Assembly (NCBI RefSeq): GCF_015482585.1
Contig: NZ_CP049742.1
Location: forward strand, 1,198,501-1,262,500
Direction of reading: 5' to 3'
Length of the DNA stretch: 64,000 nt
Source of the DNA: Mangrovibacillus cuniculi
GTDB lineage: Bacteria > Bacillota > Bacilli > Bacillales > R1DC41
The notes under the pieces are model-generated. The model was not told where the DNA came from, searched no databases, and saw only the letters and a list, made by a program, of their open reading frames with translations. How positions within the stretch are numbered: the stretch's first letter is position 1; each line of letters starts with the position of its first letter. Positions 1 through 64,000 of the stretch are shown one piece after another. The translations under genes were made by a program, and so were the position numbers.

Positions 1-99
1 TGTACTCTGGATTGATTTAACATCATCTTGTGATAGTACACCAAGTTTATTTAAAAGTGTTGCGCAGCCAAGCACTTTTTTTTGAGTTCTGCTATTCAT
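1..99 (-). CDS. Small hypothetical protein, C-terminus beyond window edge
   Basis: An ATG at 99 follows a good AAGGAG ribosome binding site 8 bases upstream, and the frame stays open for 33 codons to the edge of the window. The visible part starts MNSRTQKKVLGCATLLNKLG and is basic, then more polar. I do not recognise the family. It reads in the same direction as odhAB but lies beyond the odhB terminator, so it is probably a separate transcript. Confidence 0.5.
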   Translation of the reverse strand, partial: MNSRTQKKVLGCATLLNKLGVLSQDDVKSIQST

Positions 100-234
100 A
101 TAGATCACTCCTTTTTATATAAATATGCATATAACTTAAAATGTTTCTTTAGGGAAACAAAATAGTTGTTTGTCTATATGGCAACTCATCAATCAATAGT
201 ATCAATGTATCTTTATCTTCATTCAAAGGGCAGG

Positions 235-269
235 AAAAAGCCGTTAGATCTGACATCTAACGGCTTTTT
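235..269. terminator. Terminator of odhAB (symmetrical)
   Basis: A perfect stem pairs 235-249 with 255-269 around a 5-base loop. It has A5 on one side and T5 on the other, so it can act in both directions. It begins 6 bases beyond the odhB stop codon. Confidence 0.9.
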
Positions 270-274
270 ACACA

Positions 275-1513
275 TTATCCTTCAAGAAGAAGATCTTCAG
301 GATTTTCTAACAGGTCTTTCACCATCTTTAAGAAACCAACGGCTTCTTTCCCGTCAATAATACGGTGATCGTAAGATAAAGCAACATACATCATTGGACG
401 ATTTTCCATTCGCTCTTTATCAATCGCTACAGGTCTTAATTGAATGGAGTGCATTCCAAGGATACCTACTTGAGGACCGTTTAAGATTGGAGTAGAAAGT
501 AAAGACCCAAACACACCACCGTTTGTAATGGTAAACGATCCACCTTGTAAGTCACTTAGAGCTAGTTTATTATCTCTTGCTTTAAGCGCTAACTCTAAAA
601 TTTCTCTTTCAATATCTGCGAAAGATTTACGGTCACAGTCTCTTACTACTGGTACGACTAATCCATCATCTGTAGAGACAGCCATACCCACATCGTAAAA
701 CTTTTTCAGTACGATTTCGTTTCCATCAATCTCTGCATTTACATATGGATATTTCTTCAATCCAGCTACAACTGCTTTTGCAAAGAATGACATAAATCCT
801 AAACGGACATCGTGTTGCTCTTGGAAGCGATCTTTCTTACGTTTACGAAGATCCATTACTGCTGTCATATCAATCTCATTAAATGTTGTTAACATTGCAG
901 CAGTCGATTGTACTTCTACCAAACGTTTTGCAATTGTTTGGCGACGGCGAGACATCTTAATTCTCTCCACTGGCTTTTCAAACTGTACTTTAGCTTTTGG
1001 TGCTTCGGCAGGTTGTTTTGCTTGAGGTGAAGGAGAAGCCGGTTGAGCAGGCTGTTGTTGATAATTCTCCACATCTTGCTTACGAACTCGCCCTAAATGA
1101 TCTTGTGTTGGTACTGTTGAAAGATCGATACCATTCTCTCTTGCATATTTACGAGCAGAAGGAGAAGCGATTGTTCTGTCCTTCTTTTCTGGAGCAGGTG
1201 GCTGAGTTTCTTCAGGTACTTTTGTTGCTTCAGGTGTTGTAGTTGTTTCTGACGAAGGTGCAGAAGTAGACGCCCCACCTTCTCCAACAACAGCAATTAC
1301 TTGCCCAACTTCCACCGTATCTCCTTCTGATGCTTTTAGTTCTTGGATGACACCAGACTCGTCAGAGATTACTTCTACGTTTACTTTATCTGTTTCTAAC
1401 TCGACAATGTATTCCCCTTTTTCTACATAATCGCCTGGTTGTTTTAACCATTGTGCAATAGTTCCCTCTGTGATTGATTCCGCTAGTTCTGGTACTTTGA
1501 TTTCTACTACCAT
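275..1513 (-). CDS. odhB: 2-oxoglutarate dehydrogenase E2, dihydrolipoamide succinyltransferase
   Basis: E2 core of the 2-oxoglutarate dehydrogenase complex (TCA cycle, cytoplasm), which passes the succinyl group from E1 to CoA. Seen: an N-terminal lipoyl domain with the lipoylated Lys in ETDKVNVEV (about residue 43), a Pro/Ala/Thr-rich linker, a peripheral-subunit-binding domain ([13 protein letters not shown], about 115-135), and the acyltransferase domain ending in the catalytic motif SYDHRIIDG (His about 383). The 412 residues fit the family. It follows odhA by 20 bases, clearly one operon, and is closed by a strong terminator. The E3 subunit is not in the window. Confidence 0.97.
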
Positions 1514-1533
1514 GTTCGGTTCCCCCTCAAGTA

Positions 1534-4371
1534 TTAACCCTCTAGTTTAGTTAGCGCTTCTTCGATGATACGATTTTGTTCTACGCGATGGACAACTGGG
1601 TCCCCTTCAGCTGGACTGGAACGTCTTCTTCTTCCAACATATCGAATGTCCAGTCTTCCTGCTGAGATGTCCACTAAATGAGGGAAAGCAAACGTCCATG
1701 CTCCCATATTCTTTGGTTCTTCTTGAACCCAAACAAGTTCTTTTACATTTGGATACTCATTGAGCAAGCGCTCAATCGACTGACGTGGGAATGGATAAAC
1801 TTCTTCCACGCGAGCGATATGAAGCCACTCTAATCCTTCACGATCTTTGATTGCATCTGCTAAATCAATCGCTACCTTACCAGAACAAAGAACTAGTCTT
1901 TCTACTGCTTCTTTGTTTTCCCCTAAACCAGGTTGTGCTAACAACGGTTTAAATTGTTCATTTGTAATCGCATCCGCCGTTACGGAGCTTTGAGGATGTC
2001 TTAATAAATATTTAGGTGTCATAATCACTAGTGGTCTAACTTCTTCTTTATTTAGAATAGCTGCTTGACGGCGTAAGATATGGAAATACTGCCCTGCTGT
2101 TGATACGTTTGCTACTGTCCAGTTATTTTCTGCAGCTAATGTCAAGAATCTCTCCATTCTTGCAGAAGAATGCTCTGGACCTTGCCCCTCGTATCCATGT
2201 GGTAATAACATAACTAGACCACTTTTTTGTCCCCATTTTGCGCGGCCTGAAGATACAAACTGGTCAAATAATACTTGTGCACAGTTTGCAAAATCTCCAA
2301 ATTGTGCTTCCCATAAAACTAATGTTTCGGGTGCAAACACATTGTATCCATATTCAAAACCTACTACAGCACCTTCTGTTAATGGACTGTTATAAACAGC
2401 AAAGCTTGCTTTTGTTCCTTCAACCGAATGGAGTGGTACTATACTTTCACCTGATTCTTCGTTGTGGACGACTAAATGTCTTTGAGCAAATGTTCCACGT
2501 TGGGAGTCTTGCCCTGAAAAACGTATTGGCGTTCCATCTTGTAAGATGGATGCGAAAGCAAGTGTCTCTGCATGAGCCCAATCAATTTTCCCATCTTTTG
2601 TCGTAGCATCTAAACGACGTTTTAAAATCTTTTCTAACTTTTTGTTCGGTTTAAAATCAGCTGGCCATTCTAAAAGCTGTTCATTAATACTCTTTAGACG
2701 ATTTGGCGTTAATTCCGTTCCTTCATTAGGCAAAGCTTTTGTTGCTTCTTCTGGAGGATTAAGAACTGCATCTACATTTTCATCCTTTGGTGGAACTTTT
2801 GCATAGGCAGCTTTTAATGTATCCGTTGTTGTTTGTTGAATTGCCGCTGCTTCTTCCTTGGAGATAACATTATCTTGAATTAATTTATCTTCATAAAGAG
2901 CACGAACAGTTTTATGTTGATGTATTTTTTTATACATTATCGGGTTTGTTACCATCGGCTCGTCCATTTCGTTGTGTCCGAACCTTCTATAACCAATAAG
3001 ATCTATGACAAAGTCTTTACCAAACTGATCACGGTAGTCATAAGCTAAAATAGCTGCTTGAATTACTGCATCAGGATCATCAGCATTTACATGTAAAATT
3101 GGTACTTCAAAGCCTTTTGCTGTATCGGAGGCATACTTTGTAGATCTAGAATCCGCTGATTCAGTAGTAAATCCAATTGTATTATTGGCAATGATATGAA
3201 TAGATCCCCCTGTTTGGAATCCTTTTAAACCAGACATATTTAATGTCTCAGGAACTACACCTTGACCTGGGAATGCAGCATCGCCATGAATTAAAATTGC
3301 GTAAGCAGATTTTTCATTCAATTCAGCTGTGCCGACTACTGTTCTGTTCTCTTGAGCTGCTCTTGTATACCCAACCACTACAGGACTAACTACTTCTAAG
3401 TGACTTGGGTTATTTGCAAGCGTAATTCTAGCACTCACTTCTTCCCCTTTTTTCACTTTTCGATCTCCACCAAGGTGATATTTCACATCTCCTGTCCAAC
3501 CATATGTAATACCGATTGAACCTTCTGAAGGGATCAAATCTTTGCTTGGTGCATGTTGAAACTCCGCAAAAACCATCTCATATGGTTTATTTAACACGTG
3601 AGTGAGCACATTTAAACGACCTCGGTGAGCCATTCCAATATTGACTGTTCTTGCGCCTTTTTCCACGGAATACGATATCATTTCATCTAATAGAGGTACT
3701 AACATCTCAAGACCCTCAATAGAGAATCTTTTCTGACCGACAAACGTACGGTGAATGAAATGTTCAAACCCTTCAACTTCACCCAGTCTTTTTAAAAGCG
3801 CTTTCTTTGCGTCTGCAGTGCGTTCTGAACGCAAATGAGCCATCACTTCTACTTGCTCTCTTAGCCAAGCTCGTTCTTTGACATCATGGACGTGAGAGAA
3901 CTCATATGCTATTGACCTAGTATATAAATCTTTTAAGTAATAAATTGCATCAAGCCCATTTTTTATCGTTGCAGGAGCATTTGGTAATAAATAATGAACT
4001 GGAATAGACCTTAAGTCTTCTTCCGATAAATCGTACGTAGACAAGTCGATTCTCAACGTATCTTTTGGTTGATCATTCAACGGATAAATATCAGCTGCAA
4101 GATGACCGTACATTCGTATGTTGTCGGCTAGTTTTGTTGCTGAGACGACTTTCGTCAAAAATTCTGTTGAAATTCCTACTTCAGGAGATAAACCTGGTTC
4201 ACTTTTTTGCCATTGATCAGGAGAACCCCACTGATCAAACATTTCCTTCATCTCTGAATCTACAGATGAAGAATCTTCTAAATAACGGTCATACATCTCC
4301 ATCATGTATCCAAGGTTAGGACCATGGAAAATATCCCACGGATTTACCTTGGCTGTCAGTTGTTGTTTCAT
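1534..4371 (-). CDS. odhA: 2-oxoglutarate dehydrogenase E1 component
   Basis: Thiamine-diphosphate-dependent E1 subunit that decarboxylates 2-oxoglutarate in the TCA cycle. The frame is open further upstream, but the ATG at 4371 has GGAGG 9 bases before it and gives 945 residues beginning [20 protein letters not shown], matching the length and N-terminal shape of B. subtilis OdhA (944 aa). Seen: [11 protein letters not shown] and [12 protein letters not shown] in the ThDP-binding half, and the C-terminal transketolase-like half with [16 protein letters not shown]. First gene of odhAB. A cre-like site upstream suggests carbon catabolite repression by CcpA. Confidence 0.96.
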
Positions 4372-4481
4372 ACTGAAAAACCTCCAACCATCGCCCTTAA
4401 TTTTCATTGTTGCTAGACTACTAACCATGTCTATGCATGTCTTCCCCTGTTTGTGCATTACAACACAAGTTTAACAAATCA

Positions 4482-4495
4482 GTGAAACGCTTACA
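4482..4495 (-). promoter_or_regulatory. CcpA cre site of odhAB
   Basis: On the minus strand this reads TGTAAGCGTTTCAC, which fits the Bacillus cre consensus (TGWAARCGYTWNCW) at every constrained position. It overlaps the predicted transcription start, a position that normally gives repression. CcpA repression of TCA-cycle genes is known in B. subtilis; the assignment here is by inference. Confidence 0.6.
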
Positions 4496-4500
4496 TTACT

Positions 4501-4529
4501 ATTCTATCACTGTCTCAAAAGATGATAAA
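4501..4529 (-). promoter_or_regulatory. Candidate sigma-A promoter of odhAB
   Basis: On the minus strand, TAGAAT at 4506-4501 is preceded by TGA, giving an extended -10. A weak -35 (TTTATC) lies 17 bases upstream at 4529-4524. An alternative pairing (TTGAGA at 4518-4513 with TGTAAG) is less convincing. Confidence 0.45.
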
Positions 4530-4643
4530 GTGAAAATAAAAAATAATCACAAACTTTCTAATGTGAACAATTTCTACCACCTCATCTTACACCTATTAGC
4601 AAAAAAATCCAACTATTTTATAACATATTTTTAAGGAACAAGT

Positions 4644-4671
4644 ACCCTCTTTTTCCATAAGGCATAGGCTA
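4644..4671 (+). promoter_or_regulatory. Candidate sigma-K promoter for the Hsp20-like gene
   Basis: AC at 4644-4645 is followed after 17 bases by CATAGGCTA at 4663-4671. This fits the late mother-cell sigma-K pattern (AC, 16-17 bases, CATANNNTA) and would start transcription about 25 bases before the gene. The consensus is short, so chance is possible. Confidence 0.35.
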
Positions 4672-4704
4672 TAAAAAAGGCTAATTTGTAAAGAGGGTGA
4701 AAGC

Positions 4705-5148
4705 ATGTTTCCTTGGAAGTCTTTGTTCCCATTTCAACAGAAGGAAATTGGCGGCTTGTTAAAACCGTTTAATCCAAATGACGTGGAACAATATATACAA
4801 TCTATGATGGGAAAAGCTATGCAAGGTAACTTCGGGCAATCTGATAGTAGTTCAGGTGTTAAAGCTTCGGATGGTCATCATGACAATATAGAAGTGTTCG
4901 AAACACATGAACATGTATTTGTAAAAGTGAAGAAATCAGAGGAAGACATGAAGGATTTAAGAGTTTTTCATACATCAAACCAAGCTATTTTATCTTCAAA
5001 AGAAAGAGAGGAAGAGCAAACGATAATTACTCTTCCTTCTTTAGTGCATAGAAAAGGATGTATTGCAAAGTACCGAGATGGCTTACTCGTTTTAACATTT
5101 ACGAAGCAAGACGATATGCAATTTTCCGAAGTTGATATTCGAGAGTAA
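4705..5148 (+). CDS. Hsp20-like protein, probably spore-associated
   Basis: A 147-residue protein with a weak alpha-crystallin (Hsp20) fold: an N-terminal part beginning MFPWKSLFPF, a Gly/Ser-rich low-complexity stretch near 50-58, then the beta-rich region from about 60 to 145, ending in a family-like segment YRDGLLVLTF. The conserved A-x-x-x-N-G-V-L of true small heat-shock proteins is degenerate (YRDGLLV). Bacillus spore coat proteins such as CotM and CotP have this type of domain. The sigma-K-like promoter upstream agrees with a late sporulation role, but the function is inferred. The ribosome binding site (GAGGGTG) fixes the start. Confidence 0.65.
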   Translation: MFPWKSLFPFQQKEIGGLLKPFNPNDVEQYIQSMMGKAMQGNFGQSDSSSGVKASDGHHDNIEVFETHEHVFVKVKKSEEDMKDLRVFHTSNQAILSSKEREEEQTIITLPSLVHRKGCIAKYRDGLLVLTFTKQDDMQFSEVDIRE

Positions 5149-5162
5149 CGTGCTTTTCTTCA

Positions 5163-5282
5163 TTAATCGTATACGTCTTCTCCCTTTAAACGCTTAACTT
5201 CCTTTTCTAAAGAATCTAAACGTTTATGTATTCGATAGAATATTGGTAAATAAGCGATCACTAAAATGATCATCCATCCCAT
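5163..5282 (-). CDS. 39-residue single-pass membrane protein
   Basis: A small gene with a ribosome binding site (AGAGGTG) before ATG at 5282. The product starts MGWMIILVIAYLPIFYRIHK: one N-terminal transmembrane segment followed by a charged amphipathic tail (RLDSLEKEVKRLKG) that could form a short coiled coil. It lies 104 bases beyond the histidine kinase gene on the same strand, with a 15-bp hairpin between them. It resembles the many small Bacillus membrane proteins of the type helix plus coiled coil. Family not recognised. Confidence 0.6.
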   Translation of the reverse strand: MGWMIILVIAYLPIFYRIHKRLDSLEKEVKRLKGEDVYD

Positions 5283-5308
5283 TCCTAACACCTCTCTTAA
5301 ATTTATTA

Positions 5309-5354
5309 AGTAAACTCATCGTTGAATGAAACATAGAAAAACGATGAGTTTACT
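5309..5354. other. 15-bp perfect inverted repeat between kinase and small gene
   Basis: 5309-5323 pairs exactly with 5340-5354 around a 16-base loop. No T-run follows in either direction except a short one inside the loop, so this is not a standard terminator. It could be an RNA-processing site, an attenuator or an operator for the small membrane protein gene. Confidence 0.5.
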
Positions 5355-5386
5355 GTATCAGCTATTAGTGTTCTCCCCTGCACCGT

Positions 5387-6808
5387 TCATTCGTTTTTTT
5401 CATCTATCTTCTTAAAGAAACAATATACTGTGGTCCCTACGCCTAGCTCACTTTCAATAGTTATATGACCCATATGCCCTTCCATTAACCTTTTGGCAAT
5501 GGATAAACCCAGACCATTGCCACCTACATTTCTACTTCTTGCTTTATCAACCCGATAAAATCGGTGAAATAACTTTGGTACGTCTTCTTTAGGAATTCCT
5601 TCTCCCTTGTCGGTGATAGCTAATGTAAAGAAATCGTTCTCTTCTTTTAAAGATAAGGTAATTGGTTTTCCACCACCATATTTTACTGCATTATCTAACA
5701 AGATAATTAATAATTGTTGTAGATGATGTTCTGAAAAATGAATTGCAGTATGTGGTAGCATAGAGTTTTTTTGAAATAGATAGTCTTGCTTTGGATAGAC
5801 TAAGCGAAGATTTTTCAACACACTTTCAATCGTATCTTCTAAATTACTTTCCGCATCCTGTTCAAAGTCTTCTCTTTCTGCTCTTGTTAACGTTAGTAAA
5901 TCGTCCACCAAGTGCTTTAATCGCTTCAACTCCTGTAAAGAAGCATCTAAGCTCTCTTCTAACACCTCAGGGTCATTTTTTCCCCAACGATTAACTAAGT
6001 TCAAATGCCCCTCTAATACTTGAATTGGTGTCCGTAATTCATGCGAAGCATCTTCTACAAATCTTTTTTGTTGAGAGAAGTTATGCTCAATTGTTTGCAT
6101 CATATGGTTAAAGACTCTAGTAAGTTCTGCAATTTCATCATTTGCTTCCCCTACATCCAACCTTTTTTGAAAGCCACCCTTTTGAATTGCAGCCATTGTA
6201 TTTGACAACCTTTTCAGCGGTTGTAAAAATTGACGCGCTAAGAGAAATCCAAACATTGCACTCACGAATAGTGCTGCTGCACCAAACAGAAGTAGAGAAC
6301 CAAATAATCGATCCATCATTGTTTGAAATCTATTTAATGGATGAATGACTTCTACATAACCATTAAAATCAGTAGAAGTAATAGGGGATCTTCCCACAAT
6401 GATATTCTCTTTTCCTGTTTGGTACTTTTGAATTTCTCGATCTTTAATTGGTTTGAATGGTAGTAAGTAGTCTGTCTTTCGATTAGAGCTTTTTACAGAG
6501 AAAACCTCACGGCCATCGTTAGCAATAATTCGAATGGTTTGGTTACGTTCATTAATTTGATTAATGAGTTCTCGACTTTGATAGATGTCTTCCATCGTAA
6601 CAACCGGTCCTCTTTGTTGATAGAAAACTGTTAAATCATCTAATACTTGCCTGACGTTACGTTCTTCTTCCCTAATCATCCAATTTTGAATTAATACGTA
6701 TTGACCAAAGCTATACAAAAAGAAAGTTAAAAAAATCACAGAGCTAGCTACAATAGACCACTTCACTTTAATGGAACTTTGCTTAAAAGCTTTGATTAGT
6801 TTTTTCAT
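5387..6808 (-). CDS. Two-component sensor histidine kinase, ArlS-like
   Basis: Membrane sensor kinase of 473 residues. Order: transmembrane helix near 17-40, extracellular sensor of about 130 residues, second transmembrane helix near 170-190, HAMP linker, HisKA with SHELRTPIQVLEGHL (phospho-accepting His), and a HATPase with the N box (LLDNAVKYGG), G1 (DKGEGIP) and G2 (GGNGLGLSIAK). All catalytic motifs are intact. The domain plan and the partner regulator look like the ArlRS (Staphylococcus) and YkoGH (B. subtilis) group. It overlaps the regulator gene by 4 bases (ATGA), so the two are translationally coupled. Confidence 0.88.
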   Translation of the reverse strand: MKKLIKAFKQSSIKVKWSIVASSVIFLTFFLYSFGQYVLIQNWMIREEERNVRQVLDDLTVFYQQRGPVVTMEDIYQSRELINQINERNQTIRIIANDGREVFSVKSSNRKTDYLLPFKPIKDREIQKYQTGKENIIVGRSPITSTDFNGYVEVIHPLNRFQTMMDRLFGSLLLFGAAALFVSAMFGFLLARQFLQPLKRLSNTMAAIQKGGFQKRLDVGEANDEIAELTRVFNHMMQTIEHNFSQQKRFVEDASHELRTPIQVLEGHLNLVNRWGKNDPEVLEESLDASLQELKRLKHLVDDLLTLTRAEREDFEQDAESNLEDTIESVLKNLRLVYPKQDYLFQKNSMLPHTAIHFSEHHLQQLLIILLDNAVKYGGGKPITLSLKEENDFFTLAITDKGEGIPKEDVPKLFHRFYRVDKARSRNVGGNGLGLSIAKRLMEGHMGHITIESELGVGTTVYCFFKKIDEKNE

Positions 6809-7482
6809 GTTCGAATCACATATCCAGTACCACGTACCGTTTCAATATAACGATCCTTATGTTCTATATCTAATTTGTTTCTTAAATATCGTATATAGAC
6901 GTCGATGACATTGGTTTCTACATCGGTGTCATATCCCCATACTTTTTCTAATAAGACATCTCGTGTTAAGACAATATCTTTGTTTTCTAATAGGGTATAT
7001 AACAAATCAAATTCTCTTTTCGTGAGTTCGATGTTTTCTTCGCCTTTCTTTACTAACCTTGCTTTTGGATCAACAGACAAATCATCATGTACAATCATTT
7101 CCGTGTTACCATTTGCTGGTTTTGTTCTCCTAAAATGAGCTCGCATTCTTGCTAGTAACTCTTCAATAGCAAATGGTTTAACGATGTAATCATCTGCTCC
7201 TAGATCTAATCCAGAAACCCGATCCATTATATGATCTCTAGCAGTTATCATTAATATTGGTGTGTCTTTTTCTTGTCTTATGCGTCTACAAACTTCTAAA
7301 CCATTAAGTTCAGGCAGCATCAAGTCTAATAAGATCATATCCCATTCATGAGTTAATGCTTCCTCTAAACCTTCTCGACCATTTTGACAAGTATTTGTTT
7401 CGTACCCCTCATGTTGGAGTTCCAGTTCCATGAATCTAGCAATATTTTTTTCATCCTCAATTATTAATACACGCTTTTTCAC
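6805..7482 (-). CDS. OmpR-family response regulator, ArlR-like
   Basis: Receiver domain with phospho-acceptor Asp at about 53 (LLDLMLP), acidic pair near 10, conserved Lys in VKPF, then a winged-helix DNA-binding domain ending VIDVYIRYLRNKL and VRGTGYVI. The frame is open to 7497, but the ATG at 7488 is only 2 bases from the GGAGG site. The GTG at 7482 is 8 bases from it and gives a standard start MKKRVLIIEDE, so I use it (225 aa). The sequence around LELEL and ADDYIVKPF is closest in style to S. aureus ArlR. Confidence 0.88.
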   Translation of the reverse strand: MKKRVLIIEDEKNIARFMELELQHEGYETNTCQNGREGLEEALTHEWDMILLDLMLPELNGLEVCRRIRQEKDTPILMITARDHIMDRVSGLDLGADDYIVKPFAIEELLARMRAHFRRTKPANGNTEMIVHDDLSVDPKARLVKKGEENIELTKREFDLLYTLLENKDIVLTRDVLLEKVWGYDTDVETNVIDVYIRYLRNKLDIEHKDRYIETVRGTGYVIRT

Positions 7483-7656
7483 TAACATTTCCTCCAATTG
7501 TATAACTTGTCTCCATTATATGTTTTTTTTACAGTATCATAAAGTTTTCTAAATACCTATTAGAAAGGTATCTAAAAATGCAGACTTCTTACCCATGTTC
7601 CGTTATAATCAAATAGTTATCTTTAGCATCAATGCAAAAAGATTTTGGAGGTTTTT

Positions 7657-8919
7657 ATGCTTTTCCTTTCATTTTTAAAACCGTTAATTGTTAACTACAC
7701 AATCATGTTTTCACTAGCATTTAACCTAAATTTACTAGCTCCTTTTAAAGACAACAAAGAAAAGTTAACAAAACGTCAATTCCTTGTGTATAGTTTGGGA
7801 TTTTCTTTTACTGGGGTACTTTGTATGTTGTATCCTATTGAATCTTTAGGAGAAACCAATTTCGATCTAAGAATGGTGTTAATATTAGTAGGTGCGATCT
7901 ATTTTGGTCTTATACCTAGCTTTATCATTTTTTTAATTATATCTATAGGAAGAATCATAATAGGGGGCGAATTTGTTTTTCTTGGATTACTAATAAATTT
8001 TACGGCATTTGTTGTACCTCATATGTTCAAACGTTTTTTTAATCCTTTTGAAAAACAGTTTTTAATTAGATGTATAGCCTTTTACTTTGTCTATTTCATT
8101 ATCACAAATATATTAGTTTACAACATGGTACCATTTGTTCAAATGTCTTTCTTGCTTACATATAACACAGCATTTTTTGCGACCTATCTTGCACTATTGT
8201 TTCTCTTAGAAAAACTAAAAGATGTAAATAGACAAGTCGAGGAAGCAACATATTTACAAAACGTACATACTATTGGTCAAATGGCTGCAGCATTTGCACA
8301 TGAAATTAGAAACCCTATTACAACTGTTAGAGGTTTTATTCAGTATTTAAGTACAGAAAATCATCACAAAGATTTATCTAAGTTTTCCCCTCTAATTTTA
8401 GAGGAATTAGATCGAACAAACCAAGTCATAACTGATTATTTACAATTAGCTAAACCTAGAAAACCTATTATAGATTCCTTTATGGTAGATCGAATTGTAA
8501 AAGATACTATTTCTATGGTTGCACCGTCTGCAACGTTTCAAGGAATCCGGTTCGAACAAGAACTTTCTCCGCATTTATTTATGAAAGCTGATGGTCAACA
8601 CGTAAAACAATGCCTGTTAAATATTTTACTTAACAGTGTCGAAGCATCTCCTCCTAACAGTGTGATAAACGTCAGTAGTGGAATTTGTTCCAAAAAGCTA
8701 TTTGCATTTATTTCTGTTACGGATTATGGAGTTGGAATGACCACTGAGGAATTAGAGAAAGTTGGAATCCTCCATTACACTACCAAAACAACAGGAACTG
8801 GAATTGGATCTATGGTAGTGAACAGGTTATTACGTGAAATGAATGGTTCTGTGAAATATGAAAGTGTAAAAAATGAGTTTACAAAAGTAACCATGTTCTT
8901 ACCACTTCATCAAGATTGA
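7657..8919 (+). CDS. Membrane sensor histidine kinase, KinB-like
   Basis: A 420-residue kinase with five or six N-terminal transmembrane helices resembling the 5TM-LYT sensor type, a short linker, HisKA (FAHEIRNPITTVRG, His about 215), and a HATPase with NSVEAS, DYGVGM and TGTGIGSMVV. There is almost no extracytoplasmic domain, so the membrane helices are probably the sensor. No response regulator is adjacent, as is usual for phosphorelay kinases of sporulation such as KinB, which has the same plan. Start fixed by GGAGG 6 bases before ATG. Its signal is unknown. Confidence 0.82.
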   Translation: MLFLSFLKPLIVNYTIMFSLAFNLNLLAPFKDNKEKLTKRQFLVYSLGFSFTGVLCMLYPIESLGETNFDLRMVLILVGAIYFGLIPSFIIFLIISIGRIIIGGEFVFLGLLINFTAFVVPHMFKRFFNPFEKQFLIRCIAFYFVYFIITNILVYNMVPFVQMSFLLTYNTAFFATYLALLFLLEKLKDVNRQVEEATYLQNVHTIGQMAAAFAHEIRNPITTVRGFIQYLSTENHHKDLSKFSPLILEELDRTNQVITDYLQLAKPRKPIIDSFMVDRIVKDTISMVAPSATFQGIRFEQELSPHLFMKADGQHVKQCLLNILLNSVEASPPNSVINVSSGICSKKLFAFISVTDYGVGMTTEELEKVGILHYTTKTTGTGIGSMVVNRLLREMNGSVKYESVKNEFTKVTMFLPLHQD

Positions 8920-8943
8920 ATAATTTTCCTATTTGTGTGTAAG

Positions 8944-8965
8944 GCTAAACTCGGAGGTGTTTAGC
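8944..8965 (+). promoter_or_regulatory. Hairpin presenting the ribosome binding site in its loop
   Basis: GCTAAAC (8944-8950) pairs with GTTTAGC (8959-8965), leaving TCGGAGGT as loop. The start codon TTG follows at once. The arrangement could expose or modulate the Shine-Dalgarno sequence; it may also be the foot of the upstream transcript. Confidence 0.45.
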
Positions 8966-9121
8966 TTGTACAAAAAAGAAAAAGATAGCGTTGATTTACC
9001 GATTACGAATTTACACGCCAGTCCTAACGAACAACTATTTCTTCTAACTTCTTTGACAGAAGAGTCAATGAAATCTTTTTATCCTGGAGATGAAGAAAAT
9101 GTTGATCCGCGTTTAAGATGA
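8966..9121 (+). CDS. 51-residue hypothetical protein
   Basis: TTG start at 8966, placed 8 bases from GGAGG. The product is hydrophilic and acidic at the end (YPGDEENVDPRLR), with no membrane segment or Cys motif. It lies 46 bases after the KinB-like kinase and shares its terminator, so it is probably co-transcribed. I do not recognise the family. Confidence 0.55.
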   Translation: MYKKEKDSVDLPITNLHASPNEQLFLLTSLTEESMKSFYPGDEENVDPRLR

Positions 9122-9125
9122 TAAT

Positions 9126-9160
9126 AAAAAAGACAAAGTCATTTCTGCTTTGTCTTTTTA
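9126..9160. terminator. Terminator
   Basis: The arms AAAAAGACAAAG and CTTTGTCTTTTT enclose a 9-base loop and end in T5. It lies directly after the 51-residue gene. Confidence 0.85.
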
Positions 9161-9187
9161 TTATTTGTTATGTAATCATTTTGTAAA

Positions 9188-9212
9188 GCAACTTTTGCAT
9201 GATGTAAGTTGC
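9188..9212 (+). promoter_or_regulatory. Inverted repeat before the YcgR-like gene
   Basis: GCAACTT (9188-9194) and AAGTTGC (9206-9212) are perfect 7-base arms separated by 11 bases, about 65 bases before the permease gene. The size suits a dimeric repressor operator. It does not match the B. subtilis Zur or Fur box. Confidence 0.3.
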
Positions 9213-9277
9213 GATACATAGTCTATTTTAGTAGTCTAATAGAATAACGATAGAATACTTTATATGCGAGGTAATGA

Positions 9278-10279
9278 ATGAAAAAAACACTATCCACCAT
9301 TGGCACTGTTTTGCTTTTTTGTTTTATTCTTTTTCTATTCCTTTTTGGTGATAGATTAGTAGATGTGGGATCGACGGAAGGTATTGGTCAGTCATATCTA
9401 AATGTGAACACTATATTCGTAGGAATTGTACTAGAAGCCTTACCATTTATCCTAATAGGTGTGTTTGCGTCTAGTTTAATTCAAGTTTTCGTAAAGGAGG
9501 AATGGTTGGTAAGGGTAATACCAAAAAAACCAATACTCTCTATAATACCTGCCATTATAGTTGGAGCCCTTTTACCAATTTGTGAATGTGCAATTGTTCC
9601 AGTCGTTAGACGTTTACTATCAAAAGGAATGCCTGTATATGTAGCAATGGTACTATTTGTTTCCGCTCCAGTATTAAATCCAATTGTTTTTGCCTCCACT
9701 TTCTACTCATTTCAAGGAGTACCCGAAGTGTATTGGGGACGAATGATACTAGCAGCAATTGTTGCGTTAGTTATTGGTTACTATTTCGTCATGAAGAATT
9801 TCACCTCTGTTTTAAAAACGGATGCCGTTCTTGTCTCACACAACCATCAAGCAAAAGGGTTTAAAAACAAAACAAATGAAATCCTACAACATATGAGTGA
9901 TGAATTCTTTGATGTTGGAAAGTTTCTTTTGTTAGGAGCTTTTATCGCTGCATCATTCCAAGCTTTCTTCCCAAGAGATCTTCTTGAATCGGTTGGACAA
10001 TCTACTATTGCATCACCAATAGTAATGATGATCCTAGCATACATATTATCTTTATGTTCGGAAGCTGATGCTTTTGTTGCTGCAAGCTTTGCAAATTCAT
10101 TTTCTATTCCGGCTATTTTAGCATTTTTAGTTTACGGACCTATGATTGACTTAAAAAACACATTACTAATGCTTGCTTACTTCAAAAAAGGATTTGTCCT
10201 TCGTTTTATCAGTGTGGTTACTGTTAGTGTTTTTGTCATCATAATGCTATTCACTATTTGGTTAGGGGTGACTTCATGA
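9278..10279 (+). CDS. ycgR: YcgR-like permease (ArsP_1/PF03773 family)
   Basis: A 333-residue integral membrane protein with about eight transmembrane helices in two halves. The family signature GALLPICECAIVPVVRRLL (about 90-108) is present, with ECA-type Cys residues in a helix, and SAPVLNPIVF follows. The second half has the mirrored LCSEADAFVAASF. PF03773 members move metals or organoarsenicals; related proteins are described as copper/zinc efflux permeases. The next gene overlaps (ATGA) and carries a His/Cys cluster, supporting a metal role by inference. Start at ATG 9278 after GAGG. Confidence 0.82.
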   Translation: MKKTLSTIGTVLLFCFILFLFLFGDRLVDVGSTEGIGQSYLNVNTIFVGIVLEALPFILIGVFASSLIQVFVKEEWLVRVIPKKPILSIIPAIIVGALLPICECAIVPVVRRLLSKGMPVYVAMVLFVSAPVLNPIVFASTFYSFQGVPEVYWGRMILAAIVALVIGYYFVMKNFTSVLKTDAVLVSHNHQAKGFKNKTNEILQHMSDEFFDVGKFLLLGAFIAASFQAFFPRDLLESVGQSTIASPIVMMILAYILSLCSEADAFVAASFANSFSIPAILAFLVYGPMIDLKNTLLMLAYFKKGFVLRFISVVTVSVFVIIMLFTIWLGVTS

Positions 10280-11223
10280 ATCATCGATTAATTCGAGCGA
10301 TTGTCCTAATTGGATACACGTTATTAGTGTTTAAATTAATTCTTACGCAATCAATCCAATTATTTATCTCTCCTAAAATGATGCCTTTTATCTATACTGG
10401 TTTAGTTTTGCTAGTAATCATCTCATTGCACCAATTGTTTCAAAAAGAAGAACATGAACACCATGGAGATGCATGCGGGTGTCACCATCCTCCACCTAAG
10501 AAAGTATCTCACTCTATCGCACTTTATGCGGCTTTTCTGTTACCGCTAACGACTGGGTTCCTATTTACAGATCATGTGCTAGGTAGTGAAACAGCCTCTA
10601 AAAAAGGCGTTAATTTTGGTGGTTCTGGGATGAGCTTATCTGTATCAGATTCAGCAAATGACTCTTCTTCTGAGCCAAATGAAGGGACTTCGAGAGCAGA
10701 ATCTTATTTAGAAGATCCAGAGGCATATTTAAATTCATTAGAGCAGCAATATGATCAAAATCCTCTATTGAATGAACGTCCAAAGTCAGAAGAAGAATTT
10801 GCTTCAGCATATACAGAACACGCTGAAACAATCAAGAACACAGAAGGTACGTTTAATATAACAGATGATAATTTCGTTCGCTCTTTACAAGCCATCGATA
10901 CACACTTAGGGGAATTAAAAGATAAAGAGATTGAGTTAACTGGATTTGTCTATCGCGAAGAAGGGTTTAATGATAATCAATTGGTTGTATCTCGATTCGC
11001 CATAGGATGTTGTGTAGCTGACGCAGTTGTGTACGGGATTATGATTGAACATCCTGATGCCGCTTCCTTAAAATCAGACGAATGGGTGAAAATTAAAGGA
11101 AACATTCAATCTGTTCAGTATGGTGAGTCAATCATTCCACTAATAAAAGATACGGTTATGGAGAAAGTAGACAAACCATCTTCTCCTTACGTTTTTGAGG
11201 ATTTCCTTATTCTTTCTAATTAA
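10276..11223 (+). CDS. ycgQ: YcgQ-like membrane protein (TIGR03943 type)
   Basis: Partner of the YcgR-like permease. The ATG at 10276 overlaps the permease stop and has GGGGTGA upstream; this gives 315 residues. Seen: two N-terminal transmembrane helices, a cytoplasmic or surface loop rich in metal ligands (HEHHGDACGCHHPPP, about 62-76), another helix, an acidic linker, then a C-terminal beta-rich OB-like domain with a conserved Cys pair (FAIGCCVADAVVYG). The histidine and cysteine cluster suggests metal delivery to or from the permease. B. subtilis encodes the same pair (ycgR, ycgQ). Confidence 0.8.
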   Translation: MNHRLIRAIVLIGYTLLVFKLILTQSIQLFISPKMMPFIYTGLVLLVIISLHQLFQKEEHEHHGDACGCHHPPPKKVSHSIALYAAFLLPLTTGFLFTDHVLGSETASKKGVNFGGSGMSLSVSDSANDSSSEPNEGTSRAESYLEDPEAYLNSLEQQYDQNPLLNERPKSEEEFASAYTEHAETIKNTEGTFNITDDNFVRSLQAIDTHLGELKDKEIELTGFVYREEGFNDNQLVVSRFAIGCCVADAVVYGIMIEHPDAASLKSDEWVKIKGNIQSVQYGESIIPLIKDTVMEKVDKPSSPYVFEDFLILSN

Positions 11224-11250
11224 CTAAGCGATAAAGAAAAGGAGGACAAT

Positions 11251-11841
11251 ATGAAGTATTTACTAGTGTGGATCGCATTGGTTTGTTACAGCTTTTTCTT
11301 TGCTCCAGGTGAGGAAAAAGACCTTGTATTACAATCACTATTCAATGGAAACTGGGCAAATGTTGATCCTTTCGTTCTAATGATTTTCTCCTTTTTAGGT
11401 TTGTTTCCAATGATATTTTTGTTTATCCTTTACCAAGAAAATTCTACTAGGTTACCTAAGTGGCCATTCGCTTTTGGTGCATTCTTTTTAGGCGCATTTT
11501 CACTTTTACCTTACTTTTTCTTGAAAGATAGATTTTCCGAGAAACATTCAGGGAAACAAACAGTATGGCCAAGAAATACACTACTCCTTACATTGTTGTT
11601 ACTGTTGTTCTTCTTAATCTTAGTTAGTGGAATTGGAGGAAGTTTGTCCCGCTATCAAGAAGCATTTATGCAATCCAAGCTAGTAAGTGTCATGACGATA
11701 GACTTCTTGGTATTAGTTTGGCTAAGTGCAGACAGACTCCTTACGAGAAAAGCTTCTTTTTGTATAACGCCTTACCTATCATTTATCCCTGTTGTTGGAC
11801 CGATTGTTGTATTACTTTCTACAAAAAAGGATGTTAAGTAG
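11251..11841 (+). CDS. Polytopic membrane protein of unknown function
   Basis: A 196-residue protein with about five to six hydrophobic helices and few polar residues. It starts with ATG after AAAGGAGGA, 27 bases from the ycgQ stop, so it probably belongs to the same operon. The opening MKYLLVWIALVCYSFFFAPG and the middle FPMIFLFILYQENSTRLPKWP resemble uncharacterised Bacillus membrane proteins; I cannot name a family. Its stop codon lies inside the terminator stem. Confidence 0.6.
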   Translation: MKYLLVWIALVCYSFFFAPGEEKDLVLQSLFNGNWANVDPFVLMIFSFLGLFPMIFLFILYQENSTRLPKWPFAFGAFFLGAFSLLPYFFLKDRFSEKHSGKQTVWPRNTLLLTLLLLLFFLILVSGIGGSLSRYQEAFMQSKLVSVMTIDFLVLVWLSADRLLTRKASFCITPYLSFIPVVGPIVVLLSTKKDVK

Positions 11842-11864
11842 AATAACCTACTTAACATCCTTTT
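11825..11864. terminator. Bidirectional terminator between the ycgRQ operon and trpA
   Basis: A 17-bp perfect stem (11825-11841 with 11848-11864) with a 6-base loop and A4/T4 flanks serves two convergent operons. Confidence 0.92.
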
Positions 11865-11867
11865 CTT

Positions 11868-12662
11868 TTAAACACGTACAGTATTATCGATAGAATGCAC
11901 TTCATCTATAAAACGCAGAAGTTCTGCTTCTTCCCCATCGTCAAACCAACTTACAATCTTGGAACCAACCACTACTCCGTCAACTACTTTTGACATGTCT
12001 TCTACTTGTTTTGAAGTAGAAATACCGAAACCAGCTAGAACTGGTACAGGTGATAGCTTATTTACTCGTTCTAGATTTTTCACTACATCTGAGGAGAAAT
12101 CTCTTTTTACACCAGTTGTTCCAGCCACTGTTACTGCATATAAGAATCCATGTGAATTCTTTGCAAGCATATCTACACGTTCATTAGAGCTAGTAATAGT
12201 GACAAGTTGAATGATTCCAATTCCCTTTGTTTGAAGAATAGGAGATATAATAGGCTGTTCTTCATAAGGTAGATCAGGAATAATCACTGCTTGGATGTTC
12301 GCTTCTGCACATTTTTGCGCAAACTTTTCTAAGCCTAACTGAAAAATTGGATTTACATAGCTCATAATAACCAAAGGAACGGTTAAACGATTCTTTTCTT
12401 CTATTAATTTATCTAAAACCTTGGTTAATGTGGTTCCCTTCTCTAACGCTCTAATCCCTGCACGTTCAATTGTTGGGCCATCTGCTACCGGGTCGGAGAA
12501 TGGAATACCTATTTCAATAGCCGTAACTCCAGCTTCTTGTAACAATACGATTCTTCTTATCGTTTCCTCTAATCCACCGTCTCCAGCCATAATATATGGA
12601 ACCAAAACAGGTTTATTTCTTTCCACACGTTCCTTAATCTTTTTCTCTAGAAAACTCATCAT
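11868..12662 (-). CDS. trpA: Tryptophan synthase alpha subunit
   Basis: Cleaves indole-3-glycerol phosphate to indole in the last step of tryptophan synthesis; works in complex with TrpB. About 264 residues with the TIM-barrel signatures [24 protein letters not shown] (catalytic Glu) and a second catalytic Asp in [11 protein letters not shown]. The ATG at 12662 forms an ATGA overlap with the trpB stop; the next ATG (12659) is slightly better spaced from GGAG and is equally possible. Last gene of the trp operon. Confidence 0.95.
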
Positions 12663-13858
12663 GCATTCTCCTTCCCATAAGAGCGTATGGTTTCCATATC
12701 TTTATCACCACGACCAGACAAACAAATCACTAGTGATTGATTGTAGGACATGTCGCTTGCTAACTGTTTAGCAAATGCAATCGCATGAGCACTCTCAATT
12801 GCAGGAATAATCCCTTCCACTTTCGCTAATTCTGCTACGGCAGCCATCGCTTCATCATCTGTAATAGAAACATAACTTACACGGCCAATTTCGTGCAGAT
12901 AACTATGTTCCGGTCCAATTCCAGGGTAATCTAAGCCTGCTGAAACACTATGTGCTTCTTGGATTTGACCATGTTCATCTTGCAGCACATGCATCATTGC
13001 ACCATGTAATATACCGATAGTTCCTTTTGTTAATGTGGCAGCATGTTTATCAGTATTCGTTCCTTTACCAGCAGCTTCCACTCCAAAAAGAGAAACTTCT
13101 TTATCTTCAACGAATGGGTGGAACATGCCGATTGCATTGGAACCACCGCCAATACAAGCAACTACAGCATCGGGAAGACAATCAAAACGTTCAATAAATT
13201 GCCTGCGAGTTTCCTTCCCTATCACACGTTGAAAATCTCTTACAATTGTAGGGAATGGGTGCGGACCTAGGGCGGAACCGATAATATAATGTGTATCCAC
13301 AATATTTGTCACCCAATACCTCATGGCTTCATTCACAGCATCTTTTAATGTGGAACTACCTGATTCGACAGGAACTACTTTCGCACCAAGCAGTTCCATA
13401 CGAAACACATTTAACGCTTGGCGTCTAACATCTTCCGCTCCCATGAAAACAATACATTCCATTCCAAACAAGGCACATACAGTGGCAGTTGCAACACCAT
13501 GTTGACCCGCACCAGTCTCCGCAACGATCTTGTTTTTCCCCATGCGTTTAGCTAATAAAGCTTGACCAAGAGCGTTGTTAATCTTATGGGCTCCTGTATG
13601 GTTTAAGTCTTCGCGCTTTAAGTAAATATTAGGACCACCATATTGCTTCGTTAGTCTCTCTGCAAAAAATAATGGTGTTTCTCTTCCTACAAAATCTTTT
13701 AAATAGCTATCTAATTCTTCTTGGAAAGAAGGATCTAATTTTGCCTCTTCATAAGAATCTTCTAATTCACGAAGTGCGGCCATGATGGTTTCCGGAACAT
13801 ATTGTCCACCATACATACCAAATTTTCCTGTAAATTGCTTGTTCTCTACTGTGCTCAT
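12659..13858 (-). CDS. trpB: Tryptophan synthase beta subunit
   Basis: PLP enzyme that joins indole and serine to make tryptophan. 399 residues. Seen: [14 protein letters not shown], the PLP Lys in HTGAHKINN (about K92), the phosphate-binding loop [13 protein letters not shown], and the C-terminal SGRGDKD. It overlaps trpF by 4 bases upstream and trpA by 4 bases downstream. Confidence 0.97.
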
Positions 13859-14472
13859 CTCATCATCTCACCTTTCCAATTCTTTATTAAGGCTTCTACT
13901 AAACTCTTCTCTTTTGCACTGATTCCTTCCACTCCACTGGATACATCGATATGATGAATCCAGCCAATAGACGATAGGTCCCCCACATTAGAAGGGTTAA
14001 TACCTCCAGCTACAAACGTGTCAGTTCTTTTTTCTATTGGAATACGGTTTAACCACGACCAATCAAATGCGGATCCTGTACCTCCGTATGCATCATTCGT
14101 TCGGTGGTCAACTAATAAATAAGCAGCATCTTTATATTGGTTTAACAATTCAAAGTCCGCTTCCTTTCGGATCCCTATTGCTTTGATGACTGGTACAACA
14201 GCTTTCTTTATATCTTCGTTGGTTTCTTCCCCGTGAAGTTGGATAAAGTCTAACCCTGCATCAATAGCTATTTTATTTACATTTTCCATTTCTTCGTTGA
14301 CAAAGACTCCTACTTTTTTTTGATAAGGGGATAAAAGACGCCCCATCTTTCTTGCTTGTTCGGTAGTTACTTGTCTTTTAGATTTCGCAAAAACAAATCC
14401 TATTAGGTCTACTGGTAAATCTTTTAGAAATACCGCTTCTTCTTCTTTTGTGATACCACAAATTTTTATCAT
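13855..14472 (-). CDS. trpF: Phosphoribosylanthranilate isomerase
   Basis: Amadori rearrangement of phosphoribosylanthranilate to CdRP. 205 residues of TIM barrel with KICGIT (catalytic Cys), [18 protein letters not shown] and the second-half motif DVSSGVEG (Asp). Overlaps trpC by 4 bases (ATGA). Confidence 0.95.
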
Positions 14473-15251
14473 ACACGTAACTCTTTTCTCACTGAGAACT
14501 CTTCTTTTAGAGTTGCTACTGAGTCTGTCTTCATGAATGCTTCTCCCACAAGGAGACCATCCACTCCTGCTTTTGCTACCAATTCTACATCACTTCTAGT
14601 GAATATCCCTGACTCTGAAATGACAAGAGCACCTGAATACTTGACTGCATCTACTAATTCCAAAGTAGTTGTTAAAGAAACTTCAAATGTATGCAAATTA
14701 CGATTATTGATACCTACTAACGGGAAGGAGAGATCTTTAATTTTTTCCCATTCATCTTCGTTGTGAATCTCTACTAAAGTATCTAATCCATATTTGTCTG
14801 CAACGTTCTTTAATTGAACTAATTCCTCTTTCTCTAAAATAGCTGCAATTAATAAAATACAGGACGCTCCATGTAAAGCTGCCATTTTAATTTGAATAGG
14901 ATCAATTATAAAATCCTTACACAGAAGAGGGGTAGCAACTTTATCACTTACAGCATCTAGTATTGGAAACCCTCCTTGAAAAAACGCCTCATCCGTCAAT
15001 ACCGAAATACAAGTTACCTGTGACGCTTCATACGCTTCAGCTATTTTAAGAGGTGCAAAGTTTTCTGAAAGGACTCCTTTTGATGGAGAAGCTTTCTTTA
15101 TTTCCGCTATGATAGCTAAGTCAGATGATTTCTTGATTGCAGCAATAAATGATGCCCTTTTAACGTTAGGTACTTCTAAATCCTCATACTTTTCTTTCCA
15201 TTCAGGGATACGTTTCGCTTTGTCTTCTACGATCTTCGTTAAAATAGTCAT
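14469..15251 (-). CDS. trpC: Indole-3-glycerol phosphate synthase
   Basis: Converts CdRP to indole-3-glycerol phosphate. 260 residues. Seen: IAEIKKASPSKG near 48 (catalytic Lys), TPLLCKDFIID, VGINNRNLHTFEV and ISESGI followed by LVGEAFM. Not fused to trpF, as in B. subtilis. Overlaps trpD by 4 bases. Confidence 0.96.
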   Translation of the reverse strand: MTILTKIVEDKAKRIPEWKEKYEDLEVPNVKRASFIAAIKKSSDLAIIAEIKKASPSKGVLSENFAPLKIAEAYEASQVTCISVLTDEAFFQGGFPILDAVSDKVATPLLCKDFIIDPIQIKMAALHGASCILLIAAILEKEELVQLKNVADKYGLDTLVEIHNEDEWEKIKDLSFPLVGINNRNLHTFEVSLTTTLELVDAVKYSGALVISESGIFTRSDVELVAKAGVDGLLVGEAFMKTDSVATLKEEFSVRKELRV

Positions 15252-16231
15252 ACGTTACCTCCTTGCATTTCGCGTAATACCTTTAGTGCGGCACCTGAAG
15301 AGATGCTTTGTATCGCTCTACCCATGGCAGTTTTTAGTGTAGATTCTATCCCTGATGCAAAAATAGCCAAACAAGCATTTAAAATAACCACGTCATAAAT
15401 CGGTCCCTTTTCTCCTTCGAAAAGTTTCACCATCGTCTGAGCATTTTCTTCAGGGGTTCCACCCTTAATAGCAGAAAGTGGAGAAATTTCTAATCCAACG
15501 TCATTTGGATGAAGAATAAAGGATTCTAATCCATTTTCCGTTATTCTAATACCTTTTGTTTCACCAGATAAAGAAGCTTCATCTAAACCTTGATCACCTG
15601 TTAAGACGATACCTTTTTTCCCTTGCTCTAAAAGTACTTGAGCAATCATCTCTTGATCTTGTTCTCTGTAACAACCAATAATCTGTGTTTTTACAGAAAA
15701 AGGATTGGTTAGTGGACCAAGACAATTAAAGATAGTTGGCTTACCAAACGCCTTTCTAGCAATGGCTAATGGCTTTAAAGCTGGATATACATGCTGAGCA
15801 GATAAGAAAGTTATATTGTTGCGTTGTAGAGATTCTTCATGCTCTTTTAAATCTTGTGAAAATGGTATTTTTAATGCTTCTAAGACATCCACACTTCCTG
15901 AAGAAGACGTTAGTTTTCGATTCCCATGTTTTGCTACTGGTAACCCAGCACCAGCAACCACGAATGATGCTGCAGTACTTATATTAAACGTGTGATGTTT
16001 ATCTCCCCCTGTTCCACACATATCAACAAGGGTGGAGGATTCAAATGTTGGTGAGTAAATTGCATGATTTTTTATTGTCTGTACCATTTCGCCAACTTCT
16101 TCGGGAGTGAATGAATGTTTTTCTACTTCCTTTAAATACAAAAGTATCTCTTCTTCGGTTTTTTCTCCCAACAAAACCTGTTCCAATTCTTTCGCATACG
16201 TAGAGGTCATGTGTAGTAATTCTTTTGTCAT
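15248..16231 (-). CDS. trpD: Anthranilate phosphoribosyltransferase
   Basis: Transfers phosphoribose from PRPP to anthranilate. 327 residues from ATG 16231. A GTG at 16240 is in frame but lies only 1 base from the GGAG site, whereas ATG 16231 lies 10 bases away and starts one base beyond the trpG stop. Seen: VDMCGTGGDKHHTFNIST (PRPP loop), KHGNRKLTSSSGSVDVLEAL and FNCLGPLTNP. Confidence 0.95.
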   Translation of the reverse strand: MTKELLHMTSTYAKELEQVLLGEKTEEEILLYLKEVEKHSFTPEEVGEMVQTIKNHAIYSPTFESSTLVDMCGTGGDKHHTFNISTAASFVVAGAGLPVAKHGNRKLTSSSGSVDVLEALKIPFSQDLKEHEESLQRNNITFLSAQHVYPALKPLAIARKAFGKPTIFNCLGPLTNPFSVKTQIIGCYREQDQEMIAQVLLEQGKKGIVLTGDQGLDEASLSGETKGIRITENGLESFILHPNDVGLEISPLSAIKGGTPEENAQTMVKLFEGEKGPIYDVVILNACLAIFASGIESTLKTAMGRAIQSISSGAALKVLREMQGGNV

Positions 16232-16232
16232 G

Positions 16233-16817
16233 TCATACACACTCCTTTACAGGAACTAGAGACATAAAGCTAGCGACAATCTCTTTTCCTTCTTTAGTTC
16301 CAATAGACTCTGGATGGAATTGAAGACCAACTAAACGTGCATCTTTATGTTGAACAGCCATGATGTGTCCGTCATCCATAGAAGTGGCAAGCAAATCGAA
16401 CTCTTCTGGAATCATTTCCTTGTTAGCAACTAAGGAGTGATATCTCATTACTTTTAATGGATTTGATAAGTAAGAGAATATGCCTTTTCCAGTATGCATA
16501 ATCATGGATGTTTTCCCGTGCTTAATAGCATTTGTCTTCTCTACCATTCCACCGAATTCTTCCATAATTAGTTGATGACCTAAACATATACCCATGATTG
16601 GTGTTTGACGATAAAACTCTCGTACAATTCGTTTGGAATTTGGTACATCACTCGGTTTACCAGGACCTGGTGAAAGGACAATTGCACTAGGGTTCAATTT
16701 CTTTATATCTTCTAATGTGATTTCATCATGCCGAACCACTTTCACTTCGCCATATTGCTTGAACATGTTGGCCACGTTAAAAGTAAACGAATCATAGTGA
16801 TCAATAAGTAAGATCAT
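16233..16817 (-). CDS. trpG: Anthranilate synthase glutamine amidotransferase
   Basis: Class I glutamine amidotransferase that supplies ammonia to TrpE. 194 residues with SPGPGKPSDVP, nucleophile Cys about 78 in GICLGHQ, and the His/Glu pair in FHPES. In B. subtilis this function comes from a gene in the folate operon (pabA/trpG); here it sits in the trp operon between trpE and trpD. It may still serve both pathways if no separate pabA exists. Overlaps trpE by 4 bases. Confidence 0.93.
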   Translation of the reverse strand: MILLIDHYDSFTFNVANMFKQYGEVKVVRHDEITLEDIKKLNPSAIVLSPGPGKPSDVPNSKRIVREFYRQTPIMGICLGHQLIMEEFGGMVEKTNAIKHGKTSMIMHTGKGIFSYLSNPLKVMRYHSLVANKEMIPEEFDLLATSMDDGHIMAVQHKDARLVGLQFHPESIGTKEGKEIVASFMSLVPVKECV

Positions 16818-18202
16818 ACAAGCACCCCCACAATGGATTTAGCTTTATGAACTGTTTCCTCATATTCCGCCTCAGGCTCTGAATCAAAAACTATTCCAGC
16901 ACCAGCTTGAACAAATGCTTTGTTATCTTGAATTCTCATCATCCTTATGGCAAGGGCAAAATCAAAATTGTAATTGGATGAGATGTATCCTATCCCTCCA
17001 CTATAAACGGCTCTTTTAACAGGTTCAGCTTCATTAATTAATTGCATTGCACGAATTTTCGGTGCTCCTGATACTGTACCAGCTGGCAAACACGCCGTAA
17101 TAGGAGAAAGTTCATGAACATCGTTTCGCAATTTACCTGTTACCTCTGAAACGAGATGCATCACATGTTCATACTTCACCACTTTTTGGTAATTCGTTAC
17201 AGTAACAGAACCAGCTTCACATAACATATTTAAATCATTTCTACCTAAATCAACCAACATATCATGTTCTGCTAACTCTTTTTCATTTCTCACTAACTCT
17301 TTCTCAAGAGCTTGGTCCTCATCAGGTGTTTTTCCTCTCTTTCTAGTCCCAGCAATCGGATTAGTTAACACTTCCATTTCTTGCTTTTTAATATAGCATT
17401 CCGGAGAAGCGCCTAAAATTTGCTGATCAGGAAAGTCTAGGTAAAACATATAAGGAGAAGGATTTTTCTTTCTTAATTTTCTATATAATTCAAATGGATT
17501 CCCTTCAAACGGTGCTTCAAATCGTTGAGAAAGCACAGCTTGAAATATATCGCCTTCTAGAATGTGTTGCTTTAACGTTTTTACTTCCTTAATGAATTGA
17601 TCTTTTTTTACGGAAGAGGAAAACTCACCCAGCGATACGTAACTGTCTAAATAATTGGAAGCGGGCTGTTGTAAATCCTGTAAAATCTCGTCTAATCTTA
17701 TCTGCAGAGCATTATCTGTTTCATTTTCTCTTTGTGTTACTACTACATAAACGGATTGCTTGAGATGGTCAAAGATGACAATCTCGTCCATATAGTAAAA
17801 GGATACATCTGCAATTTGAGAATCGTCAGTTGGATAACTTCCAATTTTTTCTCTTTCACGAATTACATCATACCCAACGTAACCAACTAAACCATCTAAT
17901 AATGGAAGTTCTGAATTTACGTTTTGCTTAGGCATTATCTCAGCAATAGCCCCTGTTAAGTCATTGCTATCTAATTCTTCTACGTGATTATTTAGTAGGG
18001 AAACCTTTTGATAGGTTTGGTTTCTTTTTTCTAACATGAACGATGGATTTTGACCAATAATCGAAAATCTTCCACTATCTTCATGTTTGTTTGAACTTTC
18101 TAAAAAACACTTGTTTCTCCCATTTAACTGCAGGTATGCCGAAACGGGGGTTAATACATCTCCAGGTAACTCTCTTATTAACCTTTGCTTTTCCTTACTC
18201 AT
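16814..18202 (-). CDS. trpE: Anthranilate synthase component I
   Basis: Makes anthranilate from chorismate, the first committed step. The open frame runs to 18301, but that includes the T-box antiterminator region. ATG 18202 follows GAGGAG and gives 462 residues starting MSKEKQRLIREL. Seen: the tryptophan-feedback type N-terminal part, then SPECYIK, NPIAGTRKRGKT, DLGRNDLNMLCEAGSV, TVSGAPKIRAMQLI and the C-terminal YSGGIGYIS. First gene of trpEGDCFBA. Confidence 0.94.
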   Translation of the reverse strand: MSKEKQRLIRELPGDVLTPVSAYLQLNGRNKCFLESSNKHEDSGRFSIIGQNPSFMLEKRNQTYQKVSLLNNHVEELDSNDLTGAIAEIMPKQNVNSELPLLDGLVGYVGYDVIREREKIGSYPTDDSQIADVSFYYMDEIVIFDHLKQSVYVVVTQRENETDNALQIRLDEILQDLQQPASNYLDSYVSLGEFSSSVKKDQFIKEVKTLKQHILEGDIFQAVLSQRFEAPFEGNPFELYRKLRKKNPSPYMFYLDFPDQQILGASPECYIKKQEMEVLTNPIAGTRKRGKTPDEDQALEKELVRNEKELAEHDMLVDLGRNDLNMLCEAGSVTVTNYQKVVKYEHVMHLVSEVTGKLRNDVHELSPITACLPAGTVSGAPKIRAMQLINEAEPVKRAVYSGGIGYISSNYNFDFALAIRMMRIQDNKAFVQAGAGIVFDSEPEAEYEETVHKAKSIVGVLV

Positions 18203-18232
18203 CTCATCTAATCTCCTCTCGTGTTCCGCTAA

Positions 18233-18490
18233 ATACAAAAAGTCCCCGTTTTGCTCTATGTTACTAGAACAAAACGAGGACGAAAGCTTTCGCGGTGCCA
18301 CCTCAACTTAGGTCAATTACTGACCTCACTCAAAAATCCAATAACGGTGGATGACCGATAAAAGCTACTAATCTTCGTGACGTTAACTTTTACACTCCTA
18401 AGTCCATTCCACAGAGCTCCTCTTACCGGCTCTCACCAAACCCGGTTCTCTGTAAAGACGAATCCATCTGTGTACTACTCTTAGTCATTG
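18233..18490 (-). promoter_or_regulatory. Tryptophan T-box riboswitch, downstream copy
   Basis: Transcribed leader of trpE. On the minus strand it has a Stem I with the specifier TGG (complement of 18404-18406, in GAATGGACTT), then the T-box AGGTGGCACCGCG (18287-18303), then a terminator pairing GTCCTCGTTTTG with CAAAACGGGGAC followed by T5 (18281-18236). Uncharged tRNA-Trp would bind the specifier and the T-box and favour the antiterminator. This is the second of two tandem copies. Confidence 0.92.
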
Positions 18491-18513
18491 ATTTACATTA
18501 TTAAATTGATTTC

Positions 18514-18547
18514 AGGTAACACGGAGTTGTTACTGTTCACGTGTTTT
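18514..18547 (+). repeat. R1 repeat, 3' fragment
   Basis: GGTAACACGGAGTTGTTACTGTTCACG resembles the last third of the R1 element (see 47366). Its closing arm has changed (CACGTG in place of CACGTAAC), so the small hairpin is lost. It lies 15 bases from a full copy, between the two T-boxes. Confidence 0.55.
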
Positions 18548-18561
18548 GAAAGAAAGTTTAG

Positions 18562-18628
18562 GATACTCAGTTAAGAACAAGCCACATCACGTGGCTAACA
18601 CTGAGTTGTTACTGTCACGTAACAAAAG
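18562..18628 (+). repeat. R1 structured repeat, full copy between the trp T-boxes
   Basis: Starts GATACTCAGTTAAG and ends CACGTAACAAAAG. ACTCAGT pairs with ACTGAGT, with GCCAC-ATCAC-GTGGC nested inside, and TGTTAC pairs with GTAACA. Other copies have ACCAC/GTGGT at the same stem, a compensatory change. Its end overlaps the T-run of the upstream T-box terminator by a few bases. Confidence 0.8.
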
Positions 18629-18870
18629 AGTCCCCCATCCTCTATAAAAAGGACGGGAGACCCGCGGTACCACCTTCATTAGTAGTTAAACTACTCACTC
18701 TGTCGCGCTTTTGCGCTGTCCTTTTGATAACGAGAAGGAATAACTCGCCTAGCCCTACTACTATTTCAGACAGGTGCTCCGAAGTCCATTCACTTACATC
18801 TATCTCCAGTTTCCACCACCCACTGGCTCTCTTTACATAGATAAATAAGTTACTACTCTTCTTCATAGCA
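18624..18870 (-). promoter_or_regulatory. Tryptophan T-box riboswitch, upstream copy
   Basis: First of two tandem T-boxes. On the minus strand, Stem I carries specifier TGG (complement of 18786-18788, in GTGAATGGACTTCGG), followed by the T-box AAGGTGGTACCGCGGG (18676-18661) and a terminator pairing GTCTCCCGTCC with GGATGGGGGAC, then TCTTTT. Both copies read Trp. Tandem trp T-boxes are known from the B. cereus group. Confidence 0.9.
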
Positions 18871-18911
18871 AATGTATATGCATTTAATTGTTTAAATTAT
18901 TAATTTACTTT

Positions 18912-18940
18912 ATCTTATTACAGCGTTGCCAAGATGTCAA
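18912..18940 (-). promoter_or_regulatory. Sigma-A promoter of the trp operon
   Basis: A consensus TTGACA (18940-18935) and TAAGAT (18917-18912) are separated by exactly 17 bases. Transcription should start near 18905, just before the upstream T-box. Confidence 0.8.
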
Positions 18941-18975
18941 CAATAAAGTGTATCTCTTTAAAAAGCAGTAAAAGA

Positions 18976-19004
18976 AAAACAACATCCTATTTGAACGTTG
19001 TTTT
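18976..19004 (-). terminator. Terminator overlapping the end of the small membrane gene
   Basis: On the minus strand AAAACAAC pairs with GTTGTTTT and is followed by TCTTTT. The 5' arm lies within the last codons of the gene at 18987-19217. Confidence 0.6.
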
Positions 19005-19217
19005 ATTTGGGAAGAGAAATTCCTTCAACACTTTGAAGACTACTACACTTACGTATAATATAAATATAGCACTTAAGGCTAAAAACCATCTTTCTAACCC
19101 AAGCCAGCCTGAATGAGTTAAATTTGATCCAAAAATAACAAATCCAATAGTAGTTCCAATAAAAAAAAGTATAAGGACAAGCCAAATTCTCAATTCCATT
19201 TTGTTTGATTTAATCAT
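18987..19217 (-). CDS. 76-residue two-helix membrane protein
   Basis: ATG 19217 follows GAGGG with 5 bases spacing. Two hydrophobic helices (about 9-30 and 44-62) are separated by a short loop GSNLTHSGWLGLERW. It is flanked by the trp promoter on one side and the SASP gene on the other and stands alone. I do not recognise the family. Confidence 0.65.
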   Translation of the reverse strand: MIKSNKMELRIWLVLILFFIGTTIGFVIFGSNLTHSGWLGLERWFLALSAIFILYVSVVVFKVLKEFLFPNKTTFK

Positions 19218-19400
19218 GTAATCCCTCGCAACATTTACACAATCTTTACATTTACTTTACTATACTAAATTAATTAGATGAAAGCAATTAGATTGAATTA
19301 CACCTAGTTCCTACCTACCTATTATATATAAAATTTTGTTAACGTACGTAGGAATGGCGATGTCATTTGATTACTGGTAGGATTCAATTAATAACGAAAC

Positions 19401-19434
19401 AAAACCTCAAGAGAATCTATTCTCTTGAGGTTTT
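19401..19434. terminator. Terminator between the SASP gene and a plus-strand gap
   Basis: A perfect 14-bp stem (AAAACCTCAAGAGA with its complement) with a 6-base loop, ending in T7 on the plus strand and T4 on the minus strand. It serves the SASP gene. Confidence 0.85.
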
Positions 19435-19439
19435 TTTCA

Positions 19440-19583
19440 TTACTTCTTAGGATGTTGTTTTTCAGCCTTCTGCTGTTGGTTAGCTTTCATCGCTTGGTTT
19501 GCTGCATTCTCTTGAGCAAATTCTGTTTCGAACGCTTGAGAGTTTTGAGCACCAGACTTAGATTGTTGGTTTTTCTTGTTCAT
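19440..19583 (-). CDS. sspE: Gamma-type small acid-soluble spore protein (short, one repeat)
   Basis: 47 residues, very rich in Gln, Asn, Ala and Lys, starting MNKKNQQSKSGAQNSQAFET and containing FETEFAQE, the core of the gamma-SASP repeat (FGTEFASE in B. subtilis SspE). Gamma-SASPs store amino acids in the spore core and do not bind DNA. B. subtilis SspE has two repeats and 84 residues; here only one is present. The GGAGGGG site and the upstream sigma-G promoter support the call. Confidence 0.85.
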   Translation of the reverse strand: MNKKNQQSKSGAQNSQAFETEFAQENAANQAMKANQQQKAEKQHPKK

Positions 19584-19614
19584 GTTTTTCCCCTCCTTTA
19601 TATGGAATCATTTT

Positions 19615-19644
19615 TAGTTTGTACCAATTTTTAAATTTTATTCA
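19615..19644 (-). promoter_or_regulatory. Sigma-G promoter of the gamma-SASP gene
   Basis: On the minus strand TGAATA (19644-19639), 17 bases, CAAACTA (19621-19615). This fits the forespore sigma-G consensus (TGAATA, 17-18 bases, CATACTA) with one mismatch. Apart from this promoter and a small hairpin near 19650-19678 I see nothing in the gap 19584-19900. Confidence 0.75.
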
Positions 19645-19900
19645 TGAAATAAAAAAACTGCTGCTCAATGCGCAACAGTTTGTAAGGGATAAATCATGTA
19701 ATCATCCTCAAATAATCACAAGAGGGGAAGGAGTAAGTGAGAATGATTTTCATAATCATTATAAGGTATCTGCTCTTACACGTCAAATAAATTTACAATT
19801 TACAAAATCTTAACGAGTTTTTTTTATAAACTATGTAAAAATTTGTCGAAATAAATTATTTTTAGTATATATATTAGAGAAATTGGACGTGATCTAGTTA

Positions 19901-22768
19901 ATGGATATGACTACATGGAGTTTGAAGAAATGGATCGCATTCGGTTTACTTCTTGTGCTGACATTTTTTGCCTCATTATTAACCATTGAATTATTACCTG
20001 GTGTACATTTTATATTCACCACTATTATTCTTTTCATCATCTTATACTACTTTGGTGTTATCCCTGCATTAATTACCGCATTGATAAGTGGGGTACATTT
20101 ATTCTATTTATGGGATTCTATTTTTGGTACACTTTCACTCTTCCTTGAAATTTTTATCGTAGGAACTTTATATACTTATATAAGGAGAAATTTAGTTTTT
20201 TGGGATATTTTATATAACTTAACGTTAGGAGCAATGATTTCATTCGTATTCTCCTTCTATTTTTTATCATACGGACCAGTTGATTCTGTTTTAATTATGT
20301 TAAAACAAACTGTGAACATGATTGTAAATATCTTATTAGCCAATTTCCTTATCATTTTAATTGAGTCTATACGGTCAAAACAAGTAAATAAACCAGTGTC
20401 TCTTTTTGAAATATTATTTACATTGTTTTCTTTGTTTTTTTTGGTACCTTTGATTGTGTTTTTAATTCACACTGGTAAAAATGAGATGAAACAAGTACAA
20501 GAAACAATGAATATGGAAATAGAATATGCCTCAAATACATCTAATCTGCAAATTACCAAATTTCAAAGTCAACACGTCACTCCATTATCTAAGCTTGCAA
20601 ATTTCTTACAAGATAATAACAATAAACAGTTGGATGTCCAGAGGGAATTCATGATAGTACAGCAGTCTTTCCCTGAATTTCAACTTGTATATGCCGTAGA
20701 CAGTAAGAATAAAAAGATTGCTCATCACGCTAGAAATGCATTTAAATTCTATGATACGAATGCATATCAGTTTAACTCAAATACTCAATTAGAGAGACCT
20801 GAATACATATCTAATTTATTCAACTCACAGGTTAACTCTAAAGATAGGAAGTTTATTTCGATTGCATATCCTTTCTGGCACCAAAATTTGTCAGGTAAGG
20901 TCATAGGAATAATAAAACCCGTGGAATATTTACAAATTCTCCATCAATCCACAAAAGGGACAAATGCAGAATCTGTAATTATAGACGAACTAGGTAAAGT
21001 AATAGCATCTACTACCAACCAATTTCGTACAGGAGACACATATGTAGTTTCAAAGAATACGTTACAGAAAAGTGAGATTTTCCTTACAAACCAAAGAATA
21101 AGCTCCTTACAACAACTATCTACTATTAGCTATGTAGAGGAAAAAACACTTGGTGAAAACTACCCATGGAAAGTAGCTACCATAGTTTCTATGTCGGACT
21201 ACAACACACAATTATATAATACCTATATCCAACTTTTAGTCGTCGCGTTATTTAGTACGTTTCTTGCAGTTGTTCTATCGTTTTTTATTAGCAATTGGTT
21301 ACAAAAAGAACTAAATAATGTTTTATTGTTAACCAACAATTTAACTGAAAACATTACCAGTAACGAAAAAATTGACTGGCCTCACTCACTTATTAAAGAA
21401 ATATTCTATCTAATAGCTGCATTTAAACAATCAGAAATAAAATTAAAGAAGCTTTTTCAAGAGAATATAGCGACTAAACTAGACTTACAATATCTAGCTC
21501 ATTATGATCCCTTAACAAATGTATATAACCGAAACTACATTATGAAGAATATCAATGAGTTGATAGAACATTCTCCTAATAGTGTAAATTTTAGTGTTTT
21601 ATTTATTGACCTTGATCGTTTCAAAATTGTTAATGACACGGTAGGACATCGAATTGGTGACAAGTTGTTAGTAGAAGTTGCGGAAAGACTAAGAGAAATT
21701 AATGATAATAATTTGCTTATATCAAGAATTGGTGGAGATGAATTTATCGTAGTGGTACCCTCTTACGATGAAGTTGATAGTCTATCTAAAATTGCCAATG
21801 AAATTATAGAATCGTTAAATCAATCGTATCATGTTGAAGGAAATGAATTTCACCTGTCAGCGAGTATAGGGATATCTGTTTATCCTGATGATGGGAAAGA
21901 TGTTCATACTCTCATAAAAAATGCAGACATAGCTATGTATGCAGCAAAAGATAATGGTAAAAACACATACGAATTTTATAACTCTTCTTACAATAGTGTT
22001 ACCTCAAAAGTAGAAATGGAAAATGAATTAAGACATGCAATTGAACGAAAAGAACTTCAATTGTTCTACCAACCTAAGGTAAATATTGCGTCTGGTGAGA
22101 TAGTTGGTGCTGAGGCACTAATAAGATGGATTCATCCAACTTATGGATTTGTATCCCCTGCTGATTTCATACCAATTGCAGAAGAGACTGGACTAATTAT
22201 ACCCATGGGTGAGTGGATCTTGGAGCAAGCATGTAAGGATTTATTTATCTGGAATACTAATCGTACAAAAAATATCAGTGTTTCAGTCAACATCTCCATG
22301 CATCAATTTTTGAATGAAAATTTACTTAAATCAGTTGAAAATGCAATTAATTTAGCAAAGATAGATCCTACATTATTGGAATTAGAAATTACAGAAAGTG
22401 TAGCTATGTTCCAACCAGAAATTGTTATTGAAAAGCTAAAAAACTTAAAAAACAAGGGTATCACTCTAGCATTAGATGACTTTGGTACTGGCTACTCTTC
22501 ATTAAACTATTTAAAAATGTTACCTATCGATGTATTAAAAATTGATCAAAGTTTTATCAAAGATATGGATCATGCTGACACTACTATTGTTCGATCTCTC
22601 ATTGAAATTGCCCATTCATTACATATGACCGTCGTTGCAGAAGGTGTTGAGACAAAAAGTCAATTAAACTATTTACAAGGAGTTCATTGCGATCTATTTC
22701 AAGGTTATTACTTTAGTAAAGCAATTCCCCAAGAAGAATTTCTAAAATTACTAAGAATTTTCAAATAA
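19901..22768 (+). CDS. Membrane GGDEF-EAL protein (c-di-GMP turnover)
   Basis: 955 residues. An N-terminal block of six or so transmembrane helices (about 10-190), an extracytoplasmic region of about 250 residues that looks like a Cache-type sensor, one more helix near 445-470, then GGDEF and EAL domains. GGDEF is intact at 611-615 (RIGGDEFIVV), and the EAL domain has EALIRW (738-743), NISMHQF, EITES, DDFGTGYSSL, KIDQSFI and AEGVET, so both activities are possible. Which dominates cannot be read from sequence. The ribosome binding site (GGACGTGAT) is weak. Monocistronic: a terminator follows at once. Confidence 0.9.
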   Translation: MDMTTWSLKKWIAFGLLLVLTFFASLLTIELLPGVHFIFTTIILFIILYYFGVIPALITALISGVHLFYLWDSIFGTLSLFLEIFIVGTLYTYIRRNLVFWDILYNLTLGAMISFVFSFYFLSYGPVDSVLIMLKQTVNMIVNILLANFLIILIESIRSKQVNKPVSLFEILFTLFSLFFLVPLIVFLIHTGKNEMKQVQETMNMEIEYASNTSNLQITKFQSQHVTPLSKLANFLQDNNNKQLDVQREFMIVQQSFPEFQLVYAVDSKNKKIAHHARNAFKFYDTNAYQFNSNTQLERPEYISNLFNSQVNSKDRKFISIAYPFWHQNLSGKVIGIIKPVEYLQILHQSTKGTNAESVIIDELGKVIASTTNQFRTGDTYVVSKNTLQKSEIFLTNQRISSLQQLSTISYVEEKTLGENYPWKVATIVSMSDYNTQLYNTYIQLLVVALFSTFLAVVLSFFISNWLQKELNNVLLLTNNLTENITSNEKIDWPHSLIKEIFYLIAAFKQSEIKLKKLFQENIATKLDLQYLAHYDPLTNVYNRNYIMKNINELIEHSPNSVNFSVLFIDLDRFKIVNDTVGHRIGDKLLVEVAERLREINDNNLLISRIGGDEFIVVVPSYDEVDSLSKIANEIIESLNQSYHVEGNEFHLSASIGISVYPDDGKDVHTLIKNADIAMYAAKDNGKNTYEFYNSSYNSVTSKVEMENELRHAIERKELQLFYQPKVNIASGEIVGAEALIRWIHPTYGFVSPADFIPIAEETGLIIPMGEWILEQACKDLFIWNTNRTKNISVSVNISMHQFLNENLLKSVENAINLAKIDPTLLELEITESVAMFQPEIVIEKLKNLKNKGITLALDDFGTGYSSLNYLKMLPIDVLKIDQSFIKDMDHADTTIVRSLIEIAHSLHMTVVAEGVETKSQLNYLQGVHCDLFQGYYFSKAIPQEEFLKLLRIFK

Positions 22769-22797
22769 AAAAACGACCCAGAAGTCTGGGTCGTTTT
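22769..22797. terminator. Bidirectional terminator
   Basis: AAAACGACCCAGA and TCTGGGTCGTTTT form the stem between the converging GGDEF-EAL and csp genes. Confidence 0.85.
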
Positions 22798-22808
22798 GTA
22801 ATTAAAGA

Positions 22809-23009
22809 TTAAAGTTTAGTAACATTAGCAGCTTGTGGTCCGCGGTTACCTTCAACGATTTCAAACTCTACAGCTTGACCTTCGTCTAAAGATTTGTAGC
22901 CATCGCCATTGATTGCTGTGAAGTGAACGAATACATCGTCTTGTCCTTCAACTTCGATGAAACCGAAACCTTTTTCCGCATTGAACCATTTTACTTTACC
23001 AGAGATCAT
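22809..23009 (-). CDS. Cold-shock protein (CspB/CspD family)
   Basis: 66-residue single cold-shock domain that binds single-stranded RNA and DNA. RNP1 (KGFGFIEV) and RNP2 (DVFVHFTAI) are intact, and the length is exact for Bacillus Csps. The ribosome binding site is GGAGG before ATG 23009. An untranslated region of more than 100 bases seems to precede it, as usual for csp genes, though I see no clear promoter. Which paralogue (B, C or D) cannot be decided. Confidence 0.93.
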
Positions 23010-23167
23010 TTTTGTTTCCTCCTACATAATAAAGAAATTACCAATTTCGGATAAAAAATAAAGTAATCGCAAGTATAAGTCAGCAGGATTGACCCTGTGT
23101 TACCAAACTGGTGAAACGACTATAACATCTTACTTAATTTAATATCTGTGAAACGGTTATATATATC

Positions 23168-24379
23168 TTACAAGATTTTACGATTTGCGTCAAGGAAATT
23201 GTCAGTCAATAACAAAGATACCTCTTCCTCACCAAATAACTCTCTTTGCAAAAATGGCTTAGCTCCTAACATAGAAACAAACTGTTTATACTCGACAATT
23301 TGTTGTTCTGTTGCACGTTTATTTGTTTTATATGCTCGAATTAAAATATTTTTAGGGGTATGTTCTAAATCGATAAATTCTAATAGTTGTGCTTCAAATC
23401 CAATTAATTTCAACAATTCTGCTCTAATAGTATCAGTAGCAAGAGAAGAAAAACGTTCTTTCATAAGTCCATATTGAGTCATTACTTTTAGATTAGGCGC
23501 ATCTAATTGTGAAAATAACTCATGCTGACAACATGGAACGCTTAAAATAACATCCGCTCCCCAATTGACAGCTTTACTAAGTGCCATATCTGTAGCCACG
23601 TCACAAGCATGTAGTGTCACAACCATGTCAATTTTAGCATCTTCCTGGTAATCGTTAATATCACCAACTAAAAACTCTAACTTTTCATAGTTTAAATCTT
23701 GAGCTATCAATTGACATTCTGTTATGACGTCTTTTTTTAAATCTAAACCTGTAACACGTATATCATATCCTTTATCGATATGTAAGTAATGGTATAGAGC
23801 AAATGTTAAATAAGACTTGCCAGAACCGAAATCTAAAATACGAATTGTTCTATCTTTAGGTAAATACTCGAGGGAGTCTTCAATAAATTCTAAGAAACGA
23901 TTAATTTGCTTAAATTTATCGTATTTCTGTTTTTTTATTTTCCCATCAGCAGACTGCACCCCTAATCTTACTAAAAATGGGATTGGATCTTCATCTGATA
24001 ATAAGTAATTCTTTTTTCTATTATGTTCTAAAGAAATTTCTTTTTTCTCTGTCTGGTTAGACTTACAAACAACTTTAAATTTTTTAGATATTTGTACTTG
24101 AATAGTCTCATTATCTAATTGGATGAAAGCTTGTCTATATTGTTCTAATATCTCATTTATTTTTTCAGGCAAACCATTTAGAGAGATATTTTCATGACTG
24201 ATGGTCTGATCTGTTTGATACTCAAACTGAAGATAGTAAGATTCTTTAATTTGAACAGGCTTAATTTTGATTCTTTTCACTTCTGAAGACTTCATTCGTG
24301 GCTGACTAATTGTTGCTGCAACCAGTCTTTTTTGTCTCAAATCATTTAATAACCTTTCAACTAACTCAGGAAAATTCAT
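23168..24379 (-). CDS. SAM-dependent methyltransferase (Methyltransf_32-like)
   Basis: 403 residues. The N-terminal third has no recognisable fold and may bind substrate. The C-terminal half is a Rossmann methyltransferase: ILDFGSGKSYLTFALYHYL (motif I, about 177-195), a SAM-ribose acidic residue in VTGLDLKKD, GDINDY, and the family signature VTLHACDVATDMAL followed by SVPCCQHEL. The HACD and PCCQ motifs are typical of the METTL25/Methyltransf_32 group. Substrate unknown. It ends the run with dapF, 15 bases downstream of it on the same strand. Confidence 0.8.
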   Translation of the reverse strand: MNFPELVERLLNDLRQKRLVAATISQPRMKSSEVKRIKIKPVQIKESYYLQFEYQTDQTISHENISLNGLPEKINEILEQYRQAFIQLDNETIQVQISKKFKVVCKSNQTEKKEISLEHNRKKNYLLSDEDPIPFLVRLGVQSADGKIKKQKYDKFKQINRFLEFIEDSLEYLPKDRTIRILDFGSGKSYLTFALYHYLHIDKGYDIRVTGLDLKKDVITECQLIAQDLNYEKLEFLVGDINDYQEDAKIDMVVTLHACDVATDMALSKAVNWGADVILSVPCCQHELFSQLDAPNLKVMTQYGLMKERFSSLATDTIRAELLKLIGFEAQLLEFIDLEHTPKNILIRAYKTNKRATEQQIVEYKQFVSMLGAKPFLQRELFGEEEVSLLLTDNFLDANRKIL

Positions 24380-24394
24380 TTCAATAGTTCCTTT

Positions 24395-25363
24395 CTAACC
24401 TATGTTTAATACAGCAGCTTTCTTTTCTAAATTGTCATATTGCTTGATGTCAAATTCACAAGAAGTAGCTTGATTTATTTCCCACTTTCCTTCTTCATAA
24501 GTCCATTGTCCCTTACTTGTGAATGTTGCGTTGCCAATCAACTCGACCCAAGGGTTTTCAGAAGTATGAGCCAAGCATTGAACCATGCCTTTATCCGTTA
24601 TTACTGTAATTGGTGTATTTGGAACTACCTTTTTTGCTACTGTTGCAACAAATACAGTGGCTGACATCGCAGTTCCACAAGCATTCGTAAATCCTACACC
24701 TCTCTCGTATGTTCTAACAAATAATTTGTTATTTGATAAAACTCGAACAAAACTAACGTTTACCCCATCTGGAAATAATGGATTCTGTCCATTCACATAT
24801 TCTGAGATTTCTTTTTGTAAATTGGAGTTAAGCTCCTCTTGATCAACAAATGTAATTAAATGAGGATTGGGTACCGCAACAGCAGAGAATAATAAGTTTT
24901 TTGATAACTTGTCAATAGGTTGTTGAATGAAAGGAGAAGGTTTGTAGTTAAAAGGTAGTGCATCATTATCAAAAACAATTGGAGAAATTTCTACCCCGTA
25001 AGTTTCTACACCTTCAGAAATATCTTCATGCTTTCGGCAAGTTAGATTTGCTTTCATAGTCTCTATTACAACGGATTCTTTTCCTAGTTCTTCACAGACA
25101 TATCTAGCTACGCATCGCAGTCCATTTCCACACATAGAAGCCTCACTACCGTCCGCATTTATTACGCGGTACTTAGCGTCTGCAACAGTACTTTCTGTTA
25201 CAAATAGTATACCGTCAGCTCCACCATATGAATGAGTTCTGTCGCATAACGTTAATGCAGCTTCTTTTCTTTGATTTTCATTCCATTTGATAGAATACTT
25301 TCTTTCGTCTACAATAAAGAAATCGTTTTTTGATCCATGACACTTAATATAAGGTCCGTACAT
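24395..25363 (-). CDS. dapF: Diaminopimelate epimerase
   Basis: Interconverts LL- and meso-diaminopimelate for lysine and peptidoglycan synthesis. 322 residues. Both catalytic Cys are present: C78 in ASMCGNGLRC and the second in FTNACGTAMSA. A chain of in-frame GTG and ATG codons precedes; the ATG at 25363, 8 bases from AAGGAG, gives the best start (MYGPYIKCHGSKNDFFIVDE). The tail is about 35 residues longer than E. coli DapF, as in other Bacillus versions. Confidence 0.93.
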   Translation of the reverse strand: MYGPYIKCHGSKNDFFIVDERKYSIKWNENQRKEAALTLCDRTHSYGGADGILFVTESTVADAKYRVINADGSEASMCGNGLRCVARYVCEELGKESVVIETMKANLTCRKHEDISEGVETYGVEISPIVFDNDALPFNYKPSPFIQQPIDKLSKNLLFSAVAVPNPHLITFVDQEELNSNLQKEISEYVNGQNPLFPDGVNVSFVRVLSNNKLFVRTYERGVGFTNACGTAMSATVFVATVAKKVVPNTPITVITDKGMVQCLAHTSENPWVELIGNATFTSKGQWTYEEGKWEINQATSCEFDIKQYDNLEKKAAVLNIG

Positions 25364-25445
25364 CATCATCACTCCTTATCCGTAAGAATGCCATATGATG
25401 GCCTGTTACGCAACTTTACTTACTTTATAAAAGGACTGGTAGTAA

Positions 25446-25748
25446 ATGAGAAGAGAAAGAAATCAACGTTACAAATTAGTTTTTCAAATCGATAACGTGG
25501 AGAAAGATGTCGTTTTACACCCTAACAAAGGGTATAGAATTGCTGTAATTGTGATAGTTAAATCGAAACCATCTAACGAATCCCTCCATCAAGGTGTTGT
25601 TCACGTAGACTTTAATCATACGGAAGCGTTTCCTTCTCCTGCAGATTTAGCAACTCTTCCAGGCGGAAATGTCATGAAGATGCAAGTATATGCTGAGATA
25701 AAGAAATACATTAAGCCGCAAATCCCCTACTTAATTCCGAACAATTAA
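25446..25748 (+). CDS. 100-residue hypothetical protein
   Basis: Starts MRRERNQRYKLVFQIDNVEK, with AAAGGA 11 bases upstream. It is predicted soluble and beta-rich with no Cys and a Pro-rich tail (KPQIPYLIPNN). It is transcribed away from dapF and ends in its own terminator. I do not recognise the family. Confidence 0.6.
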   Translation: MRRERNQRYKLVFQIDNVEKDVVLHPNKGYRIAVIVIVKSKPSNESLHQGVVHVDFNHTEAFPSPADLATLPGGNVMKMQVYAEIKKYIKPQIPYLIPNN

Positions 25749-25786
25749 TAAAGGTGAAGCGATTTACGAGATCGCTCCACCTTTAT
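25749..25786. terminator. Bidirectional terminator
   Basis: ATAAAGGTGAAGCGAT pairs with ATCGCTCCACCTTTAT with one mismatch, between two convergent genes. Confidence 0.85.
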
Positions 25787-25788
25787 AG

Positions 25789-27036
25789 TTAATTGACCAT
25801 TTCCTCCAATGATGGATCTAACAATTGATCTGCCCAAACAGCAGATTCTTTGTAAAAAGTATTGAGATATACATTATTTATATTTTTCCTTCCGCTTAAT
25901 TGATCGGAGTTGATTACATTACCTTTTTCCATCTGTTTAACAACTGATAGAACAACGTTCATTTTAGTTTGTTGCCCTTTTAAAGAATCAGTTATATCAT
26001 CTTGCAATGGCAATTCTTCTAATATAGATTCCATCGGTATTCCTAAGATTACATCCATCAAGGAAAACAAACCGGTTAAGAAATAACTAGAACTTTGTCT
26101 TTCCCCATTATGTGATGCAATTAATTCGCACATTCTTCCACGCATTAAACTCATTTTCAACAGTTCGACAGAAGGTCCCGATAATTTGGACTTCTGATCT
26201 CTAACAGCCAACACATAGATCCATTTACGAACCTCAATAAATCCTAGTAAGACGATAGCTTGTTGAATAGAACTTATTTTATGTTTCGGTCGGAATGAAG
26301 GTGAATTAATTAGTTTTAAAAGTTTATAGGATAGCGATAAATCCTTTTCAATTAGAGTTGCTACAACTTTTACATCCGGAACTGTCGTAGTCAGATATTG
26401 TAATAATGGTAAGTAAGATTGAAAATAGGATGGTACGTCTCTTGATGAAACAATGAATGGTTTACTAAAGAAGTATCCTTGAAAAAGAGAATACCCATGC
26501 TTTATTGCATCCAAATAGTCATCAAGTGATTCTATCTTTTCTGCTAATAATACAATATTAAGCTTTTTTGCTAAACCTTCCACTTGTCTTCTTTCACTTA
26601 GGGTCGAATGAACAAAATCTACCTTTACATAATCTGCAGACTTTAAAAGTTTTAAGTAACGTTCATTAGTATCTTTTAGAATAAAATCATCCAAGGCAAT
26701 CTTATACCCTAATCTCTTTAGCTCTTCTATAGTAGATAAGATCTCTTTACTTGGTTCTACAGACTCTAATATTTCGATTACCAAATCTCGAGGAGAAAAA
26801 TAAGTAGGTAACTTTAACTTCAACAGATTTTCTGTAAAGTTAACAAAGCAAGGTAAACCATTTGAGAGCTTGTCTATACCAATATTCAAAAAACTATTGA
26901 TTATCACATCAGTAGTAGCTTGATCTCCATCAATGTGAGGAAATGTATTATCCTGATTATTTCTATACAATAGTTCATATGCATATACATCTTTATTCTT
27001 ATTGAATATTGGTTGTCTAGCAACAAATACCTCCAA
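25789..27036 (-). CDS. yuxH: EAL-HDOD signalling protein (YuxH-like)
   Basis: 415 residues: an EAL-like domain (1-200) followed by an HDOD domain (200-400). The EAL signature is degenerate: YELLYRN replaces E-A-L-x-R, although ALDDF and AEKI are kept, so catalysis is doubtful and a binding role is more likely. HDOD has KLLKLINSPSF and QAIVLLGFIEVRKW. The TTG at 27036, 8 bases from AGGAGG, gives MEVFVARQPIF, matching the family N-terminus; the GTG at 27045 overlaps the ribosome binding site. Confidence 0.85.
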   Translation of the reverse strand: MEVFVARQPIFNKNKDVYAYELLYRNNQDNTFPHIDGDQATTDVIINSFLNIGIDKLSNGLPCFVNFTENLLKLKLPTYFSPRDLVIEILESVEPSKEILSTIEELKRLGYKIALDDFILKDTNERYLKLLKSADYVKVDFVHSTLSERRQVEGLAKKLNIVLLAEKIESLDDYLDAIKHGYSLFQGYFFSKPFIVSSRDVPSYFQSYLPLLQYLTTTVPDVKVVATLIEKDLSLSYKLLKLINSPSFRPKHKISSIQQAIVLLGFIEVRKWIYVLAVRDQKSKLSGPSVELLKMSLMRGRMCELIASHNGERQSSSYFLTGLFSLMDVILGIPMESILEELPLQDDITDSLKGQQTKMNVVLSVVKQMEKGNVINSDQLSGRKNINNVYLNTFYKESAVWADQLLDPSLEEMVN

Positions 27037-27164
27037 GCCAGTCACCTCCTAATTTATGAAATGCAACTTTAGTCTTAATTATTGGATAATATTAGAATAT
27101 CTAAGTTTTTACGTTTCGTAAAGTATTTAGTAGCAGATTTTCCATCGGCGATATGTTACTACGC

Positions 27165-27212
27165 AAAAAAAAAGACTGTTTAAAAAGTAACGAGTTACTT
27201 TTCAAACAGTCT
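27165..27212 (-). terminator. Terminator of the purine permease gene
   Basis: On the minus strand AGACTGTTTGAAAAGTAAC pairs with GTTACTTTTTAAACAGTCT and is followed by T9. Confidence 0.92.
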
Positions 27213-27220
27213 CTACCAAA

Positions 27221-28504
27221 TTAGTGAATGATTGCTTGCGCAACAATCGCTAATAAGAATAGGAATGATACGATATACATTGTCCTACTAACTTCCTTAC
27301 CTTTCCCCTCAATCCACTTAATAATTGGATAAGCTACAAAGCCCATCGCAATTCCGTCTGCGATACTAAACGTAAACGGGATAACGAATATCATTAAAGC
27401 TGTAGGGAAGGATTCGGAAAACGACGACCAATTCACATCTTTCGCATGCGCTAACATCAGCGTACCTATGATGATTAAGATAGGTGCAATAGAAGCACTT
27501 GGAATATAGCCGATTACTGGTAAAAAGAATAAAGTTCCAAAGAAAAGTACTCCAGTAACAATTGTCGTTATACCAGTTCTTCCGCCTGATGTGATAGCAG
27601 CTGCCGTTTCTACAGTAGCTACCGTTGGAGAAGTTCCGAAGATACCAGATAGCATAGCAGATATTCCGTTTGCTTTTAAAGCAGGACGAACAATCTCAGG
27701 TCGTCCTAACATACCTGCATGGCCAACAACTAATCCAATGTTTTCAAATGTCGTAATCATAAACATGGCAAACACAGCCAACCAAAAAGCAGTCGTGAAA
27801 ATGGCATCAAAAGACATAGCCATAAAAACGTCGCCAAATGAAGCAATAGAAGTCGTTTGGTCTGCAGCGTTCATTTCCACACCAAAGATGAAAGAAAATA
27901 CCACTCCAGCTATAATGGTCCATAAGAATAAACCTGGCGTTTGACGAATGAATACAAAAACAGTAACAACCAAGCTAGCTAATGTAGCTAAAACAGTAGG
28001 ATCTGAAAAAGATCCAATTGCTACGATACTCTGCTCTCCTCGTACAATTATCCCACCACTTTCTAATCCGATAAAAGCAAGGAACAATCCAAGACCGATT
28101 GTAATACCTGCTTTCAAACTAGAGGGAATGGATTCACTGATGATTTTCGTAGCTTTTGTAAATGTAAGGATAGTAAAAAATAATCCTGCTACAAATACAG
28201 CTGCTAACGCTTCTTGCCATGACAGTCCCATTGAATGTACTAAAGTGTACGTAAACAGTGCATTAATTCCCATTCCAGGAACAATAATGATCGGACTGTT
28301 AGACATGATTCCCATCATAATACAACTCACACCTGAAGTGACAATTGTCGCCATTACTGCTGCATCGAGAGGCATTCCTGCGTCCGATAATATAAGTGCA
28401 TTTACAATAACAATGTAAACAATGGTGAAATATCCAATGAGACCAGCAAGGATCTCTCGTTTCATTGTAGTGTCATGCGCTTCTAAAGAGAAAAATTTAT
28501 TCAT
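27221..28504 (-). CDS. NCS2-family purine permease (PbuG/AzgA type)
   Basis: 427 residues with 12-14 transmembrane segments. The AzgA-type features are MPLDAAVMATIVTSGVSCIMMG, VPGMGINALFTY near 75-87 and the C-terminal-half motif GTSPTVATVETAAAI, so guanine, hypoxanthine or adenine uptake is likely. ATG 28504 has AAGGA upstream. I see no guanine riboswitch before the gene, unlike B. subtilis pbuG, so regulation differs or another paralogue carries it. Monocistronic. Confidence 0.88.
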   Translation of the reverse strand: MNKFFSLEAHDTTMKREILAGLIGYFTIVYIVIVNALILSDAGMPLDAAVMATIVTSGVSCIMMGIMSNSPIIIVPGMGINALFTYTLVHSMGLSWQEALAAVFVAGLFFTILTFTKATKIISESIPSSLKAGITIGLGLFLAFIGLESGGIIVRGEQSIVAIGSFSDPTVLATLASLVVTVFVFIRQTPGLFLWTIIAGVVFSFIFGVEMNAADQTTSIASFGDVFMAMSFDAIFTTAFWLAVFAMFMITTFENIGLVVGHAGMLGRPEIVRPALKANGISAMLSGIFGTSPTVATVETAAAITSGGRTGITTIVTGVLFFGTLFFLPVIGYIPSASIAPILIIIGTLMLAHAKDVNWSSFSESFPTALMIFVIPFTFSIADGIAMGFVAYPIIKWIEGKGKEVSRTMYIVSFLFLLAIVAQAIIH

Positions 28505-28680
28505 CCTCTTTCCTTCTTTTGTTGTAATAGCCCTCTCCCTACCCGCTTCTTACACATTTGTAGAAGCCACGGAATGTATTGTATCAAACAGACGGAAGAA
28601 AAGAAAGGTCGATTACTGGAAACGCTAACTTTTCTTACGCTATAAAAAGTGCTTAGGACAAAGCCCAAAATGACTGCACA

Positions 28681-28810
28681 GGGATTTCCGCTGCAGGGGG
28701 ACGCTTTCCACGGGGCGCCCGTCGAGCCTCCTCGTCGCTGAAAAACGCTCCTGTGGGGTCTCGACGAACCGCTATATTCCCGTAGGAGTCGCCCCCTTCC
28801 GCTCCAATCC
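28681..28810. repeat. GC-rich palindromic Bacillaceae repeat
   Basis: A GC-rich interrupted palindrome in an AT-rich gap (28505-28947 has no gene). Outer arms such as GGGGGACGC and GTCGCCCCC, with GAGCCTCCTCGTCGC and GCTCCTGTGGGGTCTCGACG between, are the hallmark of a repeat found many times in Bacillaceae genomes. Origin and function are unknown. An apparent 81-codon frame across it is not real. Confidence 0.75.
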
Positions 28811-28885
28811 CAAATATTAATATTGATAAAGCACTAGATCTGCAGTAATGAAGACTAGAATAATCAATTACGATTAACGCAAAAA

Positions 28886-28918
28886 AAAAAAGGTACATTA
28901 AAAATGAATGTACCTTTT
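28886..28918 (-). terminator. Terminator of the rib operon
   Basis: AAGGTACATT and AATGTACCTT form the stem; on the minus strand a long T-run (28890-28881) follows. Confidence 0.88.
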
Positions 28919-28947
28919 CTAGTTATGTCTCAGCCTCTATTACTAAT

Positions 28948-29415
28948 TTATCCTAATTGTTTTAATACATTACCCATTTCAATTGCACTAACAGCTGCTT
29001 CCCAACCTTTGTTTCCTGCTTTTGTTCCTGCTCTCTCAATGGCTTGTTCAATAGTGTCCGTCGTTACAACACCAAAAATAACTGGTACACCACTGTTCAT
29101 TCCAGCAGAGGCAACCCCTTTTGCGACCTCATTACATACATAATCATAGTGAGTTGTCGCACCGCGAATAACAGCTCCTAATGTTACAACAGCGTCATAC
29201 TTTCCGGAATCAGCTAGTTTTTTCGCTACTAATGGAATTTCAAAGGCACCTGGTACCCATACAACTGTTACATTTTCTTCCTCTACTCCGTGACGTTTAA
29301 ATGCATCTTCAGCACCGCCTAATAATTTTCCGGTGATAAATTCATTAAATCTTCCTACTACAATCGCCACATTTAAACCAGTACCTACTAAATGACCTTC
29401 TACAATTTTCTTCAT
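28948..29415 (-). CDS. ribH: 6,7-dimethyl-8-ribityllumazine synthase
   Basis: Condenses the ribityl-aminopyrimidine with dihydroxybutanone phosphate; forms the 60-mer capsid around riboflavin synthase in Bacillus. 155 residues with [33 protein letters not shown] (catalytic His) and [13 protein letters not shown]. Last gene of the rib operon, 13 bases from ribBA. Confidence 0.97.
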
Positions 29416-29428
29416 TTCTATCTCTCCC

Positions 29429-30622
29429 TTAATGTTGTAGTAAATGACCTAGCTTAGATTTTTTTGTTTCCATATACTGTTGATTCGCTTCTTTTGAAGG
29501 CATTATGATAGGAACACGCTCTACTATTTCTAATCCATGTCCTTTTAGCCCTGTAATCTTACGAGGATTATTAGTCAGTAACTTCATTTTGCGCACTCCT
29601 AGCTCATATAACATCTGCGCACCCATTCCGTAATCCCTTAAATCATCTTTAAACCCTAATGATTCGTTTGCTTGAACCGTATCAAGACCCTGTTCTTGAA
29701 GTTTATAAGCTTTTAACTTATTAATAAGTCCAATTCCTCTACCTTCTTGGCGAAGATAAAGCAATACACCTTTTTCCGATTCTTCAATTTGTTTAATAGC
29801 AGCATGGAGTTGTGGCCCACAATCACAGCGTTGGCTAAAGAAGACATCACCTGTTAAACACTCTGAATGAACTCGAACAAGAGGAGTGTCACCTTCTTGT
29901 ATATCACCTTTTACTAATGCAACATGTTCTTTTCCATCTAATTCGCTAGTAAATCCAACCATCTTAAAATTACCAAAGTCAGTAGGCAATTGAATCGTTT
30001 CTTCTTTTGTTACCCATGTTTCATGTTTACGACGATATTCTATTAAATCTTGAATGGTAATCAACTTATATCCTTTTTCAACAGCTAATTTTTGTAAGTC
30101 TGGTAGGCGAGCCATCGTTCCATCTTCATTCATAATTTCACAAATAATGCCTCCAGGTTTAAAACCTGATAAACGCGCTAAGTCGACAGCAGCTTCTGTA
30201 TGACCAGCTCTTCGAATGACGCCACCTTCTCTTGCAACTAGAGGGAAGATATGTCCTGGTCGTTTAAGTTGAATTGGTTTTGTATCTTCTGCCACTAATG
30301 ACTGAATCGTAAATGAACGCTCGAATGCGCTTATTCCTGTGGTAGAATTCTCGTGATCGACACTAATTGTAAAGGCTGTACCATGAGGGTCTGTATTATT
30401 GGTCGTCATTGGTACTAGGTCTAATTCTTTTGCTCTTTGTTCCGTGATAGGAGCGCAAATTAACCCTCTACCTTCTTTGGCCATCGTGTTAATCATTTCA
30501 GGAGTAGCTAGTTCAGCAATTCCTACAAAGTCTCCTTCATTTTCACGGTCTTCATCATCAACTACGATAATCATTTTTCCTTGTTTTAAATCAGCCAATG
30601 CATCTTCAATAGTCGAAAACAT
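29429..30622 (-). CDS. ribBA: Bifunctional DHBP synthase / GTP cyclohydrolase II
   Basis: Two entry reactions of riboflavin synthesis in one chain (397 aa). Residues 1-200 are the dihydroxybutanone phosphate synthase domain ([14 protein letters not shown] acidic loop, [13 protein letters not shown]). Residues 205-397 are GTP cyclohydrolase II with zinc Cys in [20 protein letters not shown] and [12 protein letters not shown] 30622 lies 12 bases after ribE. Called ribA or ribAB in B. subtilis. Confidence 0.97.
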
Positions 30623-30634
30623 CTAAACACCTCT

Positions 30635-31285
30635 TTAGTATCCATTATTTTGGAGAAAATCCATTGTAATGCCTGATTTCTCTGGCGTGCTTCGTTGTTT
30701 TTTTTCTAGCATTTGTTGAATGTATTTCGCCATCATGTCACATTCAATATTTACTTCTTCTCCTACTTTTTTCTTTGCAGTTATGATTTCATCTTGCGTA
30801 TGAGGGATCAAGGAGATCGTAAACGAATCATCTGTTAATCCAAAGATGGTTAGACTCGTTCCATCCACACAAACAGAACCTTTCATGATCATCCAATCAG
30901 TCAGATGACTTGGTACTTGTATGTCAACTTGAAGTGCATTATCTCGAGTTTGTCTTCTAATAATCTTCCCTACTCCATCGACGTGTCCTGAAACAAAATG
31001 ACCGCCAAATCTTCCGTTTGCAGCCATAGCACGTTCTAGGTTTACATAATCTCCTACTCGTAAACTTTTAACTGTTGTTGCCTTAACAGTTTCCGGCATC
31101 ACATCTACAGAAAAAGAATTGTTTGTGAAATTCGTTACTGTCAAACAAATACCATTTATAGCAATACTATCTCCTAAATGGACATCGTGTAGTATTTTAG
31201 TAGCTTGAATAGTCATGGATAAAGATTCTGCACCAGGTTTAATCTGCGTAATTTTTCCCGTTTCTTCGATTATTCCAGTAAATAT
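30635..31285 (-). CDS. ribE: Riboflavin synthase alpha chain with an apparent ATA start
   Basis: Makes riboflavin from two lumazines; two lumazine-binding repeats (about 1-97 and 98-190). The family start MFTGIIEETGKI is encoded here as ATA-TTT-ACT-GGA from 31285, so the conserved N-terminus is intact but its first codon is ATA. AAAGGA lies 9 bases before it, the normal spacing, and no ATG, GTG or TTG is in frame back to a TAG at 31302-31300. The next ATG (31216) would remove 23 conserved residues including the Thr of the first active site. 216 residues if ATA is used. Possible causes are a true rare start, a base error or a damaging mutation. Confidence 0.85.
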   Translation of the reverse strand: MFTGIIEETGKITQIKPGAESLSMTIQATKILHDVHLGDSIAINGICLTVTNFTNNSFSVDVMPETVKATTVKSLRVGDYVNLERAMAANGRFGGHFVSGHVDGVGKIIRRQTRDNALQVDIQVPSHLTDWMIMKGSVCVDGTSLTIFGLTDDSFTISLIPHTQDEIITAKKKVGEEVNIECDMMAKYIQQMLEKKQRSTPEKSGITMDFLQNNGY

Positions 31286-31290
31286 ACGTA

Positions 31291-32385
31291 TCAGTCCTTT
31301 CTAGTTAAGATTAGTTTGACATCTGGACCAAGTATTTTTACTTCTTTCACTTTTAATTCTATTGCTTCTTTCATCATGGTTACGTTTAAATCTGCAATCA
31401 TATTATGACTGTCTTGGCCACCTATTAACTTTGGTGCTAGATAATGATGAAATTCATCAAATAAGTTCTCTTTGACAAAGGAAGATTGAACAGTTGCTCC
31501 ACCTTCGACTAATAATGATAGAATATTATTGGCTGCCATTTCTTTTACTAACCATGAAAGCTCTACACGTTCCGTTTTAGATCGCCATATGGAGACGTGT
31601 TGCTCTTTCGTGAGTTCTTTCTCTTTTTCTAAACTTGCATTCGCACCACATACAATAATGGTGTCTACTACTCCATCATGTAAAACAGTGGAGTTTTTAG
31701 GTATGTTTAATTGAGTATCTAAAATAAATCGAATGGGATGAACTCCGCCGCCGGGCAAGCGACATGTAAGGGAGGGATTGTCGTGGATAACGGTTTGTAG
31801 GCCTACTAAAATTGCTTGATGGTGGTGTCTTAGAAGATGTCCATCTTCTCTAGAATCAGTTGAAGTAATCCACTTACTATCAAATGTTCTTGTTGCTGTT
31901 TTCCCATCAAGAGTGGAAGCACTCTTTAAAGTAATCCATGGTCGTTTGTTTGCCATGCGGAAAAAGAAATCTCTATTTATTCTTTGAGCTTCTTCTTCAC
32001 ATACTCCAACTTCTACAGAAATATTATTTCTCTTTAATATCTCGATTCCTTTTCCAGCGACAAGTGGATTAGGATCCGTAGTTGCAATAAAGACACGTTT
32101 GACATTATGGGTAACTAACGTGTCTGCACAAGGCGGAGTTTTACCAAAATGTGCGCAAGGCTCGAGTGTAACATAGACATCTGCCCCTTTGGCTAAATCT
32201 CCGGCTTGCTTAAGTGCCATCACTTCGGCATGCGGCTCTCCGGCTTTAAAATGTGCACCCATTCCTACAATTCTTCCGTCCTTTACAATGACACAGCCTA
32301 CCGCAGGATTTGGTGCTGTTTGACCGTGTGTAACAGATGCCATCGCAATGGCTGCTTGCATGAAGCGTTCATGACTTGTAGACAT
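31291..32385 (-). CDS. ribD: Bifunctional riboflavin deaminase/reductase
   Basis: 364 residues. N-terminal deaminase (about 1-145) with zinc ligands HAEVMAL and EPCAHFGKTPPC; C-terminal reductase (about 148-360) with TLKSASTLDGKTAT, DNPSLTCRLP and LVEGGATV. ATG 32385 follows GGAGGTGAT. First gene of ribDE(BA)H. ribE starts 6 bases after its stop. Confidence 0.97.
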   Translation of the reverse strand: MSTSHERFMQAAIAMASVTHGQTAPNPAVGCVIVKDGRIVGMGAHFKAGEPHAEVMALKQAGDLAKGADVYVTLEPCAHFGKTPPCADTLVTHNVKRVFIATTDPNPLVAGKGIEILKRNNISVEVGVCEEEAQRINRDFFFRMANKRPWITLKSASTLDGKTATRTFDSKWITSTDSREDGHLLRHHHQAILVGLQTVIHDNPSLTCRLPGGGVHPIRFILDTQLNIPKNSTVLHDGVVDTIIVCGANASLEKEKELTKEQHVSIWRSKTERVELSWLVKEMAANNILSLLVEGGATVQSSFVKENLFDEFHHYLAPKLIGGQDSHNMIADLNVTMMKEAIELKVKEVKILGPDVKLILTRKD

Positions 32386-32402
32386 TACATTATCACCTCC
32401 TA

Positions 32403-32440
32403 AGAAAAAAGCCCCTTTTCTTTAAAAGAAAGGGGGCTTA
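32403..32440 (-). terminator. Attenuator terminator of the FMN riboswitch
   Basis: On the minus strand AAGCCCCCTTTCTTT pairs with AAAGAAAAGGGGCTT, then T6. It lies between the aptamer and ribD and overlaps the approach to the ribD ribosome binding site, so it is the off-state of the riboswitch. Confidence 0.9.
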
Positions 32441-32520
32441 TGTATGACTAAATAAACGTATCGATAACAAATGAAAATACAGAAAATAATCCTTTTCACT
32501 CTGTTAAAAAGACGCTACAC

Positions 32521-32666
32521 CGTTTCTCTCCCATCCAGACTATACTGTCGGCTTTGGAGTTGCACCAAATCCACCGGCACGAGTCTCACTCTGTGCACGG
32601 GTCACGGACTAAGAAGTTTCCTTCATCACCGCCGGTTGGGAATTTCACCCTGCCCCGAGAAACATC
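32521..32666 (-). promoter_or_regulatory. FMN riboswitch (RFN element)
   Basis: All conserved RFN blocks are present on the minus strand: TCGGGGCAGGGTGAAATTCC, ACCGGCGGTGA, AGTCCGTGACCC, GTGGATTTGGTG and GCCGACAGTATAGTCTGGATG, closed by P1 (GTTTCTC with GAGAAAC). FMN binding should promote the terminator and shut off ribDE(BA)H. Confidence 0.97.
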
Positions 32667-32737
32667 TATTCGATTGACTTAATAGTATCATATTGGTAAA
32701 CAGAAGAAAACAAATTAACACTCCTTAACTTTCCCTA

Positions 32738-33196
32738 TTAGAGCATGGTATAGTAATCTAACCATTCATCTATTGCAATGATACTAGCTACTAGTCCTAC
32801 AAATGAAATTTCTTCGTTAAGAGAAAAAATTCTTTGGCGAGTGCCAAATACAGCTTCCAAGGAACGAAAAGTGGTCGTCCATTCAAATGTACCAACCATT
32901 TTATTCTCATGTAAAATGATGAGTCGGTCTTTCTCTTTCCTAATAGTATAGGCCTCGCCTTCTGAACTGATGGTAAATTGAGAAGGAATTACATGTCTGT
33001 CTAGCTCTAACCTATAATGTACATTTTCTTTCGTTACCGTTACCTTATCTTCAGTATAAATTATTTTTACTTTTTCTCTAATTTTATGATTATCTAATTG
33101 GATTTCTCTTTGAACCCCTGACTTTGTCTCCCACTCCCATGCTAATAAACCTTCAGAAGTGTGTAGTTGTCTTCGATTAGTTCCATTTATTTTCAT
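32738..33196 (-). CDS. 152-residue hypothetical protein
   Basis: Starts MKINGTNRRQLHTSEGLLAW and is strongly beta-stranded with regular 8-10 residue periodicity (VHYRLELD, AYTIRKEKDRLIILHENKMV), then a C-terminal hydrophobic helix FVGLVASIIAIDEWLDYYTM. The pattern is reminiscent of tubby/scramblase-like barrels, but this is a guess. It starts 5 bases after the stop of the next feature with no clear ribosome binding site of its own, so translational coupling is likely. Confidence 0.55.
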   Translation of the reverse strand: MKINGTNRRQLHTSEGLLAWEWETKSGVQREIQLDNHKIREKVKIIYTEDKVTVTKENVHYRLELDRHVIPSQFTISSEGEAYTIRKEKDRLIILHENKMVGTFEWTTTFRSLEAVFGTRQRIFSLNEEISFVGLVASIIAIDEWLDYYTML

Positions 33197-33201
33197 TTGA
33201 A

Positions 33202-33459
33202 CTACAGCGAACAGATTTTTTTCCTACGCTCCATAGAAGAAGTTCTCAATGGCATAGATACAGTTGAAACAACCGTGCGTAAAATCATGATGATTACCAC
33301 AATAGCCATTGATAGCAAAATAGATGTAAACAAAATCGAATCTTGCAATTGCCGATAAATAGAAATTGTTATAATAACAGAAAAAGCAACAGCTGTGATT
33401 GCCGCAACTTTTGTTCGATGTTCTATGTATTGTTTCCAATAATAATATAAGGAAGACAT
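33202..33459 (-). CDS. Small membrane protein, two helices
   Basis: 85 residues from ATG 33459 (GTGGGTGAG upstream; a GTG at 33471 is also in frame). A Tyr-rich start MSSLYYYWKQYIEHRTK is followed by two hydrophobic helices (about 20-36 and 43-62) and a basic tail (SSMERRKKI). Coupled to the hypothetical protein at 32738. Family not recognised. Confidence 0.55.
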   Translation of the reverse strand: MSSLYYYWKQYIEHRTKVAAITAVAFSVIITISIYRQLQDSILFTSILLSMAIVVIIMILRTVVSTVSMPLRTSSMERRKKICSL

Positions 33460-33520
33460 GTACTCACCCACTTCAATAGTCTAGTAAATTATATGCGCCT
33501 ATTCTTCTAATATTCATTCG

Positions 33521-33529
33521 TGCTATAAT
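33521..33529 (+). promoter_or_regulatory. Extended -10 promoter
   Basis: TGCTATAAT is a perfect -10 with the TGn extension, 33 bases before the start of the 82-residue membrane protein gene. No good -35 is seen. Confidence 0.5.
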
Positions 33530-33561
33530 AAATTACTAGTTTTGCTATTTTGGAGGCTTTC

Positions 33562-33810
33562 ATGACAGATAAATTAAGATTTAGTATTGGACTAACCATA
33601 ATTGCATTTGCTATTGCTACTATTGTTGCATTAGTACAGGGTAATGCTGCTCTTACTGTAGTTTTTCAATCTTTATTTTTTGCTAGCTTTGCTTTATTTC
33701 AATTAACAGATACAAAGAAATTGACAAAAGTTCGCCTTGTATTTTGGGCTAGTGTGTTTACTTTCTTCTTCTCCATTACCTTATGGAATGTTATACGAAG
33801 TGTTTTTTAA
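33562..33810 (+). CDS. 82-residue membrane protein (three helices)
   Basis: ATG 33562 lies 6 bases after GGAGG. Three hydrophobic segments (about 8-26, 30-46, 58-80), with short polar links such as LTDTKKLTKVR. It is a single-gene unit between its own promoter and a terminator. Unrecognised; similar small proteins of unknown function are common in Bacillus. Confidence 0.6.
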   Translation: MTDKLRFSIGLTIIAFAIATIVALVQGNAALTVVFQSLFFASFALFQLTDTKKLTKVRLVFWASVFTFFFSITLWNVIRSVF

Positions 33811-33828
33811 TAACCATATAAATAACAT

Positions 33829-33866
33829 AAAAGGTCAAGGTAGAGAACTCTCTACCTTGACCTTTT
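33829..33866. terminator. Bidirectional terminator
   Basis: AAAAGGTCAAGGTAGAG pairs perfectly with CTCTACCTTGACCTTTT with a 4-base loop, between convergent genes. Confidence 0.92.
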
Positions 33867-33875
33867 ATACGCTGA

Positions 33876-34751
33876 TTATCTATTTAAAACTGGTTTCATA
33901 TTAACAAAGTCTAGAAGTTCTTTATATTTTTCTTTGGCGTCGTTGTACCCTTGCTCATATAAAGATTCTAAGCGCTTTTCATTCCGGTCTATTCTTTTCA
34001 CTTCCATTGTTCTAGTAGGTCGAATAACAAATAACTCTCCTGCTCTTTCCCTTTCTTCTATTTCATCCATCGTATCATTATACAACTTATACCGTTGTTG
34101 AATTGCTTTTACTAACGCTGGATACTTACGATAAGATGTCTTTAATAAACTAGAAAATTTACTAGGTTTTTTTCTATAATGTGACTCTCTAGTTAAAATT
34201 AACACCTGTTTTTCATAGCCGTCTATTCTTGCTTTATTGGTAGGAATAGGATCCACAATTCCACCGTCTAGTAATTCAAACCCATCAACTTTTACAATCG
34301 GAGCCATAAGCGGTAAAGAACTAGAAGCTCTTATGATTGGCAGTATAGATTCTTTCGTATAGTCGTTTTTCCCAAAATACACAGATTTTCCTGAATGAAC
34401 ATCAGTAGTGCCAATGACAAACTCTTCTGAACTAGCAAAAAATGTTTCAAAATCAAAAGGAACATGTATATTAGGTATCTCGTCAAATAGAAAATCCATT
34501 CCAAACATTTCTCTCTTCGTTATAAAGTTTCGAAAAGAAAGATAGCGAGGATCATGTATAAACCCAATGTTTACTTGTTTATTTCTTCCTGGTTGATTAC
34601 TAATTAAAGAGGAACCATTACAGGCACCGGCAGATACACCTATTGTGTACGGGAAGCGTATATTTTTTTCCATAAAAAAGTCCAATACTCCACCAGTATA
34701 GATACCTCTCATTCCTCCACCTTCTAATACAAGTGCTGTATCTTGTACCAT
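33876..34751 (-). CDS. Patatin-like phospholipase
   Basis: 291 residues with the complete patatin dyad: oxyanion loop LEGGGMRGIYTGG near 8-20, nucleophile Ser in GVSAG (about 39-43) and Asp in DGGIVDPIP. It resembles the bacterial YjjU group. No signal peptide, so probably cytoplasmic. Start fixed by GGGGG before ATG 34751. Substrate unknown. Confidence 0.85.
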   Translation of the reverse strand: MVQDTALVLEGGGMRGIYTGGVLDFFMEKNIRFPYTIGVSAGACNGSSLISNQPGRNKQVNIGFIHDPRYLSFRNFITKREMFGMDFLFDEIPNIHVPFDFETFFASSEEFVIGTTDVHSGKSVYFGKNDYTKESILPIIRASSSLPLMAPIVKVDGFELLDGGIVDPIPTNKARIDGYEKQVLILTRESHYRKKPSKFSSLLKTSYRKYPALVKAIQQRYKLYNDTMDEIEERERAGELFVIRPTRTMEVKRIDRNEKRLESLYEQGYNDAKEKYKELLDFVNMKPVLNR

Positions 34752-34890
34752 ATTAAATCCCCCTTTTAAATCTCTTCACTTTTTCTATTTTATCATAATG
34801 ACAATTTTTTCTTTTAAATAATGCTTGAAAATGAATGGATTCCTTAACTCTTTCATAGTTTGGTATGAGGACATGCTAGGAGGGATAATA

Positions 34891-35673
34891 ATGGTTTCTT
34901 GGTTAGAGGCATTTATTTTAGGTATCATACAAGGTTTAACAGAGTTTTTACCAATATCATCTACGGGTCATTTGTATATAGGTAGACACTTATTTGGGTT
35001 AGATGACGCTGGGTTATTTCTTGACACAATGCTACACATTGGAACTTTACTTGCCATTATTGTGGTATATAAAGAAGTACTATTATCGTTACTAAAGAAT
35101 CCATTCCAGAGACTAACACTTTTACTTATCGTTGCTACCTTACCAGCTGTAATCGTTGGATTACTGTTCGAAGACTACTTTGAAGCAATTTCTAAATCAG
35201 GCGTAACGTTAGGGTGGGAGTTCCTTATTACAGGATGTTTATTGTATTGGGGAGATAAGTGGAAAGAAGGAAAAAAAGAGATAGAAGACCTATCAATGAA
35301 AGACGCTGCGATTATTGGGAGTTTTCAAGCAGCTGCCATTTTCCCTGCACTTAGTCGATCTGGTTTAACAATTGTTGCAGGACTCTTTACAGGTTTAAAG
35401 AAAGAAACTGCAGCTTATTTTTCCTTTTTACTTGCTACTCCAGCAATTTTAGGCGGCATTATTTTACAAGGTAGGTATCTCTTTGTAGAAACCAATACGA
35501 CAATTGGTTTATTTCCCCTCCTAATTGGGACGTTAGCTTCCTGTCTAGTAGGTTATTTGGCAATCGTAGGGATGATCCATTATTTAAAGACTCGTCCATT
35601 AAGATATTTTGCCTATTATGTCTGGATTTTAGGCGTTTTCATTCTCCTATTTCAATGGTTTGGCATATTCTAA
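34891..35673 (+). CDS. uppP: Undecaprenyl-diphosphate phosphatase
   Basis: BacA-type membrane phosphatase that regenerates undecaprenyl phosphate, the lipid carrier for peptidoglycan and teichoic acid. 260 residues from ATG 34891, placed 6 bases after AGGAGGG; the longer upstream frame lacks such a site. Seen: QGLTEFLPISSTGHL (E/S-rich active site) and PALSRSGLTI, with about eight helices. Forms an operon with a DedA protein 12 bases downstream. High UppP levels give bacitracin resistance in other bacteria. Confidence 0.95.
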   Translation: MVSWLEAFILGIIQGLTEFLPISSTGHLYIGRHLFGLDDAGLFLDTMLHIGTLLAIIVVYKEVLLSLLKNPFQRLTLLLIVATLPAVIVGLLFEDYFEAISKSGVTLGWEFLITGCLLYWGDKWKEGKKEIEDLSMKDAAIIGSFQAAAIFPALSRSGLTIVAGLFTGLKKETAAYFSFLLATPAILGGIILQGRYLFVETNTTIGLFPLLIGTLASCLVGYLAIVGMIHYLKTRPLRYFAYYVWILGVFILLFQWFGIF

Positions 35674-35685
35674 GGAGGTTACGAT

Positions 35686-36279
35686 ATGGAATGGATTACA
35701 AGCTGGTTAGAATTTCTAGCACAATTAGGTGCCATGGGAATTATTATAGGACTAGCAGTTGAATGGATTCCTAGTGAGATTGTACTTGCCTATGGAGGAT
35801 GGATGGTTTCACAAGGTACACTCCATTTTTTGGAAGCAGTAATTGCAGGAGTAATAGGTGGGACAATCGCACAGTGGTTTCTTTATTTTATTGGTAGAAT
35901 AGGTGGAAGGCCATTTGCGTTAAAGTATGGGAAATACTTTTTCGTACAGAAACACTCCATCGATCGTTTAGATTCCTTGGTAGAAAAACATGGTAGTGTT
36001 ATGTTATTTATAGCTAGATTTATACCTGTTGTTAGGCATGCTGTATCTATTCCAGCAGGTATTTCTAAAATGCCATTTGTACTCTTCACAGTATACACGG
36101 CTATAGCAATGATTCCCTGGTCCATCGCTTTTATTGTATTAGGGATACAATTAGGAAGTCACTGGTGGACAATCAAAGAAGTTGCACATCACTACTATCC
36201 TCATTTACTACTTTCAACTGGTGCAGCAATGGTTATTTATTTCTTCATATATAAGTGGAAACAATATTCACAGAAGTAA
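35686..36279 (+). CDS. DedA-family membrane protein, likely C55-P flippase
   Basis: 197 residues with the DedA/VTT fold: two re-entrant segments, AYGGWMVSQG near 37-46, FGRxxG-like IGRIGG, and the conserved FIARFIPVVRHAVSIPAG. B. subtilis UptA, a DedA protein, moves undecaprenyl phosphate back across the membrane; the adjacency to uppP, which produces that lipid on the outer face, suggests the same job here. The functional call is inference; other DedA members handle phosphatidylethanolamine. AAGGAGG lies 7 bases before ATG. Confidence 0.85.
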   Translation: MEWITSWLEFLAQLGAMGIIIGLAVEWIPSEIVLAYGGWMVSQGTLHFLEAVIAGVIGGTIAQWFLYFIGRIGGRPFALKYGKYFFVQKHSIDRLDSLVEKHGSVMLFIARFIPVVRHAVSIPAGISKMPFVLFTVYTAIAMIPWSIAFIVLGIQLGSHWWTIKEVAHHYYPHLLLSTGAAMVIYFFIYKWKQYSQK

Positions 36280-36332
36280 ACACATTTGCTACAATATGTT
36301 CAATCAATTTATTGCAGAGGAAAGGAAACTCA

Positions 36333-37454
36333 ATGAATACTCTAATAAAAAACGCTGTAATTTACACAATAGTTAATGAAAAACCCTTTTCTGGTGACGT
36401 GTTAGTGACAGACGGAAAAATCGCCAAAGTCTCTCCTTCTATTACTCCTATAGCAGGGGCTTCTATCATTGATGCAAATGGTGCACACCTATTACCTGGT
36501 TTTGTCGATGTACACACTCATCTAGGTTTGTATGATGAAGGAACTGGTTGGGCGGGCAATGATGCAAATGAAACGATTGAACCACTTACTCCCCATATAA
36601 GAGCCATTGATGGAGTCTATCCACTAGACCCTGGTTTTCAAGATGCCATTAAGTTCGGTATTACTTCTGTACATGTCATGCCTGGCAGTGCCAACGTTAT
36701 TGGAGGTACCACATCCGTTATTAAAACATACGGTAAAAACGTTCAGGACATGATGATTCAAGAAACAGCCGGACTTAAAGTTGCCTTTGGTGAAAACCCT
36801 AAAAGAATTCACAGCTCCGGGAACAAGGACTCTATTACTAGAATGGGCATTATGGGGATGTTGAGAGAAGCATTTTATCATGCCAAATATGTCGATAACC
36901 CCGATGACCTTAGAGTAGCACCTATCGTAAAGGCATTAAAAAAAGAAATACCAGTTCGAGCTCATGCACATCGAGCCGATGATATTTTAAGTGCTATTCG
37001 TTTAGCAGAAGAGTTTGATTTAGATCTTCGTGTGGAACATTGTACAGAAGGACATTTAATCAAAGAAGAACTAAAAGGATTAGGATTAAAAGTAAGCGTT
37101 GGACCTACTCTTACTCGCAAATCAAAAATTGAGTTGAAAAATAAGACTTGGAATACGTATCAAGCTTTAACAGAGTCAGGTGTCGAAGTGAGTATCACAA
37201 CAGATCACCCGTATACACCTGTTCAATATTTAAATGTTTGTGCAGCTTTAGCCGTTAGAGAAGGTTTAACACAACAAAAAGCCTTGGAAGGTATCACCAT
37301 CTTACCTGCAAGAAATCTTCGAATGGATGATAGAATTGGTTCCATAGAAGTTGGGAAAGACGCGGACCTAGTGTTATGGAATCAACACCCTTTCTCTTTT
37401 ATGGCAAAACCAATTTGGACGATGATTGACGGTAAAATAGTTCATTCGACATAA
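36333..37454 (+). CDS. Amidohydrolase (imidazolonepropionase-like)
   Basis: 373 residues from ATG 36333 (GGAAAGGAAA upstream; an in-frame start at 36255 lies inside the DedA gene). Metal-dependent hydrolase of the amidohydrolase superfamily: LPGFVDVHTHLGL (HxH, about 59-61), later His in RAHAHRADD and RVEHC, and Asp in TDHPYTP. C-terminal VGKDADLVLWNQHP is typical. The closest recognisable shape is the imidazolonepropionase-like group; substrate unknown. No hut genes are nearby. Confidence 0.82.
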   Translation: MNTLIKNAVIYTIVNEKPFSGDVLVTDGKIAKVSPSITPIAGASIIDANGAHLLPGFVDVHTHLGLYDEGTGWAGNDANETIEPLTPHIRAIDGVYPLDPGFQDAIKFGITSVHVMPGSANVIGGTTSVIKTYGKNVQDMMIQETAGLKVAFGENPKRIHSSGNKDSITRMGIMGMLREAFYHAKYVDNPDDLRVAPIVKALKKEIPVRAHAHRADDILSAIRLAEEFDLDLRVEHCTEGHLIKEELKGLGLKVSVGPTLTRKSKIELKNKTWNTYQALTESGVEVSITTDHPYTPVQYLNVCAALAVREGLTQQKALEGITILPARNLRMDDRIGSIEVGKDADLVLWNQHPFSFMAKPIWTMIDGKIVHST

Positions 37455-37513
37455 ATTTCACTAGTTTGTCGTAAAGTTCTACAGAAATTCACATTTTCTT
37501 TACAAATTACCTC

Positions 37514-37542
37514 TTTTCAAAAAAAACTTTTTTTAGTATGAT
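37514..37542 (+). promoter_or_regulatory. Candidate sigma-A promoter of the leader-acetyltransferase unit
   Basis: TTTTCA (37514-37519), 17 bases, TATGAT (37537-37542). Transcription from near 37549 would give a leader of about 240 bases before the acetyltransferase start. Confidence 0.5.
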
Positions 37543-37629
37543 ACGAAAGTAAAGCGAAATTGAAACAATAGTGATGGATAAAATCACTTGAAACATACAT
37601 TTCATATATCAATTGTTCACATATCTATA

Positions 37630-37791
37630 GTGCTTACAATTGAGGGAAGGCAAATGGTGCGCCACCAGTGAGACTGGTTTTAGTGGGTTCGATTCCCACC
37701 CCGAAATTTTTTGAGAAAGCTGAAAAATTTCGAGGGTGAGAGTCGATTACTGTCCGTAGTTCGACGTGTACCCTCGTGCGGAGGGATAACA
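37630..37791 (+). promoter_or_regulatory. Structured leader with a tRNA-like T arm
   Basis: A non-coding stretch before the acetyltransferase gene folds into several helices. GTGGG-TTCGATT-CCCAC (37683-37699) is a perfect tRNA T arm. Upstream are a D-like arm (GGC 49-51 with GCC 61-63) and ACCA-GTGAGAC-TGGT (37664-37678), an anticodon-like arm; flanks pair 5 of 7 as an acceptor. Then CGAAATTTTT pairs with AAAAATTTCG (37702-37732), and CGAGGGT (37731-37737) with ACCCTCG (37770-37776), enclosing GTCGA/TCGAC. CCCTC (37771-37775) could instead pair with the GAGGG of the ribosome binding site (37781-37785). No known riboswitch class is recognised. Confidence 0.55.
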
Positions 37792-38361
37792 ATGATACTA
37801 ACAAAACGCGACATACACGCCCACGATCAAAACCACGTCTTATTTGAACTAATGACGCATCCTGATGTCTTCCCTTTTGTGCGTCAAAAAGCATATTCCT
37901 ATGATGAATTTGTCTTTCTTACCAAACAAACGGTGGAAGCGGAAGAGAATGGTGAACTAGTTTCCAGAACGATTCTTGATGAATGGGGTAACCCAATAGG
38001 AACAATAAATCTATTTGATATTGAAGATGGTGCGGGCTTTTTAGGAACTTGGCTTGGCAAACCTTACCACGGAAAAGGGTACAACAAAGTAGCAAAAGAT
38101 GCATTCTTTAACGAAGTTTTCTTTGAATTAGGTATGGATACAATTTTCATGCGAATCCGTGTGGTAAATGAGCGTTCTCGCCGAGCAGCAGAAAAACTAC
38201 CATATGTAGTAAAAGCAAATGAATCAAGACCTTCTATCTTTGCGCAATTAAACAAAGATGAGTATATCTATGATCTATACGAAATTCCGAAAGACCTTTA
38301 TATGCTATACTACCTGCGCGAGCAATCAAACCATGCCGAGGAAGCGGCTTTGGAGGCATAA
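37792..38361 (+). CDS. GNAT-family N-acetyltransferase
   Basis: 189 residues from ATG 37792, 6 bases after GGAGGG. RimJ/RimL-like acetyltransferase with a short version of the acetyl-CoA loop (GTWLGKPYHGKGYNKVAKDA) and the RVVNERSRRAAEKLPY segment, where RimJ-type enzymes place N-x-x-S-x-x-x-x-E-K-L. It may acetylate a protein N-terminus or a small amine; the substrate is unknown. The preceding structured leader suggests conditional translation. A terminator follows directly. Confidence 0.8.
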   Translation: MILTKRDIHAHDQNHVLFELMTHPDVFPFVRQKAYSYDEFVFLTKQTVEAEENGELVSRTILDEWGNPIGTINLFDIEDGAGFLGTWLGKPYHGKGYNKVAKDAFFNEVFFELGMDTIFMRIRVVNERSRRAAEKLPYVVKANESRPSIFAQLNKDEYIYDLYEIPKDLYMLYYLREQSNHAEEAALEA

Positions 38362-38362
38362 T

Positions 38363-38404
38363 AAAAAGGGTACAGTGATTTATCAAAATCACTGTACCCT
38401 TTTC
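38363..38404. terminator. Bidirectional terminator
   Basis: AAAAGGGTACAGTGATT pairs with AATCACTGTACCCTTTT; it separates the acetyltransferase and MurG-like genes, which converge. Confidence 0.92.
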
Positions 38405-38408
38405 TCTA

Positions 38409-39479
38409 TTAAATCAATTCTTCTATCTTCTTCTTCATTTGTTCAATCGTCATCCCACTAGTAGAATGCCCCATTTTCTCTTTCATCTCATTAGATTGAC
38501 TTACAAGTGCTTGCAATTCATTAAACAATGTCGCTTCTGTTACATTCTCTTCTTCTAACACAATTGCATAACCAAGCTTAGCAAAAGAATTGGCGTTTAA
38601 GATCTGATCTCCCCTACTCGCTTGTTTTGATAAAGGTATTAGCAACATCGGTTTCTTTAAAGCAAGAAATTCAAAAATAGAGTTTGAACCGGCTCTTGAA
38701 ATGACAAAATCGGTAGCTGCTAGGAAATGTGGTAATTCTTCTGTAACAAATTCATATTGTTTATATCCATCCTTGACGAGTTCAGGATGCATGTTACCTT
38801 TTCCACAAAGATGTATAATTTGAAAATGTTCTAATAATCGATCGATTTGGCTTCTTAGCGCTTCATTCAATTTCTTTGCACCAAGGCTTCCACCCATCAT
38901 CATTAAGATTGGTTTGCCATTATGTAACCCTGCAAGTGCTCTGCCGTGGGATGCATCACCCTTAAATAGTTCCTCCCTAATTACAGCGCCTACAAAAGTA
39001 CTCTTTTCTTTAGGCGTATACGACAACGTTTCAGGAAAAGTCGTGAAAATTTGATTCGCAAAAGGCATTGCTAGTTTATTCGCTAAACCTGGTGTAACAT
39101 CGGACTCATGAATAGCCATCGGTGTTTTAGATACTTTTGCTGCAAGTGCTACAGGTACAGAAACAAATCCACCCTTTGAAAATATTACATCAGGTTTTCG
39201 TTTTCTTAACACACGTAAAGCATCTCCAACACCCTTTAATACCCGAAAAGGATCTGTAACATTTTGCCAAGATGCATATCGACGCAATTTCCCTGAAGAA
39301 ATTGGATAATAAGGTACATTAGGGAACTGTTCCGTAATCATTTCTCTTTCAATTCCATTTTTCGAACCTATATAGGCAACTTCCCAGCCAGCCTTTATAA
39401 ATGCAGGCATTAACGCTACATTTACTGAAACATGCCCAGCTGATCCTCCACCTGTAAATACTATTGATTGTTTTTTCAT
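38409..39479 (-). CDS. MurG-like glycosyltransferase (GT28)
   Basis: About 356 residues of MurG/GT28 type: GGGSAGHVSVNVAL (about 8-21, the MurG GGTGGH loop), KGGFVSVPVALAA, HESDVTPGLANKL and the C-terminal sugar-nucleotide loop SRAGSNSIFEFLALKKPMLLIPL. True MurG attaches GlcNAc to lipid I. This gene is outside the cell-division cluster and directly follows the carotenoid genes on the same strand with a 90-base gap, so it may be a second MurG as in the B. cereus group, or act on another lipid. ATG 39479 is preferred; TTG at 39482 and GTG at 39491 are alternatives. Confidence 0.82.
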   Translation of the reverse strand: MKKQSIVFTGGGSAGHVSVNVALMPAFIKAGWEVAYIGSKNGIEREMITEQFPNVPYYPISSGKLRRYASWQNVTDPFRVLKGVGDALRVLRKRKPDVIFSKGGFVSVPVALAAKVSKTPMAIHESDVTPGLANKLAMPFANQIFTTFPETLSYTPKEKSTFVGAVIREELFKGDASHGRALAGLHNGKPILMMMGGSLGAKKLNEALRSQIDRLLEHFQIIHLCGKGNMHPELVKDGYKQYEFVTEELPHFLAATDFVISRAGSNSIFEFLALKKPMLLIPLSKQASRGDQILNANSFAKLGYAIVLEEENVTEATLFNELQALVSQSNEMKEKMGHSTSGMTIEQMKKKIEELI

Positions 39480-39569
39480 CAAAACTTTCACTCCAATCGG
39501 TACATACCTTAAAACTAACTAAAAACAATTCCATTTATTATACCGTATTACCAAGCCGTAGAAACAGAC

Positions 39570-41036
39570 CTATCTTTTGTATTGGTGAATGATTGCTTCC
39601 GCTACGTTTAACCCACTGATTGTTACCATTGGGCTACCACCACCTGGGTGCGTCGTGCCTCCAACATAATAAACATTCTTTATATCTTTGGAACGATTAA
39701 TAGGTCTTAAGAATGCATCCTTCTTAGCGTGTGCTGAGATACCATATAAAGCACCTTTGTTTGCAAAGAATTTCTTACCAATATCAATAGGAGTAATTAC
39801 TTTCTCTATTTCCATTTCCGCTCGTATCGGAATCCCTTGAGCTTCTAATCGATCGTAAATCTTCTCTTTATAATTTGTTAATTCCTTTTGCTCTAGTTTC
39901 TCCACTGCCGGTGCATTAACTAAAATAAATAGATTGCTACCCTTTGTTCGATTTGGATCGGTTGCAGCTGAATGGCTAATATATATAGTAGGGTCTGTTG
40001 GTAGTTTTTTATGTGTAAAGATGTCCTCAAATTCCTGCCTATAGTTCTTTGGATAGAATACATGATGATGATGAATAGTTGGTTGATACGTTTTTAATCC
40101 TACCATAATGACAAATGCAGATACAGAAGGTTCATAACTAGTAAGCTCTTTATCAGATGTTCTAGGACGATTTGATTCTTTTATTAAATTTTTTGTTGCT
40201 GTGACATAATCTCCGTTAATAATGACAATTTCTCCACTAATTCTTTCATCTGTACTAGTTTTAACCCCATAAGCTTTTCCTTTATAAATATCAATTTCTT
40301 TCACTTTGGTGTTCAAGCGTAACTTCCCACCTAAACTAGTAAAAACCTCTGAAAACCGTTGAGCTATTAGCGTATTCCCACCTTCTACATAAAATACACC
40401 TTCATTCATTTCTAAATGGCCAATTAATCCAAATGTAGCTGGAGCTTTATAGGGGGAGGATCCTATGTATGTAGCATACCTATTAAATACATTACGCACG
40501 TTTTCATGCATAAAGTATTTTTTGTGAAAGGAATCTAAATCTTCTAGTGGTCTAACTTGAAGAAGTGCCTTAGATAACGAAGGATCTAAATAATCTCTCC
40601 AAGAAGTGAATGTTCGATAAAAAAAAGACTTTTCTCCCAGTGTATAAAGTCTCTCTACTTCGGTTAGGTAGTCCACATAGTTACTTGCAGCGTGTGGGTC
40701 CAATAAAGAAAGTTGGTTTATCATTTTTTCTCTATCAGTTGTTTGAATAAATTCACTTCCATCTGAAAAAACATTTTTCGTATGGTCCGTCAATTTTACA
40801 AAAGGTAGTGCCATTTCTTCTTTATTTGAATAAGAGAGCACTTTCTCAAAGACTTTCGGCATCGTAATTGTATTTGGACCAAAGTCAAACGAATATCCAT
40901 TCAGGTTTACAGGCATCATTTTTCCACCTGCATGTTCGTTTGCTTCTATTATGGTTACTTCAAAACCACTTGCTTGTAGTTTTATACCTGCAGCTAATCC
41001 ACCTAGTCCAGCTCCAATAATAAGTACTTTCCTCAT
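39570..41036 (-). CDS. CrtI-family carotenoid desaturase/oxidase (CrtP/CrtNb-like)
   Basis: 488 residues from ATG 41036 (GGAAGG upstream), FAD-dependent. N-terminal dinucleotide motif IIGAGLGGLAAGI followed by GGKMMPVNLNGYSFDFGP; C-terminal family signature YYVGGTTHPGGGSPMVTISG. In Bacillaceae C30 carotenoid pathways, CrtI paralogues desaturate diapophytoene (CrtN) or oxidise the terminal methyl (CrtP/CrtNb). The neighbours, a glycosyltransferase and an acyltransferase, point to the oxidising type, but which one cannot be proved from sequence alone. Confidence 0.85.
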   Translation of the reverse strand: MRKVLIIGAGLGGLAAGIKLQASGFEVTIIEANEHAGGKMMPVNLNGYSFDFGPNTITMPKVFEKVLSYSNKEEMALPFVKLTDHTKNVFSDGSEFIQTTDREKMINQLSLLDPHAASNYVDYLTEVERLYTLGEKSFFYRTFTSWRDYLDPSLSKALLQVRPLEDLDSFHKKYFMHENVRNVFNRYATYIGSSPYKAPATFGLIGHLEMNEGVFYVEGGNTLIAQRFSEVFTSLGGKLRLNTKVKEIDIYKGKAYGVKTSTDERISGEIVIINGDYVTATKNLIKESNRPRTSDKELTSYEPSVSAFVIMVGLKTYQPTIHHHHVFYPKNYRQEFEDIFTHKKLPTDPTIYISHSAATDPNRTKGSNLFILVNAPAVEKLEQKELTNYKEKIYDRLEAQGIPIRAEMEIEKVITPIDIGKKFFANKGALYGISAHAKKDAFLRPINRSKDIKNVYYVGGTTHPGGGSPMVTISGLNVAEAIIHQYKR

Positions 41037-42132
41037 GAATACGTCCTTCCCTTCCATGTATACCCTCTTTGTCTTTTATCCTTATAGATGGCACTAAACA
41101 TTAAGAGTGAAAAACTAATAGATGCAATTGGGAATAAAATCGTATTCCACATAGACTCTCTAGTTGCCATTGCAATACTAAGCCTTGTAAGAAAGACCAA
41201 CAGTATAGGCATCAGGTAAGGCGAATATCCAGTTTGGATGTACGGGATTATCAAAAAGAATGGAAGTAGATAGATTGTCAGGTAATAAAGTACGACTAGG
41301 ATTGCCGGAAGAACTTTCTTTCCAACACCAATAAAGATATTTTTTTGAAAACCTTCCCATACTTCTTTATTTGTGTCATACATAAAGCATTCTACAAACG
41401 ATGTAACATTCACAAGTGTTACCTTAAATCCGTTTACTTTAAAAAGTCGAGCTAACATAACATCATCTACCATTGCATCTTTGATTGCTTCATGCCCCCT
41501 ACCTCAGAATATGCCTGTTTGTCAACGAACAAAAACGCACCATGAGCCGCTGTGAAGGCAGGTTTTGTTGTTTGGTTAGCCATAAAAATAGGTAAATGAG
41601 ATAATACCAAAATATGTTGAAAAGGAACTAAAAGTTTTGATAAGAATGGTTTAGTTGGAAACTTTGGGAAACCTGTTACCATAGCTGATTGGAATGCTTC
41701 CATGACGCCTAGGGCATGCTGCAAGGTTGATGGTTCTACTCTCGCATCTGCATCTAAAAACAACAGTTTATCCCCCGAAGAAAAGGCAGCTAATTGGTCA
41801 CAAGCGTGTACCTTACCCTTCCATCCTTCCGGTAGTTTATTGCCAAACTTTAATGTAAATCTTTGATCTCCACGGGTATGTTCCACCCATTTCTGTGAGG
41901 TGAGATCGGTTGAGCCATCATCTAAGCCGATTACTTCTAAATTTGGATAAGTAAGTTTTTTCATATTCTCTATTAGTTCAACAACATTTCTTTCTTCATT
42001 CCTCATAGGAATAAGAATCGAGATCATCGGATCATTTCGGGTTCTATATTTTTTCAACTTAGGAGTCAGTAAGATATTCATCAAGGTTAACAATAATATG
42101 ATTATGTAAAACAAGATTATAAACTCAATCAA
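41033..42132 (-). pseudogene. Carotenoid glycosyltransferase (GT2, CrtQ-like), broken by a frameshift
   Basis: GT2 enzyme, likely 4,4'-diaponeurosporenoate glycosyltransferase. The N-terminal part starts at TTG 42132 (7 bases from GGAG, overlapping the preceding stop) with one membrane helix, then SILIPMRNEERNV, DDGSTD and LDADA. It stops at 41467, after GGMKQSKMQW. The rest, MVDDVMLARLFKVNGFKVTL and four membrane helices, is in another frame (41473-41033). One extra G in the G5 tract (41499-41495) would restore GG-HEAIKDAMVDDVM and a product of about 366 residues, near the 375 of S. aureus CrtQ. Confidence 0.85.
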
Positions 42133-42866
42133 AATGTTTCTCCTTTCTTCTTTTTCCAAAACGTAAACCATTCACTCAATGTTTTCTTACCTTTTAGGAG
42201 ATCCTTATATAAATGTTCATTTTCATTAATTAAATCTTCTTTTAAAGAAGAGAGTTCTTTGGTAACCATTTCTTCCAAAAAGGACGTTTTACCAGCTCTG
42301 TTTCCTCCCTGAATTTCGGTTGACAGAATCGATTTTCCAACTTGAATCCAACATTCAGCCAATTGATCATGTCTGAATGTATAGTAGATAGATAATGGAG
42401 TAACCATAAACGGTTCTCCTGTTTTCTCTACTAGATAACCAGCTCCCTGCTTAAATGCAAGCGGCCTTTTTTCCACATGTTGCTCTTCTCCCTGAGGGAA
42501 TAACCAAACTGGAGAACCTTGGTTTAATAATTTCAAAGTATATTGAAGCGATTTTATACTACCTTTAGGGGAGGTATAATCCACAGAGTACGCACCAATT
42601 TTACGAAAGAAAGGGAATTCCTTTATCCCCTTTTCACTCATCATGGCATAGGAATCTTGTTTAAAATAGTTCCTTGATAGATAAAAAATAAGTAAGCCGT
42701 CCCACCACGATGAATGGTTTACAATATACAGTTGTCCTTTCTCCATCTTTCTTTCCTTCACATAAGGGTCCTTTATTTTAATTTTGTAGAAATTCTTCTT
42801 GATTTGCCACTGAACATAGTAATCAAAGACCTTCTCAAAGTACTTATCTCTTTTTGCCTCAATCAT
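42129..42866 (-). CDS. PlsC-type acyltransferase of the carotenoid cluster
   Basis: 245 residues from ATG 42866 (GGAG, 7 bases). 1-acylglycerol-phosphate acyltransferase fold: VNHSSWWDGL (the HX4D catalytic motif, about 48-57), and FPQGEEQHVEKRPLAFKQGA (acyl acceptor block). In the carotenoid context it probably esterifies the sugar of a glycosylated carotenoid, the role CrtO has in staphyloxanthin synthesis, although CrtO is not PlsC-like; that role is inferred. Overlaps the next gene upstream by 4 bases. Confidence 0.82.
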   Translation of the reverse strand: MIEAKRDKYFEKVFDYYVQWQIKKNFYKIKIKDPYVKERKMEKGQLYIVNHSSWWDGLLIFYLSRNYFKQDSYAMMSEKGIKEFPFFRKIGAYSVDYTSPKGSIKSLQYTLKLLNQGSPVWLFPQGEEQHVEKRPLAFKQGAGYLVEKTGEPFMVTPLSIYYTFRHDQLAECWIQVGKSILSTEIQGGNRAGKTSFLEEMVTKELSSLKEDLINENEHLYKDLLKGKKTLSEWFTFWKKKKGETF

Positions 42867-43630
42867 CCCTTTTCTCCTCTCTTCATCACGATTAGAAGGA
42901 AGAGATAAGATGCCCACACTACTGCGACAGCAAACCATAGCTGAGATACCAAAGCGATAATACTAAACATAATTAGAATTAAACGATAAACAAGGATAGC
43001 TCTCTTTCTCCATTTCTCTTCTAAAAACGGACTTCCAAATTTATGTAGATAAAGGTAAACGACTATCTGAGCAATGGAAGATAAGACAAACCAACCGATA
43101 AAATTGGAGGTTGGTATATCATAATAAAATCCACCTTCATCCCAGATCCAATACTGTTTAACTTTATACGCTACAGGATCTATTATGGCATCCATCACGA
43201 CAGCTAATAAGCCTGTTATACAAACATAGATAAAACCTGAGGAAAAAGAAGGTTTTTGCTTAAATAAGTAAGTGACATGTGCCATAGATGTGAACACAAC
43301 CATTACCCAGGCAAATCCAATAGTTATCGGAACGCCAAGCAATTGAATTCCAAAATCCTTTTCGTAGTGGTAGTCTCCAAATAAAATCCCGTAATGAACT
43401 CCTAATGATTCAACAGAAATGGTAAGAAGCATAATAAAAACGGATAATAGTAATCCCTTTCCCCAACTACTAATGAGACATAGATAAATAATGCTAAGGA
43501 TTCCAGCAGTATATAAGAAGACTGCATTTGCCCACTCCAGCCATGGAGGCAACGTGTCGGTTGACGTAAGTACTACACCTATTGCCCACCAAACAATGAA
43601 AAAATAAAACAAACGATTTAGCCAAACCAT
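42863..43630 (-). CDS. Carotenoid biosynthesis membrane protein (PF04240/CruF-like)
   Basis: 255 residues, about eight transmembrane helices. The PF04240 signature SVESLGVHYGILFGDYHYEKDF..LGVPITIGFAWVMV is present, with the second block DAIIDPVAYKVKQYWIW. Members hydrate the ends of carotenoids, e.g. bisanhydrobacterioruberin hydratase and gamma-carotene hydratase CruF. First gene of a four- or five-gene run on the minus strand. Confidence 0.82.
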   Translation of the reverse strand: MVWLNRLFYFFIVWWAIGVVLTSTDTLPPWLEWANAVFLYTAGILSIIYLCLISSWGKGLLLSVFIMLLTISVESLGVHYGILFGDYHYEKDFGIQLLGVPITIGFAWVMVVFTSMAHVTYLFKQKPSFSSGFIYVCITGLLAVVMDAIIDPVAYKVKQYWIWDEGGFYYDIPTSNFIGWFVLSSIAQIVVYLYLHKFGSPFLEEKWRKRAILVYRLILIMFSIIALVSQLWFAVAVVWASYLFLLIVMKRGEKG

Positions 43631-43777
43631 TTAGCCTCACACCCTTTTTAAATAATTTGATACCTGTTATTCATGTAATGGAGATGTCATGTATGCTATT
43701 AAGTATAAAGAGCAAAAATAATATTTTACATTTTTAATACGTTCCAAATAGAATTAACCAATTACATTCATTTAATA

Positions 43778-43786
43778 TGGTATAAT
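43778..43786 (+). promoter_or_regulatory. Extended -10 promoter of the MATE gene
   Basis: TGGTATAAT is a perfect extended -10, 60 bases before the MATE start. No good -35 is visible. Confidence 0.6.
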
Positions 43787-43845
43787 CCCATAGTGGTAAA
43801 GCAGAAATTTCTATTTTCTTCTAAGATCCCACTTGGAGGTGGACG

Positions 43846-45207
43846 ATGAATCAAACGTATAACAAAAAAGAAAAAGGCTTCCTTCTATTAAGAATTATGT
43901 GGCCTATTCTTATTACGCAATTAGCTATTTTTGGTATGAACTTCTTTGATACGTTAATGACAGGGCAATATAATTCTTCACACTTAGCAGGTGTTGCCAT
44001 AGGTAGTTCTATTTGGGTTCCAATAGCCATTGGACTTGGCGGGATACTGGTCGCAATAACTCCTATTGTTGCACAACTTAATGGTGGTGGAAAACGAGAA
44101 GAAGTTGCCCCAGCTGTATTCCAAGGGTTATATGCCTCTCTTTTAATGGTATTGATAGTCTATCTTTTAGGTATGCTGGTTCTTAATCCTGCGTTAAGTG
44201 TTATGAACTTAGAGCCTATAGTAGAAGATGTAGCTAGAAAGTATGTATTAGCCTTATCCATAGGATTAATCCCATTATTTCTATACAATGTCTTAAGGGC
44301 TTTTATGGACGCGTTAGGTATGACAAAAATTACCATGTTTATATCATTAATTGCTCTCCCTATTAACGTTATCTTAAACTATTTACTTATCTTCGGTTAC
44401 CTTGGCCTGCCTGAATTAGGCGGAGTTGGTGCAGGATATGCGAGTGCTTTCACGTATTGGATACTCCTATGTATCTCCATATTCGTGATTCACCGTAAAG
44501 AACCCTTTAGTAGTTATGGTATATTTAAGAAAGTTGTTCCTTTTGAACTTGCCGGCTTTCAAGATGTGTTTAAGATTGGTATTCCCATTGGTTTATCGAT
44601 ATTCTTTGAGACTAGCATATTCTCAGCGGTGACGTTGTTCATGAGTGACTATTCTACTCAAGTCATTGCAGGACATCAGGCAGCGTTGAATTTCTCCAGT
44701 CTACTTTATATGATCCCGTTAAGTATGGCGATGGCACTGACAATCGTTGTAGGATTTGAAGTGGGAGCCAAACGATATGCAGATGCCAAAACTTACAGTT
44801 GGATGGGAGTTATTGCAGCAATCTTTTTAGCTTTTATATATGGTCTTTTCTTATTTTTAGGTAGACAGGCAATTGGTGATTTTTATGTAAATGACCCTGA
44901 AGTATCTAGTTTAATCGCTCACTTTTTATTATATGCTGTCTTCTTTCAATTATCTGATGCTATCCAAGCACCAGTACAAGGTGCCTTAAGAGGATATAAA
45001 GATGTCAATATTACTTTTATCATGGCGTTAATCTCTTACTGGGTAATTGGATTACCTCTTGGATACATTTTAGCCAACTACACAACTCTTGAACCATTTG
45101 GTTATTGGGTAGGCTTAACTGCAGGCTTAACTGCTGGAGCAATAACATTATCTTTACGATTACGATGGCTTCAAAGAAAGATGGCTTTAGAAAGTAAATT
45201 AACCTAA
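43846..45207 (+). CDS. MATE-family multidrug efflux pump
   Basis: 453 residues, 12 transmembrane helices in two homologous halves (the second begins near 237). NorM-like: LAIFGMNFFDTLMTGQYNSS, GGILVAITPIVAQLNGGGKR, and FFETSIFSAVTLFMS in the second half. Drug export driven by Na+ or H+ is the family role. GGAGGTGG lies 3-8 bases before ATG. Single gene with its own terminator. Confidence 0.92.
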   Translation: MNQTYNKKEKGFLLLRIMWPILITQLAIFGMNFFDTLMTGQYNSSHLAGVAIGSSIWVPIAIGLGGILVAITPIVAQLNGGGKREEVAPAVFQGLYASLLMVLIVYLLGMLVLNPALSVMNLEPIVEDVARKYVLALSIGLIPLFLYNVLRAFMDALGMTKITMFISLIALPINVILNYLLIFGYLGLPELGGVGAGYASAFTYWILLCISIFVIHRKEPFSSYGIFKKVVPFELAGFQDVFKIGIPIGLSIFFETSIFSAVTLFMSDYSTQVIAGHQAALNFSSLLYMIPLSMAMALTIVVGFEVGAKRYADAKTYSWMGVIAAIFLAFIYGLFLFLGRQAIGDFYVNDPEVSSLIAHFLLYAVFFQLSDAIQAPVQGALRGYKDVNITFIMALISYWVIGLPLGYILANYTTLEPFGYWVGLTAGLTAGAITLSLRLRWLQRKMALESKLT

Positions 45208-45217
45208 AGTAAAAATA

Positions 45218-45264
45218 ACACTAGAAAAGGCACATTCAAAAAAGAATGCGCCTTTTCTAGTGTT
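45218..45264. terminator. Bidirectional terminator
   Basis: AACACTAGAAAAGGC..ATTC pairs with GAAT..GCCTTTTCTAGTGTT with a single mismatch; a 21-bp arm between convergent genes. Confidence 0.9.
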
Positions 45265-45273
45265 CCATCTGTA

Positions 45274-46050
45274 TCATTGTTGATGATAGATTTTCCCTAA
45301 TACATCTTTCCCACCTGTTACTGGAATAATGGATCCTGTGATAAAATCTGCGGCTTCATTACAAAGAAAACTAACTACCCTAGCAATATCCTCACCTGTG
45401 CCAGGCCTTCCAACTGGAATGGATTTATCATCAACTTCCATTGCAGAAGAAATAGTGGATTCTTTCCATTCTGGTAGGATGTCTCCCGGACAAATCATAT
45501 TACAAGTAATACCGTATTCCGCTTCTTCTAATGCTATTGTTCTCGTTAATGAAGCAAGTCCTGCTTTAGCTGATGCAAAAGCAGAGCGATAGATCCATCC
45601 AGGAGTGGTGTCGACCCTGTCATAACCAAACGTAATGACTCGGCCAAAATTTTGTTTTCTCATAAGTGGGAGTATCTCCCTAAAGAGATAAAAGGCACTT
45701 GTCAGATTGCCATTAATTAATTCATTCCATTCATCGTCTGTGTAATCTGTGAGTTTTTTTCTTTCTTTTATATAAGGACCAGCATTATGCACAAGTACGT
45801 CAATCACACCAACTTGTTCTTTAATTTCCTCTACGACATGAAGAATATCGTCTTTTACGGTCATGTCGCCTTTAATACTAAATGCTCGGATATCGTACGT
45901 TTCCCTTAATTGGTTGATTAAGCTTTGAGCTTCTTCTTTACTGTTGCGGTAATTTACAATAACATTGTACCCTTCCTGTGCAAGTCGCTCCGCTGTCACC
46001 TTTCCAAGTCCTTTTGCGCCTCCTGTTATGAAAGCGGTTCGTCTATTCAC
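45274..46050 (-). CDS. SDR-family protein lacking the catalytic Ser and Tyr
   Basis: 258 residues from GTG 46050, 9 bases from GGAG (the open frame begins at 46083 but without a suitable site). Rossmann fold with TGGAKGLGK and HNAGPY. The active site is unusual: at the YxxxK position stands F in FASAK, and 13 residues before there is Arg, not Ser (FGYDRVD). The B. subtilis YtkK group, as I recall, has the same RSAF pattern, so this may be a family trait and not decay. Redox activity of the standard type is doubtful. Confidence 0.8.
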   Translation of the reverse strand: MNRRTAFITGGAKGLGKVTAERLAQEGYNVIVNYRNSKEEAQSLINQLRETYDIRAFSIKGDMTVKDDILHVVEEIKEQVGVIDVLVHNAGPYIKERKKLTDYTDDEWNELINGNLTSAFYLFREILPLMRKQNFGRVITFGYDRVDTTPGWIYRSAFASAKAGLASLTRTIALEEAEYGITCNMICPGDILPEWKESTISSAMEVDDKSIPVGRPGTGEDIARVVSFLCNEAADFITGSIIPVTGGKDVLGKIYHQQ

Positions 46051-46209
46051 TAAAATCCACTCCGTTAACCAAAATAAGTACATAATTATCGTACCTAAAG
46101 AATATGCCTAATGGCAAATATTAACCCTCTAATCCATGACACTAAAAATAGGTACAAGGAAGGGAGTTCGTCCTTAAATTAACTTATTAGGATAAACTCC
46201 CTCATTCCT

Positions 46210-46716
46210 TTATTTAGTTAAGATTTTATCGTAACAGTAAAATGGATGATCTTTATTCAACCATTCCATTTCTCCAACTTTATGATATCCTAATTTTTCG
46301 AAAAGTTGTTGTGCTTTCTCATTTAATGAGTACGTGTCCGTTTTCATATAAGGAACACCCTGATCTATTGCATATTCTTCTGCATGTTGAATTAGTGTTT
46401 GGGCAAGTCCTAAACCTCTTGCTTTCACACTAACTGCTAATCGATGAAAAACATAGTAAGGTTCTTCTTGTCGCCACGTTACCTGATTGTATTCATCTGT
46501 AGCTACTTGATCTACAGTAATCATACCTAGAATTTCACCCTCATTATTCTCTGCAACATGTAATGTATGGTTAGCAACATCACGTTCAAAATCATCAGGA
46601 GTTGGGTAATCACCAGTCCATTGATCGTTCCCTTCCTTATCCATAAGGTCCACCGTTTTGCGAACAATCTTCATGATTTCTGTGATGTCGTCTCTCGTTC
46701 CTAGTCGAATGTTCAT
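46210..46716 (-). CDS. GNAT-family N-acetyltransferase
   Basis: 168 residues. Central FHRLAVSVKARGLGLAQTLIQHAEEYA gives the acetyl-CoA loop (RGLGLAQ) and a following helix, with the C-terminal NEKAQQLFEKLGYHKVGEM typical of GNATs. ATG 46716 follows AAGGG. Substrate unknown. Confidence 0.85.
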   Translation of the reverse strand: MNIRLGTRDDITEIMKIVRKTVDLMDKEGNDQWTGDYPTPDDFERDVANHTLHVAENNEGEILGMITVDQVATDEYNQVTWRQEEPYYVFHRLAVSVKARGLGLAQTLIQHAEEYAIDQGVPYMKTDTYSLNEKAQQLFEKLGYHKVGEMEWLNKDHPFYCYDKILTK

Positions 46717-46778
46717 ACTGTTCTTCCCTTCTTGCCATATTCATTTTAGTAATACCCTTTGTGAAGTCTTTCAAAACA

Positions 46779-47027
46779 TTAAGGTTTGGACAATGATTCA
46801 TATATTTTTGTATATTCTTTTGTTAACTCTTGTTTTTCGTTTTCCATTAGATCTGTATTCTGTTGAATCCTCTCCATAGACAATTTGTAACGCTTTTCGA
46901 GAGATAGACGTAACCGAGGATGTGTCCATTCATCTTTCAGTTCCATCTCTATCCACCTTTCCCTAGAATACTTCGAGTTATCTCGCTGTTTCCAAAGCAG
47001 ATCAAACAGTTCATCTATATTCTTCAA
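46779..47027 (-). CDS. 82-residue hypothetical protein
   Basis: TTG at 47027 lies 8 bases after AGGAG; the open frame continues to 47081 but has no ribosome binding site there. The product is highly charged and helical (MKNIDELFDLLWKQRDNSKY, then long coiled segments). No known domain recognised. It precedes the acetyltransferase gene on the same strand by 62 bases. Confidence 0.55.
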   Translation of the reverse strand: MKNIDELFDLLWKQRDNSKYSRERWIEMELKDEWTHPRLRLSLEKRYKLSMERIQQNTDLMENEKQELTKEYTKIYESLSKP

Positions 47028-47121
47028 GATACCTACTCCTAGCTTGTGTATAGTTCTTCGTTTCGTGGGTAAATTATTCAATAGTTTATATTAAAATAGA
47101 TCTTGAAAGGGATGAACTTTT

Positions 47122-47364
47122 ATGTCAAGTCCTTATTGTTGTCCTCACTGTAAAACGAATCGAACAAGATTTAATGTAATCAATCAAGTTGCTACACCAG
47201 TTAGAATGGATGCACATTCTGGCGAAATTACAAAATCAGACCAAGAAGCATTAGATGCTTTCCATATGCCATACAAAGGCCCAACTGTAAAGGTGCAATG
47301 TGCAACTTGCGGTTTAGTTGAAGACGAAAAAATGTTTGTGCAATTTGGGGCTATGCCTAGATAG
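47122..47364 (+). CDS. Zinc-ribbon-like small protein
   Basis: 80 residues with two paired-Cys knuckles: CCPHC at 6-10 and CATCG near 60-64, arranged like a zinc ribbon. In between is a polar segment (MDAHSGEITKSDQEALDAF). AAGGGATG is upstream. Conserved in Bacillus as far as I can judge; function unknown. It lies just before a repeat-rich gap. Confidence 0.65.
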   Translation: MSSPYCCPHCKTNRTRFNVINQVATPVRMDAHSGEITKSDQEALDAFHMPYKGPTVKVQCATCGLVEDEKMFVQFGAMPR

Positions 47365-47365
47365 G

Positions 47366-47433
47366 GATACTCAGTTAAGTACTGACCACATCACGTGGTC
47401 AACACTGAGTTGTTACTGTTCACGTAACAAAAG
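47366..47433 (+). repeat. R1 structured repeat, reference copy
   Basis: Starts GATACTCAGTTAAG and ends CACGTAACAAAAG. Structure: ACTCAGT pairs with ACTGAGT; inside it GACCAC-ATCAC-GTGGTC; then TGTTAC-TGTTCAC-GTAACA. It begins a few bases after the zinc-ribbon gene stop and is joined directly to an R2 element. No T-run follows, so it is not a terminator. Confidence 0.8.
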
Positions 47434-47544
47434 CTGAAGGCGCGCGTTCAGCCGCGGCAGGAAACTTCAGAAGACCGAGGAGGCAGCTCTTCAGCCACCA
47501 CAGGGCTTTTGGAGTTTCCCGAGCGGTTGCGCACCTGAAGCTAG
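47432..47544 (-). repeat. R2 repeat, inverted copy
   Basis: The minus strand (TCTAGCTTCAGGTGCGCAAC start) aligns with the two 113-bp R2 copies at 58387 and 58511, including GGTGGCTGAAGAGCTGCCTC and the terminal CTAG. It abuts R1. Confidence 0.8.
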
Positions 47545-47560
47545 ATATCATTGTGATAAT

Positions 47561-47627
47561 GATACTCAGTTAAGAACGGACCACATCACGTGGTCCTTCT
47601 TAAGTTGTTACCGATCACGTAACAAAA
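47561..47627 (+). repeat. R1 structured repeat, third copy
   Basis: GATACTCAGTTAAGAACGG start. The nested stem is extended: TTAAGAA-c-GGACCAC pairs with GTGGTCC-TTCTTAA, while the outer ACTCAGT partner is lost. The final GTTAC/GTAAC hairpin remains. Confidence 0.75.
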
Positions 47628-47665
47628 ACTGAAGGCGCTTGTCTAGCCGCGGCAGGAAACTTCAC
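47628..47665 (-). repeat. R2 repeat, truncated copy
   Basis: About 38 bases matching one end of R2 (GAAGGCGC..GCCGCGGCAGGAAACTTCA), again directly joined to R1, then unrelated sequence. Confidence 0.65.
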
Positions 47666-47696
47666 AGATTTTAAAAATGGCAACAGCCTCTACAGT

Positions 47697-48607
47697 TTAA
47701 TAGAGGCTGTTTAATTTATCTCGCAATTCATCCTTCGGTAAGTTTTCCCCAATAATCACTAGATTCGTTGGCATTTTCATTTCGTTTGGGAAATACAAAG
47801 GCATCCCGTAGCTATATTGAAACGTATACGGATACTTACTATGTGTGAATGGAATATACCCCTTCATTCTATAGATACTGTCGGGCAACTCCCTTAAAAA
47901 CGCTTCAAATTCTTCTAAATCAACACTACTTTCAAACGTATACACCATTGACTGAATCCTCAACGTATTTTCTACATGTAAAGATGCATTTTTACTCTTT
48001 GGATCAAACGTCAATTGATCTATATACTTACTTGGCACTTTAGAATACGTTGTGAACAAAACTGGAGACATGGAATTAATAGATTGCAAGCTTTGAGACA
48101 ACTCTGCTTGCATACTGTCTGATAGTTGATCAGCCTTATTCACAATAATTAAATCCCCATGTCTAATTTGCTCTAGGTATAGCTGCTGTACTTGTATAGA
48201 AAGAGTATTTCTTTCTAAAAATCTTGTCCCATCTACTACAGTTATAACTCCTCGCATGTCAAAACGATCAGCAAATAAAGGAGATAGAATGGAATCAATT
48301 ACTTCTACAGGGTGTGCTGCACCAGTTGTCTCAATTAACAGGGAATCAAAAGGTTCACCGAATAATAATTCTTGTAGTTGCGCTTCTAGTTTCTCTTGAA
48401 TGGTGCAACAAATACACCCACCTAGAAGTTCTTTTAACGGAATACCGTCCTCTACTTCATCAGAGTCAATTGATACATTACCTAATTCGTTCATTAAAAT
48501 AGCTGGTGTATGCTGGAGTTCTTTTTCTCTCAAGATCCAATTTTTCAGAAACGATGTTTTTCCAGCCCCTAGAAACCCACTTACTATATATACAGGTATT
48601 TTTTCAT
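47697..48607 (-). pseudogene. CobW-family metallochaperone GTPase with a frameshift after codon 3
   Basis: CobW/Zn chaperone GTPase. The Walker A GFLGAGKTS, CxCC metal motif (GGCICCTI), ETTGAAHP, NKADQL and a C-terminal CobW_C domain are present. The reading frame with Walker A is preceded by a stop (TAA) and has no usable start. An ATG at 48607, 7 bases from GAGG, would start MKK, but the A6 run (48604-48599) puts it out of frame; A7 would restore MKKIPVYIVSGFLGAGKTS. Without that, only a TTG at 48533 remains, which lacks Walker A. About 303 residues if intact. Confidence 0.82.
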
Positions 48608-48672
48608 AGTCTTACCTCACGATAACAAAGTTTTGTATGCGAAGTGTATTTTCTCATAATTTAAACGGTTGT

Positions 48673-49674
48673 TCAATGATCTTGCTGTAATATCACTTTT
48701 GTTGTCTCGATAGATGGAGTTCCTTCGCCCCAAAACTTGTTAATCTCGACTACGTTTTGTGAAAGTTCAAAATCTAAAACTAGCCCATCATTAGTTCTTT
48801 TTGTTACGTATGTACCTTCTGTTGGTATTCTTAATAATTCTACATTTGGTGAATTAGATATACTATCTAAACCTACTTGAACTAATTCCGTTAAAGGTAC
48901 ATTTGTTTTTATAACGGAACGTCCACTTTGAACAACTCTCATCATCTCTTGAAAGGGAATACCATCCTTACTTAAACTTTTCCAATAACTTACGGCATCT
49001 GCTAACACTTGTTGCTGACGCTCCACTCTTCCAAAGTCGCTTTTTATCGGATCTCGATACCTAACGTATTCCAATATTTGCTGTCCTTTTAATGTTTGTT
49101 CTCCAGGCTGTAAATCCCACTTAAAATAATCTATCATGCCTTGTGTAACAGTTGTTTTATATCCCTCTGGAAAGACGTCAGCGGCTAATCTTGCAAAACC
49201 CTCAAAATTGATTTTTGCTTTATAATCAATTTGTACGCCAAACGTATCTTCTATTGTCTTTTCTACTAAATCTTCTCCTCCAAATGCATAGGCATGGTTT
49301 AACTTACTCCATCCATTGTTATCGGCTATTGGAACATACAAATCACGCATAAAAGATATAATTTTCCAAGAGTTTTCTTTGGGATTAACATTTGCTACCA
49401 TTAATACATCCGCCCTAGAAGGCTCGCTTTTTCTCTCATCTGTACCTAAAATTAATATGTTAAACTGATCACTAGCTTCTTTTTCACTCTTTGGAATTAC
49501 ATCTGTCATCCATTTTGGTAAAGTGTGATTTGTTTGCTGAGTGGAATTTTTTAAAGGAGTCGTTGTAGATTGGTTTGTTAGAGGTTGTTCATTGGTTTCT
49601 TTTCTCATGATACCCCATCCTGAAATCGCTAACAAACCTATTATTAGTAAAATAGTCGTGCGAATTTTCATCAT
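48673..49674 (-). CDS. LytR-CpsA-Psr (LCP) family protein
   Basis: 333 residues: an N-terminal signal anchor (MMKIRTTILLIIGLLAISGW), a Thr/Gln-rich linker, then the LCP domain (about 70-230) with ILGTDERKSEPSRADVLMV, SFMRDLYVPI and YVRYRDPIKSDFGRVERQQ, carrying the conserved Arg and Asp that bind the pyrophosphate of the lipid carrier. LCP enzymes (TagT/U/V) attach teichoic acids to peptidoglycan outside the cell. GGAGG lies 5 bases before the first ATG and 8 before the second. Confidence 0.9.
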   Translation of the reverse strand: MMKIRTTILLIIGLLAISGWGIMRKETNEQPLTNQSTTTPLKNSTQQTNHTLPKWMTDVIPKSEKEASDQFNILILGTDERKSEPSRADVLMVANVNPKENSWKIISFMRDLYVPIADNNGWSKLNHAYAFGGEDLVEKTIEDTFGVQIDYKAKINFEGFARLAADVFPEGYKTTVTQGMIDYFKWDLQPGEQTLKGQQILEYVRYRDPIKSDFGRVERQQQVLADAVSYWKSLSKDGIPFQEMMRVVQSGRSVIKTNVPLTELVQVGLDSISNSPNVELLRIPTEGTYVTKRTNDGLVLDFELSQNVVEINKFWGEGTPSIETTKVILQQDH

Positions 49675-49795
49675 GTTCGCCTCCTTTCCATCAGCATTCC
49701 ACTAGCGTATAGTACCTATACACGTTTACAAAGGATACGTGATAAAGGGAAAGGATACATTACTACTTTTCTTATCTGAGGTCACGAATAAAACA

Positions 49796-49833
49796 GAAAG
49801 AAGCTGGAGCGTAGGTACACTCCAGCTTCTTTC
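49796..49833. terminator. Terminator of ctpA
   Basis: GAAAGAAGCTGGAG pairs with CTCCAGCTTCTTTC around a 10-base loop. Confidence 0.85.
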
Positions 49834-49835
49834 AC

Positions 49836-51350
49836 TTATTCAGTTTCTGTTTCCGTAGCTTGTTCTTCACTAGGTGTTACTTCCTCCACACCAAGTTCTT
49901 TCAGGGCTGCTTTTAGTTGAGGGTCATTCTTTTGTAAATCTTCTCTTAGTTTATTTAAAAGCGTAAAAGTTGTATCCCCTGTAAGAACACCAGATTGTTC
50001 TAACTCATTATCCAATTGGAATTTTTTAACTGCTTCTTCCGTTTCTTCCGTAAAGGTACGGTCTACTGTTTCAATAGAATATCCGAGAGCAGTTAACATT
50101 TTTTCTGCCACTTCCACTTGCTCGGATATAACATTTAACTTAAGCTCTTCTTCTTGGTTTAAGAAAGGAAGTGATGCATATTCAGGTAGTTCTACTGTGA
50201 TATCAGGCTTAATTCCTTTTTCGTTAATCCAATTACCTTTTGGCGTTAACCATTTTGCTGTAGTAATTTTCATGTTTGAACCATCATTAAAATCTAAAGG
50301 TGATTGAACTGTTCCTTTTCCAAAGGACTTTGTTCCAATAACTTTTATACCTGCAGATTCTTGCAATGCAGCTGCTACTATCTCTGAAGCAGACGCACTA
50401 CCTTCATTAATTAATACGGTAGTTGGTACATCTACTTTCTCGCCACCACGAGCATTAATTTCTTCATCTTCTCCTGCACGATAGTCTACTGAAACTACTC
50501 CCTTACCTTCTTCAATAAACAAGCTAGCAATATAAATTGCTTGATCTAATAGACCACCTGGATTTTGTCTCATATCTAATACAAGAGATTTCATCCCTTT
50601 AGATCTTGCTTCATTTAACTTATCTACAAACTCTTCATAGGTGTTTTCTGAAAAGTTTGTAATTTGGATATGGGCTACATTCTCGTTTTTCATTTCTAAA
50701 TATACAGTATCAATTGGAATCTCATCTCTAATAATATCTATGGTGATTGGCTTCGGTGAACCTGCACGACGAATACTAAGTGAAACCTCCGTCCCTTTTT
50801 CACCTCTAATTTTCATTACAGCTTCGTTTACTGTAAGACCTTGGACACTTTCTCCGTTAACTTCTAAGATTTCATCGTTTGGAAGTAAACCAGCTTTTTC
50901 TGCAGGTGCACCTTTAATAGGTGAAACAACTAGAATAGATCCATCTCTCTCTTGGATCTCTGCTCCTATACCTTCAAAAGAAGAGGAAAGTGTGCTTCTG
51001 AATTCTTTTGCTTCATCTTGAGTCATGTAATCGGAATACGGATCTTTCATAGAGTCAAGCATCCCATTAATTGCACCGTCAATTAACTGTTGTTGGTCTA
51101 ATTCTTTATAATAGCTATTTGTTAATTGATCATATGCTTGATAAAGTTTTTCAAATTCTCGGCGATCAGGCGCACCAACTTCTACAGCCTTTTCATTCCC
51201 AAATGCTAAAGCAAATGTCGTAACTCCAGCAGTTGCAAAGACTGTAAAAAAGATTAACATTACTAATGTAAACTTTCTTAAACGAATATGACTAGAAGGT
51301 TTGTTTTCTTCCACTTGTTCGGACTTATTAGACTCATCCATTTGTTTCAC
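49836..51350 (-). CDS. ctpA: C-terminal processing protease, S41
   Basis: 504 residues. Transmembrane anchor near 25-48, PDZ domain (about 110-195, with GLLPNDEILEVNGESV), S41 protease with nucleophile Ser in NEGSASASEIV and Lys in SFGKGTVQS, then a C-terminal peptidoglycan-binding domain (EEAVKKFQLDNEL) and an acidic tail. CtpA/CtpB of Bacillus have this plan; CtpB acts in sporulation signalling by cleaving SpoIVFA, CtpA is less known. The YodJ and DeoD neighbours favour CtpA. Confidence 0.9.
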   Translation of the reverse strand: MKQMDESNKSEQVEENKPSSHIRLRKFTLVMLIFFTVFATAGVTTFALAFGNEKAVEVGAPDRREFEKLYQAYDQLTNSYYKELDQQQLIDGAINGMLDSMKDPYSDYMTQDEAKEFRSTLSSSFEGIGAEIQERDGSILVVSPIKGAPAEKAGLLPNDEILEVNGESVQGLTVNEAVMKIRGEKGTEVSLSIRRAGSPKPITIDIIRDEIPIDTVYLEMKNENVAHIQITNFSENTYEEFVDKLNEARSKGMKSLVLDMRQNPGGLLDQAIYIASLFIEEGKGVVSVDYRAGEDEEINARGGEKVDVPTTVLINEGSASASEIVAAALQESAGIKVIGTKSFGKGTVQSPLDFNDGSNMKITTAKWLTPKGNWINEKGIKPDITVELPEYASLPFLNQEEELKLNVISEQVEVAEKMLTALGYSIETVDRTFTEETEEAVKKFQLDNELEQSGVLTGDTTFTLLNKLREDLQKNDPQLKAALKELGVEEVTPSEEQATETETE

Positions 51351-51465
51351 CGCTTTCTCTTTCTATACACTTTCCCTAACTCTAGCACAGGGTGTGAAAA
51401 TTAAGCAAAGAAAATCTTTCATACTAAGAAGGTTTTCCTAGTGTATATAAATTATTTACTTTGCA

Positions 51466-52308
51466 TCAAATTGCTTGTACTTCATTCATGTATTCTTCTA
51501 ACGTCCAATTTTTTTCTTTTAAGTATGTAGCTAGCTCCACCCCAACATACCTAAAGTGCCATGGTTCATACATATATCCTGTTATTGACTCTTTATCTTT
51601 GGGATACCTAAGGATGAATCCAAATTCATGCGCCGTTTCAGAAAGCCACTTACCTTCTTTTGTATCTCCGTATTCTTGTACAAGATCGTAATTAACAGAA
51701 GGACTTGTAATATCCATTGCTAAGCCCGTTTGATGTTCACTTTTTCCAGGTAAAGCAACTGCTTGAATAGCATGTTCTTCACCTTTCGTGTCTACTGTGG
51801 CTTGGAAGATGGTTGCTTGTCTATCGTATGAACGAAAGCCAGAAGCAGCTAATATATCAATATTTTCATTTTTCGCTTTTTCAAACCATTGCTCCAGAGC
51901 AATTGCCGCTTCTTCTCGAATTAATGCTTTTTCTACTTCCTCATCTCCAAATACAAAAGGTACAGAAGGGCGAACAAGATCTTCAGGATAATAATCCTTT
52001 GGAAGAGCAAGTTCTTTATTAACCAACACCCATGCATTCTCAGGATTTTGCACTACAAACTGTCCATCTACCTCTACAGATTTTGTTAGTTTTTCCTCAT
52101 TTACTAGTAGCATCTTATCTTCTACTATGTCTTCTTCTTTTTCTTTTTCCAGTTCCTCTTTTTCTACTTCTTTATCGGTGTCAGTTGAAGGGGTTGGTGT
52201 TTCCTCTGGTTGTGTTTGTTCGTTAGTCAAATTAGGAAATTTATCCTCCACCATTTGACAACCTGACAATAGTGATATTGTCAAGATCGATACAGCAATC
52301 TTTTTCAT
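51466..52308 (-). CDS. yodJ: D-alanyl-D-alanine carboxypeptidase, lipoprotein (YodJ/VanY)
   Basis: 280 residues. A lipoprotein signal (MKKIAVSILTISLLSGCQ, lipidated Cys 17), a long acidic linker, then an M15B peptidase domain with zinc motif SEHQTGLAMDI (His and Asp) and EPWHFRYVG (second zinc His). It trims D-Ala from peptidoglycan stem peptides at the cell surface. Neighbours ctpA and deoD match the B. subtilis yodJ region. Confidence 0.9.
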   Translation of the reverse strand: MKKIAVSILTISLLSGCQMVEDKFPNLTNEQTQPEETPTPSTDTDKEVEKEELEKEKEEDIVEDKMLLVNEEKLTKSVEVDGQFVVQNPENAWVLVNKELALPKDYYPEDLVRPSVPFVFGDEEVEKALIREEAAIALEQWFEKAKNENIDILAASGFRSYDRQATIFQATVDTKGEEHAIQAVALPGKSEHQTGLAMDITSPSVNYDLVQEYGDTKEGKWLSETAHEFGFILRYPKDKESITGYMYEPWHFRYVGVELATYLKEKNWTLEEYMNEVQAI

Positions 52309-52420
52309 ACGTTCACCCTTTTCTTTTACTAAAACATTCTTGTTTATAGTAACAAATCCATTAAATTTCGTATACTTTTTTCATGATTAAGTAAGATGAT
52401 ACATTACTATCTTTCCATAA

Positions 52421-52446
52421 AAAAGAAGAAGGCTATGCCTTCCTCA
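52421..52446 (-). terminator. Terminator of deoD
   Basis: On the minus strand GAAGGC-ATA-GCCTTC is followed by TTCTTTTTT. Confidence 0.75.
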
Positions 52447-52460
52447 AAAATTATAAACTA

Positions 52461-53168
52461 TTATTTGCTAGCTATCGCAGCATCAAGAGCAACGACAATC
52501 ATATCATTAAAAGTAGTCTGTCTCTCTTCTGCAGATGTTTCTTCTCCAGTTAAAATATGATCTGAAACTGTCAGGACAGATAATGCTTTTCGGCCAAATT
52601 TTGAAGCAATTGTATATAGAGCAGTTGTTTCCATTTCAATAGCTAGAATGCCGTATTTTGCCCATTTTTCTAACTCGCTGTTATCATTGTAGAAGTGATC
52701 AGCAGTAAAGACACTTCCTACTTTTAAGGAAAGACCCTTTTTCGTTCCCTCGTCATACGCTGCTTTTAATAATTCAAAGTCTGCTGTTGGAGCATAATCT
52801 ACTCCACCAAATGTCATACGATTCATTTGAGAGTCAGTAGAAGAAGTCATCGCAAGAATAACATCGCGTACCTTTACATCTTTCTGGATCGCACCACACG
52901 TACCAACTCGAATTAAGTTCTTTACATCATATTCTTGAATTAGTTCATTTACATAGATAGAAATAGAAGGAACTCCCATACCCGTTCCTTGTACAGAAAT
53001 TCTATGACCTTTATATGTACCAGTATATCCAAACATATTACGTACTTCATTGTAACATGTCACATCTTCAAGAAAATTCTCTGCTATGTATTTCGCTCTT
53101 AGCGGATCTCCCGGTAAAAGGATTGTTTCGGCAATATCGCCTTTTTTTGCACCAATATGAACACTCAT
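52461..53168 (-). CDS. deoD: Purine nucleoside phosphorylase, DeoD type
   Basis: Splits purine ribo- and deoxyribonucleosides into base and sugar-1-phosphate. 235 residues from ATG 53168 after AAGGAGG; the frame upstream has no site. Seen: [40 protein letters not shown]-type EMETTALYT and TVSDHI (catalytic Asp). Confidence 0.96.
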
Positions 53169-53322
53169 GTCTATTACCTCCTTGTTATGTACCGTTATTG
53201 TACGTGAAATAACGAGCTGTTGCAATCTATCACATGTATTATTCGACATACTTTGCAAAAGATACTACTACAAAGTCTTCTATTTAGACTTTTACAATTC
53301 ATTTGCTAAAGGAGGTAATGAC

Positions 53323-53472
53323 ATGGGTAAAAAGGAGAGAAACAGATTAACACCTAAGAAAAATAATCATGTCTCTGAAGCTGCGTTAGAAACATATTCA
53401 GTAGCTCATGAAAAAGAGCATAATTCAGAAAAACGTAAAAATGGTCCTGGCAATCATATGCGAGACTATTAA
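53323..53472 (+). CDS. 49-residue basic hydrophilic protein
   Basis: ATG 53323 follows AAAGGAGG. MGKKERNRLTPKKNNHVSEA opens a polar, Lys/Glu/Asn-rich, disordered protein without hydrophobic segment, a composition typical of minor SASPs or other spore-core proteins. The family is not recognised; sigma-G-like boxes upstream are poor. The stop overlaps the 3' end of yodL. Confidence 0.55.
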   Translation: MGKKERNRLTPKKNNHVSEAALETYSVAHEKEHNSEKRKNGPGNHMRDY

Positions 53473-53792
53473 CGAGAAATTCTCAACAAACGAAGTCTAG
53501 GAATTTTTTCCCAACCTTCATGTTGCAGCTGATAGTATTCATGACCTTCTAAACCTTTATCAATAAATACAATATCGCCTAAATTGATATATCTGCCATT
53601 ATACTTCGATGGTAATGTATCCTTTACATTTAGTCGCCGATAAATCGTTTCTAACACATCTTCCGAAGAGGAAGACGTCATTACACCTCTATACACCTGA
53701 CGGTAATCAGAACGTACTCCGTATCTAGGTGATTGAAAAACAGTGACGTCAAAATCCGATTCTTTTAATGAGAATTGTTTTTTTACCAACAA
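53469..53792 (-). CDS. yodL: YodL-like protein
   Basis: 107 residues with the YodL features FDVTVFQSPRYGVRSDYRQVYR and LPSKYNGRYINLGDIVFIDKG, ending YYQLQHEGWEKIPRL. B. subtilis YodL is made early in sporulation and, when overexpressed, acts on the MreB elongation system. The start is TTG 53792, 7 bases from AGGAGG. That ribosome binding site is buried in the hairpin at 53796-53848. Confidence 0.75.
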   Translation of the reverse strand: MLVKKQFSLKESDFDVTVFQSPRYGVRSDYRQVYRGVMTSSSSEDVLETIYRRLNVKDTLPSKYNGRYINLGDIVFIDKGLEGHEYYQLQHEGWEKIPRLRLLRISR

Positions 53793-53795
53793 GAA

Positions 53796-53848
53796 AAAAC
53801 CTCCTCACACCGAGTTATACGTATATATTCGGAGTATGAGGAGGTTTT
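53796..53848 (-). terminator. spo0M terminator that also contains the yodL ribosome binding site
   Basis: On the minus strand AAAACCTCCTCA pairs with TGAGGAGGTTTT, with further pairing inside (CCG with CGG), and T6 follows. It lies just after spo0M. The 3' arm holds GGAGG of yodL, and the T-run is the spacer before its TTG start. Confidence 0.75.
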
Positions 53849-53886
53849 ACCTTTGATGAAAAATTTGTTTTTTTGACTTTTAATGC

Positions 53887-54651
53887 CTACACTTTAGAGA
53901 TTATGTCGATAAATTGATTCGTAACACTTGTAGATGATCTAGTTAAGTGAACACGGTGATAAGATTCATCCATATCCAGCGCTTCAGCTAGCCACCCTCC
54001 TAACGAATTACCTCTTTTATCTAGTTCTACAACTCCTTCTATAGAATCATCAGATAAGTGAACAATATATAGTTCAATCTCATCAAATTTAGAGCGAAAA
54101 GCTCCTGATACTGGAACAAATTCGAATTTTTGAACAAACGGTAGGTTACTTCTCATCCAACGAGGTGCTGCTTCACATTCCACCTTACGAAGCTTGAAAC
54201 CTTCATTTTCTAAGCCTTCCATCAATTCTTTTAATATTGGTAATGGACTAATTTCGATGAAATCCTTATCTTCTGGATCAATTGCACCTTTGATATCCAT
54301 TTCTGTTTCTAACCACACTCTAACACTGCCATAAGTAACTGGAACTGTTGCAGGGATTTGTAATGTAAAATCTAACAGCTTCTCTTCTCTTGCTTTTAAT
54401 GAGAAATTATCTGTGACTCTGACTTTATGAATGACTGTTGGGATTTTTTGTTTATGATCATCTTTTTCTTTTTCATACACAGTTTTAACGGCAATAGTAA
54501 TACCATCCATCTCTTGATCTACTGTTCCACCTGTTAAAAGAATTTTTCCGCTAACTGTTTCTCCCTGTCTAACTCGAGAAGTAGACAGTTGAGCATCAAC
54601 TGTAGCTCCACCTACACCAATTTTCGCTAAAGCTCTTTGAAAAAACGACAT
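53887..54651 (-). CDS. spo0M: Sporulation-control protein Spo0M
   Basis: 254 residues of arrestin-like fold: starts MSFFQRALAKIGVGGATVDA, continues with beta strands and GSVRVWLETEMDIKGAIDP, ends with a Spo0M-type second half (FVPVSGAFRSKFDEIELYI). In B. subtilis Spo0M modulates early sporulation and is linked to cell division and the cytoskeleton. GGGG lies before ATG 54651. Expression by sigma-H (reported for B. subtilis) was not checked by consensus here. Confidence 0.92.
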   Translation of the reverse strand: MSFFQRALAKIGVGGATVDAQLSTSRVRQGETVSGKILLTGGTVDQEMDGITIAVKTVYEKEKDDHKQKIPTVIHKVRVTDNFSLKAREEKLLDFTLQIPATVPVTYGSVRVWLETEMDIKGAIDPEDKDFIEISPLPILKELMEGLENEGFKLRKVECEAAPRWMRSNLPFVQKFEFVPVSGAFRSKFDEIELYIVHLSDDSIEGVVELDKRGNSLGGWLAEALDMDESYHRVHLTRSSTSVTNQFIDIISKV

Positions 54652-54794
54652 ATTTTCCCCACCTTTAATATTTTCCTTTTATACGTATTTACTGACTAGT
54701 TAGTTTCACTAATTATCTATTATATATGATTATTTGAAAATAAATTTTTTTTTTCAAAACTCATCGTTTCTCTTGAATCGATCCCAAAACGAAG

Positions 54795-54840
54795 CAAGAG
54801 CCATACCAATGTATAACACTCTACATTCGTATAGCTCTTG
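54795..54840. other. Long imperfect hairpin before a T-run
   Basis: CAAGAGC and GCTCTTG close the stem, with ATAC/GTAT and AATGTA/TACATT inside. T7 follows on the plus strand. It lies directly beyond the YozD-like stop and may serve as its terminator on the minus strand, though the T-run is better for the plus strand, where I find no gene. Confidence 0.5.
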
Positions 54841-54847
54841 TGTTTTT

Positions 54848-55015
54848 TTATTCGTCAAATTCATCAATAATCGCTTTTTCAATGAGGTAATCAAAAACGA
54901 TATCTGCGAGTTCTTCCACTTCGTCCTCCGTTGGTACAAATCCACGTTTCATTAGTTGTTGATAAAAAAACTCTGCCATTTCTTCGGTGTCAATAATTAC
55001 TTCCATTTCTCGCAT
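54848..55015 (-). CDS. yozD: YozD-like acidic protein
   Basis: 55 residues, very acidic, starting MREMEVIIDTEEMAEFFYQQ and ending KAIIDEFDE. The sequence matches my memory of B. subtilis YozD nearly position by position in type (IDTEE..AEFFY, PTEDEV..LADI). Start ATG 55015 has GGGAG 9 bases upstream; an ATG 9 bases later is an alternative. Function unknown. YodN lies upstream on the same strand. Confidence 0.75.
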   Translation of the reverse strand: MREMEVIIDTEEMAEFFYQQLMKRGFVPTEDEVEELADIVFDYLIEKAIIDEFDE

Positions 55016-55079
55016 ACCTCATCGCTCCCTTCCTTTTTCACATATATGACAAAAGAAAAGCCTGTATGACAACAAAAGA

Positions 55080-55736
55080 TCAAGCGTGTTCATTTTCAGA
55101 TGAAAGTTTTTTTAATTGCTTTAAAATAGTTCGTAACATTTTCTCATATTTCTCATCACCAAACATTTTATATAGAGTTCGATAATCATTGTATGCATCT
55201 AATAATTTATCTACTGCTACTTTCCCAGCATAACGTTGAACCGGAAACACAACTTGTTTTTTTGGCGTTTTTGTTTCTTGTACTGGGAATTGGATGCCAT
55301 ATTTACTCGTGAGTACATCTGCTTGTTCAGCATCTGCAATTAATGTAATTTCTTCCTCATCAGCCTCTAACCAATCTCCATCAGTCATTCTTGTTAATTC
55401 ATAAATGACATCTTCCCAAGCATCTTCTTTATATCTCCATATCTCCGTTCGAAATCCAACTACCTTAAATAAATCTTGCCCATATCCTGTAACTTGAACG
55501 ATGTCACCAAAAAAGAATTTATATTCAATGTCAATTTGCTCTCTTTCCACTAAGGAGCCTTCATATTCAGATACTGGAATTAAGACTTGTTCTTTAAATA
55601 AACCCTCACTATGATTAATTTCATATAAGTATTTACCATCAATCGTCTTTATCTCGGTGATAAAGCCCACCGTACCGTAAATGACAATGACCACTTCTTC
55701 TCCAACTCGAAATTTTGGTTTCTTCCGCTTTGACAT
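55080..55736 (-). CDS. yodN: YodN-like protein
   Basis: 218 residues, soluble. The N-terminal half has two SH3-like beta modules (FRVGEEVVIVIYGTVGFITE and FFGDIVQVTGYGQDLFKVVG); the C-terminal half is helical and basic (AVDKLLDAYNDYRTLYKMFG). Start ATG 55736 after AGGAGG. Length and context (YozD next to it) match B. subtilis YodN, function unknown. Confidence 0.7.
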   Translation of the reverse strand: MSKRKKPKFRVGEEVVIVIYGTVGFITEIKTIDGKYLYEINHSEGLFKEQVLIPVSEYEGSLVEREQIDIEYKFFFGDIVQVTGYGQDLFKVVGFRTEIWRYKEDAWEDVIYELTRMTDGDWLEADEEEITLIADAEQADVLTSKYGIQFPVQETKTPKKQVVFPVQRYAGKVAVDKLLDAYNDYRTLYKMFGDEKYEKMLRTILKQLKKLSSENEHA

Positions 55737-55914
55737 GGCCTCCTGTCCCCTTCATCCTATGGTTTTATAGTATATGCAAAAAAATCAAGAAGGGGTATGA
55801 ACGAGAAAAAATAGGCTTGTTCTTCATTGTTGAAGTGACAAAGGTTTAAAAGAATCTCCTCTCAGGTAACATACCTTCCCGTAATGGAAAAATAAATTGT
55901 TACTGGCTACGTAT

Positions 55915-55955
55915 AAAACAGAGACGTCCACAAAAGAAGTGAACGTCTCTGTTTT
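55915..55955. terminator. Terminator of the YozE-like gene
   Basis: AAAACAGAGACGT pairs with ACGTCTCTGTTTT; the stop codon of the gene touches its edge. Confidence 0.85.
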
Positions 55956-56181
55956 ATCTTTGACTACGATATGTTTCGTAATATTCCCATGCTTCATCAA
56001 AAATGGACATAGAGGAAAGGTACGGAGCATTAAGTTCTAAATAATTCGTTAATTCTGAGTAGCTAGTAGATTGTCTTGGAAACAGATGATCATCATAGGC
56101 ACTATTTGCGAAATGACCGATTTCTGATTTCGGGGACGGATCTCTGTATGACATTAAAAAATGATAAAAACTTTTATTCAC
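55954..56181 (-). CDS. yozE: YozE-like protein (UPF0346)
   Basis: Small helical SAM-like protein: KSFYHFLMSYRDPSPKSEIG, FANSAYDDHLFPRQS and YLELNAPYLSSMSIFDEAW are the UPF0346 signature. The frame opens at ATG 56229, but that has no ribosome binding site and adds 16 residues that the family lacks; GTG 56181 gives 75 residues, close to the usual 74. The site before GTG is weak too, so the start is unsure. Confidence 0.8.
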   Translation of the reverse strand: MNKSFYHFLMSYRDPSPKSEIGHFANSAYDDHLFPRQSTSYSELTNYLELNAPYLSSMSIFDEAWEYYETYRSQR

Positions 56182-56384
56182 AACTTGTCCAAACCTTTCT
56201 TGAAACTCTTTCTTTGTGAAAGGCTTCATGTATTTATCTTATATTGTAAAGTGGTTATGATTTTTTGCAAGGTATATGCAGGAACTAGTTGTATTTTTAA
56301 TATTGAGATTCCGTTATGATCTAGCTAAATCACGTTCCTCTGCTTGTCAACGCTAGAAAAGAAAAGAAAAGAAAAATTTAAATT

Positions 56385-56450
56385 TACTCATCTATGATCA
56401 GACCACATCACGAGGCGAGCGATGAGTTGTTACAAGTCACGTAACAATTT
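56385..56450 (+). repeat. R1 structured repeat, divergent copy with a compensated stem
   Basis: ACTCATC pairs with GATGAGT, where other copies have ACTCAGT with ACTGAGT, so both arms changed together. The core CCACATCACG and the last hairpin GTTAC..GTAAC remain, while the nested GTGG arm is lost. Lies in the 323-base gap before the chemoreceptor gene; besides R1 I see an AAAAG-rich stretch (56356-56376). Confidence 0.7.
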
Positions 56451-56552
56451 TTTTATCTATAATTGAAAGAATTTGTAGAAAATTCTACCTTCAGTCTATA
56501 CAATAGACCTATGCCCATAGACACATAAACCATTCAGGAAGAGGGGGACCTT

Positions 56553-58337
56553 ATGAAACGTTTACTATCAAGCATTAAAAAGGGAGAAAAATCACCAAAG
56601 ATTAAGAGAAAAGTAAAAATGCCAAAATGGAATATTGGCTTTTTACGAACTATTAGTGGAAAAGTGTTGTTTTCCTTTGGATTACTAACTACTCTACTTA
56701 TTGTGTCTTCTGTTGTAAGTTATGTAAATAACCAAAAGCTTGCACAAGAGATTACAAACGTAACAGAGCGAGATATGCTAGTTAATACCAAAATGCAAGA
56801 GCTTTTAAGGGCACTAATAGACATTGAGCTGGGTCAACGAGGATATGTCATCACAGGTAGTGAAGACTCCCTTACTCCCTATAATAATGGTAAAGAGACT
56901 GTAGAATCTTCCATTACCGACTTAAAGTCATCAGTTACTAACGAAGAACAGATCTCTAGGTTGGAATCCATTTATGAGAATTATAACTTTTGGGTAGGGT
57001 ATGTAGATCGTGTGGTAGAAACAAGACAATATAATGGCGCTCAAGCCGCTTCTCTCCTGTTGTCCTCTGGTCAAGGCCAAACATACATACAAGAATTACG
57101 TTCAGAAGTTGAAACACTTCTTTCTGAAGAATCTAATCTAAGCAAAGAAAGAATTGCGTCTCTAAATAGTCAGGTACTTATTGCACAAGGAATTACAGGT
57201 ATACTTTCTTTATTATCTATCATCCTAGCATTTTTCTTTGCAATAACGTTATCAAAAACAATAAAAAGAACTGTTAATACTATTAGTTCTTCCATACTGG
57301 AAATTGCAAATGCTGGTGGTGACTTGACTAAACGAATTCATGTTACGTCAAAAGATGAACTAGCAGGCTTAGCCAATGACACAAACCTTCTTATTGAAGG
57401 AATTGCAAAATTAGTTAGAGAAGTTGCTAGTATGTCAGAACACGTTTCTGCAAGTAGTCAACAGTTACTAGCCTCTTCCGAAGAGACTTCTAGAACAATC
57501 GAATCTATCTCTCAAACAACACTAGAGATTGCATCTGGCAGTGAGGAAACATCAACTAAGATGCAAGACGCCCTTGGTAAAATGAGTACTCTTGAGGAAT
57601 CAACGAATTCACTTCAATCACAAACCGTACAAATGGAACAATCTTCATCATCAATGCGTCAAGCTGCTGAAGATGGGAGAAACTCTATTGATCATGTAGT
57701 AAACAAGATGAACCAGCTTCAATTCGTTTTAGGAAGAAGTAATGATACAGTTCAATCATTAGGACAAAAATCTACAACTATCTCTTCCATGATTAAAGGA
57801 ATCACAGATATTGCGGATCAAACGAATCTTCTTGCTTTAAATGCAGCTATTGAAGCGGCAAGAGCAGGACAGCATGGTAAAGGATTCGCAGTTGTAGCCG
57901 ACGAAGTAAGAAAATTAGCTGAACAATCACAAGTTACAGCAAATGAAATTACGAATGTTGTAGCTTCCATTCAAGAAGAGATAAAAACATTATTGTCTCA
58001 CAACGATGAAAACATGAAAGAAATGAAACAAAGTGTAGATAGTTCATTAGAGACAAAGTCAGTCTTTGAAACCATTTTAAGTCAAATTGAAAAGACGACT
58101 GCCGATATTGCAAACATCTCATCTCATATATACCAAACCAAATCGTTGAGTGGAGATGTAAAAGGTGCTTTTGATTATGTCTCTCAAATCGCTAAGACGA
58201 CTGCAATGAATTCGGAGCAAACGGCAGCTGCATCGGAAGAAGGATCTGCAGCAATGGAACAAATGACAGCATCAGCTGCTGAACTTTCTAGACAAGCGGA
58301 AGATTTACAGCGTCTAGTAGGCAATTTTAAAATGTAA
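56553..58337 (+). CDS. Methyl-accepting chemotaxis protein with CHASE3 sensor
   Basis: 594 residues. A basic N-terminus, transmembrane helix near 38-60, extracellular four-helix CHASE3 domain ([20 protein letters not shown] is the signature), second helix near 215-235, HAMP, and a long signalling coiled coil with the hairpin tip [18 protein letters not shown]. Methylation-type helices flank it. Ligand unknown. The start (GAGGGGG before ATG 56553) is clear. Single gene with terminator. Confidence 0.92.
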
Positions 58338-58353
58338 TTTTGTACATGTAATT

Positions 58354-58386
58354 AAAAAAGGATTGCCAATTGGCAATCCTTTTTTT
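58354..58386. terminator. Terminator of the chemoreceptor gene
   Basis: AAAAAGGATTGCCAA and its exact complement form an uninterrupted palindrome ending in T7. Confidence 0.9.
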
Positions 58387-58499
58387 CTAGCTCCTAGTGT
58401 GCAGGTGCTCGGGAAAGTTCAATAGCCCTCCGGTGGCTGAAGAGCTGCCTCCTCGGTCTCTTGAACTTTCCTGCCGCACCTAAGCGCACGCTAGGAGCT
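58387..58499 (+). repeat. R2 repeat, copy 1
   Basis: 113 bp from CTAGCTCCTAGTGTGC to GCACGCTAGGAGCT: imperfect terminal inverted repeats, GC-rich centre with GGTGGCTGAAGAGCTGCCTC. No coding capacity. Followed after 11 bases by an almost identical copy. Confidence 0.85.
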
Positions 58500-58510
58500 T
58501 TTCTCTTTGT

Positions 58511-58623
58511 CTAGCTCCTGGTGCGCAACCGCTCGGAAAAGTCCAAAAGCCCTCCGGTGGCTGAAGAGCTGCCTCCTCGGTCTCTTGAACTTTCCTGCCG
58601 CACCTAAGCGCACGCTAGGAGCT
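58511..58623 (+). repeat. R2 repeat, copy 2
   Basis: Also 113 bp, from CTAGCTCCTGGTGCGC to CGCTAGGAGCT. The right 70 bases are identical to copy 1; differences cluster in the left third. It ends 7 bases before the YjcZ-like stop codon, so the tandem sits between two convergent genes. Confidence 0.85.
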
Positions 58624-58630
58624 TTTCTAA

Positions 58631-58774
58631 TCAATCACAATTATAGTTGTAGCATGCGCCAATAATGATTAAAAGAATAAATAATACTACAATCAAAGCA
58701 AACCAATTTGAATTTCCGCATCCACCATAACCGTAAGCTGGGTAAGCTGGGTATCCACATTCGTAACCGTACAT
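58631..58774 (-). CDS. YjcZ-family sporulation protein
   Basis: 47 residues: a Gly/Tyr/Cys/Pro-rich start ([20 protein letters not shown]), then one hydrophobic helix [16 protein letters not shown], the hallmark of the YjcZ family (related to SscA), and a Cys-containing tail. GGAG lies 9 bases before ATG 58774. A CATATGATA box 43-51 bases upstream fits a sigma-K -10, but no -35 is clear. Spore-coat assembly role is inferred from SscA. Confidence 0.82.
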
Positions 58775-59022
58775 GTGTAGTCACTCCTCAGATGTTTTGT
58801 TTTCTCTTACAGTCGTATCATATGCACTAAGGGCAAAAGCGGACTGTGTATTTGCCTAATTTTTTATTTTGGGCTAGGCTATGTAAGTTTCGAAAAGAAA
58901 ACATTAGTGATAAGAACATGGTAAGGATGGTGTTTTATTCTTCAAATAGTAATAAAGGAATTACCCATCTAAGGAAAGAGCAAACTACTATGCTTGAGAT
59001 ATGTAATACATCGACTCTTCAC

Positions 59023-59063
59023 AAAAAAGTCAAAAACCACAAAATGTGATTTTTGACTTTTTT
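59023..59063. terminator. Terminator of the IIA-Glc gene
   Basis: AAAAAAGTCAAAAA pairs with TTTTTGACTTTTTT. An apparent 67-codon frame on the plus strand across this stretch is not real. Confidence 0.85.
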
Positions 59064-59067
59064 TCAT

Positions 59068-59568
59068 TTATTTAGCTGTAACTGTCATAATTGAATCTTG
59101 GCCTGCTGTAACTGGTTTTCCTGTTTCTGTCTCTACTGATGCTAGCTCATCGCCATTCGTAATGATGATTGGTGTTACAGTAGCTTTTGCTTTTTGTTTC
59201 ACTAGTTCCATATCAAAAGTAACTAGTGTATCACCAACAGAAACTTTATCCCCTTCTCCTACATGTGCTTCAAACCCTTCCCCTTTCATACCAACTGTTT
59301 CTAAGCCGATATGAATAAGAACTTCCGCACCATTTTCAGCTTTTAAGCCTACTGCATGTTTTGTAGGGAAAACTTGCATAACTTCACCATTGACAGGCGA
59401 AACAACTTTTCCTTCAGTAGGTTCAATTGCTACTCCGTCACCCATCATTTTTTGAGAGAAAACTGGATCTGGTACTTCTTCTAAAGAAACAAGCTCTCCT
59501 GTTAATGGTGCTTTTATTGCAATTCCTTTTGGTGCTTCTTCTTTTTTTCCAAATAATTTTTTAAACAA
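59068..59568 (-). CDS. ypqE: PTS glucose-type IIA protein (Crr/YpqE)
   Basis: 166 residues, a free-standing IIA-Glc domain. Both active-site His are present: VFPTKHAVGL and VLIHIGLETVGM (phosphoryl acceptor). Starts at TTG 59568 after AAAGGTG. B. subtilis YpqE is the same length and also stands alone; it may phosphorylate sugars' IIB domains lacking their own IIA. The neighbouring msrAB matches the ypq-ypp region of B. subtilis. Confidence 0.88.
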   Translation of the reverse strand: MFKKLFGKKEEAPKGIAIKAPLTGELVSLEEVPDPVFSQKMMGDGVAIEPTEGKVVSPVNGEVMQVFPTKHAVGLKAENGAEVLIHIGLETVGMKGEGFEAHVGEGDKVSVGDTLVTFDMELVKQKAKATVTPIIITNGDELASVETETGKPVTAGQDSIMTVTAK

Positions 59569-59693
59569 CTTATATACACACCTTTCTATACTATGTATTT
59601 ACACTAAATTTAATGGAGTAAAACATGTGAATATATACACACACTTGAAGAATTTTACCATAAGTTATTTTTGGATGCCATGAAAAGCTTTCA

Positions 59694-59707
59694 TGTAAAC
59701 ACTTTCA
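59694..59707 (+). promoter_or_regulatory. Cre-like site upstream of the IIA-Glc gene
   Basis: TGTAAACACTTTCA differs from a good cre (TGTAAACGCTTTCA) at one central base. It lies about 125 bases before the gene. Just beside it (59681-59693) is TGAAAAGCTTTCA, another palindrome. Catabolite control of a PTS gene would make sense, but the mismatch is in the core. Confidence 0.35.
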
Positions 59708-59789
59708 TCTATAAATTACTCAACGATAGAAGATTTCTCCAACTTTATCGCAAATAATTACACTCATTTTCGAGCCACTAAATTAGTAT

Positions 59790-60224
59790 TTACTTATTTT
59801 TAAATAACTTAACATACTCTCCGTATCCTTCTTCTTCCAATTTATCTATTGGAACAAAGCGAAGCGCAGCAGAATTGATACAATAACGTAAACCACCTGC
59901 TTCTTTAGGGCCATCTGGAAAAACATGGCCTAAATGTGTCTTGCCTTCTTTTCCTCTCACCTCTGTTCGAATCATAAAATGTGAAAGATCTTTTTTCTCT
60001 TCAATTTCATGTTCCTCTATTGGTCTTGTAAAACTCGGCCATCCACAACCAGCATCATATTTATCACGTGAATGGAAAAGTGGCTTTCCTGAAACAATAT
60101 CTACATAAATACCATCTTCAAAATGATTGTAATATTCATTTTGATATGGTGGTTCTGTTCCATTATTTTGGGTAACCTCGTATTGTATAGGTGTTAGTTT
60201 TTTTAATTTCTCTTCTCTATTCAT
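59790..60224 (-). CDS. msrB: Peptide-methionine (R)-S-oxide reductase
   Basis: 144 residues from ATG 60224, 7 bases after GGGGG; the frame to 60353 overlaps msrA and is not used. Catalytic Cys in [12 protein letters not shown], with [25 protein letters not shown]. The zinc-binding CxxC pairs are absent, as in B. subtilis MsrB. Overlaps the end of msrA by 8 bases. Confidence 0.93.
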
Positions 60225-60743
60225 TATTTTTCCCCCAATGCTTTTCAATAAAAGCTTTTCTACCAGAGCCTGTTTGATAAGAATTGTACCTTGCTGGGTT
60301 CTTTTTGTAAAAATCTTGATGATATTCCTCTGCAGGATAAAACTTAGAGGCACTTGTTATTGGTGTAACGATTGAGCTAGTAAATTTTCCGCTTGACTCA
60401 AGCTTTTGTTTTGATTGTTCGGCCTTTATTCGTTGTTCTTCATTATGAACAAATATTTCGGTACGATAACTTGAACCTCGATCATAAAACTGCCCACCTG
60501 CGTCTGTTGGATCAATTTGTTGCCAAAATAGTTCAAGTAATGTTTCATATTTCATAATTGTAGGATCAAATGTAATTTGTACCGCTTCTGTGTGTCCAGT
60601 AAGATTTGTACATACTTCTTCATAAGTAGGGTTTTCTTTATGCCCCCAGTATATCCTGAAATGACGGATTCAACTCCTGGATATTGGTCAAATGGTTTAA
60701 CCATACACCAAAAGCAGCCTCCTGCAAAAGTTGCTTTTTCCAA
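60217..60743 (-). pseudogene. msrA: Peptide-methionine (S)-S-oxide reductase with a frameshift
   Basis: Starts at TTG 60743 (GGAGG, 8 bases) with the catalytic motif GGCFWC (Cys about 10), runs to SGYTGG, then the frame is lost at the G5 tract (60647-60643) and continues 27 or so wrong residues. The rest, KYETLLELFWQQIDPTDAGG onward to [10 protein letters not shown], lies in the other frame to 60217. One more G would give [18 protein letters not shown], the family's normal sequence, and about 175 residues. Real mutation or base-call error; see findings. Confidence 0.88.
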
Positions 60744-60877
60744 TACACTCGCCTCCCGCTGATTTTACTTTTAGTGTACCCCTTTTTAAGATAATTCTCT
60801 AATCATCCGACTTCTAAACACCAAACAAGACTATTCAGCATATCGTATAGGCGTATCCCTATAAAGGAGTGGAAGTT

Positions 60878-61615
60878 ATGAATCAAGATCAATTATTTCA
60901 AAAAGCAGCAATGTATGATTTATTATCTTGTTATTACAAATACAGTGACCCCACACTTCACGTGAAGTATTATGAAAAACATCTTAAGTATATGCACAAA
61001 GCGTTGCAAACAGTTAGAGGTACTTCTCAGCAAGGTGGCTTAGCTTACGTTAGAGCATTACACGCAGCTCCAGATGCACCAGCTGTAGATATCTTCGTCA
61101 ATGGTAATCGTGTCCTTACTAATGTTAAGTTCGGTCAAATCAGTGATTACTTACCTCTACCGGCCGGGTCTTACCACATTGACATTTATCCTACTGGTAA
61201 TCAAACCACCACTGTTATCAGTAAAAAAGTAAAAGTAGAGCCAAACCAAGTACTAACATTAGCTGCAATAGGATTAGGAAACTCTCTACGTTTACTACCT
61301 TACGCTGACGATCCGTTTGTTCCAAATAACGAGACAAAAGTTCGTTTTATACACCTTTCTCCTGATGCACCAGCAGTAGATATTGCTGTAAAAGGAGGAG
61401 ATGTAATTTTTGAAAATATCTCTTACAAGCAAGCAACTGATTACTTAGGATTAACTCCTATGACTGTTAATCTTGAAGTACGTATTGCAGGTACAAAAGA
61501 CGTCGTTCTAGACGTGCCAAACGTAAGCTTAAGTCCAAATGAATCCTATACTATTTTCGCACTGGGAAAAGCAAGTGGTTCACCTGAACTAGAAGCAAAA
61601 CTTGTAAAAGGGTGA
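60878..61615 (+). CDS. DUF4397-domain protein
   Basis: 245 residues from ATG 60878, 8 bases after AAGGAG (a GTG 9 bases earlier is in frame). Two repeated beta domains, each with the motif VRALHAAPDAPAVDIFVNG and VRFIHLSPDAPAVDIAVKG (about 58-76 and 153-171). DUF4397 proteins are usually exported, but here a 45-residue Tyr-rich N-terminus (YDLLSCYYKYSDPTLHVKYY) replaces the signal peptide. Spore or cell-surface attachment is possible; function unknown. Confidence 0.78.
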   Translation: MNQDQLFQKAAMYDLLSCYYKYSDPTLHVKYYEKHLKYMHKALQTVRGTSQQGGLAYVRALHAAPDAPAVDIFVNGNRVLTNVKFGQISDYLPLPAGSYHIDIYPTGNQTTTVISKKVKVEPNQVLTLAAIGLGNSLRLLPYADDPFVPNNETKVRFIHLSPDAPAVDIAVKGGDVIFENISYKQATDYLGLTPMTVNLEVRIAGTKDVVLDVPNVSLSPNESYTIFALGKASGSPELEAKLVKG

Positions 61616-61751
61616 TTTTTTCAGGAATTTATACAACACTCTTTTCTTAATAGTCTTGCAGGACACATGACACCTAATTCAATTCCTCTCATGATCCCTG
61701 AGAGAATTGCACAATACGCCTACCAGTTGTTTTTTTACATTAGATATTTAC

Positions 61752-61797
61752 AAAAAAGAGCTTAGTCAAAGCGTTTACTTCGACTGAGCTCTTTTTA
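61752..61797. terminator. Bidirectional terminator
   Basis: AAAAAAGAGCTTAGTC pairs with GACTGAGCTCTTTTT, with one mismatch; it lies between the DUF4397 gene and ypmS. Confidence 0.8.
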
Positions 61798-62379
61798 TTT
61801 TGGTAGTTCAATAGTAAATTCTTGATTCTCTTTTGATAAGTCAATGGAGGAAGCTTTGACCTTTGTCCCATTTTTTAGTTCATGTTCTGACAAAGCAACA
61901 TAAATAATGTTTTCAGAAGGCATGACACGAACCCATTCAGGAAATTCGTATTGTCGATCAATGTACCCCATGATATAGGAAATAGGCACTTTAAGACCAC
62001 CTACTTGAAGATCATCTGCTTGTAAGACAACGTCTCCATTTTCTTGTGCTTCTGGAATAAAGTCTACTTGCATTTGAATCGTACTCGAAAATACAGGTAC
62101 TTCTCCTTTAAGCTTCACAGCATCCTCTATTTCGATATCATATTCTATTTCTCCAACGGCCCAATCTTGAGAAGACAAGGTGTGATCAATTAGTTTATTT
62201 AGATCTACTTTGTTCAACGAGATGTTAAATTGTGTTCCATTTACTTTTGCACTGCTTGGTGCAGAGATAAAATTGCTTTTTGTAGAAGTGGCACTAAAGA
62301 ATAAGAATAGGATAGCTACCATATTTAAGGCGAGCAAAATCCAAAACGCAAAAGCCCACGGCGAACGCTTTTTATTCAT
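61795..62379 (-). CDS. ypmS: YpmS-like membrane-anchored protein (DUF2140)
   Basis: 194 residues: one N-terminal anchor (about 8-29), then a beta-rich extracytoplasmic domain with ISLNKVDLNKLIDHTL and IMGYIDRQYEFPEWVRV, the usual end of YpmS. Always paired with YpmR in Bacillus; role unknown, perhaps lipoprotein or lipid handling at the surface. Starts 18 bases after ypmR. Confidence 0.85.
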   Translation of the reverse strand: MNKKRSPWAFAFWILLALNMVAILFLFFSATSTKSNFISAPSSAKVNGTQFNISLNKVDLNKLIDHTLSSQDWAVGEIEYDIEIEDAVKLKGEVPVFSSTIQMQVDFIPEAQENGDVVLQADDLQVGGLKVPISYIMGYIDRQYEFPEWVRVMPSENIIYVALSEHELKNGTKVKASSIDLSKENQEFTIELPK

Positions 62380-62397
62380 CTTTTCCTCCTGTTGATA

Positions 62398-63174
62398 TTA
62401 ATCTAGATGAGCAGACCACTCTTCATAAACCCTGTCTGCAATTGCTTGATACCCTATATTATTTGGATGAAAGTAGTCATCATAAAGTAAAGACATATCT
62501 CCTGATTGAAATAAATCCGCTATAGGAACAAAGTGAACACCTGAATATTCACTGACCATTTTACTTGTAGTATGATTCCATAAATCCATTATTTGCTCTA
62601 CTTCTTGTATGTTAGAAAACCATTGTAAGAATGGATTATATAATCCAATTACCATAATTGGTGCAGTTGGATTTTCTTCCCTTATTACCTTCAGTATAGC
62701 ATTTATATTTTTCTTATATACTTCATTTGCTTCAACAAAAGGTTCCAAAGTCAAATTAAACATATTCCCACGAACGACAGACATGATATCATTTCCACCT
62801 GTTGTTAATAAAATTAAATCAGCTCGAGATATCGCAACTCTTGATTCTTTCTGATTCACAATGTTTAACGTTTGATGAGACAAGTGGCCTCTAATTGCGA
62901 AATTATCTATTTTTACATCTTTAATTTCAGGTTCTTTTACTAATTTTTCTTCAAAACGTCCTACGTAACCTCTTTTACTCTTACTATCACCTAAGCCCTC
63001 TGTCAGAGAATCTCCAAATCCTACAATCTGATAGTCTTTAGGGAAAAATTCTTCCTCTGGTGTCTTTTTCTCTTCGATGTTAAATTCCCTAACCAACGTT
63101 TCCACTGCTGAAGAAGGATTACATGATGAAAGAGTAAAAACAGCAAGAATAAAGAACAAAGTAACTCTTTTCAT
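62398..63174 (-). CDS. ypmR: YpmR-like GDSL/SGNH-hydrolase lipoprotein
   Basis: 258 residues. Lipoprotein signal ending TLSSC (Cys 18), then an SGNH hydrolase: block I FGDSLTEGLGD (Ser), block III TTGGNDIM (Gly/Asn) and block V DYFHPNNIGY (Asp and His). Substrate unknown, an ester or acyl group outside the membrane is likely. In operon with ypmS. Confidence 0.88.
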   Translation of the reverse strand: MKRVTLFFILAVFTLSSCNPSSAVETLVREFNIEEKKTPEEEFFPKDYQIVGFGDSLTEGLGDSKSKRGYVGRFEEKLVKEPEIKDVKIDNFAIRGHLSHQTLNIVNQKESRVAISRADLILLTTGGNDIMSVVRGNMFNLTLEPFVEANEVYKKNINAILKVIREENPTAPIMVIGLYNPFLQWFSNIQEVEQIMDLWNHTTSKMVSEYSGVHFVPIADLFQSGDMSLLYDDYFHPNNIGYQAIADRVYEEWSAHLD

Positions 63175-63307
63175 GATGGATACTCCTCTTAAAATTTTTT
63201 CACTTCTAATGGTAAATCCTTATATTAGAAAAATGAAGAACTAGTTTTCATAATCATGGTTATTTTCGTACGTAAGTTTGTATTATAGCATCTCGGTTAA
63301 GTTTCCG

Positions 63308-64000
63308 CTAAGATTTAGATTTAAATTCCGACATAATCTGCGAAAGATAGGCATTTACGTCGATAGATGTCGCGATTCGATGAACGGGCCAAAATTCTTT
63401 ATCTGGCGTTTGTCTAAAATCTCCAAAAGTAGCTCCAAAAGAACAACCGCGTTGGGTACTCACTTTTACAGGAACCTTTGTATACTCTATTTTTGCATTT
63501 CTTTGGGTTGCCCATAATGCAACTAGGTCATGAATAGGACTACCTTCAATACCTGGGTTACTTTTACTATAAAATTCATAGTAATAATTAATCATCGGAG
63601 CGATTAATTGTCCAACAGGGTCATCTACCTTCACATAATAATCATCAAGTTCTTCTACAAATTCAGGTTTCAGAAGCGCTTTCATTGTCACATCTAAAGG
63701 TATGATATCAATTGGAATGGTACTTAATTCAAAGATGATATTTGCAGCTACAGGATCTGAGAACACATTCGCTTCCGCTACGGGTGTAATATTGCCTGGG
63801 ACATTAAAGGCTCCACCCATAATAATAATTCTCCCTACATTTCTCATAGTTTCTTCGTATAATAAATAAGACGTAGCTAGTGAAGTGAGTCTTCCTACTG
63901 ATACAATCGTTAAGTCCTTGCCATATTCATCCATGACTTCTTTCACCTTAAAAAAATTCTCTAAAACATAATCATTACCATCTTCAGCTGGTATAAATGG
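63308..64000 (-). CDS. Nucleoside hydrolase (IunH/RihB-like), 5' part outside window
   Basis: The frame is open from the window edge (starts PFIPAEDGNDYVLENFFKVK at 64000) to a stop at 63308: 230 residues of the C-terminal two-thirds. IunH features: SVGRLTSLATS (GPLTN-like), IIIMGGAFNVPGNITPVAEANVFSDPVAAN (conserved Asn/Glu/Asp for ribose), IPLDVT and HDLVALW (calcium-binding Asp). Hydrolyses nucleosides to base and ribose. The first DxDxxxDD motif must lie beyond the edge. Confidence 0.85.
   Translation of the reverse strand, partial: PFIPAEDGNDYVLENFFKVKEVMDEYGKDLTIVSVGRLTSLATSYLLYEETMRNVGRIIIMGGAFNVPGNITPVAEANVFSDPVAANIIFELSTIPIDIIPLDVTMKALLKPEFVEELDDYYVKVDDPVGQLIAPMINYYYEFYSKSNPGIEGSPIHDLVALWATQRNAKIEYTKVPVKVSTQRGCSFGATFGDFRQTPDKEFWPVHRIATSIDVNAYLSQIMSEFKSKS

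What the first reader, a model, noticed from the sequence alone, without database searches (positions are those of the whole stretch)
37630..37791. Leader with a perfect tRNA T arm and two exclusive pairings for the anti-Shine-Dalgarno, before a GNAT gene
Seen: GTGGG-TTCGATT-CCCAC at 37683-37699 has all bases of a tRNA T loop. A D-like arm and an anticodon-like arm (loop GTGAGAC, U33 in place, triplet GAG) precede it, and flanks pair 5 of 7 as an acceptor. No 3' CCA and several mismatches argue against a working tRNA. Downstream, GAGGG (37732-37736) and the ribosome binding site GAGGG (37781-37785) compete for CCCTC (37771-37775). This is the layout of a translational switch. Inference: the tRNA-like part might sense a tRNA-binding or tRNA-modifying factor, or the acetyltransferase itself (autoregulation).
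Basis: partly seen in the sequence, partly recalled or inferred. Interest (0 to 1): 0.75.

Follow-up and report, generated by a model that had tools for sequence, protein, structure and literature searches.

The report
Cloverleaf tRNA-like switch before acetyltransferase gene
In front of an acetyltransferase gene, many Bacillus-type bacteria carry an mRNA leader that folds like a small tRNA and looks built to switch translation of that gene on or off; the signal it senses is unknown.

Summary
The leader (37644-37791) is a conserved RNA element, found at E < 1e-8 in 47 of 61 genomes of the order, its own included. An orthologous GNAT gene follows in 174 of 176 loci; the other two end too early to tell. 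RNAalifold draws, unprompted, a cloverleaf (acceptor 3 bp, D arm 3 bp, a variable hairpin, T arm 5 bp) plus a 10-bp helix; four of the five helices covary. Among 60 leaders not chosen by the D-arm pattern, T loop TTCGATT and D-loop GG are identical in 60. Rfam 15 has no family here. The next-best matches of a model trained on leaders alone are mostly tRNA-Gly genes. The T-stem 3' strand can swap to a downstream strand, freeing or covering an anti-Shine-Dalgarno; in 125 of 139 leaders the ribosome site is more open with the T arm formed, against 166 of 278 control folds. I read it as a translational ON switch with a tRNA-shaped sensor; the downstream platform is less certain than the cloverleaf. 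Trigger unknown; anticodon mimicry and autoregulation by the acidic GNAT are not supported.

The parts
37514..37542 (+). likely promoter: TTTTCA, 17 nt, TATGAT
   Evidence: 2 promoter-like sites found, 1.2 expected, so weak alone; TATGATA-like words upstream of the element in relatives, commonest 80-94 nt before the D arm (27 occurrences among 146 loci)
37644..37646 (+). acceptor-like stem, 5' strand GGG (pairs with 37700-37702)
   Evidence: 171/171, 171/171 and 170/171 paired; predicted by RNAalifold; never covaries
37649..37663 (+). D-like arm GGC-AAATGGTGC-GCC, with GG at 37656-37657
   Evidence: GG in 60 of 60 and stem paired in 60 of 60 leaders not chosen by the D-arm pattern; one compensatory G-C to A-U (L239)
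37664..37678 (+). hairpin in the anticodon-arm position, ACCAG...CTGGT; loop variable in sequence and length
   Evidence: four covarying pairs in A4; hairpin length 11-28 nt
37679..37682 (+). variable-region linker TTTA (NYTA in all 171 leaders; TCTA in 138)
37683..37699 (+). T arm GTGGG-TTCGATT-CCCAC
   Evidence: 171/171 paired at every pair, loop identical in 171/171, compensatory changes at three pairs; 60/60 outside the pattern scan
37700..37702 (+). acceptor-like stem, 3' strand CCC, continuous with the T stem
37703..37731 (+). A-T-rich helix (37703-37711 with 37723-37731) that carries the strand exchange; kept in both states
   Evidence: 98.7% paired, four covarying pairs in A4; replaced by TAACGA/TCGTTA in L219
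37732..37738 (+). switch strand GAGGGTG: pairs with 37697-37702 (A37733 bulged; OFF) or with the anti-Shine-Dalgarno (ON)
37769..37775 (+). anti-Shine-Dalgarno TACCCTC: pairs with 37732-37738 (ON) or, by CCCTC, with 37781-37785 (OFF)
37780..37785 (+). Shine-Dalgarno GGAGGG
   Evidence: sequence
37792..38361 (+). GNAT acetyltransferase gene (189 aa, Acetyltransf_3), fold like FdhC, PseH, SpeG and RimL

Best explanation
It is a cis-acting translational switch whose sensor domain is a small tRNA-like cloverleaf. As the leader is made, the cloverleaf forms first: a 3-bp acceptor stem continuous with the T arm, and a D-loop GG able to dock on the T loop as in a tRNA elbow (inferred from invariant bases). 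If something holds it folded, the downstream strand GAGGGUG stays free to pair with the anti-Shine-Dalgarno CCCUC, the ribosome site GGAGGG is open, and GNAT is made (ON). If nothing holds it, the downstream strand invades the T stem and acceptor by branch migration (CACCC pairs with GGGUG on top of a constant A-U helix), CCCUC is released to cover GGAGGG, and translation stops (OFF). Shown: conservation, covariation of the cloverleaf, gene linkage, complementarity for the exclusive pairings. Inferred: order of folding, direction of control and the elbow. Unknown: the trigger. I think a small ligand (orphan riboswitch) somewhat likelier than a tRNA-binding factor, because the invariant bases go beyond what a generic tRNA elbow needs (recalled knowledge of tRNA T loops).
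For: RNAalifold on 67 leaders gives the cloverleaf plus the A-U helix unprompted. Pair counts on the same 67: 98.1% paired, 11 pairs with two-sided change, 0 of 500 shuffles reach any of the five measures, and every slid version is lower on every measure. T loop and D-loop GG identical in 60 of 60 leaders found by DNA similarity or covariance model rather than by the D-arm pattern. GNAT downstream in 174 of 176 loci, the other two cut off. Of 14 order genomes without a strong DNA match, 13 have no GNAT match at E <= 1e-15. In one phylum sample of 398 genomes, the six with a strong element score are six of the nine with the GNAT gene. SD more open with the T arm formed in 125 of 139 leaders, against 166 of 278 shuffled controls; E(on)-E(off) averages +4.4 kcal/mol, against -2.6 in the shuffles, so the downstream part is built to challenge the T arm. 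The A-U helix is replaced by an unrelated paired sequence in L219 with the switch strands kept.
Against: No expression, probing or ligand data. The upper part of the competing helix hardly covaries (one two-sided change; 9-10 of 67 unpaired at its outer three pairs). With the platform included, the number of pairs with two-sided change is not clearly above its controls: 8 against a shuffle mean of 5.8, 44 of 500 reaching it, two slid versions equal; for the OFF structure 6, with 340 of 500 reaching it and two slid versions higher. The shuffles do not correct for relatedness. In leaders with the T stem GTAGG (e.g. L042, L043, L197, L198) the downstream layout is rearranged. The exclusive CCCUC pairings are not found in every leader, and the overlap test was only moderately above its control (103 of 164 against 326 of 820). 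14 of 139 leaders do not open their SD with the T arm formed, and only 68 of 139 open it by more than 0.2 (52 of 278 controls). Nearest-neighbour energies ignore tertiary contacts and co-transcriptional folding. GNAT orthologues of three genomes of one other family (f48), of G028, G476 and G518 have no element by the model. The D-arm identity of 116 of the 176 loci is fixed by the pattern that found them.
Confidence: 0.7

Rival explanations
1. The cloverleaf is a decoy that reads the activity of a tRNA-handling protein (for example RNase P, RNase Z, TruB or TrmFO, or a chaperone of the tRNA elbow). Binding, modifying or cutting at the tRNA-like domain locks the ON state.
For: Full T loop and D-loop GG; T arm shares 16 exact bases with the two tRNA-Gly(UCC) genes of the genome; 13 of 14 weak model hits checked are tRNA-Gly genes.
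Against: Acceptor of 3 bp only, no CCA; invariance of the last two T-loop positions and of the D-loop flanks is stricter than those enzymes are known to need (recalled). No test here.
Confidence: 0.28
2. Autoregulation: the GNAT protein binds its own tRNA-like leader.
For: Close linkage of element and gene; some GNAT enzymes act on aminoacyl-tRNA (recalled).
Against: The protein is mostly acidic; its fold neighbours are FdhC, PseH, SpeG and RimL types; under the predicted logic binding would give positive feedback.
Confidence: 0.07
3. The tRNA-like part is cut out and acts as a small RNA or pseudo-tRNA elsewhere; the GNAT gene is only its neighbour.
For: A pseudo-tRNA (tRNAOther) with a role outside translation is described in Bacillus cereus (PMC3399842, abstract start and passages seen).
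Against: Not seen away from the GNAT gene in the 176 loci; the conserved part runs into strands that end at the ribosome site.
Confidence: 0.1
4. A polyamine or magnesium sensor: cations stabilise the tRNA fold and raise an enzyme that acetylates polyamines.
For: SpeG polyamine acetyltransferases are among the closest folds; the logic would be homeostatic.
Against: Identity to SpeG chains is only 13-18%; FdhC and PseH score as well or better and RimL about as well. The SpeG active-site tyrosine (recalled) appears replaced, by my reading by eye of the invariant N126, S129, A132, K135 stretch of A3.
Confidence: 0.08
5. A decayed tRNA gene with no role.
For: It looks like a truncated tRNA.
Against: Strongly conserved across the order and in part of the rest of the class, compensatory changes, fixed gene linkage.
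Confidence: 0.01

Closest known systems
T-box leaders (Rfam RF00230)
   Same: mRNA leaders of Gram-positive bacteria with tRNA-centred recognition and alternative pairings
   Different: A T-box binds a tRNA in trans (recalled); this leader is itself tRNA-shaped. Rfam finds two T-boxes elsewhere in the window but none here
tRNA-mimicking operator of E. coli thrS (recalled; one search gave a search listing only)
   Same: An mRNA leader imitates a tRNA to control translation of the next gene
   Different: thrS imitates the anticodon arm and is read by its own synthetase (recalled); here the anticodon part is free to vary, the elbow bases are fixed, and the gene is not a synthetase
Translational riboswitches with a strand-exchange platform (general kind, recalled)
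   Same: Sensor domain first, competing strand second, anti-Shine-Dalgarno paired or free
   Different: No known aptamer class matches (Rfam 15); the sensor is a cloverleaf; no ligand is known
tRNAOther pseudo-tRNA of Bacillus cereus (PMC3399842, passages seen)
   Same: tRNA-like RNA of Bacillus with a role outside translation
   Different: It has a Trp anticodon and lies 3' of a thioesterase gene; the passages seen do not mention an acetyltransferase
tRNA-Gly (UCC)
   Same: T arm GTGGGTTCGATTCCCA and D-loop core AATGGT identical; best genomic matches of the model after the element
   Different: tRNA-Gly has a full acceptor and a fixed anticodon; the element has neither

Membership tests
tRNA | recognised by a tRNA gene finder or the Rfam tRNA model | tested here: not met
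   ARAGORN 0 genes; no Rfam tRNA hit listed up to E 10 (one weak hit to a tmRNA model of a clan, E 0.34, on the T arm alone; one lower-scoring hit of the same clan was left out by the tool)
tRNA | 7-bp acceptor stem and 3' CCA end | tested here: not met
   3 conserved pairs; CCC followed by GAA or GGA in nearly all leaders
tRNA | 7-nt anticodon loop with a fixed anticodon | tested here: not met
   hairpin 11-28 nt, loop sequence variable
tRNA | T arm with TTCRANN loop and D-loop GG | tested here: met
   171 of 171; 60 of 60 outside the pattern scan
T-box leader | match to RF00230 | tested here: not met
   two T-boxes found elsewhere in the window, none here
riboswitch (general kind) | conserved structured leader tied to one gene | tested here: met
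riboswitch (general kind) | mutually exclusive pairings that hide or expose the ribosome site | tested here: met
   125 of 139 leaders against 166 of 278 control folds; strict double complementarity 78 of 164 against 60 of 1640; not universal, and weak
riboswitch (general kind) | binds a small ligand directly | not testable with these tools
   no ligand known
tRNAOther pseudo-tRNA | Trp anticodon, located 3' of a thioesterase gene | tested here: not met
   no fixed anticodon; precedes a GNAT gene and, in the window, follows an amidohydrolase gene; description of tRNAOther
GNAT, Acetyltransf_3 | Pfam PF13302 above its cut-off | tested here: met
   53.4 bits, cut-off 25.4
SpeG polyamine acetyltransferase | fold and active-site tyrosine of SpeG | tested here: inconclusive
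   fold similar (Z about 15-17) but so are RimL, FdhC and PseH; tyrosine position (recalled) judged by eye from A3

The most novel reading that the evidence does not exclude
A new class of regulatory RNA in which a tRNA-shaped cloverleaf, with a docked D-loop/T-loop elbow, is itself the ligand-sensing aptamer of a translational switch, present across many Bacillaceae and Caryophanaceae (Planococcaceae) in front of one uncharacterised acetyltransferase.
Probability: 0.4. Interest if true: 0.9.

Novelty: new variant of a known kind. Interest (0 to 1): 0.8.

Why it matters
Rfam 15 has no family for it, and the paper searches made here (listings, plus term passages in five papers) brought up no description of it, although it occurs in tractable genera such as Priestia, Geobacillus and Bacillus paralicheniformis. 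It would show that the tRNA fold can serve as a sensor inside an mRNA, and it gives a handle on an acetyltransferase of unknown substrate: whatever stabilises the cloverleaf is a clue to what the enzyme is for. The switch model makes sharp, cheap predictions for mutants.

Tried and rejected
Ordinary or decayed tRNA: rejected. Anticodon mimicry: rejected, loop not conserved. Known Rfam family: none; the five hits are all far below their gathering scores. Transcription terminator using the T run after the T arm: the scan finds no + strand terminator (its one site is on the - strand), and L235 and L240 keep the helix without any run of five T. Element elsewhere in its own genome: one copy only; the next matches are two tRNA-Gly, tRNA-His, the element's own reverse strand, tRNA-Arg and one place not identified. 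Element away from the GNAT gene: none in the 176 loci; three pattern hits (L102, L112, L146) lack a T arm and are taken as chance matches, and L055 is cut off by the locus end. tRNAOther: different RNA. A test for overlap of the longest helices gave 103 of 164 against 326 of 820 and was followed by the simpler test; both are reported. The GNAT fold searches did not single out a substrate. NCBIfam gave no model above its cut-off.

Selection and rows dropped. Its pattern spells the D arm and the next three bases, so D-arm identity in the 116 loci kept from it is by construction; the 60 loci found otherwise are counted apart. Loci were accepted by letter searches that allow 2 to 4 changes in the T arm and 3 to 4 in the D arm. 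Some loci are the same contig reached twice (e.g. L027 and L052); 171 of 176 leaders are distinct. A1 holds 66 mutually dissimilar leaders from those with a GNAT start. A2 holds 60 of these 66, six with long inserts left out. A4 holds 67 after a 93% similarity filter; leaders whose A-T helix was under 6 bp or whose partner lay over 45 nt away were left out, L221 among them. L216 was missed by the letter search (an extra U in the D loop) but scores 85.4 bits. Searches use 139 distinct leaders, searches use 164. Of the more than 100 weak model hits listed were checked against ARAGORN, mainly the best ones plus hits from the order.

Full report
What was checked. All letters and coordinates of the finding are right. 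ARAGORN sees no tRNA in the window and Rfam 15 has no family at this place, at the gathering threshold or down to a loose one. The leader alone (37625-37800) folds better than 198 of 200 shuffles.

Conservation. A BLASTN search of 61 genomes (the window's own and 60 of the order) found the element at E < 1e-8 in 47. With the loci this gave 146 loci in which the element could be read; 30 further distinct leaders came from later searches: 176 loci, 171 distinct leaders. Named carriers include Priestia, Geobacillus, Halobacillus, Oceanobacillus, Neobacillus, Psychrobacillus, Bacillus paralicheniformis, Viridibacillus, Rummeliibacillus and Chryseomicrobium; NCBI places Psychrobacillus in Bacillaceae and Viridibacillus and Chryseomicrobium in Caryophanaceae. 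An orthologue of the GNAT gene follows in 174 of 176, its first codon 79-155 nt from the first base of the T arm; the two exceptions have only 52 and 93 bases of sequence from the start of the T arm.

Linkage. Of the 14 order genomes without a strong DNA match, 13 have no GNAT match at E <= 1e-15; the exception, G028, has a divergent GNAT and no element by the model. In a phylum sample of 398 genomes, nine have the GNAT and six have the element at 92 bits or more, all six among the nine. The other three, of one other family of the class (names not given), have a different leader. Two further genomes of the class, G476 and G518, have the GNAT and no element by the model. In a class sample of 398, 34 genomes score 89-119 bits, then there is a gap down to 40 bits; three elements from other searches score 85.4, 72.6 and 64.6 bits.

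Structure. RNAalifold on 67 leaders predicts, unprompted, a cloverleaf plus a helix: acceptor 3 bp, D arm 3 bp, hairpin 6 bp, T arm 5 bp, A-U helix 10 bp. Pair counting on that structure (seven pairs of the last helix): 98.1% of cells paired, 11 pairs with two-sided changes, 0 of 500 shuffles reaching any measure, slid versions lower on all. An earlier count that included the downstream platform had a weaker control on one measure (8 pairs with two-sided change, reached by 44 of 500 shuffles and equalled by two slid versions). Across 171 distinct leaders the T stem is paired at every pair, changing G-C to A-T at two pairs and T-A to C-G at a third; the T loop TTCGATT and the last two linker bases TA never change. 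In the 60 leaders not chosen by the D-arm pattern, the D stem is paired in 60 (one G-C to A-T change), D-loop GG is present in 60, and the T loop is identical in 60. The acceptor pairs never covary and rest on conservation alone.

Relation to tRNA. The covariance model was built from leaders only. Its weak hits in other genomes are tRNA genes where checked: of 14, 13 are tRNA-Gly with UCC or CCC anticodons and one is tRNA-Asn. In the window's own genome the two best are the two tRNA-Gly(UCC) genes, which share 16 exact bases of the T arm; the one I read also shares the D-loop core AATGGT. So the sensor may descend from, or imitate, a tRNA-Gly body stripped of acceptor, anticodon and CCA. Much of this match rests on the shared T arm.

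Switch. The strand CCCAC-CCC-GAAATTTTT is continuous. Its lower part pairs with the downstream AAAAATTTC in both states. Its upper part pairs either with the T stem and acceptor or with the downstream GGGTGGG (92.4% of cells paired in the whole OFF helix in A1; 95.6% in A4). The same downstream strand pairs with the anti-Shine-Dalgarno, which can instead cover the Shine-Dalgarno (86.1% paired). For the OFF structure the number of pairs with two-sided change is no better than shuffled (340 of 500 reach it) although percentage paired and covariation score are (0 of 500). Folding 139 leaders with the T arm forced or barred: the ribosome site is more open with the T arm in 125, by more than 0.2 in 68; shuffling the downstream part gives 166 and 52 of 278, and the mean cost of the ON state goes from +4.4 to -2.6 kcal/mol. 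In the window's leader the site is 72% open with and 21% open without the T arm. Strict 5-nt double complementarity of the anti-Shine-Dalgarno holds in 78 of 164 against 60 of 1640 shuffles. The upper competing helix has little covariation of its own, and leaders with the T stem GTAGG use a rearranged downstream part, so the platform is less certain than the cloverleaf.

Gene product. The GNAT is Acetyltransf_3. The AlphaFold model (mean pLDDT 94.4) is closest to FdhC, PseH, SpeG and RimL, which does not fix the substrate. The protein is mostly acidic, which speaks against it binding the leader.

Literature. Term searches within four surveys of bacterial structured RNAs (PMC8632094, PMC11109978, PMC6429828, PMC2864571: passages by term only) show no motif tied to a GNAT gene or called tRNA-like. 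Their supplements, and papers outside this library such as a 2017 survey of 224 candidate RNAs (recalled), were not read, so an earlier naming there cannot be excluded.

Verdict. A real, widespread regulatory RNA, not in Rfam 15, with a tRNA-like cloverleaf sensor, very probably controlling translation of the GNAT gene; trigger unknown.

Noticed in passing
window 18273-18497 and 18646-18875, - strand: Two T-box leaders in tandem on the minus strand (RF00230, 130.5 and 134.5 bits).
   Followed up: no
window 32519-32666, - strand: FMN riboswitch aptamer (RF00050, 116.8 bits).
   Followed up: no
L165, L166, L167, within about 100 bases upstream of the GNAT gene: GNAT orthologues in three genomes of another family lack the element but share a short upstream stretch ending in AGGTGGTAGA at the ribosome site; L165 shows a complementary CCACCT further upstream (by eye). 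Whether that half lies inside the transcript is not known.
   Followed up: partly
window 36333-37454: An amidohydrolase gene lies upstream of the element in the window and in many of the 29 relatives listed; whether it is functionally linked is unknown.
   Followed up: no
L221 1327-1500: Most diverged leader (64.6 bits): T arm and D arm are kept, while the A-T helix and the switch strands are replaced by other sequences that by eye seem to allow a similar exchange.
   Followed up: partly
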